Source: a virus. Taken from it: DNA of 39,614 nt. Both the position numbers and the translations under genes were made by a program. The stretch is from IMG/VR virus record IMGVR_UViG_3300000956_000096, positions 1 through 39,614 of that record; one strand, written 5' to 3'. The notes beneath the pieces were generated by a model. The model saw only the letters and a list, made by a program, of their open reading frames with translations. It was not told where the DNA came from and did not search any database. The number at the start of each line of letters is the position of its first letter. Positions within the stretch are counted from its first letter, which is position 1. Shown here piece after piece: positions 1-39,614 of this stretch.

Positions 1-194
1 GTCATATTTTCAGCAGTGTGAAAAGCTTCATCCAGCCTCTCAATTTCAACGAACTGACCATGTTTGGCATTCATGACCTTTGTAAGTTCGTTAGCCAGTT
101 TTTCAGCATCTTCCTGACTATGACCAATTGGCCCATCTACATACACGGCCACAAATTGGATTGCTTCGCCAGCAGATTTTTCAATAAGCCACAT
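1..194 (-). CDS. Hypothetical protein, 3' end cut by the window edge
   Basis: An open frame starts at ATG 194-192 and runs off the left edge. It begins MWLIEKSAGEAIQFV and continues for about 64 residues with no stop. A purine-rich ribosome site (GAAAGGAA) sits 6 bases before the ATG. The start lies 2 bases after the stop of the next gene upstream in the operon, so it fits the tight leftward cluster. The visible part is a mixed alpha/beta-like sequence with an acidic and lysine-containing middle. I recognise no family. Confidence 0.7.
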   Translation of the reverse strand, partial: MWLIEKSAGEAIQFVAVYVDGPIGHSQEDAEKLANELTKVMNAKHGQFVEIERLDEAFHTAENM

Positions 195-196
195 AG

Positions 197-427
197 TTAT
201 TTCCTTTCAGGTGTAACAGGTATATAGTTACCTTTCTTTTTCTTGTCCTCTTGTTTGGCTGGTTCAGCAATAGCGTAATGATGATAACCCAGCTGCTCAA
301 CCGCGTGGTTCAATGTGTTGGCCAGTGTTTCAGCAGCGTGTTCACTACGGAACTCATATGGCAATGAACGTTCAATAGCCTGACCAACAAACTGTACGCG
401 AACCCGATAGACGATGGTGGTGTCCAT
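197..427 (-). CDS. Hypothetical 76-aa protein
   Basis: Starts MDTTIVYRVRVQFVG at ATG 427, two bases after the stop of the AAA ATPase gene, so it is almost certainly co-translated with it. The first 25 residues look like a beta-strand. A helix-like stretch with 'AAETLANTLNHAVEQLG' follows, then a lysine-rich segment (KQEDKKKKG) near the end. There is no Cys pair, membrane segment or catalytic motif. I do not recognise a family. Position suggests a small partner of the ATPase, which is inference only. Confidence 0.7.
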   Translation of the reverse strand: MDTTIVYRVRVQFVGQAIERSLPYEFRSEHAAETLANTLNHAVEQLGYHHYAIAEPAKQEDKKKKGNYIPVTPERK

Positions 428-429
428 GG

Positions 430-2130
430 CTACACCGTTGGCTTGAACTTATAAACAAAGTCTACCGCTTCAACCGTTACAGTATTCTTTTCCCCTCTGA
501 CCAGCTTTACCAATTTGAGGATATTCTTGATATCGCGGCCAGTGATACCTTCATATTTCTTGGCCAGCTGCTTGACAACAGCGTCGGTCACTTTGAGTCC
601 CTGAATGGTGGCCAACACCTTCCAGATGGAAACCGCGTTCTTCACTGTTGGCGCTTCATATGTTATCTTCGCAATACACCGACTGGCTATGGCATCATCA
701 ATAATGTCTGGCCGGTTTGTTGTCATGAACAGAACACCGTTGTAGTATTCCAACACTCGGAGGAACACGCCGACGATTGCATTCTGGTTCAGGTCATCAC
801 CACGTTCACGGATGTAAACATCAGCCTCATCCAATAATAAGATGGCCTTCCAGCGTTCGGAACGGGCAAACACTGTCAGTAACTGTTTCTCCAATTCATC
901 AGGGTCGGTTCCCAGTTGCGAGCATTGAACGGTGTACAATGGCTTTTCCATCACCTCAGCATATACTTCTGCTGTCAGTGTTTTCCCTGTTCCAGGAATG
1001 CCAGCGCATAACACTACCGCTCCACCACCTTTGTTCTGGATAATATCCTGGAAGCCACCTTTCCAGCTTACCAGTGTCTTCACCAGATTGATACTTTCTT
1101 GTGGAAGAACCAGCTTATCACCCAGACTCTTGTCGTACACATACTTGGTAAGCTGTTCAATGTGAACACGTAACCGAACCTGTTTCTTCAACGCAAAGAC
1201 AACCAAGTTTGGATGGACAGGTAATGACTCTTCCTGTTCAGGGTCACTATCTTCAGGACTGCCATCCTTCACATTCAATGCGAGACGCTCCCACCAGCCG
1301 AGGTCAGCTTCCCGCCTGTTCCTTCTGTTTGAACTTTCCTCATCCGACTCTTTGAACACATCAATCACAACATTGGAAGGCTCACCATTTCTTTCAAGAT
1401 TGATGGCAGAACTTCTCCACCAGTAACGTGATGAACTTTCACTGTCCACATCATCTGTCCCATAACCATGAGCCAGATATTGTTCACCAACATTGTTCAT
1501 CACGTTGTCAAACTTTACCAGCGACTCCTGATACAGCGCGTCCTGACCAACATCTGGAAGGTAAAGGCTATTATGAAACAACACCTTCTTGACAGTTTGA
1601 TTGACTACATCATTGTAGTAAAATGTAAGAGCTTTGGCCATCTCTTCGCCGAACTCTTTCCACCCCAATCTGAATGTAACGTGTTCAGGAATTGTGTAGT
1701 CCCTGCTTTGGCGACTGGCTGGGTGATAATCTATATCATACACGTAGTAACACAACATAACACCACGTTTCGCATCACGCTCATACAGCCGGTGTTGCTT
1801 GAATGGCAACATGGTTCGGCGCATATATGTGGCGAAGTGTTCCACCTTGTTCACCTTCAGATTGGCAAACCCTTCTGTCCCACTGGTGTTCTTCATTTCC
1901 TCAACCATAGTCAGGTATTTGCCAAGTTCATGTCTGGCCGCTTTGGAACCGAATGCCGTAGCTTTGGCCAACAGCTTATGCAATTCTGTAGCACGCTCTT
2001 CCCCAATCTCCTCCACATCAACCCAGAGATGCTTCCTTTCGTAGCGTAAGTCACTGACATCAATGTCAAACCGTTTCAGGTTACCGTCATTAATCTCTTC
2101 AATGACAGCCTTGTTCAATCGTATGCGCAT
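430..2130 (-). CDS. AAA+ family ATPase
   Basis: A 566-residue protein with a C-terminal AAA+ module. Walker A GIPGTGKT is near residues 377-384, Walker B AILLLDEAD near 429-437, a sensor-1-like MTTNRP near 470, and an arginine-finger-like ASRC near 484. The arrangement matches FtsH/proteasome-type or BCS1-like remodelling ATPases rather than helicases. The N-terminal 350 residues are unlike anything I recognise and contain an acidic linker (about 285-302, rich in D/E). The start MRIRLNKAV is preceded by GGAGATAACCA, a good ribosome site. It is one of only two large enzymes in the left arm. A role as a phage AAA remodeller acting on nucleic acid or protein complexes is inferred; the substrate is unknown. 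Confidence 0.88.
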   Translation of the reverse strand: MRIRLNKAVIEEINDGNLKRFDIDVSDLRYERKHLWVDVEEIGEERATELHKLLAKATAFGSKAARHELGKYLTMVEEMKNTSGTEGFANLKVNKVEHFATYMRRTMLPFKQHRLYERDAKRGVMLCYYVYDIDYHPASRQSRDYTIPEHVTFRLGWKEFGEEMAKALTFYYNDVVNQTVKKVLFHNSLYLPDVGQDALYQESLVKFDNVMNNVGEQYLAHGYGTDDVDSESSSRYWWRSSAINLERNGEPSNVVIDVFKESDEESSNRRNRREADLGWWERLALNVKDGSPEDSDPEQEESLPVHPNLVVFALKKQVRLRVHIEQLTKYVYDKSLGDKLVLPQESINLVKTLVSWKGGFQDIIQNKGGGAVVLCAGIPGTGKTLTAEVYAEVMEKPLYTVQCSQLGTDPDELEKQLLTVFARSERWKAILLLDEADVYIRERGDDLNQNAIVGVFLRVLEYYNGVLFMTTNRPDIIDDAIASRCIAKITYEAPTVKNAVSIWKVLATIQGLKVTDAVVKQLAKKYEGITGRDIKNILKLVKLVRGEKNTVTVEAVDFVYKFKPTV

Positions 2131-2133
2131 TGG

Positions 2134-2409
2134 TTATCTCCACGCGCTAACAGCTAAACCGGCCAGCGCCAATAGAACCACGATGTATATCATGGTGGTG
2201 AACAAACTTTTAGTTGCCATGTCTCGCTTGTGGCGTATTATTTTCCGGTCAATGGCCTTCATCTTCTGGCTGTTCTTGAACAGACCGAGGATAGCCAATT
2301 GGGGAAGCATGTGATATGGCAGGTTCACATTCTCTTTATTGATAGCAATGCCAGCCAGCATTGTTATGACCAGTACAATAATCCATATTGCAATCTTTCT
2401 TGTATTCAT
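2134..2409 (-). CDS. Small membrane protein with two predicted TM segments
   Basis: A 91-residue protein with a strongly hydrophobic segment at residues 5-24 (IAIWIIVLVITMLAGIAI) and another at about 68-89 (MIYIVVLLALAGLAVSAW). Between them is a basic loop rich in K and R (KMKAIDRKIIRHKRD). The basic loop suggests it faces the cytoplasm, with both termini outside, under the positive-inside rule. AAGGAGACATAAA precedes the ATG. It sits directly upstream in transcription of the AAA ATPase, so a membrane anchor or partner is possible but unproven. A holin role is unlikely here because the gene lies far from the late genes. Confidence 0.72.
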   Translation of the reverse strand: MNTRKIAIWIIVLVITMLAGIAINKENVNLPYHMLPQLAILGLFKNSQKMKAIDRKIIRHKRDMATKSLFTTMIYIVVLLALAGLAVSAWR

Positions 2410-2410
2410 T

Positions 2411-2620
2411 TTATGTCTCCTTTGGAAAATAGTTTAGTACTTCTTTATAAACTGGGATAACGTATCCCCAGATTGCCGCCATCTCTATTGCTTCCTGTCT
2501 TGCAAGACAGGAGTGTTCGGTACAGAAGCTGGAGTATATGCTTCTTGATAATATCTTTACACTGTCATCCTTCTCAATGTAAAAGATGTAGTAGAAAATG
2601 ATACCGAATAACACATTCAC
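2411..2620 (-). CDS. Hypothetical small protein with hydrophobic N-terminus
   Basis: A 69-residue frame that starts with GTG at 2620, overlapping the stop of the preceding 38-codon gene as GTGA. A GCGAGG ribosome site lies right at that junction, so a second in-frame GTG (codon 3) is also a possible start. The N-terminus (VLFGIIFYYIFYI) is hydrophobic and could be a membrane anchor. The rest is polar and contains two cysteines (FCTEHSCLARQ). No family recognised. Confidence 0.6.
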   Translation of the reverse strand: MNVLFGIIFYYIFYIEKDDSVKILSRSIYSSFCTEHSCLARQEAIEMAAIWGYVIPVYKEVLNYFPKET

Positions 2621-2733
2621 ACCTCGCTATGGCTTTGATTTGGCTTTCCCGCACTTTTCACAATAGTAAACGGTTCCATCTTCCAGAACCATCCATGACA
2701 TTTACAGTAAGAACAGTACATCCATCTCTTCAT
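2617..2733 (-). CDS. 38-aa Cys-rich mini-protein, possibly a frameshifted zinc ribbon
   Basis: ATG at 2733 overlaps the previous stop as ATGA and has GAGAGGTATT as ribosome site. The frame reads MKRWMYCSYCKCHGWFWK and stops at 2617-2619, where it overlaps the next GTG as GTGA. Both junctions argue that this frame is used. A minus-one shift near the AAATG around 2698-2703 enters a frame that reads DGTVYYCEKCGKAKSKP and ends at TAG 2627. That would give a two-CxxC zinc ribbon, the more natural protein. Either the gene is decayed, a base was lost in sequencing, or frameshifting occurs. Confidence 0.5.
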   Translation of the reverse strand: MKRWMYCSYCKCHGWFWKMEPFTIVKSAGKPNQSHSEV

Positions 2734-2936
2734 ACTGAATACCTCTCGTTCTTCTTTTCTATTAGCCGTTCCACATGGCTATCTTCAGCGAAGACAATGT
2801 AAAAGGTTCTGTCCTTCCTCACATGAACTCTTTTGACACCTTCCTTCCACTGTTCCCAGCCAAGTAGTTGCCAGCCTGTGAAGTCATTCGCGCTGGAGGA
2901 CACATAACATTGACCGTCTTCGTCATAAGTAAACAT
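2730..2936 (-). CDS. Hypothetical 68-aa protein
   Basis: Starts MFTYDEDGQCYVSSS at ATG 2936, with its A shared with the previous TAA (TAATG overlap). It ends in an ATGA overlap with the next gene. The pattern DE-x-G-x-x-aromatic-V, then F-x-GW, also appears in the protein at 9476-9679, so the two may be distant relatives. It is predicted to be mostly beta-strand. No function recognised. Confidence 0.65.
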   Translation of the reverse strand: MFTYDEDGQCYVSSSANDFTGWQLLGWEQWKEGVKRVHVRKDRTFYIVFAEDSHVERLIEKKNERYSV

Positions 2937-3109
2937 TATTCCTCAATCAATGCTATACAGGTCTCTTCATCAGCCAGTGGTGCTATCTCATCATAATGTT
3001 GTATCCGTCTGGCTATGTACTCAGGGTCATCCAGTGAAAGGTCAGCTATGAACCACGACTGGTCTACCGAGTTTCCAACAGGGATGATGATGAACGTATA
3101 TACGGACAT
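2936..3109 (-). CDS. Hypothetical 57-aa protein
   Basis: The chosen start is MSVYTFIIIPVGNSV at 3109 because AAAGGAGATAACATC lies directly before it. A longer in-frame ATG at 3127 lies inside that ribosome site and is unlikely. The protein has a hydrophobic beta-like start and an acidic end (ADEETCIALIEE). It is the first gene after a 1-kb ORF-poor stretch, so its transcript may begin or be processed within that stretch. No family recognised. Confidence 0.65.
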   Translation of the reverse strand: MSVYTFIIIPVGNSVDQSWFIADLSLDDPEYIARRIQHYDEIAPLADEETCIALIEE

Positions 3110-3372
3110 GATGTTATCTCCTTTCATTGTGGTGTTGTGGTGGCCGGTGTTTACATGCCCTTGTAATCCTTGGAACCAGCCACCTACCCGCTACCTTCGC
3201 GTCTGTCAATGGCATAAGAACAGGTCGGGTCTATATCGAACGTTGTAAAAGGTTGTACCACCTTTCACGGACAGGCTCATACCTTATTGCTTGTTCGTTC
3301 CTCAGTGCCAGTGAGCGCTCACGCCATGGAACCACGCATTGTCAGCAGTCCTGTCTAGCTCCAGTGGTACAG

Positions 3373-3488
3373 CCTGTTCAATGTTTATCAGGTAGGGTCA
3401 CGAACCCGTTTACCTTCCTATGTCATCGTTGCTTGGCGGCAACTATGAATGGCATTACGCCTTTACGCTCTGATAAACATTGAACAGG
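3373..3488 (-). ncRNA. Candidate structured RNA with 19-bp perfect terminal stem
   Basis: Positions 3373-3391 and 3470-3488 are exact reverse complements over 19 bases (arm CCTGTTCAATGTTTATCAG), enclosing 78 bases. The enclosed part has its own short hairpins, GGGT/ACCC and GTTGC/GCAAC. No ORF overlaps it. The strand is assumed to be the transcribed minus strand. It could equally be a DNA-level cruciform or a protein-binding site. Confidence 0.45.
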
Positions 3489-3491
3489 AAC

Positions 3492-3885
3492 CCAGCTTAC
3501 TCTATACTGGTTGCCATCTTACGATTGTTGCGAGTATGACAAAGCCCACTCATTGTAATGTGCTCCAGCTTACACGATACTGGTCGGCGCTTTCCTTTTC
3601 CTATCCCTTGCCGGACAAAATTAATTGTCCTGGGATTTGCTGGCTGGCTAACAACCCTTTCGGATGGCCTTAGTGTTCCACTCGGAGCAGGGACGTGGTT
3701 TTACACATAACAGATGGTGCGCATTAGGATATTCTCTGCCCATATCAGTGTTGCATCCAGCTTCCGCATATTTCATACAGACCTTTACTGCCTGTACCGA
3801 AGCCCTCACCATTTTATCGCCAATTACTGTTATCTAAGTTGTTCCAGCTTCACCGCCGATGCTAACCCAGCTTACTTGATACTGG
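3492..3885. repeat. Three copies of CCAGCTTAC-N3-ATACTGG
   Basis: Copies lie at 3492-3510, 3565-3583 and 3867-3885. The 16 fixed bases are identical in all three, while the central triplet differs (TCT, ACG, TTG). The outer CCAG/CTGG can pair as a short stem. Two truncated CCAGCTTC matches lie near 3757 and 3844. Fixed ends with a varying centre are typical of binding sites or small hairpins. Function unknown. Confidence 0.6.
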
Positions 3886-4169
3886 GACGTTTGCTCATAT
3901 AAACTTATATATCTTCGACCATAAGCCACATGACGTCAGCCATCTATTCTGTAGCCACCATGTCCGTATTGGGTACGCCACACATTCATCATCTTGAGAA
4001 TTGGGAAACAGTCATCCACTGATAAGTAGTGGCCACTTTCTTACACGACTGAACAGTTCATACCCATCACTTGCGGGGAACAATCATTCAGTCGCTTCCA
4101 CAACAGGGTCACAGACTACCTACCATACATAGGATGACACCACTGTCGCAGAAGAGCGCCGGTGTTGGT

Positions 4170-4445
4170 CTAATTGGGTTTGTCAGTGGCTGTGCCAAAG
4201 CTGATGACACCACGAACAGCCTTGCTTGAAGCCAGCGTCTTCTTCTTACCACCTTTGGCCTTCTTGTCAGCCTTCTTCGCGGGTTTGGCCACCTTCGCCC
4301 GATGGTCAGGACAGTAGTGCTCACTGGCACTCTTCAGTTGCCAGCCAGCGGCAGCCGCTTTCTTGCTGGCCTCACCGCGTGAGTCAGCTTCAACCACCTT
4401 CTTGCAACCAGCCTTGTTACATTTCAGTTCAACCTTGTTATACAT
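4170..4445 (-). CDS. Zinc-finger plus lysine-rich-tail protein (paralog of 15252-15644)
   Basis: A 91-residue protein. The N-terminal half has a likely zinc site, LKCNKAGCKKVV (Cys pair near residues 9 and 14), then a Trp and HYCPDH near residues 43-48. The C-terminal half is a histone-H1-like tail rich in K, A and P (for example AKPAKKADKKAKGGKKK). The same layout, with matching CNxAxCK and HxCPxH signatures, is found in the protein at 15252-15644. AAAGGAGAGTAAGACA precedes the ATG. I infer a nucleic-acid-binding or nucleoid-associated role. The zinc domain resembles small uncharacterised phage proteins. Confidence 0.78.
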   Translation of the reverse strand: MYNKVELKCNKAGCKKVVEADSRGEASKKAAAAGWQLKSASEHYCPDHRAKVAKPAKKADKKAKGGKKKTLASSKAVRGVISFGTATDKPN

Positions 4446-4484
4446 TGTCTTACTCTCCTTTACTCAAACAGATTAGATTACAAC

Positions 4485-4518
4485 ACTGGCCGGACTGATA
4501 ACTACAAGTCCGGCCAGT
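4485..4518 (-). other. 12-bp perfect intercistronic hairpin
   Basis: ACTGGCCGGACT at 4485-4496 is the exact complement of AGTCCGGCCAGT at 4507-4518, with a 10-base loop. It lies between the genes 4170-4445 and 4555-5337. There is no T-run after it on the transcribed strand, so a simple intrinsic terminator is not favoured. Processing or stability control is possible. Confidence 0.65.
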
Positions 4519-4554
4519 AATTGCCCACAACATTATACACGAACTTGGCCGGTG

Positions 4555-5337
4555 TTACTCTTCTTCACTGGCCAGTGCTGCATCAAGCAGCGCTTCATGG
4601 TCTTCCACTTTGGCGAACATCTTCTCAAGCATCTTGACTGTCTGCTTGCGGTTCTTCTTGGTGGAATTGAACACAGTGAGCGCGCGCTCAAGCTGGTCGG
4701 CGGTGAACTCGCCTTCTTCCTCACCAGCTTCATCATCCGGACCAAAGGCCATCGCCTCGGTATCCTCACGCGGAGGATACCGCTTATCACGCGCTTCACG
4801 GCACTCATCCAAGTCTTCATAGAGAGCGATGAATTTGGGAACGCCATAGTTCTTTCCCGGAGTCCCATCAGTTTGTGGCTTCACTGGCCGGAGGCTATCA
4901 ACATTCTCAGCGGCCACATAGTAGACCTTCGCCTTCTTGCCAGAAGCTGGAATGAGTTTGGTGTTCCAGTCCTTGCCGAACAGTCTCACCAGTGAGGGAA
5001 GGACAATCTCTTCCCAGTCCGTCTTTACCTTGCCATTGCCAGCAAGAACAGCCACCTCACGCTCATACTCAAAGTCAAGTGCTGGGTTTAGAACGTTCAC
5101 GCCAATGGTGAAGCGGAGCTGGAACGTTTCACGGTCGGAAAGTTCAATCTCATCTTCCTCGCCCAATTCGTTCTGCTCCATATAATCCTGGAGCGTAATC
5201 TTCTCAGGACGCTGTCCTGCTCCGGCGAAACGAACCACCAGTGGTGTCACTTTGAGCGGACCAAAGTTCACAGGAACACTGGATGAAACAGCCGGTGCGT
5301 CTTTGATAAGTTTATTTACTGCATTTGCGAAACTCAT
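4555..5337 (-). CDS. Hypothetical 260-aa protein with acidic C-terminus
   Basis: Starts MSFANAVNKLIKDAP, preceded by AAAGGAGTAATAAGAA, and overlaps the previous stop as ATGA. Residues 20-160 look beta-rich (GPLKVTPLVVRFAGAG; FQLRFTIGVNVLNP). A charged stretch with REARDKRYPPRED follows, then an acidic segment (DDEAGEEEGE) and a helical end finishing ALASEEE. A beta-rich core with an acidic tail recalls phage single-stranded DNA-binding proteins, but no OB-fold signature is visible and I do not assert that function. It is one of the longer proteins of the left arm and lies near the helicase. Confidence 0.8.
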   Translation of the reverse strand: MSFANAVNKLIKDAPAVSSSVPVNFGPLKVTPLVVRFAGAGQRPEKITLQDYMEQNELGEEDEIELSDRETFQLRFTIGVNVLNPALDFEYEREVAVLAGNGKVKTDWEEIVLPSLVRLFGKDWNTKLIPASGKKAKVYYVAAENVDSLRPVKPQTDGTPGKNYGVPKFIALYEDLDECREARDKRYPPREDTEAMAFGPDDEAGEEEGEFTADQLERALTVFNSTKKNRKQTVKMLEKMFAKVEDHEALLDAALASEEE

Positions 5338-5660
5338 TTCTTATTACTCCTTTGTTTGTTTTTAGTGTTTTTATTTGATGTACTTGCTTTCGGTTTCTTT
5401 GGCTTTATAAGCTTTTCAAACTTGCGGTCGTCCAGCGGTGTGGCAACAGAAGCAGACCGAGCAGCTTCTACACTATCAATCCACCAGTCTAAAATCATCC
5501 GCTGATATTGGGCCGCGTCTATGCCTTTGGCTTTGGCTTCCTTCTGTAACCAGTCCCATTGATGCTGAGCAAACCCGTTACTGATAATCTTTTCAGCGGC
5601 AATAACATTGGGACGACCAACACGTTTCTTCTCAGTTACTTCTGTTACTTCTGTTGTCAC
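5334..5660 (-). CDS. Basic hypothetical protein, GTG start preferred
   Basis: The frame also has an ATG at 5693 that overlaps the previous stop as ATGA. However, an unusually complete Shine-Dalgarno sequence, AAAGGAGGTGAT, lies inside that extension, 6 bases before a GTG at 5660. I therefore prefer the 108-residue form beginning VTTEVTEVTEKKRVGRPN. KRVGRPN resembles an AT-hook-like GRP core. The middle is helical (QHQWDWLQKEAKAKG) and the last 35 residues are very K-rich (KPKKPKASTSNKNTKNK). A DNA-binding role is plausible but unproven. Confidence 0.68.
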   Translation of the reverse strand: MTTEVTEVTEKKRVGRPNVIAAEKIISNGFAQHQWDWLQKEAKAKGIDAAQYQRMILDWWIDSVEAARSASVATPLDDRKFEKLIKPKKPKASTSNKNTKNKQRSNKK

Positions 5661-5689
5661 TATTGCATCACCTCCTTTCTTTTTAGATT

Positions 5690-5971
5690 TCATATAATAC
5701 CACTATCGTCAAAAGAACTTTGATAGTGAGAACAGTTAGCCTCTTCACAAGAAGAGCCAGTGTGGCACTCTGTCATGTGACCTTCACCGCAAAACATAGC
5801 GGCCATCGGTGTATGACAGTGACAATCTGCATTTACCATATCAACACCAATGACAATTTCCTTAGGTGGTGTTTCAATAGGTTCTTCACGTGATGGGTCC
5901 AACAGGTCTGTGATATGAACTAATACTGTTTTCTGGTTCAACCAGCATATCGGTAACTTATAGGCTGTCAT
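5690..5971 (-). CDS. Cys/His-rich small protein
   Basis: A 93-residue protein joined to the helicase stop by an ATGA overlap. The first 45 residues are hydrophobic to mixed. The second half holds a dense Cys/His cluster (DCHCHTPMAAMFCGEGHMTE, then CHTGSSCEEANCSHY), enough ligands for one or two zinc ions. I do not recognise the fold. Its tight coupling with the helicase gene suggests co-expression with DNA-metabolism functions. Confidence 0.75.
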   Translation of the reverse strand: MTAYKLPICWLNQKTVLVHITDLLDPSREEPIETPPKEIVIGVDMVNADCHCHTPMAAMFCGEGHMTECHTGSSCEEANCSHYQSSFDDSGII

Positions 5972-7704
5972 AAACTTTCCTCCGATGTCACATAATACAG
6001 TTCATTCAGTGAACGTGTCAGGGCAACATACAGGATATTATTTTCCTGTTGTTTCTCATCTGGTGTTTTGGCTTTGGGATGTGGTATGGTTTCAGGCTTG
6101 AGAATGAAAACACGTTGTGCCTCTAACCCTTTGGCTCTGTGAACCGAACTCAACATGACACCAACATTCTCATCACTGAATAACGTTTCCAGTTTGGCCA
6201 CCAAGTCTTCAACCGTTTTACATTCACTAGAGACAGCCATGATGGTTTCATATCTTTCCTTGACATTCTCGGCCATCATTTCTTTATTCTTGTCCAGATA
6301 GCGCGCCACTTCCATCTCAGTGTGTTCAGCCATCAATGCTTCAAGCCGACCCAATTGGTCACACTGGAACCGGTCAATGTAATTCACCAGTTCCTTCCCA
6401 ATGTTAGCGCCACGAATAACAGCCTTCATCCCGCGCTTTATAATCTCAAAGGCTGGCTTCACCAGCGGCGCATTCGTTCGGCAGATAATCATATCGCCTT
6501 CCTCCGCGCGGTTCACCATCTGCTTGTAACTTATATCGGCCAGTACACCATCAATGGCATCATCAGCTGCTTGAATGGATGGAACCAGCTTTTGCGCCGC
6601 TTTCACATGAAGCCGCGGACAGCGGTAACTGATTGATAGTGGTAGTGTGGTGGCTTGCAGTTCATCAATGAGGTGTGGGATGGCCTGTGTGTCAGCGCCA
6701 CGAAACCCGTACAAGCTTTGGAACTCATCACCAACAGCCACCATCCTGCCTCCAGGAGCAAGACTTTTCAATATCAATTGAATATTGGCCGCGTTCCAGT
6801 CCTGACATTCATCACCGAGGATGAAATCATACTGGTCAAACTTGTTTGCAAGTCTGGAGTTAGTGACAGGCAAATATATCTGGTCATCAAAATCCACCGT
6901 TGCCAAGTCTCTGTCATTCATCTCCATCACATATGGAACACGTTCAATGATTTCCTGTTCCATCAGTTCATCAATGTCAATGTGGTAACGGTTTATCAGG
7001 TCAAGTAAAATATCTGGGTCATTGTAGTCGGCCAGCGTGTTCTTGATAAGCGAAACCAACCGGCGCATCCCATTACGCTTGACCCTGTTGGCTGACCTCA
7101 CCGCTGGGTCTTGTACATCATTCTTGCTGATTGACCAGAAGGAATTCATAATCTTGCTAACCTTATCAGCGTCAATCTTTTCAAAGTCCTCCAGTTTACG
7201 GATGATACTGAAACCCAGCGCGTTGATAGTAACGACCCTTATATTCTCAGGAACACGACTGCGCAATTCTCTCACGATATTCTTATTGAACGCCACGAAT
7301 AGAATTCGCATTGTACTGGGAAGGATATCAAGTATCTTGACGATGGTGGTTGTCTTACCTGAACCGGCCACTGCTCTCAGTATCATATTGCCACTGGCCT
7401 GAATAACCCAATCAAAGACAGCCTGTTGGTACACGCTGGGAATGAACACTTTCTTCTCGATAGTGGCCATCACATCTCCACCCTCTTCAGTAACATGGCC
7501 ACCACCATTACCAGCCAATAGTTCACTGACCTTTACTCCTTTGCCCTTCTTTTCTTTGGGACAGCGGACGTGAACCCATTTTCCACTACCCTTCTCCTTG
7601 CCAATCAAGTCACCCTTCTGTGTCTTACTCTTGCAATTCTTACACCAGCCATCCCACCTACTTTCCATGGTGACTGCGAACTTGTTGTTATCACTTTGAG
7701 CCAT
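5968..7704 (-). CDS. Superfamily 1 (UvrD/Rep-like) helicase with N-terminal zinc domain
   Basis: A 578-residue ATP-dependent DNA helicase. Residues 16-50 carry WCKNCK and HVRCP, a probable zinc-binding module. The SF1 core follows in order: Q-motif-like VYQQAVFDWV (about 91-100), motif I VAGSGKTTT (112-120), motif II GDECQD (297-302), motif III VGDEFQSLYGFRGAD (324-338), motif IV region SISYRCP (357-363), motif V SSVHRAKGLE (519-528) and motif VI LYVALTRS (558-565). It is shorter than cellular UvrD (about 720 residues), as is common in phages. The start MAQSDNN is preceded by AAGGAGACTAGTA and lies 14 bases inside the upstream gene. It likely unwinds DNA during phage replication or recombination. 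Confidence 0.93.
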   Translation of the reverse strand: MAQSDNNKFAVTMESRWDGWCKNCKSKTQKGDLIGKEKGSGKWVHVRCPKEKKGKGVKVSELLAGNGGGHVTEEGGDVMATIEKKVFIPSVYQQAVFDWVIQASGNMILRAVAGSGKTTTIVKILDILPSTMRILFVAFNKNIVRELRSRVPENIRVVTINALGFSIIRKLEDFEKIDADKVSKIMNSFWSISKNDVQDPAVRSANRVKRNGMRRLVSLIKNTLADYNDPDILLDLINRYHIDIDELMEQEIIERVPYVMEMNDRDLATVDFDDQIYLPVTNSRLANKFDQYDFILGDECQDWNAANIQLILKSLAPGGRMVAVGDEFQSLYGFRGADTQAIPHLIDELQATTLPLSISYRCPRLHVKAAQKLVPSIQAADDAIDGVLADISYKQMVNRAEEGDMIICRTNAPLVKPAFEIIKRGMKAVIRGANIGKELVNYIDRFQCDQLGRLEALMAEHTEMEVARYLDKNKEMMAENVKERYETIMAVSSECKTVEDLVAKLETLFSDENVGVMLSSVHRAKGLEAQRVFILKPETIPHPKAKTPDEKQQENNILYVALTRSLNELYYVTSEESL

Positions 7705-7948
7705 TACTAGTCTCCTTATCTTCTGGTCTATATGAAATACAACCGAACTCGGCCGGTGTTCTTATGATGTAGTCACTGATAGGTGGATTAGCGGCCAAAC
7801 TATCAGGGTCTATATGTGTAACAGCGACGGTAGCTGGGTCTTCCAGTTTGAACCCAGCCTTCATCACGCCAATCCCAATACACATTCCCACCTTATCATC
7901 ATTCTCATACACCTGCCAGAACTTGCACGTTCTGCACTTACCATTCAT
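7691..7948 (-). CDS. Small Cys-containing protein, probable zinc-binding
   Basis: An 85-residue protein starting MNGKCRTCKFWQVY. The CxxCxFW start, a later GMC and a late FGC spacing match a class of small phage proteins believed to bind one zinc ion through four Cys. It overlaps the helicase start by 14 bases, so translation is probably coupled. No enzymatic motif is seen. Confidence 0.75.
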   Translation of the reverse strand: MNGKCRTCKFWQVYENDDKVGMCIGIGVMKAGFKLEDPATVAVTHIDPDSLAANPPISDYIIRTPAEFGCISYRPEDKETSNGSK

Positions 7949-7955
7949 AACTATG

Positions 7956-8144
7956 CTACCTTCTTCCTCCTATAAGAACCAGTAAATAGGAAAAGAAGAC
8001 ACCGGAACCGGTTCCAATCAAAATCAATCGGATGACATCTGTTGTCCTGTCAATAAAGTATATTGAGAATGCAACAGTGGTGGCCAGTAAAGCTGATACG
8101 ATGATGGCTATGATGAACCGGCGAAATGATTCTTGTGTTTTCAC
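7956..8144 (-). CDS. Small membrane protein, two TM segments
   Basis: A 62-residue protein with predicted membrane helices at about residues 9-29 (FIIAIIVSALLATTVAFSIY) and 37-58 (RLILIGTGSGVFFSYLLVLI). It has short charged ends (MKTQESFRR and GGRR). It overlaps the previous stop as ATGA. No family recognised. Confidence 0.68.
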   Translation of the reverse strand: MKTQESFRRFIIAIIVSALLATTVAFSIYFIDRTTDVIRLILIGTGSGVFFSYLLVLIGGRR

Positions 8145-8422
8145 GTAACCACCTCCAAGTCATTCACATCCCATGTCCAGTATCCACCGACCTTATCTTC
8201 CAACCTGACCAGTCCCTTTATATCGGGGAAGACATAGCCAACAGCGGTAACAGTTATTCCCTTGCCGGCATATGCTTTGTCATCGGTTGTGCGAAACAGG
8301 CTCAATGCCTTCTTAGTCAGTCTGACCCTTGTTCCTGTTTCAAACTCTTGGCCAGCCTTGTTCTTATACTTCTTCCCGCGCGGCTGGCCGGTTACGGGTT
8401 TGGTGTTTGGTATAGCACTCAT
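8141..8422 (-). CDS. Hypothetical protein with SH3-like/KOW-like sequence
   Basis: The chosen start is MSAIPNTKPVTGQ at 8422 because AGGAGCGATA lies directly before it. A longer frame to 8473 would add a hydrophobic leader but lacks a ribosome site. The 93 residues include FETGTRVRLTKKALSLF and GKGITVTAVGYVFPDIKGLV, a pattern of short strands with G and V like small barrel domains in phage accessory proteins. This fold is a guess from pattern only. It ends EVVT in an ATGA overlap with the next gene. Confidence 0.65.
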   Translation of the reverse strand: MSAIPNTKPVTGQPRGKKYKNKAGQEFETGTRVRLTKKALSLFRTTDDKAYAGKGITVTAVGYVFPDIKGLVRLEDKVGGYWTWDVNDLEVVT

Positions 8423-8469
8423 TATCGCTCCTATCACTATTGAGTATAGATTGATGAATATAACGATTA

Positions 8470-8652
8470 TCATTCTGATGAACCCTCCAACATCATCCCA
8501 GCGCCGCCAATGAACGCAAAGAAGCAGATGGTGATAACAATCTCTTCAGCTCTCGGCGACAGGTTTGGCGTGAATGGACTGTTGGTAAGCTGAGATATAA
8601 ATATGGAAGCTAGCATCATGACAATGGCCAGCCTGTATTGAAAACGTTTCAT
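8470..8652 (-). CDS. Small membrane protein
   Basis: A 60-residue protein starting MKRFQYRLAIVMMLASIF. Two hydrophobic helices (about residues 7-22 and 37-54, the latter IVITICFFAFIGGAGMM) flank a polar loop with prolines. It overlaps the upstream stop as ATGA. It resembles the neighbouring two-TM protein at 7956-8144 in size and layout, though no sequence similarity is evident. Function unknown. Confidence 0.65.
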   Translation of the reverse strand: MKRFQYRLAIVMMLASIFISQLTNSPFTPNLSPRAEEIVITICFFAFIGGAGMMLEGSSE

Positions 8653-8885
8653 TCTTTCCCTCCCTTGTAATTGGGTGGTGTTCCATTCAACAGCCAGTCA
8701 TATGCCTTACTAAACTTTTTGAACTCTTTCTTATCACCACCATGTCCACTCATTCCCTGTATCACTTCAAACTTACCCTTCTTATTTCTGTAGTGGAGAT
8801 GATAACCGCGCTTCTGTCTCCAGTAAGTCAGGCTGACACCAGCCTTCACCGCTTGTTCCAGTTCAAACATAAAATCTTCGCTCAT
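8649..8885 (-). CDS. Hypothetical 78-aa basic protein
   Basis: The start is taken at MSEDFMFELEQAVKAG (8885), which has AGGGAAGGAATTATT directly before it. The in-frame ATG further upstream (8915) has no comparable site. An acidic start is followed by a basic aromatic stretch (TYWRQKRGYHLHYRNKKGKF) and YDWLLNG. The pattern suggests a compact alpha/beta domain. No family recognised. Confidence 0.68.
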   Translation of the reverse strand: MSEDFMFELEQAVKAGVSLTYWRQKRGYHLHYRNKKGKFEVIQGMSGHGGDKKEFKKFSKAYDWLLNGTPPNYKGGKE

Positions 8886-8936
8886 AATAATTCCTTCCCT
8901 GTTGATATGGCTCAACAGGGTAAAGCCAGTAATAAG

Positions 8937-9245
8937 TTACTCCTGCCATTCTTTCTGGAATGGTGTCTCATGCCTGTTGCTTCCATCCTGATTAGACTGC
9001 CACACCTTTATCTGTCCACCACTGAACACATGAACTTCAATCAAGTGCAAATCGTTATGACACTGGATGGTACGCATACCCTTTATTCTATGTTTTGGTT
9101 CAATGCGAACGTTGATAGGCTTCTTACATCCTTCACATCTAACCTCCACTATTGTATTCGGTGCTTCTTTCTTCTTCTTTTTCTGTTCGTCTTCAGGTCG
9201 TTCAGGTTCACTGTTGAGCAAACTTTTCCACCATGAGCTACCCAT
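8937..9245 (-). CDS. Putative zinc-ribbon protein, 102 aa
   Basis: Starts MGSSWWKSLLNSEPERPE at 9245, with ACAAGGAGATAAT as ribosome site. An acidic to lysine-rich linker (DEQKKKKKE) leads to VRCEGCKKPINVRIEP and IQCHNDLHLIEVHVF. That gives CxxC plus CH ligands, consistent with a zinc ribbon. It lies immediately downstream of a strongly structured spacer. No function known. Confidence 0.72.
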   Translation of the reverse strand: MGSSWWKSLLNSEPERPEDEQKKKKKEAPNTIVEVRCEGCKKPINVRIEPKHRIKGMRTIQCHNDLHLIEVHVFSGGQIKVWQSNQDGSNRHETPFQKEWQE

Positions 9246-9279
9246 ATTATCTCCTTGTATATATTCAATTTGCTTGTCT

Positions 9280-9463
9280 GGCTGGTACTGCTTGTTCTGG
9301 ACAGAAAGGTTTACCAGACCATGCTCGGATATATGGCGGAGACCGAATGTCCCATTCGGGATTGACCACACTCCTTACTTCTGTCCAGAGTAAACAATAC
9401 CAGCCAAGTAAAGGTACATTGCGGGACTTGTCTTGTCCTTCTTATAATACAGGTACGCAATGT
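9280..9463 (-). ncRNA. Candidate structured leader: long stem, inner hairpin, second hairpin
   Basis: Arms 9280-9306 and 9379-9405 are 27 bases long and complementary at 23 positions. On the minus-strand RNA two of the four mismatches become G-U pairs, leaving only a two-base internal loop. The enclosed part has a perfect CCGAATG/CATTCGG hairpin. Upstream in transcription, ACATTGCG (9416-9423) and CGCAATGT (9456-9463) form another stem. There is no ORF inside. It sits just before the ribosome site of the gene ending at 8937. Confidence 0.55.
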
Positions 9464-9475
9464 GCAATAACATTT

Positions 9476-9679
9476 TTACCTCTTATCATTTCTTTCTATT
9501 GAACTGAGTGGAATATTTATTTTATTGGTTATCACCTCTCTCTTCTTGTTGGTTATCTTATGCACCAGTATAACAACAGCAGTATCAACACCTTCAGTAA
9601 TTTCAATTGACTCAACTATCCAGCCAATGAATTCCAGCGGGTTAGTCACAAACCATCTTCCCTTCTCATCCTTCTTCAT
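9476..9679 (-). CDS. Hypothetical 67-aa protein
   Basis: Starts MKKDEKGRWFVTNPLEFIGW with an ATGA overlap with the upstream gene. It is predicted to be beta-rich, with a hydrophobic middle (DTAVVILVHKIT) and a basic end. It shares the DE-x-G-x-x-aromatic-V and F-x-GW pattern with the 68-residue protein at 2730-2936. No function recognised. Confidence 0.65.
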   Translation of the reverse strand: MKKDEKGRWFVTNPLEFIGWIVESIEITEGVDTAVVILVHKITNKKREVITNKINIPLSSIERNDKR

Positions 9680-9927
9680 TCTTTCTCAATCCAGACCCTG
9701 AACATGAAACCGTTCACCCTGACTTCCATCATAGCGCGTGTACGTACCACATTGTCAACCAGTCCCTCCCATACCATCTGGTTCACTTCCAGAACGTTCA
9801 TCGCCTTTCGATATGGCAAGCCTGTCTTGATTACAATGTTGGAGAAGACTGATGTAGCTGAAACCTTCAACGTGCCTTTCAACTGATAAGTTCTTGAGCC
9901 TGACCTTGTGTTGGTGGTGTCAGCCAT
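9676..9927 (-). CDS. Hypothetical 83-aa protein
   Basis: Starts MADTTNTRSGSRTYQLKG, preceded by GGGAGGTAACA, and its first codons overlap the end of the next upstream gene. A Ser/Thr/Arg-rich start leads into a helical segment (GLPYRKAMNVLEVNQMVWE), then two strands (MMEVRVNGFMFRVWIE). No motif recognised. Confidence 0.7.
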   Translation of the reverse strand: MADTTNTRSGSRTYQLKGTLKVSATSVFSNIVIKTGLPYRKAMNVLEVNQMVWEGLVDNVVRTRAMMEVRVNGFMFRVWIEKE

Positions 9928-10132
9928 TGTTACCTCCCAGCGGTTTTACATGGGCTTCCAAGAATATCCTACCGTATCCAGACTTCACTTCCTTTGTGAA
10001 CCGATAAGCTGGAACAGTATGATATTCAACCATCCCTTCTATTTCGGCTTCAACCCATTCAGGCTCAGTCCCACGCGCGTTCTCATTCACGTTGACCAAA
10101 ACCCTTTCCCCTTCTTTGTATTTATATTTCAT
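9920..10132 (-). CDS. Hypothetical 70-aa protein with KOW/SH3-like start
   Basis: The start MKYKYKEGERVLVNVNEN at 10132 is chosen because AAGGAGATGTGT lies directly before it. The frame stays open for 70 more codons upstream, but that part contains a 15-bp perfect hairpin and lacks a good start (only TTG or GTG). The protein has the look of a small beta-barrel (KEGERVLVNV; EWVEAEIEGMVEYHTV). It is coupled to the gene at 9676-9927. No family assigned. Confidence 0.7.
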   Translation of the reverse strand: MKYKYKEGERVLVNVNENARGTEPEWVEAEIEGMVEYHTVPAYRFTKEVKSGYGRIFLEAHVKPLGGNNG

Positions 10133-10151
10133 ACACATCTCCTTTATATAG

Positions 10152-10201
10152 TACAGACCGCAACGGGGAAGCGAGCGAAGCCATAGCCGTTGCGGTCTGT
10201 A
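10152..10201 (-). other. 15-bp perfect hairpin upstream of the 9920-10132 gene
   Basis: TACAGACCGCAACGG at 10152-10166 pairs with 10187-10201, with a 20-base loop that has internal pairing (GAAGC/GCTTC-like). It lies 20 bases upstream of the ribosome site. There is no T-run on the transcribed strand. Confidence 0.65.
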
Positions 10202-10339
10202 TCCTGTTATAGTGTAACCCAGCGCCACTCCTTCACCATCAATCAACACGCAATCACGCACACGACGTAATTCGTCATCATTAGGTTTCACATGAGCAGA
10301 TATGATTACACTGGCCAGCGTATTCACCGGCCACTTACT

Positions 10340-10391
10340 CAACAGTTGCTACCCTGTACCCTGTTTTATCGAACAGGTATTTCAACTGTTG
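10340..10391 (-). other. Nested stem-loop immediately 3' of the tRNA
   Basis: CAACAGTTG (10340-10348) and CAACTGTTG (10383-10391) are exact complements and enclose CCTGTT/AACAGG (10360-10365 and 10372-10377). On the minus strand this begins 3 bases after the tRNA discriminator. It could define the tRNA 3' end during processing or block transcription into the next gene. Confidence 0.55.
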
Positions 10392-10394
10392 CAG

Positions 10395-10466
10395 TAGGAC
10401 TGGAGGGACTTGAACCCTCAACAAACTGATTAAGAGTCAGCTGCTCTGCCGTTGAGCTACAATCCT
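10395..10466 (-). tRNA. tRNA-Lys (anticodon CUU)
   Basis: The reverse complement folds as a complete cloverleaf. The acceptor is AGGATTG/CAGTCCT with one G-U pair. The D arm is GCTC/GAGC, the anticodon stem GCTGA/TCAGT with loop CTCTTAA (anticodon CTT), and the T arm GAGGG-TTCAAGT-CCCTC. The discriminator is A and no CCA is encoded. It reads AAG codons, which are common in the lysine-rich phage proteins here. It is the only tRNA I found in the window. Confidence 0.95.
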
Positions 10467-11059
10467 ATATTCTTACTTTGGTCTGATGGGCTGGTCACGA
10501 CACCAGCCCATCATTCTTCTTATGTTTCAGAGTAACCTATGTGTATTCATGACAGCGACGTATCGCGTCTGATATATGTTTTACAAAGTAAACCCAATTA
10601 TCTTACCTCCTCACCTAAGTAAGCCAGACCGGAGCCTGGACGGGTTGCATATTGCACCTCCTTCTATAAACTTATCAACTCAAAGGCGACGTCATTATAA
10701 TACAACTTTGGCGCTATCTCTTCTCCACATTGGCCACCTGCCCAGCGACCCGTAACCCTGTGACGTAACGGAGCACACACAGTACGTAGACACACATCGT
10801 TTACTTGCAACTGGTCGGTGTCCTCACCAGTGTTTCCCGCTTGTACTGTCAAGCCTATCGGCTACGTCACGGACGTTCTGACCATGGACGATTGTCACAA
10901 ATACAGAAGGAACTTTCAGTTGTCTCATTCCAACAGTCACTTCCCATTATCCTACACAGTGGCACAGCCACAAGGCAGAAGAACCGGCTTACTATGGTTA
11001 TCCACCTTCAACTTCTGGAAGCACTGTGCTTCAACAGGCCGAGCGCGCGCTTGACCTGA
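10467..11059. other. ORF-poor spacer with an 11-bp perfect hairpin
   Basis: About 590 bases lack a supported gene. GATGGGCTGGT (10485-10495) and ACCAGCCCATC (10502-10512) form an 11-bp hairpin with a 6-base loop just upstream of the tRNA in transcription. A 62-codon frame at 10664-10852 needs a TTG start and has no ribosome site, so it is not annotated. AACC-GGCTTACTAT-GGTT near 10989-11006 repeats the loop sequence of hairpins at 17124-17148, but on the other strand. It may be leader or structured-RNA sequence. Confidence 0.5.
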
Positions 11060-11269
11060 TTATTGCGGGTCACTGATTGTGGAAGCACTCTCAATCTGTC
11101 TTGAGCGCAACACCAGTTCATGCAGAGTAGCTGGCCTTTGTGGTTTAGCACCACCAGAACGCGCCTCCAGTATACATGAGCGCCGGAGATAACGTTTCTC
11201 GCCGACCTTTCCACTCGCCATCTTGAAATAGTTTGTCCGTTTGAAATGGAATGCTTTGACCGTTTTCAT
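11060..11269 (-). CDS. Hypothetical basic 69-aa protein
   Basis: Starts MKTVKAFHFKRTNYFKM with an ATGA overlap with the upstream gene and GGAGACAAGCA as ribosome site. It is rich in K and R throughout (KVGEKRYLRRSCILEARSGG). It contains one Cys and no membrane segment. Nucleic-acid binding is possible on charge alone. No family recognised. Confidence 0.65.
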   Translation of the reverse strand: MKTVKAFHFKRTNYFKMASGKVGEKRYLRRSCILEARSGGAKPQRPATLHELVLRSRQIESASTISDPQ

Positions 11270-11550
11270 TGCTTGTCTCCTTCATTAGTTTCATCATCAT
11301 CAATCTCATCCTGAGTGAGCCTGAATGTGTCTTTTGGTAGTTCAGGTTTGTCATCGCTCAGGTATGAAGCGATGATTGGATGGGTAACCGCGCGGTTAGC
11401 CAGCATCAAGTCAAGCTGGCTTTCCACCGTTTCTCTGTCCAGCGTGTGAAAATGTTTTTTCAAGTCCTTCCACTTAGCTGTCACATAATCCTTTCTTTTT
11501 ACTGTGACACGCTGGCCTTCACGTATGATTGTTATGGTGGCATCATCCAT
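11266..11550 (-). CDS. Hypothetical 94-aa protein
   Basis: Starts MDDATITIIREGQRVTVKRK, with AAGGAGATAACAAACC before the ATG. N-terminal strands lead to a helical middle (TLDRETVESQLDLMLANR) and an acidic end (DEIDDDETNEGDKQ). It overlaps genes on both sides by a few bases, which supports a coupled operon. No function recognised. Confidence 0.7.
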   Translation of the reverse strand: MDDATITIIREGQRVTVKRKDYVTAKWKDLKKHFHTLDRETVESQLDLMLANRAVTHPIIASYLSDDKPELPKDTFRLTQDEIDDDETNEGDKQ

Positions 11551-11857
11551 GGTTTGTTATCTCCTTCAACCGGCTCATCACATCTTCAACACTGAAGATA
11601 CTGACCTTCTCCAATGTTGTTTCCACCTCACTGATTAGCGCGCTGGTGATGATGATGGCCTTCATGACCATCTTCAATTCCCTTCTTGCATTGTGAACCT
11701 GTTGGTCATGCATGACCTCGGGTCGGCTGACCACCAGAATACCAGCCTCTTTCTCAAACTTGATTTGCAGGCTGGGGAACTGAATAGAAAGAACAGCCAC
11801 CACCAGCGGCATTACACTGTGATGGAATGGGTCAACGGGGATAAACACGGTGCTCAT
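11543..11857 (-). CDS. Hypothetical 104-aa protein
   Basis: Starts MSTVFIPVDPFHHSVMPLVV at 11857, overlapping the previous stop as ATGA. An N-terminal beta-like segment is followed by helices, with a hydrophobic centre (MVMKAIIITSALISEVE). There are no clear catalytic residues. The short overlap with the next gene suggests coupled translation. Confidence 0.68.
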   Translation of the reverse strand: MSTVFIPVDPFHHSVMPLVVAVLSIQFPSLQIKFEKEAGILVVSRPEVMHDQQVHNARRELKMVMKAIIITSALISEVETTLEKVSIFSVEDVMSRLKEITNHG

Positions 11858-12306
11858 GAATTTATCCTATCCAAATATGGGAGGAAGGTGGATTGTGTAT
11901 AGCGGTATGGAGCCAGCCGCGCGGTCAGGAGGATACCATCATTCAGGTCAGTAACTGGCCGGTGTTGCCGAACAGCCTGTTCTTCATTATTCCACGCACT
12001 CACCTTCTTACCCTGACCCTGTGCAATGTATTCAAACACCGCTATCGTATGGGAACAGGCTGTCGCTCCCTTGTGTTCCATCAGTGTGGCTGGCCGCTTG
12101 GTAGCCCAATCACAGTTACAGCTTGCTTCCCCATTGATGAACACGTTCACGATGTATTCGTTGCCACCAGCTTTCACCTTCGCTCCACTGAACACCTTGT
12201 ACCGCGCGCGCTCCGTATCATCCAGCATGACAACATGGGTACGGGCTTTGGCTAACAGCTTATCAGGATGACGGGTAATAGGTTTTACTTGTGTTTGTTC
12301 TTCCAT
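11854..12306 (-). CDS. SWIM zinc-finger protein
   Basis: A 150-residue protein with the SWIM signature CxC-x(18)-CxH: Cys63, Cys65, Cys84 and His86 (EASCNCDW then ATACSHTIAV). SWIM domains bind DNA or protein partners and occur in RecA-family-associated and transposase-like proteins. Before it lies a basic helical N-terminus (RHPDKLLAKARTH). After it, the sequence is QG/K-rich, then RLAPYRYTQS. AGGTGAACA precedes the ATG. A role in DNA transactions of the early arm is inferred. Confidence 0.82.
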   Translation of the reverse strand: MEEQTQVKPITRHPDKLLAKARTHVVMLDDTERARYKVFSGAKVKAGGNEYIVNVFINGEASCNCDWATKRPATLMEHKGATACSHTIAVFEYIAQGQGKKVSAWNNEEQAVRQHRPVTDLNDGILLTARLAPYRYTQSTFLPYLDRINS

Positions 12307-12314
12307 TGTTCACC

Positions 12315-12575
12315 TCACTTTATATTGTAGGCTTTCAATTTCGTATTGAGAAGTTCACGACATTTGTATATGACAATATGCCGAGCGCTTTCAATGTCTA
12401 TTTCCATCAGTCCGGCATACATATCCAATCGCTTTTCAAACAGTTCCAAATCTTTCTGAAGCGGTTGAACACCAGACTCCAGAACGAACGTAGCCAGTTC
12501 ATTCAGCTTCTTGTCTCGAGTAAGCTGAGCAAATATTGCATCGCTCACCATCGCCTGATTATATTGGCTTGTCAT
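12315..12575 (-). CDS. Hypothetical helical 86-aa protein
   Basis: Starts MTSQYNQAMVSDAIFAQL with an ATGA overlap with the upstream gene. Almost the entire protein is predicted helical, with heptad-like spacing of leucines (LATFVLESGVQPLQKDLELF). A small coiled-coil or helical-bundle protein is likely. No family recognised. Confidence 0.68.
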   Translation of the reverse strand: MTSQYNQAMVSDAIFAQLTRDKKLNELATFVLESGVQPLQKDLELFEKRLDMYAGLMEIDIESARHIVIYKCRELLNTKLKAYNIK

Positions 12576-12847
12576 TTCACAGTCTCCTTTCCTTTGGTAA
12601 ACGCAAATGTTTGCACATCTTTTATCATACTGGCATGGAACCGACCACGCTGGCCAGCGCCATTACGTATCCCACTAAAGCGTAAGCCAGTTTTACTTTC
12701 GATTGTTATGAATGTATAGATTGAACCTGTATGAAGTGTAACTATAACAGTTTGGTTACCAGCCAGCGCCTTACGTAACTCCTTCGCTTTGGCTTTGGCA
12801 CTTTTCTCCATAACCTTATCGGCTATTCTTGCAAGATTGTTTGTCAT
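12572..12847 (-). CDS. Hypothetical basic 91-aa protein
   Basis: Starts MTNNLARIADKVMEKSAKAK, preceded by AAGGAGACAATGAA. A lysine-rich N-terminal helix is followed by a beta-rich, Lsm- or barrel-like pattern (NQTVIVTLHTGSIYTFITIE; LRFSGIRNGAG). The second part could bind nucleic acid, but this is inference. It is preceded in transcription by two strong hairpins (12876-12943). Confidence 0.68.
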   Translation of the reverse strand: MTNNLARIADKVMEKSAKAKAKELRKALAGNQTVIVTLHTGSIYTFITIESKTGLRFSGIRNGAGQRGRFHASMIKDVQTFAFTKGKETVK

Positions 12848-12875
12848 TTCATTGTCTCCTTATATATGGTAAGTA

Positions 12876-12943
12876 CATTGGGTTTAGCTGTTATCAAAGC
12901 GATAACAAGTAAACACAATGGGAGCGAGTGATTAGCCCGCTCC
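12876..12943 (-). other. Two adjacent intercistronic hairpins
   Basis: The first spans 12876-12920. An outer stem pairs 10 of 11 bases (CATTGGGTTTA with TAAACACAATG) and an inner TGTTATC/GATAACA stem closes a 5-base loop. The second is GGAGCG (12921-12926) with CGCTCC (12938-12943). Its 11-base loop on the transcribed strand is GGCTAATCACT, close to the loop GGCTTACCACT at 17131-17141. Neither has a T-run. Confidence 0.6.
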
Positions 12944-12949
12944 ACATCT

Positions 12950-13288
12950 TTATACAACTTCACGCATGAAGCCAAGTTCCTGCCAGCGCGCGTCCGTGGT
13001 GTTTTCAATATCCAGCAGAATTATTTCTGCGATGCCTTTGGCCGCTTCAACATTGGCACAATCAAGACCGAACATGACGGTTACTTCATTCCATGGCTCA
13101 TAGGCACTCACATAAAACTCAAAGCAGAGGAAGCCATCCCTGTCAATGGTCATCGTCATGTGGCCGCTTTCATAATTGGCCTTGTTGAAGTTCACGCCAT
13201 GCTCTGGAGCCATAATGTAAACCAGTTCAACGTCACCTTCATGGTCTTTCCGTTGTTGTGGTGTTGGTGTTTTCAATACCATGTCCAT
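12950..13288 (-). CDS. Hypothetical acidic 112-aa protein
   Basis: Start chosen at MDMVLKTPTPQQRKD (13288), with ATGGAGATGTAGC directly before it. An in-frame extension upstream overlaps the previous gene and lacks a site. The protein has alternating strands (HMTMTIDRDGFLCFEFYVSA; NEVTVMFGLDCANVE) and a helical end. It is acidic overall, without zinc ligands. No family recognised. Confidence 0.7.
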   Translation of the reverse strand: MDMVLKTPTPQQRKDHEGDVELVYIMAPEHGVNFNKANYESGHMTMTIDRDGFLCFEFYVSAYEPWNEVTVMFGLDCANVEAAKGIAEIILLDIENTTDARWQELGFMREVV

Positions 13289-13289
13289 G

Positions 13290-13697
13290 CTACATCTCCA
13301 TTCCTTTGGCGCTGGCCTGTTCCATCGCATTCAGGAAGCTGACAATCTTCTGGTTGCGGCCACCAACCACTATCATCACTTTATTATGTGGAGGATAATC
13401 CAGATGGCTTTGAACTTCCTCTTTTATAGTGGCGTCGTTCCAGCAGTAGTAACCCTGTCGGCCATACTTCATCGATGGCTTGAAGAACCGCGCGGCGTTC
13501 CCAGTCAAAAGGTTGAAAACCTTTGTGCTGAAATAAACCTTGCGCGCGCCTGTTCCCTTATCTTCCAGGACGACTACCTCATCTGGCCGGTCAGCGTTCT
13601 GTATCTCAGTGAAGCTGACCTTCAACCCAGCTTTGTTCATCGCTCTTGAATTGTGCTCACAATACATGCTGAACGTGGTGACAAGTGTTTTATCCAT
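13290..13697 (-). CDS. Hypothetical 135-aa protein
   Basis: Start chosen at MDKTLVTTFSMYCEHN (13697) because GAGGAGGTCACCA precedes it. The middle contains VVVLEDKGTGARKVYFSTKV and GYYCWNDATI, and the end VMIVVGGRNQKIVSFLNAM. A mixed alpha/beta protein with no recognised motif. It overlaps the upstream gene by 8 bases and nearly touches the next start, consistent with one transcript. Confidence 0.7.
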   Translation of the reverse strand: MDKTLVTTFSMYCEHNSRAMNKAGLKVSFTEIQNADRPDEVVVLEDKGTGARKVYFSTKVFNLLTGNAARFFKPSMKYGRQGYYCWNDATIKEEVQSHLDYPPHNKVMIVVGGRNQKIVSFLNAMEQASAKGMEM

Positions 13698-14046
13698 TGG
13701 TGACCTCCTCATATTTCATCTTGACAATAGCCAGCGCCTCTTCAATGGTCAGGGCTTTTGCTATCTGCTTCAGTTCATATAAACGATTGTCGGCTTTGCG
13801 CTTATCACTCTCAGCCTGTTGAAAGGCTTTGTATCGCTCACTGAATAACACCAGCGCCACAAACCAAGTTTCCTTCTGGTTAGGCATTCCACGTCGTGGT
13901 GATGTTTCCACTTTGGTAACGATGGCAACCTTGTTGCCCATTGTGCGGTACTTGTTAGCTCGCTCTTCCACTACGTCCCGAGTCTTACTGCTTATCCCCA
14001 CATAACTGTAACCTTCTCCTACCAGTTTATTGTAACGTGTATTCAT
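13690..14046 (-). CDS. Hypothetical 118-aa protein
   Basis: Starts MNTRYNKLVGEGYSYVGISS, preceded by AAGGAGACTGAACA. The N-terminal half is basic and beta-like (NKVAIVTKVETSPRR; ETWFVALVLFSERYKAF). The C-terminal half is a charged helix (QQAESDKRKADNRLYELKQI). No family recognised. It follows a two-hairpin module at 14097-14145 that is homologous to the one before the gene at 14827-15093. Confidence 0.7.
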   Translation of the reverse strand: MNTRYNKLVGEGYSYVGISSKTRDVVEERANKYRTMGNKVAIVTKVETSPRRGMPNQKETWFVALVLFSERYKAFQQAESDKRKADNRLYELKQIAKALTIEEALAIVKMKYEEVTNG

Positions 14047-14086
14047 TGTTCAGTCTCCTTGTAAACGGTTTGGTCTGTGTGGTTTG

Positions 14087-14146
14087 CCATCATCAGTGTA
14101 TGAGGAACCACCATCATACAGAAGGACCGGTTTTCACACCAGTCCC
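14087..14146 (-). other. Two-hairpin intercistronic module, copy A
   Basis: On the minus-strand RNA a first hairpin pairs 14124-14131 with 14138-14145 (GGACTGGT/ACCGGTCC, one G-U). A second pairs 14097-14103 with 14114-14120 (TGTATGA/TCATACA). The segment ACTGATGATGGC, then AACC and GACCAAACC, follows up to the ribosome site. The same order and flanks recur in copy B at 15125-15201, but with different stem sequences. Confidence 0.62.
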
Positions 14147-14153
14147 TTTCGGC

Positions 14154-14483
14154 TCATGCTACATAAAAGTGTAGTGATTTCAACCGGCCAGTGGTTGTCG
14201 GCTGGTCAAACAACGTTGTGTCGGTAATGATGAACTTGGCTGTTTCAAAACTGGTGTCCAGCTGCCAAGTAAACTGATGCTCATCATCCTTGTCAATGCA
14301 ATCAACGTGGAGGCCATTGTCATCGCAGATGATAACAGCCTGATATTCAACGCCATCTACTGTAATGTGATTGGGCTGGCTGTCCTTATCAATATACGCT
14401 ATCAGTGGCTCATCACCCTCAGCGCCCATAAAACAATTCCAGTCCATTTCATCGAACGGTTTCAATATAATCTTGGTGGCCAT
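14154..14483 (-). CDS. Hypothetical acidic 109-aa protein
   Basis: Starts MATKIILKPFDEMDWNCFMG, with AGAGGAGCAAATAAC before the ATG. It is acidic (D/E-rich, for example HVDCIDKDDEHQFTW) and appears beta-rich. Two Cys occur but no metal-binding pattern. A DNA-mimic role could be imagined from the charge but nothing specific supports it. No family recognised. Confidence 0.7.
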   Translation of the reverse strand: MATKIILKPFDEMDWNCFMGAEGDEPLIAYIDKDSQPNHITVDGVEYQAVIICDDNGLHVDCIDKDDEHQFTWQLDTSFETAKFIITDTTLFDQPTTTGRLKSLHFYVA

Positions 14484-14484
14484 G

Positions 14485-14796
14485 TTATTTGCTCCTCTTG
14501 AAATATGGTTTCAGTTCTTCTTCAAATCGCTTGGCTGACTTGGCCACCACCATTTCCATTATTGGACTAATCGGCCTGTCACAACCGACAAACACTTTGG
14601 TATTGCCATCACCGCTGGAAGTGATGAAATGGATTTTCTTCTGATTAAAAGAAGTCCTCATCATCTTTTCGTTGAAGTAGTTATGCAATCGGCGCGCTAT
14701 CAGTGAGGCCATCTGGTAGTCTTTGAACTGGCCGATGAACTTTTCATGTTTCTCCATTCCTGGAAAACGTTGTTCTTTATTCATTCTCTTATTCAT
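14485..14796 (-). CDS. Hypothetical basic 103-aa protein
   Basis: Starts MNKRMNKEQRFPGMEKHEKF, preceded by ATAGGAGACTGAACA, the same leader sequence as the gene at 13690-14046. The protein is helical and basic (QMASLIARRLHNYFNEKMMR). A strand-rich centre (KKIHFITSSGDGNTKVFVG) and a basic C-terminal helix follow. No family recognised. Confidence 0.7.
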   Translation of the reverse strand: MNKRMNKEQRFPGMEKHEKFIGQFKDYQMASLIARRLHNYFNEKMMRTSFNQKKIHFITSSGDGNTKVFVGCDRPISPIMEMVVAKSAKRFEEELKPYFKRSK

Positions 14797-14826
14797 TGTT
14801 CAGTCTCCTATTGTTTGGTGTTGTTC

Positions 14827-15093
14827 TTAGTGTGCGTATTCAGTGAACACGTCATCGGTATGTTTGTAATCCAAGTCACTCTGTTTCACTTCGAGAATGG
14901 CTGGCTTGTGTTCGGCCTTTATAATGTAGCAGTTATGTGGAGCGCCGCTGGTGTCCTTATCGCCATACAGCCACAAGTCACCAACACCGCTTCCCTTGCT
15001 ATCATTGTTGATTTCAACAGCGTCAAAGCCATATATATCAATCTTGACTTTCTTACCACTCTTCTTTGTAACCCGAATTGTAATTTTCAACAT
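14827..15093 (-). CDS. Hypothetical 88-aa protein
   Basis: Start chosen at MLKITIRVTKKSGKKVKIDI (15093), with ATAGGAGATTATACA before it. A basic N-terminal beta-hairpin is followed by YGFDAVEINNDSKGSG and then CYIIKAEHKPAILEVKQ. It is a small beta-rich domain. No family recognised. It lies directly downstream of hairpin module copy B. Confidence 0.7.
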   Translation of the reverse strand: MLKITIRVTKKSGKKVKIDIYGFDAVEINNDSKGSGVGDLWLYGDKDTSGAPHNCYIIKAEHKPAILEVKQSDLDYKHTDDVFTEYAH

Positions 15094-15124
15094 TGTATAA
15101 TCTCCTATTGGTTTGGTCAGTGTT

Positions 15125-15201
15125 TGGTTAGCCAATCATCAGTATATAAGTAACCATCTTATATAGACAGACCAGCTTGCATCCCCGCTGGCTGGTCTGT
15201 T
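15125..15201 (-). other. Two-hairpin intercistronic module, copy B
   Basis: On the minus-strand RNA the first hairpin pairs 15167-15176 with 15191-15200 (ACAGACCAGC/GCTGGTCTGT, perfect 10 bp). The second pairs 15143-15150 with 15158-15165 (TATATAAG/CTTATATA, perfect 8 bp). It is followed by ACTGATGATTGGC, AACC and GACCAAACC, as in copy A (14087-14146). Confidence 0.65.
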
Positions 15202-15251
15202 TCGGCATATTGTTTTGTTTATTCAATTGTCAGTAACTGGTGTTACTGTTA

Positions 15252-15644
15252 TTACTTGGTGACTGTCGCGCGCTTGGCCGACTTGGCCACCATTCCCGGA
15301 ACAGCCACACCAATCCCATTATTCACAACGGGCTTGACTGCTTTGGTTACCTTCTTGGTAACAGGCTTGACCACCGGTTTGACAGTGGCTTTGACCGCTG
15401 TCTTGGTAACCTTGTTGGCCACCTTCTCCGTCACCTTCGCTTCAATTTTCTTGGCGATGATGTTGGCCGGTTTGTGAGCAGGGCAGAAGTGTGTGTTAGC
15501 ATTCTTCCAGCGCCAATCACTGTTGATGGCGAGGACATAACCCTTGCGGCGAGAACGAACACCTTCAACGGTCAAGACCGCTTTGCACTTGGCGAAATTG
15601 CAACCGATGGTGGTGGTGTTGGCTTTGGTATTGATAGTAATCAT
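15252..15644 (-). CDS. Zinc-finger plus H1-like tail protein (paralog of 4170-4445)
   Basis: A 130-residue protein. The N-terminal zinc domain has IGCNFAKCKAVL (Cys near residues 15 and 20), then WRWKNANTHFCPAH near 44-57. The long C-terminal tail (from about residue 60) is a low-complexity run of K, V, T, A and P repeats such as KVTKTAVKATVKPVV. The tail resembles eukaryote-like histone H1 or bacterial AlgP/HU-tail repeats, which bind DNA nonspecifically. It is the longer of two paralogs here. ATAAGGAAACTATCTA precedes the start. I infer a DNA-compacting or regulatory role. Confidence 0.8.
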   Translation of the reverse strand: MITINTKANTTTIGCNFAKCKAVLTVEGVRSRRKGYVLAINSDWRWKNANTHFCPAHKPANIIAKKIEAKVTEKVANKVTKTAVKATVKPVVKPVTKKVTKAVKPVVNNGIGVAVPGMVAKSAKRATVTK

Positions 15645-15695
15645 TAGATAGTTTCCTTATATTGTTTGTATGGTTTGGATTTGACGATTGAACTT

Positions 15696-15727
15696 GCTTT
15701 CACTTTGTTTGCACAGGCTTTCACTTT
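15696..15727. repeat. Direct repeat GCTTTCACTTT, spaced 21 bp
   Basis: Exact copies at 15696-15706 and 15717-15727, start-to-start 21 bases, which is two DNA helical turns. They lie between the end of the gene at 15726-16022 and the gene at 15252-15644. The spacing suits a protein-binding site pair, for example an operator. No known operator matches. Confidence 0.5.
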
Positions 15728-16022
15728 ATATGTTTGCTGTTTCCTCCTGTTTATACTGTTCAATGTTTGGCGCTGACTGAACCGTTATTTCAGCATAGTC
15801 AAAAGAACTTTCATTCCAGCGGTAGTATTCATATAAACCACGTTGTACTCTTATCTCAATCCGCTGGTTATCCCGCTTCCATGTTTTCACACTGGTCACT
15901 TTGAAGCGAGCCGGTGTGTTATCCGCATTGGGTTTGGCGTCACTATGGTTCAACACCGTTCCAGCCTTCAGTAACTGGCTGGCCATTTCAAACGTAAGAA
16001 CTATTTTATTCGTCATCATCAT
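15726..16022 (-). CDS. Hypothetical 98-aa protein
   Basis: The start lies at one of three consecutive ATG codons (16022, 16019 or 16016), inside the acidic end of the zinc-ribbon gene upstream, with GAAAGCGAG just before. It reads MMMTNKIVLTFEMASQLLKA and later RIEIRVQRGLYEYYRW. It has strands plus one helix and no recognised motif. The 17-base overlap indicates translational coupling. Confidence 0.65.
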   Translation of the reverse strand: MMMTNKIVLTFEMASQLLKAGTVLNHSDAKPNADNTPARFKVTSVKTWKRDNQRIEIRVQRGLYEYYRWNESSFDYAEITVQSAPNIEQYKQEETANI

Positions 16023-16194
16023 TCTCGCTTTCTTCAACACCGTTGAACTCATCAACCTGTTCGTTCGCGCTCTTGTGGCTGGAGTGGTTGTACTTGAAAC
16101 CACAATTCCTACACGTATAAGACCAGCCACCACGCTGAGTGTAATCGCTCTCAGCTAAATCCCGTTCACAGTTATCGCAGTTATGACCCTTCAT
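16006..16194 (-). CDS. Zinc-ribbon mini-protein with acidic tail
   Basis: A 62-residue protein with two CxxC pairs, NCDNCERDL and YTCRNCGFKY (residues 6, 9, 28 and 31), typical of a zinc ribbon. It ends in an acidic tail (GVEESENDDDE). AGGAGGATGAAAC precedes the ATG. Zinc ribbons like this often bind nucleic acid or RNA polymerase. The partner is unknown. Confidence 0.78.
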   Translation of the reverse strand: MKGHNCDNCERDLAESDYTQRGGWSYTCRNCGFKYNHSSHKSANEQVDEFNGVEESENDDDE

Positions 16195-16208
16195 GTTTCA
16201 TCCTCCTG

Positions 16209-16490
16209 TCAGTTATAAGCCAGAGCGACAGTAACCACGTTCACTTCATTTTCATTGGCTACTCTTGTTATGGCGTAAACCTTATTACCCTTCACCTTAC
16301 CGTTTGTGGCTGTCGAGTCTTGAACTTCAACCACCTTGTCCAGCGTGGTGATAAGAACACGTTGTTCGCCGTTCCGTAATGGTTTGTTTACCAACACTGT
16401 TTGAACAGTGCCATAATCAACAACACCGCTCAGTCGGCCGAATAAACGTTCAATCGCATGATTGCTAAATTGTACATAATTGGTATTCAT
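16209..16490 (-). CDS. DUF4258-like small protein
   Basis: A 93-residue protein starting MNTNYVQFSNHAIERLFGRL. The HAxERLxxR start, followed by a helix and several strands, resembles DUF4258 and related RelE-superfamily-like small proteins. The match is short and I cannot identify catalytic residues. ATAGGAGACCGACCA precedes the ATG. It could be an RNase-like toxin relative or simply a structural homolog. Confidence 0.62.
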   Translation of the reverse strand: MNTNYVQFSNHAIERLFGRLSGVVDYGTVQTVLVNKPLRNGEQRVLITTLDKVVEVQDSTATNGKVKGNKVYAITRVANENEVNVVTVALAYN

Positions 16491-16514
16491 TGGTCGGTCT
16501 CCTATAATATAGTA

Positions 16515-16540
16515 GGAGCCAGCTTGGTAGGGCTGGCTCC
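16515..16540 (-). other. 9-bp perfect intercistronic hairpin
   Basis: GGAGCCAGC (16515-16523) pairs with GCTGGCTCC (16532-16540). The 8-base loop on the transcribed strand is CCTACCAA, related to the GGCTTACCAC loop family downstream. No T-run. Confidence 0.65.
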
Positions 16541-16553
16541 CTGTTGTTCATTG

Positions 16554-16895
16554 TTAGAACGGTATTAATTTCAAGTGGTCTTTGTTGGTGTTGCTAAGCC
16601 ATTCCACTTCATAGTTACCGTATGGCGTCTCGATTGTTCCACCAACTTCAATCAGTGTTCGTTCAACCTTTGGCTCTGGTCTGAGCGATATGATGGCCGC
16701 TTCAGCGTAACCGGTTGCCCGACTACCGCTATAATCAAGACCACGTTTCGTCGGTGTGATTTCAATCATCAGTTCATATGACCAGCGGATAAACTCGCCT
16801 CCATGTAACGGTCTCATCACATCAACTTTCAAGAGCGCCACTGGTGTTCCATAATCTTCGTTCGTTGTCCATTGTTCATTGTTCAGGTTAGTCAT
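16554..16895 (-). CDS. Hypothetical 113-aa protein
   Basis: Start chosen at MTNLNNEQWTTNEDYG (16895) because AGGAGACCTACA lies before it. The longer frame upstream overlaps the next gene's region without a site. The protein is beta-rich (WSYELMIEITPTKRG; TLIEVGGTIETPYGNYEVEW). No family recognised. Confidence 0.7.
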   Translation of the reverse strand: MTNLNNEQWTTNEDYGTPVALLKVDVMRPLHGGEFIRWSYELMIEITPTKRGLDYSGSRATGYAEAAIISLRPEPKVERTLIEVGGTIETPYGNYEVEWLSNTNKDHLKLIPF

Positions 16896-16905
16896 TGTAG
16901 GTCTC

Positions 16906-17094
16906 CTATTGGTTGTCATTCTGATTGAATATTTCAAAGTCGGTGAAGCGGTAAACTTCAATGCCCGACTGTTGTTTCAGTTCAGCCATGAAGTTATCAC
17001 GTTCTTCCTTTGTTTCAAAAGAAGCGGCGGACTTTATAACCTTGCCATCAGTGTTTGTTTTCTTCCAGTGTACTGTGTATACGTTTTTGTCCAT
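16906..17094 (-). CDS. Hypothetical 62-aa protein
   Basis: Start chosen at MDKNVYTVHWKKTNTDGKV (17094), with ATGGAGACTGAATAAC before it. It has strands, then a helix (TKEERDNFMAELKQQSG), then a strand ending in FNQNDNQ. The compact alpha/beta layout is typical of small phage accessory proteins. No family recognised. Confidence 0.7.
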   Translation of the reverse strand: MDKNVYTVHWKKTNTDGKVIKSAASFETKEERDNFMAELKQQSGIEVYRFTDFEIFNQNDNQ

Positions 17095-17123
17095 GTTATT
17101 CAGTCTCCATTTCATTATGTCAT

Positions 17124-17148
17124 CAAACAAAGTGGTAAGCCTTGTTTG
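17124..17148 (-). other. Hairpin with GGCTTACCACT loop
   Basis: CAAACAA (17124-17130) pairs with TTGTTTG (17142-17148). The 11-base loop on the minus strand is GGCTTACCACT, followed by TGATGACATAA. The next hairpin (17379-17407) has the same loop core and the same TGATGACATAA tail with a different stem. Confidence 0.6.
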
Positions 17149-17158
17149 GTTATCAATT

Positions 17159-17359
17159 TTATTCAGCTAACTTTCTCAACTTGCGGACAATATCTTTTTT
17201 ATTCTCGTCATTGAATTCGCTCAGGACAAAATCAGGTATCAATTCTTTGATTTTCTCCTGAGTGTGAGTGTGAAGTAAACCCCATAGGCTCTTCACTTCG
17301 ATTATATCTTCCAATCTTTCAGCTATCATCTGAATAATTATTTTCTCATTGGTATTCAT
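17159..17359 (-). CDS. Hypothetical helical 66-aa protein
   Basis: Starts MNTNEKIIIQMIAERLEDII, preceded by CAGGAGATTATAAA. It is almost entirely helical with several charged faces. 'NDENKKDIVRKLRKLAE' ends it as an amphipathic helix. Possibly a small bundle or protein-binding peptide. No family recognised. Confidence 0.7.
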   Translation of the reverse strand: MNTNEKIIIQMIAERLEDIIEVKSLWGLLHTHTQEKIKELIPDFVLSEFNDENKKDIVRKLRKLAE

Positions 17360-17378
17360 TTTATAATCTCCTGTTGTT

Positions 17379-17407
17379 ATGTCATCAACACTGGTGGTAA
17401 GCCGGTG
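17379..17407 (-). other. Second GGCTTACCAC-loop hairpin
   Basis: On the minus strand the loop is GGCTTACCACC, between CACC and AGTG with CAA/TTG outside. The stem sequence differs from the one at 17124-17148, while the loop core and the following TGATGACATAA are the same. The stem is weaker (one mismatch and a bulge). Confidence 0.5.
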
Positions 17408-17416
17408 CTGGTTGTC

Positions 17417-17620
17417 TTATTCCTGTATTCGACTTTCAGCTATCTTGATAATCTCTTCAATTGTGTAGGCGCTTATATTATTCGTTCCGTATAAACCCTG
17501 TTGTCTCATCTGGTTGGCCAGTACACCAGCAAAGTAAAAGTACCCATCGCCTTTGACCAGTTCCAACTGACCATCAAACTTCTTGGCCAATTCTTTATTC
17601 ACTTTCTTTATTGTTATCAT
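17417..17620 (-). CDS. Hypothetical 67-aa protein, first gene of the leftward operon
   Basis: Start chosen at MITIKKVNKELAKKFDGQLE (17620), with AAGGAGACTATAAA before it. A longer frame to 17803 covers the structured leader and lacks a ribosome site. It is a basic start followed by a compact alpha/beta pattern (DGYFYFAGVLANQMRQQG). It is the gene nearest the divergence region, hence probably the first translated from the leftward promoter. Confidence 0.72.
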   Translation of the reverse strand: MITIKKVNKELAKKFDGQLELVKGDGYFYFAGVLANQMRQQGLYGTNNISAYTIEEIIKIAESRIQE

Positions 17621-17651
17621 TTTATAGTCTCCTTGTGTTTGGTTATTCAAA

Positions 17652-17725
17652 ACAAGTGAAGCCCGAATTGAACGGGCTATCAGGCTTACTAAACTTTTCA
17701 ACCTGACGTCAACCAGACCACTTGT
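17652..17725 (-). promoter_or_regulatory. Predicted three-way-junction leader upstream of the first leftward gene
   Basis: On the minus-strand RNA, closing stem ACAAGTG/CACTTGT joins 17719-17725 with 17652-17658. Inside are two hairpins: CAGGTT/AGCCTG (one G-U) with a 13-base loop, and AGCCCG/CGGGCT with a 7-base loop. The structure ends about 20 bases before the AAGGAGA ribosome site. The architecture is riboswitch-like, but I recognise no known aptamer. Confidence 0.5.
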
Positions 17726-17738
17726 AAAAACTTTTTTA

Positions 17739-17757
17739 GTGTCAATCACGTTGACAC
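17739..17757. promoter_or_regulatory. Perfect dyad GTGTCAA-N5-TTGACAC
   Basis: A 7-5-7 perfect inverted repeat (17739-17745, 17751-17757) just upstream of the predicted leader of the first leftward gene. TTGACAC includes a -35-like TTGACA on the minus strand, but no clear -10 follows at 16-18 bases. A second shorter dyad GTGTAA-N4-TTACAC is at 17808-17823. These look like repressor operators rather than RNA elements. The repressor is unknown. Confidence 0.5.
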
Positions 17758-17823
17758 AATCACGACCCAGTCTGCAACTTCCTGAGTCCCACAATTTATT
17801 CAATAAGGTGTAATCGCTTACAC

Positions 17824-18508
17824 TCTAGTCTTAGCCGTTCATACGACAACGTCCGTCGTTTTTCGCTTGGTCGTGTTACATAGTGTTGGAGCGGGGATTT
17901 GCTTAGAAGGGTTCAGCACCACTTGCTAAGTCCACTGTTCATCACTATATTGTAACCGGTTCAGCGGATGTCCTCTTCTGGACACCAGCCACAAAACACT
18001 CTCGTTTCTTTTGGCGTGTTTTGTGTTAGCCCATAAAACAACAAAGGCCACTATATAATAGTGGGGGGTTAGTTATTTATGGGCTTTCGACAATCTCAAA
18101 TTTTTATATGTGGGGGTTATATGTTAGGCTTCGCTACCACTTCGTGTTCTGGGTTAATTATTACGTTGGGCTGTTTTTTAGGTTTAGCGTTTATTAGTGT
18201 TACCACTTTTTACCGGCTGGTTCATCAAACTTTTTCCAGCTCCAAAAACAACTTTCGATTTTTCTCACCATTTCGCTCGCTTCACATTTCGGGCTTTGGC
18301 CATCCAGCCACTTGTACCCGTTTGTTGGGCTTCCCCCCTGCCCTCCAACGACCCAATTAAACCACATGCCTCATATTTTGACAAGGTTTAGCAAGGTCTA
18401 AAATCAGTCCAGTTTTCGGGTTTGAAAGGTGGATACCTGGTAGTGACCCTGACCAGTTTGGGCGCTGGTGGCCGGTTTTTGTGTTTTTGGCTCCCTGTGT
18501 ACAAAACA
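17824..18508. other. Non-coding divergence region with nested inverted repeats
   Basis: No convincing gene. A 93-codon plus-strand frame near 18079-18360 and an overlapping one lack conservation signals and are low-complexity. Structures include ACGAC/GTCGT followed by TTTTT near 17843-17863 (weak plus-strand terminator) and the 10-bp stem CACAAAACAC (17990-17999) with GTGTTTTGTG (18016-18025). A nested element combines AGCCCATAAA/TTTATGGGCT (18028-18037, 18076-18085) and CCACTAT/ATAGTGG (18048-18054, 18058-18064). The region separates the two transcription units. Confidence 0.55.
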
Positions 18509-18819
18509 CGATACACTCAATACACTCAATACACTCAGTAGAGTACATGTGTGAATGTATGTATTATATATATATAAATAATATCTCCCCCCATAAGAAA
18601 GAACTTACAACCATATAAACCTATAACACCACATATATCCATACTCTTTTTTAGTTAGGTACTTACTGGTGTATCCAGTGTATCGGGTGTATCGTGTTTA
18701 TGGTACAGGGACTAAAAATCGACTTTTTTGACCCAAAATAAAAAAGACTATAAATACAGTGCTTTTTATTTTCACTTGTATCCAGTGTATTGAGTGTATC
18801 CAGTGTATTGAGTGTATTA
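18509..18819. repeat. Three clusters of a 9-bp iteron around an AT-rich core
   Basis: Cluster 1, minus orientation: 18509-18544 (CAATACACT units, 3 clear plus 1 diverged). Cluster 2, plus orientation: 18668-18694 (RGTGTATCS, 3 units). Cluster 3, plus: 18775-18819 (5 units, AGTGTATTG/AGTGTATCC). Clusters 2 and 3 are each followed by TGGTACAGG. Between clusters 1 and 2 lies an AT-rich stretch (ATTATATATATATAAATAATAT). This layout resembles an iteron origin or a terminase packaging site. It lies directly before the small terminase gene. Confidence 0.7.
18727..18754 (+). promoter_or_regulatory. Possible rightward promoter
   Basis: TTTGAC at 18727-18732 and TATAAA at 18749-18754 are separated by 16 bases, or TTGACC by 15. 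The spacer is A-rich. It would drive the structural operon from within the iteron region. The host sigma factor preference is unknown, so this is tentative. Confidence 0.35.
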
Positions 18820-18837
18820 ATTGGTACAGGAATAGCG

Positions 18838-19656
18838 ATGGGGTGGTGGGGTTATAGACCCAGCCGAGGTAAGATGGACTCTATGTCACCCACAAAACGA
18901 ACTTCCAAACCACATTTCCAAAATCATAATCGTCCACTTACTCTGGATGATAACCCGCTGGGAACAGTCAACAAGCAGACAAGCCAGCCCAAATCAGCCA
19001 AGTCAGAAGAGGGTAATGGTGTTGGCCACAAGTCGGAAGGGTTTTCCAACACTGACAGTGCCACTAGACAGGAAGACACCGGTTCAAATCCTTTATCGGC
19101 CAGCGCCACACAACGGTCAGATAACGGTGTGAAGGATTTCCAAACTCTGGATGATGTCCCAGAGAAGCTGGATAGGTTTGGTCGGCCAATGCCAAAGACA
19201 GAACACCTTGTCCCATATCATTATAAGAAGGGTCAGAGTGGGAACCCATCTGGTCGGCAGAAAGATGTTGTTAGAGCCATTGGCCAACAGATAGCTGCTC
19301 GCAAGATTTCCAAGGCTCTGAAACCCAAAGAGAGGGAGATGGCCGAGCAGATGGGGTTTGACACCAGTGAGATTACACTGCTTGAGAACTTGATGCTGAA
19401 GCTGGCCATGTCAGCGAACCCGATGAAGGTGGCGCTCTTCCTGGAACGCACTTTTGGAAAAGTGCCTAACATCAATATCAATGCTGAAATGGATGCAACA
19501 CTGGTGGCACGTTTCAGACAGAAGTTTACAGATAGTGAACTGCAAGCAATAGCCAATGGGGAAAGCCCAATGGACATACTCTTCGAAAAGTTGCCAGACA
19601 TAGATGAAAGCCCAATGAGTGATGATATGGTTGATGGGTCATTCATCAATGAATAA
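18838..19656 (+). CDS. Putative small terminase subunit, DUF5681-containing
   Basis: The ATG at 18838 has AGGA 6 bases upstream. A second possible start, MDSMSPTKRT at 18874, follows GAGGT more closely. Reading back to a TTG at 18790 would translate iteron sequence and is rejected. The N-terminal 100 residues are polar and low-complexity. The centre has YHYKKGQSGNPSGRQK, the DUF5681 signature, common in proteins encoded just before large terminases. A helical C-terminal part follows (NLMLKLAMSANPMKVALFLE). It overlaps the large terminase gene. It probably recognises phage DNA, possibly the adjacent iterons. Confidence 0.75.
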   Translation: MGWWGYRPSRGKMDSMSPTKRTSKPHFQNHNRPLTLDDNPLGTVNKQTSQPKSAKSEEGNGVGHKSEGFSNTDSATRQEDTGSNPLSASATQRSDNGVKDFQTLDDVPEKLDRFGRPMPKTEHLVPYHYKKGQSGNPSGRQKDVVRAIGQQIAARKISKALKPKEREMAEQMGFDTSEITLLENLMLKLAMSANPMKVALFLERTFGKVPNININAEMDATLVARFRQKFTDSELQAIANGESPMDILFEKLPDIDESPMSDDMVDGSFINE

Positions 19657-21211
19657 CATTTCCAACACTGTCAATGCAGAATTGGAACTACGTCGGCGAA
19701 GAAGGGCTAACAGCCAGCTACTCGCTCCCGATGATTGGTACACATGGACTAGAACCATGTTTCCAAAACATTTCAGGTATGAACCGGCCATCTTCCATCG
19801 GCAGTATTGGGAGTGGATAGAAGGTATACAAGCCGGTGTAAAGCCCAAAGCCTTCATCGGCATCTGGGCACGTGGTGATGCCAAAAGTACCAATGCAGAA
19901 ACCGGTGTCATCCGGCTGGCTTCCAAAGGTGTTAGAAGATATGGTCTGTATGTATCGTCCACGCAGGACAAGGCCGATAAACACGTTCAGACTATTTCCA
20001 ACATGCTTGAGAGTAAACCATATGCGAACTACTATGGGAAGATGAGCCAGCGCGCTGTGAATAAATATGGCTCATCAAAGGGATGGCGACATGACCGTCT
20101 GATAACAGGGACAGGATTTGCCGTTGATGCATTCGGCTTGGATAGCGGCTTGCGTGGAGCGAAGATAGATGACGCTCGTCCAGACTTCATTATCATTGAC
20201 GATGTGGATGAGAAGTTCGACTCACCAGCCACCACAATGAAGAAGATGCAGGTTATAACCGACACAGTGTTACCGAGTGGTTCAGATGATTGCGCCATCT
20301 TATTCGTGCAGAACCTAATTGCTCCCGATAGTATAGCCAGTCGGCTTGCTGATAATAGAGCTGACTTCTTACGCAACAGAATTCTATCTGGTCCATACCC
20401 AGCGGTCTTGAACTTAATATATCAGTTTGACCCTGTGGAGAATAGATATATCGTGACAGGTGGTGAGCCAATGTGGTCGGCTCGGACACTGGCCGATGCA
20501 CAAGCAAAGATTGATGATTGGGGTTTGTCTTCCTTCTTACGGGAGGCACAACATGATGTTGATAAGAATGATGGTCTGTGGTCACACATACATTATCAAC
20601 ACATAAACTATGATGACCTTCCAGCACTTGAAGATGTGGCCGCTTGGATTGACCCAGCCGTAAGCGCCACTGAGCACAGTAACAGTCAGGGTATATCAGT
20701 TGGTGGACGAACAACAGATAAGAAGCTAATTGGATTGAAATGGTGGGAAGGAATAACATCTCCACAGAAGGCCATGGAGATGGCAATTGAATGGGGTTAT
20801 GAATGGAAGGCCACACATGTCGGCGTAGAAACAGACCAAGGAGGTGATACATGGAAGAGTGTTTATGATGAAGCCTGTAAGATAGTGATACAACGGCTGG
20901 CCGATAAATGGTTACTTGAACATGAGGCCGATGAACCCGTTCCAGAATTCAGATTACCTAAGTTCACATCAGACAAGGCCAGTGCGCGGGATGAGAAGAC
21001 AGGGTTGTCTAAAGGTAACAAGATGGAGCGGAACCAGCGTATGCTCACTGACTATGAGAAGGGAAAGGTTATTCATATGGTCGGCACTCATACAGTCATT
21101 GAGAAGGCATTGAATCGTGTTCCTTCTGACCCTTGGGACTTGAGCGATAGTCACTGGTGGTTATGGTACGACCTAATCTATAAAGTGAAAAAGAAAGTGA
21201 GAGCAGTGTGA
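19649..21211 (+). CDS. Terminase large subunit (packaging ATPase/nuclease)
   Basis: About 520 residues, starting MNNISNTVNAELEL; earlier in-frame starts inside the previous gene are possible. Residues ~70-80 hold a Walker A-like GIWARGDAKSTNAE. DFIIIDDVDE is the Walker B with catalytic acid. The C-terminal RNase H-like nuclease has acidic positions in AAWIDPAVSAT, then THVGVETDQGGD, and a late DLSDSHWWLWY. Such ATPase-nuclease fusions translocate DNA into the prohead and cut it. The length is typical. It lies between the DUF5681 protein and the portal, the classic order. Confidence 0.93.
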   Translation: MNNISNTVNAELELRRRRRANSQLLAPDDWYTWTRTMFPKHFRYEPAIFHRQYWEWIEGIQAGVKPKAFIGIWARGDAKSTNAETGVIRLASKGVRRYGLYVSSTQDKADKHVQTISNMLESKPYANYYGKMSQRAVNKYGSSKGWRHDRLITGTGFAVDAFGLDSGLRGAKIDDARPDFIIIDDVDEKFDSPATTMKKMQVITDTVLPSGSDDCAILFVQNLIAPDSIASRLADNRADFLRNRILSGPYPAVLNLIYQFDPVENRYIVTGGEPMWSARTLADAQAKIDDWGLSSFLREAQHDVDKNDGLWSHIHYQHINYDDLPALEDVAAWIDPAVSATEHSNSQGISVGGRTTDKKLIGLKWWEGITSPQKAMEMAIEWGYEWKATHVGVETDQGGDTWKSVYDEACKIVIQRLADKWLLEHEADEPVPEFRLPKFTSDKASARDEKTGLSKGNKMERNQRMLTDYEKGKVIHMVGTHTVIEKALNRVPSDPWDLSDSHWWLWYDLIYKVKKKVRAV

Positions 21212-22698
21212 AAACAACAAACAAGAAAGCGAAAGTGAAACCCGTTCCACGTCGGCGCACTGTAAAACCGACTGATGACACCACGCAGACAATGATAGAC
21301 AACACCACCAGACTCTTGCAGAATAGCGGCCAGTTATCCAGAGCCATGTTAGGTAATCGGCTGGGTCGTTCCTTTGATGGTGACAGAGACTTGTATAAAA
21401 CATTTGGGTATATACGCTCGCCTGTGTATGATGATTACCGCGCGTTCTATGACCGGATGGGGCTGGCTACCCGCATGGTTGAAAAGTTCAGCGATGACAC
21501 GTGGAATAAACCACCAACATTGATTGACGGTGAAGCCCGTTCTGATATGGATGAACAGCAGCTAACACCATTCCTCTCAGACTGGAATGCTTTGGTGAAA
21601 CGGCTGGGTGTATGGCAGATGATGAGACAGGCCGATGTCATGTGTGGGATTGGCCGCTATTCCATTCTATTCCTTGGAACAACCGGCGCATATGATAGTC
21701 CTGCTGGTGGAAGTCGGCAATTGTTTTATCTGGCCGCATACGATGAGAAACAGGCTGAGATACAGAAGCTGGTCACTGACCAGAAGTCAGAAAAGTATGG
21801 GATGCCAGAAGAGTATAGGGTTTCAATGGATGACCCAAAGACCATCGGCTCTGTCATCACAAGGGATGTACACTATTCTCGATGTATACATGTCAGTGAG
21901 AATAGATTGGGTTCCCGTGTATATGGCCGACCACGTTTACAGGAAGTGTTGAACCGGCTCATGGACTTGGAGAAGGTAACTGGTGGTGGTGCTGAGGCCG
22001 CGTGGCTGGCTGTATTCATGGGTTTATTGTTATCATCCAAGGAGGGAATGCAAATGCCAGAACCTGGAACACCAGAGAACACCGCTCTGCATGAAACGAT
22101 GGAAGCCTTTGTTCATCGGATGCAACGTTATGCAGTGATTGAAGGTGTTGACGTAAACAATCTTGGAGTCAGCACAGTTGATATCAGTGGGATATATCAG
22201 ACACTGGCATCTGACCTTACTGGTTCCAAAGGAATTCCACAGCGTATCTTCTTTGGAAGCGAACGTGGTGAACTGGCCAGCTCACAGGATATGCAAGAGT
22301 GGAATGGGTTTATTGGCTCAAGACGCGTGAACTTTGCAGAACCAGAAATACTTGAACCGTTCGTGAACTGGTGTATCCTTCATGGTGTTGTTACACCACC
22401 AGAAAGTACAAAGTTCAAGATAGTATGGCAACCGGTTTACACAATGACACAGATGGAAGAAGCGAATTATGCTTTGGCTTTGGCACAAGGAGCATCGGCT
22501 GTAACTGGTGGCGTTCCAGAACAAGCCATGACAGTGAATGAATTCCGTTCTGTTGTTCACTTTCCAGCGTTTGAAGATATAGAACAATCGGCCATCAAGA
22601 AGGAGGAGAAAGTTGAGAAGGGTTTGATTGATGGCCAGCCGGTCAATGGAAAGGCCAGCGAGAAAGACTTGGAAGAGACTGAGCCAGAGGTTGTATGA
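21208..22698 (+). CDS. Portal protein, DUF1073-type
   Basis: A 496-residue protein starting at GTG 21208, overlapping the terminase stop as GTGA. It contains RSFDGDRDLYKTFGYIR, ATRMVEKFSDDTWNKPPTLI and IHVSENRLGSRVYGRPRLQE, the layout of DUF1073-family phage portals, with NGFIGSRRVNFAEPEILEPF late. The C-terminus is charged. Portals form the dodecameric channel at the head vertex. Both ends overlap neighbours by a few bases, supporting tight translational coupling. Confidence 0.85.
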   Translation: MKTTNKKAKVKPVPRRRTVKPTDDTTQTMIDNTTRLLQNSGQLSRAMLGNRLGRSFDGDRDLYKTFGYIRSPVYDDYRAFYDRMGLATRMVEKFSDDTWNKPPTLIDGEARSDMDEQQLTPFLSDWNALVKRLGVWQMMRQADVMCGIGRYSILFLGTTGAYDSPAGGSRQLFYLAAYDEKQAEIQKLVTDQKSEKYGMPEEYRVSMDDPKTIGSVITRDVHYSRCIHVSENRLGSRVYGRPRLQEVLNRLMDLEKVTGGGAEAAWLAVFMGLLLSSKEGMQMPEPGTPENTALHETMEAFVHRMQRYAVIEGVDVNNLGVSTVDISGIYQTLASDLTGSKGIPQRIFFGSERGELASSQDMQEWNGFIGSRRVNFAEPEILEPFVNWCILHGVVTPPESTKFKIVWQPVYTMTQMEEANYALALAQGASAVTGGVPEQAMTVNEFRSVVHFPAFEDIEQSAIKKEEKVEKGLIDGQPVNGKASEKDLEETEPEVV

Positions 22699-23504
22699 TA
22701 TACGCAAACGCTGGCACAGTGGTAAGACCGAAAACATTTTATGATGGCGCTCCCATCAATGTTATGGATGCCGGCCAGTTGACCAGCTATCTATCATCAT
22801 TCAACACAGAGGAAGAACGGGCAATGCAGAACCTTTGGCAAACCTATGCGGCGAGGAAGGAACTGGCTGGTGGTGGTGGCCGTATAAGATACAGGATGGG
22901 CGCTGACATGCAATACTACCGGACGATTGGGAGCAAAGAAACAGTAGTCCCATATAATTCAATCAAGACGGATATGATACGTTTCGCCAAAGGTGTTCAA
23001 GTAGAACAGCGGTCTATCAGTTCAAACCTTATAAGAGGGAATATAAGTGGCCAACAGTGGTACGACGAAACAGTGAGAACAGCTAAACTTTCTTATGGAG
23101 CCGCGTTCCAAACAACAAGGTTGAACAACAGTGAACCCATGGATGATGATGAGCGGAGGCGCTGGCTTGAAACCATTATCATCATACTCCTCCTCCTGAA
23201 TAACACCGCTGAAATGATATCCCAGAAACAAAGGCCATTGGATGGAACGTTCCTGTTGAATGCAGATGGCCTGTCAAACAGTCTTATCGGCTCTCCTGAA
23301 AACTGGCGAACACAGGTGGCGCTCAGACAAGGGTTTACACAGGGAAGAAGGCGATTGGGCTTTGCAGAACACTGTCATACAGAAGGAGACAGAACCGGAT
23401 GTGTTGAACTGGCCGATAGAGGATGGGTTCCTTTGTACACCGTTGTTCGTATCGGCATGGCCAGTTGTTATTGGAACTGTAAATGTATCATCCAATACAG
23501 ATAG
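22695..23504 (+). CDS. Minor head/head-morphogenesis protein
   Basis: A 269-residue protein, ATGA-coupled to the portal. The N-terminus is beta/alpha with AGQLTSYLSSFNTEEER. A long middle follows (GGGGRIRYRMGADMQYYR). The C-terminal end carries HCHTEGDRTGCVELADRGW, then PLYTVVRIGMASCYWNCKC. The pattern C..C..ELAxxGW...G...C..NCxC matches the C-terminal signature of many phage minor head proteins (SPP1 gp7-like). It probably joins portal to capsid. Confidence 0.8.
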   Translation: MIYANAGTVVRPKTFYDGAPINVMDAGQLTSYLSSFNTEEERAMQNLWQTYAARKELAGGGGRIRYRMGADMQYYRTIGSKETVVPYNSIKTDMIRFAKGVQVEQRSISSNLIRGNISGQQWYDETVRTAKLSYGAAFQTTRLNNSEPMDDDERRRWLETIIIILLLLNNTAEMISQKQRPLDGTFLLNADGLSNSLIGSPENWRTQVALRQGFTQGRRRLGFAEHCHTEGDRTGCVELADRGWVPLYTVVRIGMASCYWNCKCIIQYR

Positions 23505-23512
23505 GAAATGAT

Positions 23513-23713
23513 ATGAATGTACAAGATGGCTGGGTTGAAGTGAGGAACAGTTCTGGGAAACTGTTGTTCAAATACAATCCATATACGAATATGATTGAGA
23601 TAAGAATTGGCGCTTCTGTTTATCATCTCATAAAGCTGGAAGAGATAAGAGTGAAGTATGGTGTGGCGCTACCAGCCAATGAAGTCCCGATGGGGGTTGA
23701 GGTAACAGATTAG
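23513..23713 (+). CDS. Small hypothetical protein, 66 aa
   Basis: Start chosen at MNVQDGWVEVRNSSGKLLFK (23513), because AGGAAATGAT precedes it; an upstream in-frame ATG lies in the previous gene. It has short strands (LLFKYNPYTNMIEIRI) and a helix (YHLIKLEEIRVKYG). Such genes between minor head and protease often encode small head-associated proteins. The function is not known. Confidence 0.65.
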   Translation: MNVQDGWVEVRNSSGKLLFKYNPYTNMIEIRIGASVYHLIKLEEIRVKYGVALPANEVPMGVEVTD

Positions 23714-23781
23714 TGCTAACACTTTTTTAGACAATGGGTTTATAATCCCGACCGTTCAACTCAGGTCTAAGAGCGCCGAGA

Positions 23782-23820
23782 CGCCGAGAACCACTTTTCA
23801 AGAAGAGGTTCCGGCGTTTT
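23782..23820 (+). terminator. Terminator-like hairpin abutting the next start codon
   Basis: CGCCG-A-GAACC (23782-23792) pairs with GGTTC-CGGCG (23807-23816), 10 base pairs with one bulged A and a 14-base loop. Four T residues follow, and the ATG of the protease gene starts immediately after. The best ribosome-site-like sequence (AAGAAGAGG) lies in the loop and 3' arm. It may attenuate transcription or hide the ribosome site. A -10-like TATAAT is at 23741-23746 without a clear -35. Confidence 0.55.
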
Positions 23821-26499
23821 ATGTTTACCAGAAACACAAGCTTACAAATTAATGCGGCCAGACAAGTCAACCATGATGGAGTTGATTATCTTGTCGTAGC
23901 TGGTGTTCCTATCCGTGAACAAGTGTTGAACGATTACTTTGTTTCGGCTGAAGAGATAAACCGGTTTATCGGCGCATGGAATGGCATTCCTGTTACTATC
24001 AATCATCCAGTGGCTAACAATGGCTCAGCCAATGTACCCAGTCCTGACGTAGCCATCATAGGAAGATTTTACAACGCTACATGGGACAGCGACCAGAATA
24101 GATTGACCGGTGAATACTGGATAAACTTGAATGAGGCCATGAAGTACCAACAGGGTAGGGACATAGTTCAACAGATACAGGCCAACACCATTCTTGAAAC
24201 AAGTACGGGCTATTGGGCTGATGAAGAAAGAAGAGAAGGGGAATTTAATAACAGGCCATACAAGACAATACACCACCACTTACGTCCAGACCATATTGCA
24301 ATCTTTCCTGATGGTACATTGGGTGCTTGCTCGAATGAAGATGGCTGTGGTGTCAATCTGAACAGCCAGAAGGTAAAGGTATTCAGAGTGATTGTTAGTG
24401 GCGGCAGGGGAAGCGGCCATCGTGGGCACCGAGGCCGAATAGGCGAACAAGGTGGCAGCGAGAAAGGTATTAGCGCCACACATATCACCGCCGAAAGTTA
24501 CAAGGATGCAAAGGGTAACACCATTTACCGCATTCCGGCTGGGACTGAACTAACCAGTACTAATTTCCTTGATGACTTGGAAAGGAATGATAAGACTGGA
24601 GATGGGTTGGTTCGTTTCATCTACAACAAAGAGTCGAAGATGTGGCATATCTCAACCCATGGAGCAGATGAAAGTGACCATGGAGATTTTATTACCAGTG
24701 CTCTGGATGGTCATAACCCAGCTTATACAGAAGAAATACAAGTTCGTGGAATGTATGATTTTGTCAATAACGAATTGGCTTTCTATGATTTTTATGGGAT
24801 TAGCGATAGCATAGCTGAAGAGAACGACCTCCCTGTAAAACGTGTGCAGAAAGACATTGAGAAAGCTAACAAGAGTGCAGAAAGACATCTATTTTATTAT
24901 ATAAGAACAAAGCCAATCTTCACTTACATGGATATGTCTGAAGTAGTTGGTAACGCTTCAGTCACATTCAATAATCAGACGTACAGCTTTGTTATTGTAA
25001 GTGGTGGCCTCGGCTCCGGACACAAGGGACACAAGGGTCGTCTCGGTGAACAAGGTGGTTCAGAGCCATCGCTGTACCATGGAACTTCTGTTGAGGTGGC
25101 CAAGAACATAAGAAAGAACGGGCTGGATATAAAACATTCTGGCGACCGCACTGGTTCATGGGTACAAACCATATGGACGACAAGTAATAAAGAAGCGGCT
25201 GCTTCCTTTGGAATGGATGAAAAGCAGAAAGGCCATTATGCCATCATTACTTTGAAACCCAGCGTACACAAACTGCTGAATGAAAATTATAAAAGCATGA
25301 TGGGAGTTTATACATTTGACCAAAGCATTCCACCAGAATATATTGATAAGGTGGAAGTATTTTCATTCAAGTCTCTCGATGAAAGGCCAAACAAACACAA
25401 GAAGGTAAAACAGTTTGCCGCACAGTTATACGTTCCAGTAGTTATTGATGACACCACTGGTGATTACAGGTTTCCAGTACCACCAACAGGAGAAGGTGAA
25501 ACGATGAAGAATAAAGTTCAAACTAATTGTGGATGTGATGATAAGGAGAAGGATATGAAACCAGTTCTGTTGAATGATGTCAGCTTAGACCGGCGCTCCG
25601 AAACAATCCGGCGCTCATTCTATTCATGGGTGAGCAAGATGAACAGTACAAGCGAAACCTATTATCCCTCCATCAGTATCTATTCCCCTGATGGCATTTT
25701 TGAAACATATATTATTGCAGAACAGGCTGGGAGATTATATAAAGTTGATTATACGCTAGAGGGTTCGGACGGTGTGGTGTTCAAGCCGAAAGAAGAATGG
25801 GAGGAAGTGGAAGTTGATTTCGTGGTTCCGGAAACACCAGTTCCACCGGTTGTTTCTTTACCTGTTTCACCTGCAACCAATAAGATGAAAATAAAACAAG
25901 GAGGTAGCCTATCGTTACGTAATGCAGTGAGTAAGTTGAGAAAGAATAAACAAACCCCAAAGGAGAAAAGTATGAACAAGAAAATGAAGTTGGAAGAGTT
26001 CTTCACATGGCTCAAAGGTAATAAGGGTATCAGTGTTGTCGCCAATGAAAACGACAGCGATGAACCTGAGTTTGAGGTCACTGAAGAAACACAAGAGCCA
26101 GTCAAACTGGAAGTGGCCACACAACCTGCTCCCGCTGGTGTTGGCCTTTCACCGGCTGAACTTGAGTCGTTGAAGAAACTGGCCGCTGTAGACTTCAGCG
26201 CGTTACTGAGCCTTCCTGCACAGGTTGAGCCGGTGTTGCAGTTTGCACAAAACCAGAAGAAGGAACAGGAAGTTCGTCGGAACGGTCTCATCGCAAGAGT
26301 GAAGGCCAATTCCAGCAACGTGTTCAACGATGAAGAGTTGAATGCGCTGCCCGACTCCGTCCTCCAGAAGCTGGTCAGTCATGATGACGTTGATTACAGT
26401 GGAATGAGTGGAGCCACCTTTGTAAACTCTTCAGATGATAGCGAAGGGTTCCTCGGCCTCCCCAAAATTTCATTCGGTACAGATAGCGAGGTAAAGTAA
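23821..26499 (+). CDS. Prohead protease/scaffold polyprotein with two inserted domains
   Basis: 892 residues. Residues 1-180 match DUF2213-type phage proteases (LVVAGVPIREQVLNDYFVS; WNGIPVTINHP with His62; ILETSTGYW with Ser128; RPDHIAIFPDG). Residues 193-213 and 394-414 are near-identical linkers of the form SGGxGSGHxGHxGRxGEQGG. After the first comes an unrecognised domain (about 215-385). After the second comes an ADP-ribosyltransferase-like domain (about 417-515: LYHGTSVEVAKNIRKNGL, then WTTSNKEAAASFG, YAIITL and IPPEYIDKVEVF). Residues 575-670 and 700-892 match the usual rest of such proteins, with a helical scaffold-like tail. It probably cleaves itself and scaffold. The inserts may be internal cargo (inference). 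Confidence 0.85.
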   Translation: MFTRNTSLQINAARQVNHDGVDYLVVAGVPIREQVLNDYFVSAEEINRFIGAWNGIPVTINHPVANNGSANVPSPDVAIIGRFYNATWDSDQNRLTGEYWINLNEAMKYQQGRDIVQQIQANTILETSTGYWADEERREGEFNNRPYKTIHHHLRPDHIAIFPDGTLGACSNEDGCGVNLNSQKVKVFRVIVSGGRGSGHRGHRGRIGEQGGSEKGISATHITAESYKDAKGNTIYRIPAGTELTSTNFLDDLERNDKTGDGLVRFIYNKESKMWHISTHGADESDHGDFITSALDGHNPAYTEEIQVRGMYDFVNNELAFYDFYGISDSIAEENDLPVKRVQKDIEKANKSAERHLFYYIRTKPIFTYMDMSEVVGNASVTFNNQTYSFVIVSGGLGSGHKGHKGRLGEQGGSEPSLYHGTSVEVAKNIRKNGLDIKHSGDRTGSWVQTIWTTSNKEAAASFGMDEKQKGHYAIITLKPSVHKLLNENYKSMMGVYTFDQSIPPEYIDKVEVFSFKSLDERPNKHKKVKQFAAQLYVPVVIDDTTGDYRFPVPPTGEGETMKNKVQTNCGCDDKEKDMKPVLLNDVSLDRRSETIRRSFYSWVSKMNSTSETYYPSISIYSPDGIFETYIIAEQAGRLYKVDYTLEGSDGVVFKPKEEWEEVEVDFVVPETPVPPVVSLPVSPATNKMKIKQGGSLSLRNAVSKLRKNKQTPKEKSMNKKMKLEEFFTWLKGNKGISVVANENDSDEPEFEVTEETQEPVKLEVATQPAPAGVGLSPAELESLKKLAAVDFSALLSLPAQVEPVLQFAQNQKKEQEVRRNGLIARVKANSSNVFNDEELNALPDSVLQKLVSHDDVDYSGMSGATFVNSSDDSEGFLGLPKISFGTDSEVK

Positions 26500-26948
26500 T
26501 GAGCGCTCCGCACACTATTCTTTTGCTGACACGTTCTTATCTGGAACGTGAAGGTAAGCTGAACGATGACACCAAACCCATCACTCCAGGAATGTTATTG
26601 ACTGCGATTGCTGGTGGCGATAAACCCACTCTTGAACCCGGACCAGCGGCTACGGTCGCTCCTCCTGTCATGATGGTGGCCACTGAGTTACCGCAAAGGT
26701 TTGGTCAGGACATTGATACTCCGTATACCGTTGAAGGTGAAGTAGTGGAGTACTATATCCCGATTACTGGTGAGCACCTTTATATGTTTCTTGAACCGGC
26801 TGGTAATGTGGCCGCTGGTGCTATTCTCGAGAGTGGTGGACTCGGTTATCTGCAAGCTGGAACTACCAGTCCGCTATGCCGCGCGCTGGAAGCAGTTGAT
26901 AATTCTGCTGGCGGAACCGCTGTTCGTATTCGTGTGGAGGTGCTGTAA
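26499..26948 (+). CDS. Putative capsid decoration protein
   Basis: A 149-residue protein whose ATG shares a base with the previous stop (TAATG). The N-terminal 60 residues are polar/Pro-rich (LEPGPAATVAPP). The C-terminal part is beta-rich with a repeated G pattern (AGNVAAGAILESGGLGYLQ; RALEAVDNSAGG). This is typical of head-decoration proteins placed just before the major capsid gene. The family is assigned from position and pattern, not a unique motif. Confidence 0.72.
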   Translation: MSAPHTILLLTRSYLEREGKLNDDTKPITPGMLLTAIAGGDKPTLEPGPAATVAPPVMMVATELPQRFGQDIDTPYTVEGEVVEYYIPITGEHLYMFLEPAGNVAAGAILESGGLGYLQAGTTSPLCRALEAVDNSAGGTAVRIRVEVL

Positions 26949-28039
26949 TGGATACCAATGATGTAATCTTTCAACAGGGTTACGTTACCGACCGTCAGCT
27001 GCTTGACCCGTTCAACTTACGTCCTTGGTTGAACAAAGCTGGCGAGACAATGATTACCTATGTGGCCGGACATCAGACTGTGAAGAATGAAAATACTGGT
27101 CGCATGGAACGCAAGCCGGTGTTCCGGAATAAGCGCGTTATCAAGAATGCGCTTCTCCGTCAGCGCGACTGGGAACAGATTGACAACGCTGTCGTTGATG
27201 TTATGCGACAGCCTCTTGTTGGTCTCAATGATTTGGAAGCGGCTGGCCTGACCACTCAGTTGGACGGACTTGGTGTTTCCCTTTCCACGTATGACCAGAT
27301 TAGCGACATGTCCCCTGCAAGTGTAAACATGTCAATCACGCCACACAAAGCGGAGAAGGACCGACCGGTGTTCAGTCCGGTAAGTGTTCCCATCCCTGTT
27401 ATCACCAAACCCTTCACGCTTGATATCCGTACACTGGATGCGAGTCGCCGCAATGGTCATGAAGGTTTGGATGTGACAGGTATTCGTGTGGCCACAATTA
27501 AAGTTCGAGAAGCTGTTGAGGAGATAATCTTCAACGGTTCGGACGTTCAGATAGGGGAATATAAAATCTATGGTTACACCAATCACCCGAACCGGCTGGC
27601 TGATACCGCTGGTAACTTTGGTGGTGGCGATTGGGGAACAGATGGTAACGCCCATAAGACTATCAGCGGTATGATAGCTTCTCTGATTGCATTGGGCTTC
27701 AATGGACCGTTCGGTTTGTATGTGGCTTCAACACAATATGCACAGAGCCTGAACCTGACCGGTGCAAACCTCAGCGATACCCAGCTCTCTGTCATTCAGC
27801 GAACCATTCCTGACCTGAAGTTTGTGCGCCGCGCGCCAAAGCTGGCCGCAGGAACGGCTGTTCTTGTTCAGATGACCAAGGAAACAGTTGATATCGCCAT
27901 TGGTCAGAATGTGGTTCCCATCAGTTGGCAGGATTATGGTGGACTCATGAATGAGTTCATGGTTCTGGCTGCGATGGCTCCTCGGTTCCGTTACGATGTG
28001 GATGGCACACTTGGTGTCGCTCACGTAACTGGAATTTAG
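26948..28039 (+). CDS. Major capsid protein (HK97-fold/encapsulin-like)
   Basis: A 363-residue protein starting MDTNDVIFQQGYVTDRQLL. Features include VKVREAVEEIIFNGS, then YKIYGYTNHPNR, and a late GQNVVPISWQDYGGLMNEF. This arrangement (E-loop region, helix plus FNG, and GY/GL-TNHP) occurs in encapsulin-like HK97-fold phage capsids. The absence of a long leader fits a separate scaffold (the protease gene). The gene overlaps the decoration gene by one base. Confidence 0.85.
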   Translation: MDTNDVIFQQGYVTDRQLLDPFNLRPWLNKAGETMITYVAGHQTVKNENTGRMERKPVFRNKRVIKNALLRQRDWEQIDNAVVDVMRQPLVGLNDLEAAGLTTQLDGLGVSLSTYDQISDMSPASVNMSITPHKAEKDRPVFSPVSVPIPVITKPFTLDIRTLDASRRNGHEGLDVTGIRVATIKVREAVEEIIFNGSDVQIGEYKIYGYTNHPNRLADTAGNFGGGDWGTDGNAHKTISGMIASLIALGFNGPFGLYVASTQYAQSLNLTGANLSDTQLSVIQRTIPDLKFVRRAPKLAAGTAVLVQMTKETVDIAIGQNVVPISWQDYGGLMNEFMVLAAMAPRFRYDVDGTLGVAHVTGI

Positions 28040-28083
28040 TTTCCTGAAATGATTGACTCGGATGTATAAGAAAGGAATTGATA

Positions 28084-28461
28084 ATGGCTGCTACTAAGAC
28101 CAAAACAACATTGCTCCAAGTGGACGATAGTGATAAGGCCAAGAAGGTCAAGTTCGTTGTGAAGGCTGGCCAAACATTCGGTATCGAAAAACACCGTGCC
28201 GGAACCGTTGTGGAATTGACTGTCCGTGAGGCGCTCGCCTTCGCCGACCTGTTGGAACCCGAGGACAGGAAGACAGCTCTTCCCACTGCTCAGGCTCTTG
28301 TGGAAGCCGGTGTTCAACGCGTGGCCAATCCCAGCGGTCTGACCACTGACCGTCAGGATATGACACCGAAACAACGCGCTGAAACCAGTACCATCGGTGA
28401 AAGCGCCGGTAAAGCCAGTTCATTGCCCGACTCGGCTTCTGAGAAAGATAAGGATAAGTAA
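28084..28461 (+). CDS. Head-associated small protein
   Basis: Start chosen at MAATKTKTTLLQVDD (28084), with AGAAAGGAATTGATA before it. A beta-like domain (KVKFVVKAGQTFGIEKHRAG; VVELTVREALAF) and a polar low-complexity C-terminus with S, D and K follow. It lies between the capsid and connector genes, where head-completion or capsid-surface proteins often occur. No family is assigned. Confidence 0.68.
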   Translation: MAATKTKTTLLQVDDSDKAKKVKFVVKAGQTFGIEKHRAGTVVELTVREALAFADLLEPEDRKTALPTAQALVEAGVQRVANPSGLTTDRQDMTPKQRAETSTIGESAGKASSLPDSASEKDKDK

Positions 28462-28463
28462 CT

Positions 28464-28919
28464 ATGGCATACGGAACCCAGCAAGAAGTTGCTGCGATGG
28501 CTTCCATGTGGACAAGGAATGGGGTATGGGTTAATCCAGTTGGAGCAGACCCTGGAACGAACCCTACAATTGTTCAGGTGGAGAATTGGCTTGAAAACAT
28601 TTCAGCGCAGATGAACTTGGCACTCGGTTCCAGTTGGTTTGTAGTGCCAGTCACAGAAGTAACACCTAATGCTCACAAAGCCATCAGTCAATATGTTGTG
28701 AGCCTTGTGGCCGACTTGTGTCATTTCAAGAACAGCAGTGGCCGGTTCTTCACTGAACGATTGGTGGAACGTGGTGTTACTCCAATGGCAGCCATCCTAA
28801 AAGATATGAAAGAATGGATAGCTGAGAACAAGGATGGTTTGCTGGCTGATGGTGTTTCCCAGCGACCTACTCCGTCGGCACAATCAAGAGTTGAGTTTTA
28901 TGTGTTAGGAGACTTCTAA
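28464..28919 (+). CDS. Head-tail connector (adaptor-like) protein
   Basis: A 151-residue protein starting MAYGTQQEVAAMASMWTRNG. A helical layout (QVENWLENISAQMNLALGS; AHKAISQYVVSLVADL; PMAAILKDMKEWIAENK) matches the small helical adaptors that attach to the portal. MAYGT-type starts occur in such phage proteins. It stands first in the series of neck genes. The exact HK97 gp6-like family is inferred. Confidence 0.75.
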   Translation: MAYGTQQEVAAMASMWTRNGVWVNPVGADPGTNPTIVQVENWLENISAQMNLALGSSWFVVPVTEVTPNAHKAISQYVVSLVADLCHFKNSSGRFFTERLVERGVTPMAAILKDMKEWIAENKDGLLADGVSQRPTPSAQSRVEFYVLGDF

Positions 28920-28921
28920 CC

Positions 28922-29428
28922 ATGCCTCCTTCTCTTGGCTTCAAAGTGAAGAGTAATGTAAAACTTGTACGCAAGAATTTGGAGAAGCTGAGAGCTGCTC
29001 CACTCCAAATTAGTAAGACAAGATTGAAGGACGCGTCAAAAGCTTTACAGAAGCGAATGCAGAAGCCTGGAAAGAAGGTAAAGTATCCCATCAAATGGGC
29101 GAGTCGGAAACAACAGGTTTACGTTATCGCAATGTTGAGGAAGCGCAAGAACCTTCCGTATAAGCGAACCCAGAAATATCAGAAGTCATGGAAGCTGGTG
29201 GAATACAAGAATGGTTATGGTGTTGAAAGTAAGTTGAGAGGTGGCGTAGCCAAGTATATCGGCGGTGACAGGTTTGGCAAAGGTCAACAGCCGATGTATG
29301 CTGGCCGCTGGGTTATCCTGAGGAAAGAATATGAAGCTGTCAGGAAAACGTTGCCTAAAACAATAAGAGGCGCTATGTTGGAAGAAATAAAAAAAGTAAC
29401 TAGAGACAGAGCGCCGGTGCAGGAATAG
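28922..29428 (+). CDS. Neck/minor tail protein, very basic
   Basis: A 168-residue protein that starts 2 bases after the previous stop. It is rich in K and R, has long helices, and contains GGVAKYIGGDRFGKGQQPM, a glycine-rich motif. Position between adaptor and tail terminator matches an HK97 gp10-like neck protein. The high positive charge is unusual for a structural neck protein and may mean it binds DNA in the channel (speculative). Confidence 0.68.
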   Translation: MPPSLGFKVKSNVKLVRKNLEKLRAAPLQISKTRLKDASKALQKRMQKPGKKVKYPIKWASRKQQVYVIAMLRKRKNLPYKRTQKYQKSWKLVEYKNGYGVESKLRGGVAKYIGGDRFGKGQQPMYAGRWVILRKEYEAVRKTLPKTIRGAMLEEIKKVTRDRAPVQE

Positions 29429-29431
29429 GAT

Positions 29432-29902
29432 ATGGCTGCTGTTGATTTTTACGAACAATGTGAGACAGGTTTGAAGTCAGCGTTACAAAGCTTGACAACA
29501 GTGTTCTTACACGATTGGCAGGTGAGCAACGATGACACTGTCATAGCGCGTGGAGGCGATGTATTTGCCATACTGAGACCTGGAGCCTTTCCCATCTTTG
29601 CAAAACAGGCCACCGGAAAGCAGGTGGACTTTGATTGGGGAATAACGGTTGATGTATATGTAAGATATGAAAGCTATGCAACATCGTGGGCGAAATTCAA
29701 AACTGTGCGTGCTGAAATGATATGGCGTCTGGGATGTGACCCGACACTGGGAAACACTCCCAATGTATGGGGAGTTACACTGAGCGCTGAAGAGGGAGCA
29801 CAGTACTTCAAGTTTGCAGAGTCTAGTGAGAATGCTACACCGAACTTCATTATACAAACAATGCAAGCCACTGTTCGTCAACGTGTTGAATTTGAATTCT
29901 AA
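29432..29902 (+). CDS. Tail terminator/completion protein candidate
   Basis: A 156-residue protein starting MAAVDFYEQCETGLKSALQS. It has FDWGITVDVYVRYESYATSW and NTPNVWGVTLSAEEGAQ, with helix-strand-strand order like tail terminators (lambda gpU-type). It sits immediately before the tail tube group. This role is inferred from position and pattern. Confidence 0.65.
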   Translation: MAAVDFYEQCETGLKSALQSLTTVFLHDWQVSNDDTVIARGGDVFAILRPGAFPIFAKQATGKQVDFDWGITVDVYVRYESYATSWAKFKTVRAEMIWRLGCDPTLGNTPNVWGVTLSAEEGAQYFKFAESSENATPNFIIQTMQATVRQRVEFEF

Positions 29903-29917
29903 TAAGGAGATATCCGT

Positions 29918-30274
29918 ATGAAGAAAAGTATGTTTGAAAAGGGTAGCGACAAGGCCAGAGTCAGTGAAGGTGGTATTGAACCGGCTGTATTCAAACCTGA
30001 AGTGAACGAAGAGCCGGTGTTAGCTGGCCAGCCAGTTGACCGAGCGCCAAACTTTCAACAGACAGTGGCTTGTCCTCCTCATCCAGGAAACAAATTACAG
30101 ATACAAACGGATGAGAAGAATGAGCGGCGCAGGTTTGCTGTCTGTGATTGTAACATTGAAGACAACCCATGGAAGGGTAAAGTTGTATGGGAATACACTG
30201 CAGATGAAGAAGGAAAACCCGTAACTGGTTCAGCCTTCAGTGCACGTGGAACCATCGGAGGCGAAAATGGCTGA
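29918..30274 (+). CDS. Hypothetical 118-aa structural-operon protein
   Basis: Starts MKKSMFEKGSDKARVSEGG, with AAGGAGATATCCGT before it. The N-terminal half is disordered and Pro/Glu-rich. Cys appear as ACPPHPGNK and AVCDCNIEDN, possible metal ligands. It overlaps the next start by 8 bases. Its position before the tail tube is consistent with a minor tail component. Function unknown. Confidence 0.65.
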   Translation: MKKSMFEKGSDKARVSEGGIEPAVFKPEVNEEPVLAGQPVDRAPNFQQTVACPPHPGNKLQIQTDEKNERRRFAVCDCNIEDNPWKGKVVWEYTADEEGKPVTGSAFSARGTIGGENG

Positions 30275-31073
30275 TACCAGTGGCATCCTATGGGGCGTTG
30301 ATGTTTATGAAGTGGTGGTGTTCCCTCTCAATAGTGATGGTTCATTACAAGCTGTTGACACCAGCCCGTATGAAGGTTTGTCAATGCGCGGTCCGCGCGC
30401 TTTTGACCTGACACCAAGTGAGCCGCGTGTTGTAAACAATCCCGGAGCCGGTCGCATTCTCGATGTAATTTACCTGCCAGCCAATGAAGCTGACAGAGCT
30501 GAGTTACGTGTTGGCTATAATAATCAGGCCATCAAAGCCAAGTTGAGTGCGGTAAAAAAGTTTTCTGTCGGTGAAAGCACAATGGTCATGCGTGGAACTG
30601 ACCAGCAAGGCAATGAACCCGATGTGGCCATCATAGCGGCGCAGCTGGCCAAGGACGAGAACAAGTTGAAAAGATGGCACTATTATATGATACCCCGCGC
30701 GCGTGCCATCCCGCTGGACAGCCCGATGAATGAGAATGCATTGGAAGAACGTTATGCCATCACTATGTCGCCTTCCACTACCCACATATGGGGAAAGGAA
30801 TTGACCATAGCAACTGAAGGCTGTCTTGAAGCTGGTTACGCTGATGGCATGAGTGAAGGAAGACCAAAGCTTGTTGCATGGCTGGGTGATGGGACTGAAA
30901 CTGAATTCCTGTTCCCAACAAACTATCAAGCCATAGCAACCGGCAAGATAAGTGTGTTCGACTTCGTCGCTGGAACAGAATATACCGCTGGTATAACAAA
31001 GGCGACAACCGGTGTTACATTCGCAGTGGCTCCAGCCAACAATCTTCTCATCATTGCGAAGTATGAGTATTAG
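30267..31073 (+). CDS. Major tail tube protein candidate
   Basis: Start chosen at MADTSGILWGVDVYEVVVFP (30267), where GGAGGCGAAA precedes the ATG; the frame to 30240 has no site. The 268 residues have long beta-like stretches (MRGPRAFDLTPSEPRVVN; FSVGESTMVMRG) and a C-terminal beta domain (AGTEYTAGITKATTGVTF). Size and place, just before the chaperone pair and tape measure, fit the tail tube. Confidence 0.73.
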   Translation: MADTSGILWGVDVYEVVVFPLNSDGSLQAVDTSPYEGLSMRGPRAFDLTPSEPRVVNNPGAGRILDVIYLPANEADRAELRVGYNNQAIKAKLSAVKKFSVGESTMVMRGTDQQGNEPDVAIIAAQLAKDENKLKRWHYYMIPRARAIPLDSPMNENALEERYAITMSPSTTHIWGKELTIATEGCLEAGYADGMSEGRPKLVAWLGDGTETEFLFPTNYQAIATGKISVFDFVAGTEYTAGITKATTGVTFAVAPANNLLIIAKYEY

Positions 31074-31081
31074 GAGGAACA

Positions 31082-31483
31082 ATGCAATTCTCTGAACTGG
31101 AACGGAAATCAATAACGTTCTCCAATGGTCAGACCATTGTTCTCAGTCATTCCAATTGGCGCATATCACGTAAGCTTGATAACATGGAAAGGGAAGCGGA
31201 GCAAAATCCGCTTCCCGAACCTGATGACCAGATGTTTGCTTTGAACTTTTATCCGAAGATGGCAGCGCCGGTTGTCAGTGATAACTGTCCCACACTGGAA
31301 ACAGCTTTGGCCACCATGTCCAGCGAAGACTTGGAATTGTGGTATGTGGGTGCTCGTGAAATTAATCCCCAATGGTTCAAGACGCTTGACCAGCTTGGTG
31401 ACATGGCTTTACAACAGGCCATGGAAACAGGAGGGACGTCTGATAAGGAAATCCTAAAAGAGCAGCAGACACTGAGCGCATAA
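31082..31483 (+). CDS. Tail assembly chaperone, upstream frame
   Basis: A 133-residue protein starting MQFSELERKSITFSNGQTIV, preceded by AGGAGGAACA. Two small frames between tail tube and tape measure are the classic place of lambda G/GT-type chaperones. The second frame (31492-31779) is in the minus-one register, is open upstream as far as 31447, and has no ribosome site. The last codons include CTAAAAG near 31454-31460, a weak slippery-like site. Helical content and an acidic C-terminal half fit a chaperone. Confidence 0.7.
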   Translation: MQFSELERKSITFSNGQTIVLSHSNWRISRKLDNMEREAEQNPLPEPDDQMFALNFYPKMAAPVVSDNCPTLETALATMSSEDLELWYVGAREINPQWFKTLDQLGDMALQQAMETGGTSDKEILKEQQTLSA

Positions 31484-31491
31484 TAGACAGA

Positions 31492-31779
31492 ATGATTGAC
31501 TTGTTCAAAGGAGAAGTAACGGATGACCTCCCATACATTCTTCCAATAGAATATGAACAGGTTGATAAGTTCTGGGATGACTGGATGTTGTGGCGCTCAT
31601 TAGGTAAACGCAACTACAATGGTGGCTTTGAACCTTCTGTCAGTTACTTGGAAGCTGTTCATAACATAGAAGGTGATAAGCTACAAACATTTTTAGCACT
31701 GGACAGTTTATACGGTAAGATGGAACGAACATACTTGAAGCAGAAGAACAAGCAGAAGAAAGGCTCTTCAAATGGCTGA
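31492..31779 (+). CDS. Tail assembly chaperone, frameshifted extension (GT-like)
   Basis: A 95-residue frame with an ATG at 31492 but no Shine-Dalgarno. It reads MIDLFKGEVTDDLPYILPIE and FWDDWMLWRSLGKRN. Its frame is minus-one relative to the preceding gene. A fused product from frameshifting would join at about residues 120-133 of the upstream protein. It overlaps the tape measure start by 8 bases. Whether it is fused or separately started is not decided by sequence alone. Confidence 0.62.
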   Translation: MIDLFKGEVTDDLPYILPIEYEQVDKFWDDWMLWRSLGKRNYNGGFEPSVSYLEAVHNIEGDKLQTFLALDSLYGKMERTYLKQKNKQKKGSSNG

Positions 31780-34141
31780 CAACACCATTGACCTCATCAC
31801 AAGGTTTCTTGCAGATACAAAGGATTTTGACGCGGGCATTGACCGGCTGGGAAATAACCTTACCGTCAACCTGAACAAGGAACTTGAAAAGTCTGTCAAA
31901 CAATTGAAGAAACTGGAACTTGCTGCTGCGAGCGCTATGGCCGCTCTTGAGGGTGGCGATATAAGTGAACAGTCATTGAAGAATGCTCATCAAGCCATAA
32001 TTCAATACGACGCTGTTAGAAAGAAGATATTACAAACCAATCAGGACATTTCAAAGGTGTTACGTCTTGACGCGAAGGTAATGAGACAGGAAGCCGCGTC
32101 TATCACCGATGATTATAAACAGGCTCTGATTGGACAATTGAATTATGCAAGTGGTTTGATTGGTGGCTTTAGCGCAACAGGTTTGGCGCTGGGTACGGGT
32201 TTGGTGGGCGGGATATTCGCTGGTGCAAATAAATATGTTTCATCGGCTAAGGTGGCGAATGAAATAACACTTGAATGGAAGAAGTCGCAAGACAGTCTCA
32301 ATAAGTCTGGCGAACGTGTTGGTGCGGTGTTGGCCAGAGAAGCATTGCCACTGTTGAGACAAGCGGCCAGACTGGCAAGTGAGGCAGCTGGATTTGTTGA
32401 AAGCCATCCGGAGATAGTGAGAGCGGCGCTGAATGCTGGTTTGATTACCGCTGGGATTGGCGCTATTGGTGTTGCTGTCAGTAAGGGAATAAAATTATAT
32501 GCCGACGCCATATATCTCACCACTGTTGGAACACAATTAACAGCGGCCAAACTTATGGATACAGCGGCTGATAAACAATTGCTTGCCGCTGGTTATACAT
32601 CAAGAGGGATTGGGCTGGGTAAAGCGGCGCAGGGTGCTCAAACTGGTGGTGAGATAGCACAGGACTTGAGAAAGAATTTACTTGGAACCGGAGGAATGGC
32701 CGCTGTCGTGGGACAGGTGGTGGTTCTTCTTGGTTCATTCGCAGCTGGTTTAGTGGTGGCTGACAAAGCCTTTGACGCGCTCGAAGGAAGGGATTATAAG
32801 TTCGCCGACTATGTGACACAAGTGAAACAGGGTATCGCCATTGACGCCAAAAGAATTGCAGACTTCTTTGCGAATGGTGATTATAGTTTCAAAGCTGGTC
32901 AACAGGGTTTAGACCCGAACACCGGCAATGAAGTGTTCCGTAAGGTTGCGACAGCTTTGGGTTTACTAAAGAATGAAAGTGATGAAGCGGCCAACAGTTT
33001 AGACAATCTTTCACACTCCATCAGTGAGTCTGCCGAACGTGATGCAATAGTAAAGGCATATCAGGATTATAAAGAAGCTGACAAAGAACTGGTTAGAAAC
33101 CACTATCGTGAACGAGACAAGATTATTCAGGATGCATTGGCCGCTGAACGGGCTTCCAACAGTAAGTTCGCCAGTGATGTAACAAGGGTTAGAACAAACC
33201 TATCATCAGCACTTGGCAAGGCTTACGCTGACTTCCAGCGTAATGAGGAGAAGGCTCAACAGGATTACGCCGAACAACGTTCACAGATTATCCGTGACAG
33301 TGGTGAAGAGATAAGAAACATTGAAACCACCTTGCAGGAAGACTTACGTAAACTCAAACAGGACAGTCTTGATAAGGAAAGGGAGCTGACAGCCAATCGT
33401 GATGCGCTGGGTTTGGCCAAACAAAGAGAGTCCTATAATCAGGAACACGATGAAAGAATACGTGAAGCCAATCAGGAGATAGCACAGCGGCGACGTGACT
33501 TGGCTGTCAAGCTGAACGATTTACAAGCCTCCTTCGTTCGTGAACGAGAACAACGTTATGCAGAATATCAAGCGCGCTCAGCGGAGCTACGTGCTAATGC
33601 TGAAGCTGAAATAAAACAGTTACAAGAACAGCATGCCGAGGAACTGAGAAACATAAGACAACAAAGGATTGACCGTATAAAAGAATTGAATGCACAGTTA
33701 CAGGATGAACAGAAGCGAAGACGTGAAGCCCTGATAGCCACCATCCGAGACTTGGATGCGGCGCTTCTTGGTGAGGAAAGGTTACGTGAACAATATTATG
33801 CGGCCACCTTACGAGAACTTGATGCGTTCCTGAATGCGTATAAGACCAAAGCCAGTTCGCTCACCGGCGCAGTTCTTGGTAACAGAGCACTTGGTGGCTA
33901 TGTCAATGACGGTTTGTATAAACTTCATCAAGGAGAGTTTGTGTTGAACCCAGCTACAACACGTTTACTTGAGAGTATGATTGGTACCCAGCTAACACAG
34001 GGTAACGTTGCTGGCAATGTAAATAACAACAGGAGCATCAGTCTTACTGACCAGCGGCGCTTTGATAGCAGCTTAGGTGCTGCTGAGAGAAGGGCTATAA
34101 AGAAAGATACCGAGGAACTGTTGTTACAGTTTACAAGATAA
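31772..34141 (+). CDS. Tape measure protein
   Basis: 789 residues starting MADNTIDLITRFLADTKDFD, with AGAAAGG upstream. The N-terminal region is helical. Hydrophobic segments lie near 128-157 (GLIGGFSATGLALGTGLVGG) and later (AALNAGLITAGIGAIGVAVS; VVGQVVVLLGSFAAGLVVAD). A long highly charged coiled coil follows from about 430 to 690 (for example EIAQRRRDLAVKLNDLQASF). This combination is the hallmark of siphophage tape measures. The length suggests a tail of roughly 110-120 nm by the usual rule (1.5 Angstrom per residue). Confidence 0.9.
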   Translation: MADNTIDLITRFLADTKDFDAGIDRLGNNLTVNLNKELEKSVKQLKKLELAAASAMAALEGGDISEQSLKNAHQAIIQYDAVRKKILQTNQDISKVLRLDAKVMRQEAASITDDYKQALIGQLNYASGLIGGFSATGLALGTGLVGGIFAGANKYVSSAKVANEITLEWKKSQDSLNKSGERVGAVLAREALPLLRQAARLASEAAGFVESHPEIVRAALNAGLITAGIGAIGVAVSKGIKLYADAIYLTTVGTQLTAAKLMDTAADKQLLAAGYTSRGIGLGKAAQGAQTGGEIAQDLRKNLLGTGGMAAVVGQVVVLLGSFAAGLVVADKAFDALEGRDYKFADYVTQVKQGIAIDAKRIADFFANGDYSFKAGQQGLDPNTGNEVFRKVATALGLLKNESDEAANSLDNLSHSISESAERDAIVKAYQDYKEADKELVRNHYRERDKIIQDALAAERASNSKFASDVTRVRTNLSSALGKAYADFQRNEEKAQQDYAEQRSQIIRDSGEEIRNIETTLQEDLRKLKQDSLDKERELTANRDALGLAKQRESYNQEHDERIREANQEIAQRRRDLAVKLNDLQASFVREREQRYAEYQARSAELRANAEAEIKQLQEQHAEELRNIRQQRIDRIKELNAQLQDEQKRRREALIATIRDLDAALLGEERLREQYYAATLRELDAFLNAYKTKASSLTGAVLGNRALGGYVNDGLYKLHQGEFVLNPATTRLLESMIGTQLTQGNVAGNVNNNRSISLTDQRRFDSSLGAAERRAIKKDTEELLLQFTR

Positions 34142-34437
34142 TGATAAGAAACAATCTTACAGAACTGGCTGTTCATGGCAAGGTAGGTGACTGGTGTTTC
34201 TCAAGAAGCGGTAAGAGTATGTTTATCTGTTACCCATATCCTGGAGAACAACGCGGTAAAATCTTACACGTAACAATATTTCAGGAACTGAAAGAGAAAA
34301 TTCATATCGGCTGGCTTTGGAATGGTGATAGGGAAAAGCCAACACTTGAACCATCCATGCATGTTCCTGGAGTGTGGCGCGGTGTTCTTACAGAAGGTGT
34401 ACTGCATACCATTGATGAAGAGGTGAACGGTGCCTGA
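34141..34437 (+). CDS. DUF6527-like small protein
   Basis: A 98-residue protein starting MIRNNLTELAVHGKVGDWCF at TAATG. The motif IGWLWNGDREKPTLEPSMHV and a later RGVLTEGVLH match DUF6527-like phage proteins that occur near tail genes. Their role is unknown. I see no catalytic residues. Confidence 0.7.
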   Translation: MIRNNLTELAVHGKVGDWCFSRSGKSMFICYPYPGEQRGKILHVTIFQELKEKIHIGWLWNGDREKPTLEPSMHVPGVWRGVLTEGVLHTIDEEVNGA

Positions 34438-34825
34438 TTATCTAAAGATTGGTACATTGGCTGGTGGTGTTGGTTCCATGGTAAACGTTGACTCTCTTGG
34501 TGTCAAGAGTTTCTCAATTGATATTGAGCCAGCCCATTACACAGAATTTATCCCGCTGGGTGACGGAACCATTCAGGCGCAAGGCTGGCTGGAAGCCGAA
34601 TGGCACTTGAATGGTTTGAGAGATGCTTCTTATACCGCGCTGGTGGCATATAGAACCGGCCAGTCCACCGAATTGTATATAAGAACACTCAGTGAGGACG
34701 GTAAGACGTTGAAGAATTACAGAGCGATTATGGTGTGGCCTTTGGGCGCTATTCGGCGAGACCACACAACCTATGTAGTTCTTGACTTTACTATAAAGTT
34801 TATTCAGATGATTGAACAGGTATAA
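34430..34825 (+). CDS. Tail-tip-associated protein
   Basis: A 131-residue protein beginning at GTG 34430 with AGAGGTGAACG as ribosome site; GTG is therefore a credible start. Contents include GDGTIQAQGWLEAEWHLNG and STELYIRTLSEDG, a pattern frequent in small tail proteins encoded before tail-tip hydrolases. It probably takes part in the distal tail. Specific family not identified. Confidence 0.68.
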   Translation: MPDYLKIGTLAGGVGSMVNVDSLGVKSFSIDIEPAHYTEFIPLGDGTIQAQGWLEAEWHLNGLRDASYTALVAYRTGQSTELYIRTLSEDGKTLKNYRAIMVWPLGAIRRDHTTYVVLDFTIKFIQMIEQV

Positions 34826-34826
34826 A

Positions 34827-35045
34827 ATGTCTTATGAGATGATTTGTTATTACATGGTTCAAATATACTTTTCAACATTCGTTGTCAGTCTGTGTATGGT
34901 TCCTGTTCTGTTATGGCGGCGCAATTATGATTTACTTGCTCCTTCCATTGTTCTTGCATTCTATTCTTTCATATCAATGGGGTTTGGATGGAAGATATGG
35001 TTCAGAGTGTTCTCTATCCTTTATGAAATTCCATGGGTAGGATAA
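34827..35045 (+). CDS. Small membrane protein in the tail region (holin-like)
   Basis: 72 residues, start MSYEMICYYMVQIYFSTF at 34827, with CAGG and an overlap-free start after the previous stop. Two hydrophobic helices (about 8-27 and 45-65: IVLAFYSFISMGFGWKIWF) with a short basic loop (WRRNYD). A holin or a small membrane partner for DNA entry are possibilities. Location among tail-tip genes favours the second, but this is inference. Confidence 0.6.
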   Translation: MSYEMICYYMVQIYFSTFVVSLCMVPVLLWRRNYDLLAPSIVLAFYSFISMGFGWKIWFRVFSILYEIPWVG

Positions 35046-35046
35046 C

Positions 35047-37974
35047 ATGGCGAGAGTAGCTACCGCTGGTGAACTTGTAAAATTCAGGAAGGAAGGACAA
35101 TGGGCTAAGTTATACGCGGCCATCTTTGTTCCTCATACCATTTACACCGCGTTGATAAACCAAACATTTACAACGACTGATGGTATTCTTGAACTTACCT
35201 ATGATGCCGGTTCTGGAACACTGGCCGATGTACTTCCAGGAATGACCTTACTGATTGGTTCATCTGCTGGTAAGTGGGATATAGGGATTGTCAGGATAAG
35301 GGATAAGGATGCAACAAAGTTTTACATCGGGGAAACAACAGATGTAAACTTTGCAAACAACCAACACCTTACAGTCATTGATGACTTTGGGTTATGGGCA
35401 CGCCATGTTGTAATCACAGGTGGTATCCCGTATATGGATGGGGGTGTGGCTTACAGTGACCAGCATACAGACTTTGACCCAGTCCCCATCATGGGTTCAC
35501 ACAGGGTCTTGAAACTAACCGGCGCAACAGTGGCTACCACACTGAGCGCCGCTGGCTCATATTGTCTTGACTCAACCATTTCAGCCTATTCATGGTCAGC
35601 TCCAGGAGCCAGCGCTACCTCTGGCATGACCACCAGCACTCCCACAGTGACCTATAATGCTACAGGCTGGTATTATGTGTCGCTCACTGTCACAGCAATT
35701 AATGGGAAGTCCTTCTTTGGTGTTCGGTATATATATGTGTGGAATGAAGCCAATCCACCACACAGGGTTGAATTCGGTGACTTCTCGGCCGATGCTGATA
35801 GTGGTGGCTGGCAATTCGATATAACATCTTACAGCGTTATTGATATTGACACTGTTATGAATAACCCGCTGGTCATTGTTTTTGCTGAGGACTATTATGG
35901 GAAGCTGGAAGCGGACAAGGGTTCAATCGGTCCACTCGAAGGAAGTGAGAATATAGTTGTAACCGGCTGGATAGCAAGAGAAACAATTGAAGTTGATATC
36001 AAGATGAATTCAATGCAATTCACTGGCTATACCGCTCAACACTGGTTTCAACAGATACCTTCCTTCCCTGATGGTGTTAGGTTTATCACAGGGACTTCAG
36101 CAGCGTGGACAGATATAAAAAACTTAACACTGAATAAAGGTTTGTTTCATTTCATACATTGGCGAACAACGGCTACAAGAATAATGGATGTGTTCCTCAC
36201 CGATGACACCAATTACACCCGTGAAGTGTCAAGTCTTGCTACCAGCTTGTGGGAACAGTTACGTGAGATGGGATGGGCACAGGTGTACGCGCGCGCTGGG
36301 ATGAATTGCTATAACCAGTTATACATTGAAGTTCATCCGCAGCTGGTTCCACAGGCGAGCAGAACGTGGCCAACAGTGATGACGATTGAGAAGCAGGATT
36401 ATGTCAGCCCGTTGTCATTTGAACGTGCAATTATAAATGAGGTTTCAAAAGTTTATCTGTCCGGTGTTTCTGTGAATTCAAGTGGAGTAGGAACGCCATA
36501 CTTTTCACTATCTCCTGGACACGGCTACCCCCATTATGGTAAGCCAGAAATACAAGATACCTTACTTCTGTCAAGTCAGGCACAGGCGAATACATTGGCT
36601 GGCTTATATTATTCCTGGAAGAACAATCAGTTCAAAGACTTGCCCTTTGTTCTAAAGGCGAACAACAGGTTGATTGATTGTTTTCCCAGACAGAAGTGTA
36701 CAGTAACAATTGATGATGGTGACAACCTTCGCGGTATTGAATACAGTGGTGGCCTTATACCAACATCTGTTACAAGAACGTATGAGGCGAAGAACGGCTA
36801 TCTCCACACAGAAGTTACCTTTGAAGGTGAGACGTTTGCTGGTATAGCTGTGAATGGTGACGTTCCTGGAAGTGATGATACCAGTGTTATTCCATCACCA
36901 TCGTTTCCGCCACTTCCTGACTTTGAATTCAGTCTTCCAGGACTAACACCGGTTACAGCAGAAGGTGCTCAGGCTGTAATATTGAATGATGCGGGATATG
37001 GCTTACTTTACTCTGAGGATTTCAATGAAGCTGGTCCACACTGGCAAACAATAAATAGTGGTCTAACACCAACACAGTTCCAGAATATAAATTACTTCTT
37101 TGTAACGCCGAGTGGCGCTTTGTATGCGGCATGGGTTGAAGCTGTTGACAGTGGAAATTATCCTTCTAAACAATTCTTCCTTGCACGTGCTCCATCTATT
37201 GGTGCAACATTTGAAATTATATTTACTGAAGCTGATATAAGACCAAGTCCTATTACGGGCAATTGGGGATTGTTTGCTGTTGGCTATAACCCATTACTCC
37301 CCGATACTGTTGGAATAGTCATGGGAGTAACCAATGTAGATAGACGCTTCTGGTTGGGAACAGGTGGTTCATTCGTAGCTGGAGCCATTACTGATGTAAC
37401 AGCATTTTGGATTGGAAGTGTAACGTTTGGAATGAATAGTTGGTTGTTCACAAGAACGAACCACTGGGAACGGATATCAGTGAATGGCGCATCAGTAGTA
37501 GCAACTGGTTCTCCAGGAATTGAACCACTATCTGTATTCAATCCATATCTCGGACATGTGGCTGCCTCATCCACTGGAAGAACATTCCACAAGACTGGAA
37601 CTGGAACTGAACTGGTTGTAGCTGAAGGGAACTTCGCTTCATTAGTTGTAAAGACACTGGCAGCAAGTTTGTCTGGTGATGGTTTTGCTGTTGACCCTTC
37701 TGGAACATATATGATGGGAAGATATGATACAGGCGCGCGCGGGCGCTCTTCTGATGTTGGAACAACATGGTCAACAATGGGTTCGTTACCTTTTGGGAAC
37801 TGGTGGTGGGACTATGCTGGTGGAGCAGGAGTGGAGTCACGCTGGGTAGCAGCGGGTGGCTCGTCTGTTCGCTATTCTGATGATTTTGGTGTTACATGGA
37901 TAAATAAAGAAGGACATCTAAGTGCTGTAGCTCCTCTTCCGAATATCAAAGGTGTAAAGGTGATAACATACTGA
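35047..37974 (+). CDS. Large tail-tip protein with Ig/PKD-like and Asp-box repeats
   Basis: 975 residues. Residues ~1-150 are beta-rich. Residues 155-235 resemble a PKD/Ig domain (VLKLTGATVATTLSAAGSY; TPTVTYNATGWYYVSLTV). Residues 240-590 are tail-tip-like with FQQIPSFPDGVRFITG. The C-terminal 330 residues contain Asp-box-like repeats (YSEDFNEAGPHW near 657; RSSDVGTTWS near 900; RYSDDFGVTW near 940) and many beta strands, a beta-propeller signature of sialidase-type or carbohydrate-binding tail proteins. It likely contacts and perhaps degrades host surface glycans. Confidence 0.8.
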   Translation: MARVATAGELVKFRKEGQWAKLYAAIFVPHTIYTALINQTFTTTDGILELTYDAGSGTLADVLPGMTLLIGSSAGKWDIGIVRIRDKDATKFYIGETTDVNFANNQHLTVIDDFGLWARHVVITGGIPYMDGGVAYSDQHTDFDPVPIMGSHRVLKLTGATVATTLSAAGSYCLDSTISAYSWSAPGASATSGMTTSTPTVTYNATGWYYVSLTVTAINGKSFFGVRYIYVWNEANPPHRVEFGDFSADADSGGWQFDITSYSVIDIDTVMNNPLVIVFAEDYYGKLEADKGSIGPLEGSENIVVTGWIARETIEVDIKMNSMQFTGYTAQHWFQQIPSFPDGVRFITGTSAAWTDIKNLTLNKGLFHFIHWRTTATRIMDVFLTDDTNYTREVSSLATSLWEQLREMGWAQVYARAGMNCYNQLYIEVHPQLVPQASRTWPTVMTIEKQDYVSPLSFERAIINEVSKVYLSGVSVNSSGVGTPYFSLSPGHGYPHYGKPEIQDTLLLSSQAQANTLAGLYYSWKNNQFKDLPFVLKANNRLIDCFPRQKCTVTIDDGDNLRGIEYSGGLIPTSVTRTYEAKNGYLHTEVTFEGETFAGIAVNGDVPGSDDTSVIPSPSFPPLPDFEFSLPGLTPVTAEGAQAVILNDAGYGLLYSEDFNEAGPHWQTINSGLTPTQFQNINYFFVTPSGALYAAWVEAVDSGNYPSKQFFLARAPSIGATFEIIFTEADIRPSPITGNWGLFAVGYNPLLPDTVGIVMGVTNVDRRFWLGTGGSFVAGAITDVTAFWIGSVTFGMNSWLFTRTNHWERISVNGASVVATGSPGIEPLSVFNPYLGHVAASSTGRTFHKTGTGTELVVAEGNFASLVVKTLAASLSGDGFAVDPSGTYMMGRYDTGARGRSSDVGTTWSTMGSLPFGNWWWDYAGGAGVESRWVAAGGSSVRYSDDFGVTWINKEGHLSAVAPLPNIKGVKVITY

Positions 37975-38861
37975 TGAACAACAGATTTAATTTAGCCAAG
38001 AAATTGATGAACAAGAAGATTGAAACCATATCTGCTCCATGGATGGATGAACAGCTTGTAAGGCTGGGAAACTATTCACAAATAGTTATCAGTGATGAAG
38101 CTGGGATGTACTATGCTCGGCAATATAACGGCGCTGTTATAAAGGTTTATAATGGAAGAGCCAATGTACCGCCCATATTTGATTTACACATACGGATTGG
38201 GAGGGATAAAAGTTCACCAGACTTGTGGCAAATAATAAGGGTTCAACAAGATTACACAACACCGGCCGAACAAGGGATGATTGCTCACCATCACAAACAA
38301 CATGAATTCAATCAACCTGACATGGTCTATATTGATAGGAGGCAGATACTTCAATTAAACGTTCTGGTATATGATGCTGATGATTTTATTGTTACTGTGT
38401 TTGGCGCTGTCATCAGGACACTGGCCGGACCGGTATTGGTGGCCAGCCAGAACGTAGACTTATCGGCTCACGTTCCTACTACCGGCGCTCTGTATGTAAA
38501 CATTGTGGCTGACAGCACCGGCACTCTGACCGTTGTGGCCGGTACACCTTTCGCTTCTAAACTTTCTGCTTCACTGGCTGACATCCCTGTTCCTGATGCA
38601 GATAAACATTGGCTCGCCTTTATTATCCTTTATGAAGGACAGACAGAACTAAGTAATCTTGATATCGGTATCCCCTACTCATTCTTCGCTGGTGGTAACT
38701 CTGTTGTATCATGGGGTAATATTGTTGGCGATATACTGGAACAGACAGACTTACAAACCGTTTTGCAAATAGTGGGTAGACCACTCATGGAAGATGGCGT
38801 TACTTTCCCGCCTGTTCCTCTCACCAATGAAGATGGAACAGACTGGATGTATGATGACTAG
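37974..38861 (+). CDS. Baseplate/tail-fibre-associated protein
   Basis: A 295-residue protein overlapping the previous stop by one base. Contains MIAHHHKQHEFNQPDMVYID (His-rich, with a DMVYIDRRQ motif), then a beta-rich part (VLVASQNVDLSAHVPTTGAL). It is common in metagenomic phages next to the tip protein. It probably forms part of the distal tail or fibre attachment. Function assigned from position. Confidence 0.65.
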   Translation: MNNRFNLAKKLMNKKIETISAPWMDEQLVRLGNYSQIVISDEAGMYYARQYNGAVIKVYNGRANVPPIFDLHIRIGRDKSSPDLWQIIRVQQDYTTPAEQGMIAHHHKQHEFNQPDMVYIDRRQILQLNVLVYDADDFIVTVFGAVIRTLAGPVLVASQNVDLSAHVPTTGALYVNIVADSTGTLTVVAGTPFASKLSASLADIPVPDADKHWLAFIILYEGQTELSNLDIGIPYSFFAGGNSVVSWGNIVGDILEQTDLQTVLQIVGRPLMEDGVTFPPVPLTNEDGTDWMYDD

Positions 38862-38872
38862 AAAGGATAAGC

Positions 38873-39526
38873 ATGACAACACATTCAAATGCAAGTTTGG
38901 TTCACAGACCGTATAGCTGGGAATACGCCGATGAGACAGAACGTGAAGCAGCTACTGGAATGGTTCCCGCTGATGTGGGAAAACTTTCCAGACAGCTAGA
39001 CGATAATTCATTATGGATGTTGACAGATGATAGTCCTGTAACTTGGACGGCTGTTGCTGGTGGCGGAGGAGGAAGTGGTGCCGTAGTGCAGGTGGTAAAT
39101 ACACAAACTGGAGCAGTAGCAACAGGAACCACGACCATTCCTTTTGATGACACAATTCCTCAGAACACAGAAGGAGACCAGTATATGTCATTGGCAATTA
39201 CACCAACAAACTCAGGAAACATATTGCTCATTGATATTGTTATTCAAATATCTTACAGTGTTGCGGCATGGGTTGCAGCTGCGTTGTTCCAAGACACTAC
39301 TGCGAATGCATTGGCAGCAATTGTGCAATACCAAGACTTAGCGGGTGCAGGAATGATTTTACATCTCCGCCATAAAATGACAGCTGGTACCACAAGCCCA
39401 ACCACTTTCAAAGTCAGAGCAGGAGGACAAACGGCTGGCACTATGACATTCAATGGTCAAGCTGCTGGACGTATCTATGGTGGAGTGATGGCATCAAGTA
39501 TCACTATTACGGAAGTTACCCCATGA
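38873..39526 (+). CDS. Tail fibre protein, jelly-roll-like domain
   Basis: A 217-residue protein starting MTTHSNASLVHRPYSWEYAD, with AGAAAGGATAAGC before it. A short N-terminal segment (LDDNSLWMLTDDSPVTW) is followed by a Gly-rich hinge (GGGGGSG). A beta-rich domain then follows (TTTIPFDDTIPQNTEGDQYM; SGNILLIDIVIQISYSV), like receptor-binding jelly rolls. The end overlaps the next gene as ATGA. Likely a receptor-binding or fibre component. Confidence 0.75.
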   Translation: MTTHSNASLVHRPYSWEYADETEREAATGMVPADVGKLSRQLDDNSLWMLTDDSPVTWTAVAGGGGGSGAVVQVVNTQTGAVATGTTTIPFDDTIPQNTEGDQYMSLAITPTNSGNILLIDIVIQISYSVAAWVAAALFQDTTANALAAIVQYQDLAGAGMILHLRHKMTAGTTSPTTFKVRAGGQTAGTMTFNGQAAGRIYGGVMASSITITEVTP

Positions 39527-39614
39527 CACATCCCTACACACGTTTATTAGTTTTACCAGCTCCGCCCGATGCCGATAACGATGTTACGGAAGGCTATGAA
39601 TTAGGTGATGTAGT
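39523..39614 (+). CDS. Partial tail fibre-type gene cut by the window edge
   Basis: ATG at 39523 overlaps the previous stop (ATGA). The frame reads MTHPYTRLLVLPAPPDADND, then VTEGYELGDVV, and remains open to the window edge. The GYELGDV pattern is frequent at the start of phage tail fibre or collar proteins. Only about 30 residues are visible. Confidence 0.65.
   Translation, partial: MTHPYTRLLVLPAPPDADNDVTEGYELGDV

Follow-up and report, generated by a model that had tools for sequence, protein, structure and literature searches.

The gene at 23821..26499 (+) of the window, by which we mean the whole stretch of 39,614 nucleotides of viral DNA analysed here, encodes an 892-residue head maturation protease/scaffold polyprotein of the DUF2213 (PHROG 760) type. 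It carries two very similar Gly/His-rich linkers, each followed by an additional segment. Why does a capsid protease contain such segments, and what are the linkers for? From sequence comparison we infer, with a probability of roughly 0.7, that each linker is a cleavage site of the prohead protease through which cargo would be freed inside the head; packaging, ejection and enzymatic activity of the cargo are presumed along with the cutting.

The window protein and its slot

The linkers occupy residues 193-213 (SGGRGSGHRGHRGRIGEQGGS, starting at nt 24397) and 394-414 (SGGLGSGHKGHKGRLGEQGGS, starting at nt 25000), exactly where the original prediction had placed them, and no further full copy is found on either strand of the window. 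When SGGRGSGHRGHRGRIGEQGGSE and SGGLGSGHKGHKGRLGEQGGSE from linkers 1 and 2 are compared, 18 of 22 residues are identical, while DNA identity is only 62%. The same codon is used at only 7 of the 18 shared residues, and two shared serines belong to different codon blocks (AGC vs TCC, AGC vs TCA). Each linker can be divided into a serine, the putative P1 residue in VIVS|GG, and a block of 20 residues. These are Ser193 (24397..24399, +) with joint block 1, GGRGSGHRGHRGRIGEQGGS (aa 194-213; 24400..24459, +), and Ser394 (25000..25002, +) with joint block 2, GGLGSGHKGHKGRLGEQGGS (aa 395-414; 25003..25062, +).

The N-terminal domain (aa 10-184; 23848..24372, +) matches both Pfam PF09979 (23.6 bits, cut-off 22) and PHROG 760 (E 2e-15), and H62-P63, S128 and D157-H158 are invariant columns in the window protease and its homologues. 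By profile match and by the conserved His-Pro, Ser and Asp-His, the domain is assigned to the DUF2213 family. As a whole, the 892-residue protein has no close homologue in viral contigs. Both linkers break the junction between protease and scaffold. In contig L016 and others, a subdomain ending in ...LYxxxYxxxxGxVxxxPxEV comes shortly after the protease end (GACSxxxGCG), and the scaffold follows. The counterpart of this subdomain in the window was placed by eye at aa ~591-667 (25591..25821, +), since MAFFT did not place it; with this assignment, a domain border has received an insertion of about 400 residues. The C-terminal scaffold-like region (aa ~668-892; 25822..26496, +) is weakly similar to the C-terminus of L016 (E 8e-5), the insert-free homologue that served as comparison for this part.

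The same border is found both with and without the block. The protease domain (aa about 1-187) is found in four isolates, namely Brevundimonas phage StAshley, Halorubrum phage Hardycor1, Streptomyces phage SF3 and Pseudomonas phage DDSR119, and no block occurs in the head regions of their records, which were the parts checked. The protease border is also block-free in contigs L016, L208, L161, L160, L134, L035, L049, L136, L219 and L228. On the other hand, a block directly follows the same GACSxxxGxG protease end in L187/L196, L194, L145, L054/L059/L045 and L013. The expectation that DUF2213 proteases normally lack such inserts thus agrees with the isolate homologues and with several IMG/VR contigs, and the two inserts are not constant parts of the protease.

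Insert 1 (aa 214-393; 24460..24999, +) is an orphan module of about 180 residues with no relative detectable by profile or homologue searches in viral contigs and isolate phages, and its AF2 model, built from a single sequence, is not usable (pLDDT 32). Insert 2 (aa 415-517; 25063..25371, +) has its HGT motif at aa 420-422, and the strand with this motif, some 6 residues after the block, is where the module starts. Its AF2 model from 15 sequences reached a pLDDT of 80.7 and resembles the ADP-ribosyltransferase (ART) lobe of the RNA 2'-phosphotransferase Tpt1/KptA, with a Foldseek E of 8e-6, a VIA Z of 10.9 and a VIA rmsd of 2.2-2.4 over 89-90 residues; only Tpt1 residues 89-182 are aligned. 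The YHGT..I..GL motif is shared with KptA/Tpt1 as well, but the N-terminal RNA-binding lobe of these enzymes is absent from insert 2. According to the model, insert 2 is an ADP-ribosyltransferase-fold domain, and we only presume that it is enzymatically active. Alone, it has no close homologue in isolate phages; relatives stand directly behind blocks in eight other loci, at a distance of 5-18 aa. A separate domain behind each linker, as predicted, is therefore seen as a folded ART-like domain in one case and a distinct stretch in the other.

The gene order of the window is terminase, portal, minor head, protease, small protein and major capsid protein, and a comparable head gene order exists in Hardycor1, DDSR119 and StAshley. 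The terminase large subunit (19619..21211, +; PHROG 38, E 3e-41) is followed by the portal protein (21208..22698, +; Phage_portal_3, E 1e-26, and PHROG 146, E 4e-59), which contains no joint in this phage. The major capsid protein (26948..28039, +) has the DUF6260/Linocin_M18 fold and belongs to PHROG 771. Between portal and protease, the gene at 22695-23504 has a minor head/MuF-type ending (AEHC...CxxNCKC) and no good match to any family. Just upstream of the late gene block, 18511-18818 contains short 9-bp tandem repeats (ATACACTCA, AGTGTATTG and similar ones), and a tRNA-Lys (CTT) gene lies at 10394-10466 (-).

A block shared by head proteins of many virus contigs

In a scan of IMG/VR, 70 stretches with the GSGH form and at least 120 with the GSGN form were found, and those listed contain 329 block copies over 251 non-redundant virus ORFs. 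The 20-residue pattern is GGPGSG[NH]xGHxGRPGxxGGS, with a near-universal looser form that includes the window, GGxGSG[HN]xGHxGRxGxxGGS; the consensus of the 329 copies is GGPGSG[NH][FHW]GH[AEK]GRPG[EK][VR]GGSxP. As a control, the reversed pattern gave zero matches in the 50 other block-carrying virus contigs, so the block occurs above chance. In 50 contigs, all block copies are on one strand. About 85,000 prokaryote genomes yielded 60 pattern matches, all of them chance-like; the complete block was absent from these genomes, and L099 was the sole match fitting a loose version. The complete block is frequent in virus contigs and was not found in these prokaryote genomes, as if its phages seldom become prophages in sequenced hosts. 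A tblastn search with the bare linker returned no match, probably because low-complexity filtering masks the query.

Upstream of the block we found portal, MuF/head morphogenesis and head maturation protease families, or else a short leader. The carriers, namely portal, MuF and maturation protease, are head proteins located within or on the prohead. A short leader is, for example, MTITLLVRVK| in L205 and L215, and in L014 and L028 a leader of about 20 residues is common to several genes with different modules. As a side observation, L205, L215, L014, L028, L018 and L193 have small genes in which a shared leader of 10-25 residues precedes the block and the modules differ. Downstream of the block, ADP-ribosyltransferases are the commonest modules, besides DRAT, Zeta toxin, GNAT, RelA/SpoT, 2H phosphoesterase, PBECR2, topoisomerase IB and many modules of no known family. 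In the largest chain, a 2650-aa ORF at L031:3262-11211 (-), ten joints delimit about ten modules. The first stretch of this ORF resembles 2'-5' RNA ligase/2H. The common slot, the head-protein carriers and the effector-like modules together support the proposed modular cargo slot. A link of the block to DUF2213 in particular was rejected, with DUF2213 present in only 20 of the 50 block contigs.

The residue before the block and the protease family

The residue before GG differs between phages and is almost fixed within each of them. It matches in 89% of pairs within a locus vs 17% of pairs between loci. All copies of a locus agree in this residue in 56 of 66 loci, where copy number reaches eleven and the codons are mixed. 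Over the six residues that precede GG, the difference between within-locus and between-locus agreement was reached in 0 of 2000 permutations. Position -2 is nearly free (18% within vs 9% between loci) and position -3 is partly fixed (34% vs 10%). A fixed residue before GG combined with a partly fixed -3 is what a protease site would show at P1 (and P3), as judged from sequence.

We then compare this residue with the prohead protease of each phage. T4 gp21 cleaves after L/I-X-E (PMC9026906), and from the likeness to gp21 a pairing of S77 proteases with E|GG was predicted before the S77 search was run. An S77 (gp21-type) protease was detected in 4 of 50 contigs, and all four have E|GG (hypergeometric 2e-5, contigs treated as independent). 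Leu or Ile is at P3 in 13 of 15 sites of the set-1 S77 contigs, compared with a background of 13% (p 2e-10). The new contigs picked by E|GG included a fifth S77 phage, 94 kb long, whose four E sites are mostly [LI]xE; none of the new E|GG contigs contained DUF2213, and no S77 was found in the remaining ones, mostly short fragments. Overall, S77 was detected in 5 of 12 E contigs, and most of the misses are fragments of 5-25 kb. One E|GG contig without detected S77 is 74.5 kb long, and its sites, RKYRE and ESMTE, are not [LI]xE.

The canonical DUF2213 contigs have P1 = D in 10 out of 10 cases (p 1e-9, again with contigs taken as independent) and in 5 out of 5 of a second set. When 24 new contigs were picked by D|GG, canonical DUF2213 was present in 20 and S77 in 0. 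PHROG-760-type DUF2213 contigs have L, A, S, H or N at P1. Within this type, [RK]x[LA] predominates in one supported clade (97/94), a group that accepts L and A and, rarely, M or G. The window protease groups with those of L035 and L049 in a clade supported at 100/100 and is 46% identical to that of L049, and all three have S|GG joints, L049 having one H as well; this S|GG clade has only these three members. In S78/XkdF contigs, P1 is K, K, K and R, and HK97 cleavage is reported at K103/S104 (PMC10275583). For R, K and N phages, the protease-family searches of block contigs mostly brought up no protease.

The p-values for P1 and protease family treat contigs as independent, which they are not, since phages that have the same protease family are relatives. 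Part of the P1 uniformity is accounted for by common descent of the joints within a lineage. The motif of the phage's own prohead protease appears before the cargo, as [LI]xE|GG with S77 and D|GG with canonical DUF2213, a correspondence at the level of motif only. The prediction that the domains may be freed by cleavage at the linkers thus gains strong comparative support from the match of P1 residue to protease family, and the cleavage would follow from this match.

Proposed cleavage, rival readings and known systems

On the cleavage reading, the two inserts of the window would be cargo modules spliced in where the DUF2213 prohead protease joins its scaffold. A joint would consist of a P1 residue set by the phage's own prohead protease (in the window, Ser in VIVS), followed by the near-universal block. 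Carrier head proteins, or short leaders, would bring effector cargo into the prohead during assembly, and the active protease would cut between P1 and GG, in the window after Ser193 and Ser394. The predicted fragments are about 21.7, 22.6 and 55.2 kDa; the second would start with a Gly/His/Arg tail and the third would comprise the ART-fold domain together with the scaffold. The freed cargo would be enclosed together with the DNA and would reach the host in the way that Alt and the internal proteins of T4 do. Two further points stand against cleavage. As the window lacks a third joint, the ART module would remain on the scaffold unless another site is cut. Also, a protease site alone needs no strictly conserved downstream block, and cleavage alone does not explain why the block is constant.

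The linker could instead be an uncleaved, flexible Gly-rich tether that hangs effector domains from head proteins, the whole fusion staying in the virion. Its Gly/Ser-rich composition, its position at domain borders and the modules that have no second joint on their C-terminal side would all suit a tether. However, nothing in a spacer calls for invariant His, Arg and Pro or for a fixed residue in front, and the residue before GG is phage-specific and follows the protease family. We therefore consider a tether unlikely.

Alternatively, the block may be a targeting or ejection tag read by a common factor such as DNA, the portal channel, a metal ion or a host factor, with the P1 uniformity as a lineage mark only. 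The constancy of the block across phages with unrelated proteases speaks for this, and the short genes of leader plus block look like T4 capsid-targeting leaders. But a tag of this kind leaves unexplained [LI]xE in S77 contigs, D in canonical DUF2213 contigs and the recovery of DUF2213 from contigs picked by D, and as a replacement for cleavage we find it quite improbable. It may well hold in addition to cleavage.

At the DNA level, block copies within a locus have 89% amino acid identity, and the codon identity for shared residues is 39% compared with 35% expected from codon usage. Variable block positions agree in 66% within a locus vs 41% between loci (0 of 2000 permutations), and this excess persists in pairs with codon agreement of at most 40%. 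With near-random codons and fixed residues, DNA identity is not what is kept. A recombination seam for swapping modules, with no role in the protein, would fit the same block before unrelated modules in unrelated carriers and up to ten copies in one ORF, but it was rejected on the codon data as very improbable, since codon choice is almost random among the copies within a genome, with serines switching between AGY and TCN, and near-identical DNA copies are clear in one contig only (G002).

Coming back to cleavage at the joints, parts of the scheme are already known, namely effectors fused to head proteins (polyvalent, MuF) and prohead-processed internal proteins (T4, SPN3US). In T4, internal head proteins and Alt, an ADP-ribosyltransferase, have a capsid-targeting leader that gp21 removes at its motif (PMC9026906). 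Joint phages are similar in having head-borne effectors behind a putative prohead-protease site, including ART cargo, and those of the S77 type use [LI]xE. Unlike in T4, the cargo is inserted in or fused to the portal, MuF or the protease itself, often with several modules per protein, and phages whose proteases are unrelated share a 20-residue block behind the site. Polyvalent proteins and MuF-effector fusions (PMC5512222, PMC9503650, PMC5576092) likewise have effector domains (ART, 2H, PBECR, GNAT, RelA) fused to head proteins, and Nudix-protease fusions were noted (PMC9503650). The polyvalent-protein paper differs in ascribing processing mainly to zincin metallopeptidases or C-terminal assemblin-like peptidases; compared with polyvalent proteins, the window has one ART-fold domain and one orphan module on a head protease. 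The word 'linker' is absent from the polyvalent, NAD and MuF papers (PMC5512222, PMC9503650, PMC5576092), and five joint sequences gave no match in the main text of 5.39 million open-access papers. In SPN3US/phiKZ, many head and ejection proteins are matured at one short protease-specific motif; these are propeptides of giant phages, and the part of the source available notes no shared block after the cut (PMC10052503).

If the cleavage reading is true, one short sequence would mark virion-delivered effectors in hundreds of uncultured phages, and their cargo could be catalogued from sequence alone. The residue before the block would also read out the cleavage specificity of the head protease, a property otherwise established in very few phages. 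This raises the puzzle of what reads a block that is nearly invariant behind the cut across unrelated proteases. A tentative answer, possible though not one we would count on, is that GGPGSG[NH]xGHxGRPGxxGGS is a phage-wide, protease-independent cargo tag that would be read for retention and ejection by some common factor, be it packaged DNA, the portal/tail channel or a component of the host. It would then form a plug-in effector format that moves between phages by a change of P1 only, and every released effector would have the same N-terminal tail, whichever prohead protease cuts.

Two further DUF2213 proteins vary the arrangement. The one at L013:5979-8897 has one joint and module before the protease and another behind it. 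In the one at L172:4594-6345, a shortened joint, GGPGSGPQxGG(G), occurs three times, always preceded by Ala, which suggests that the joint family is wider than the one counted here.
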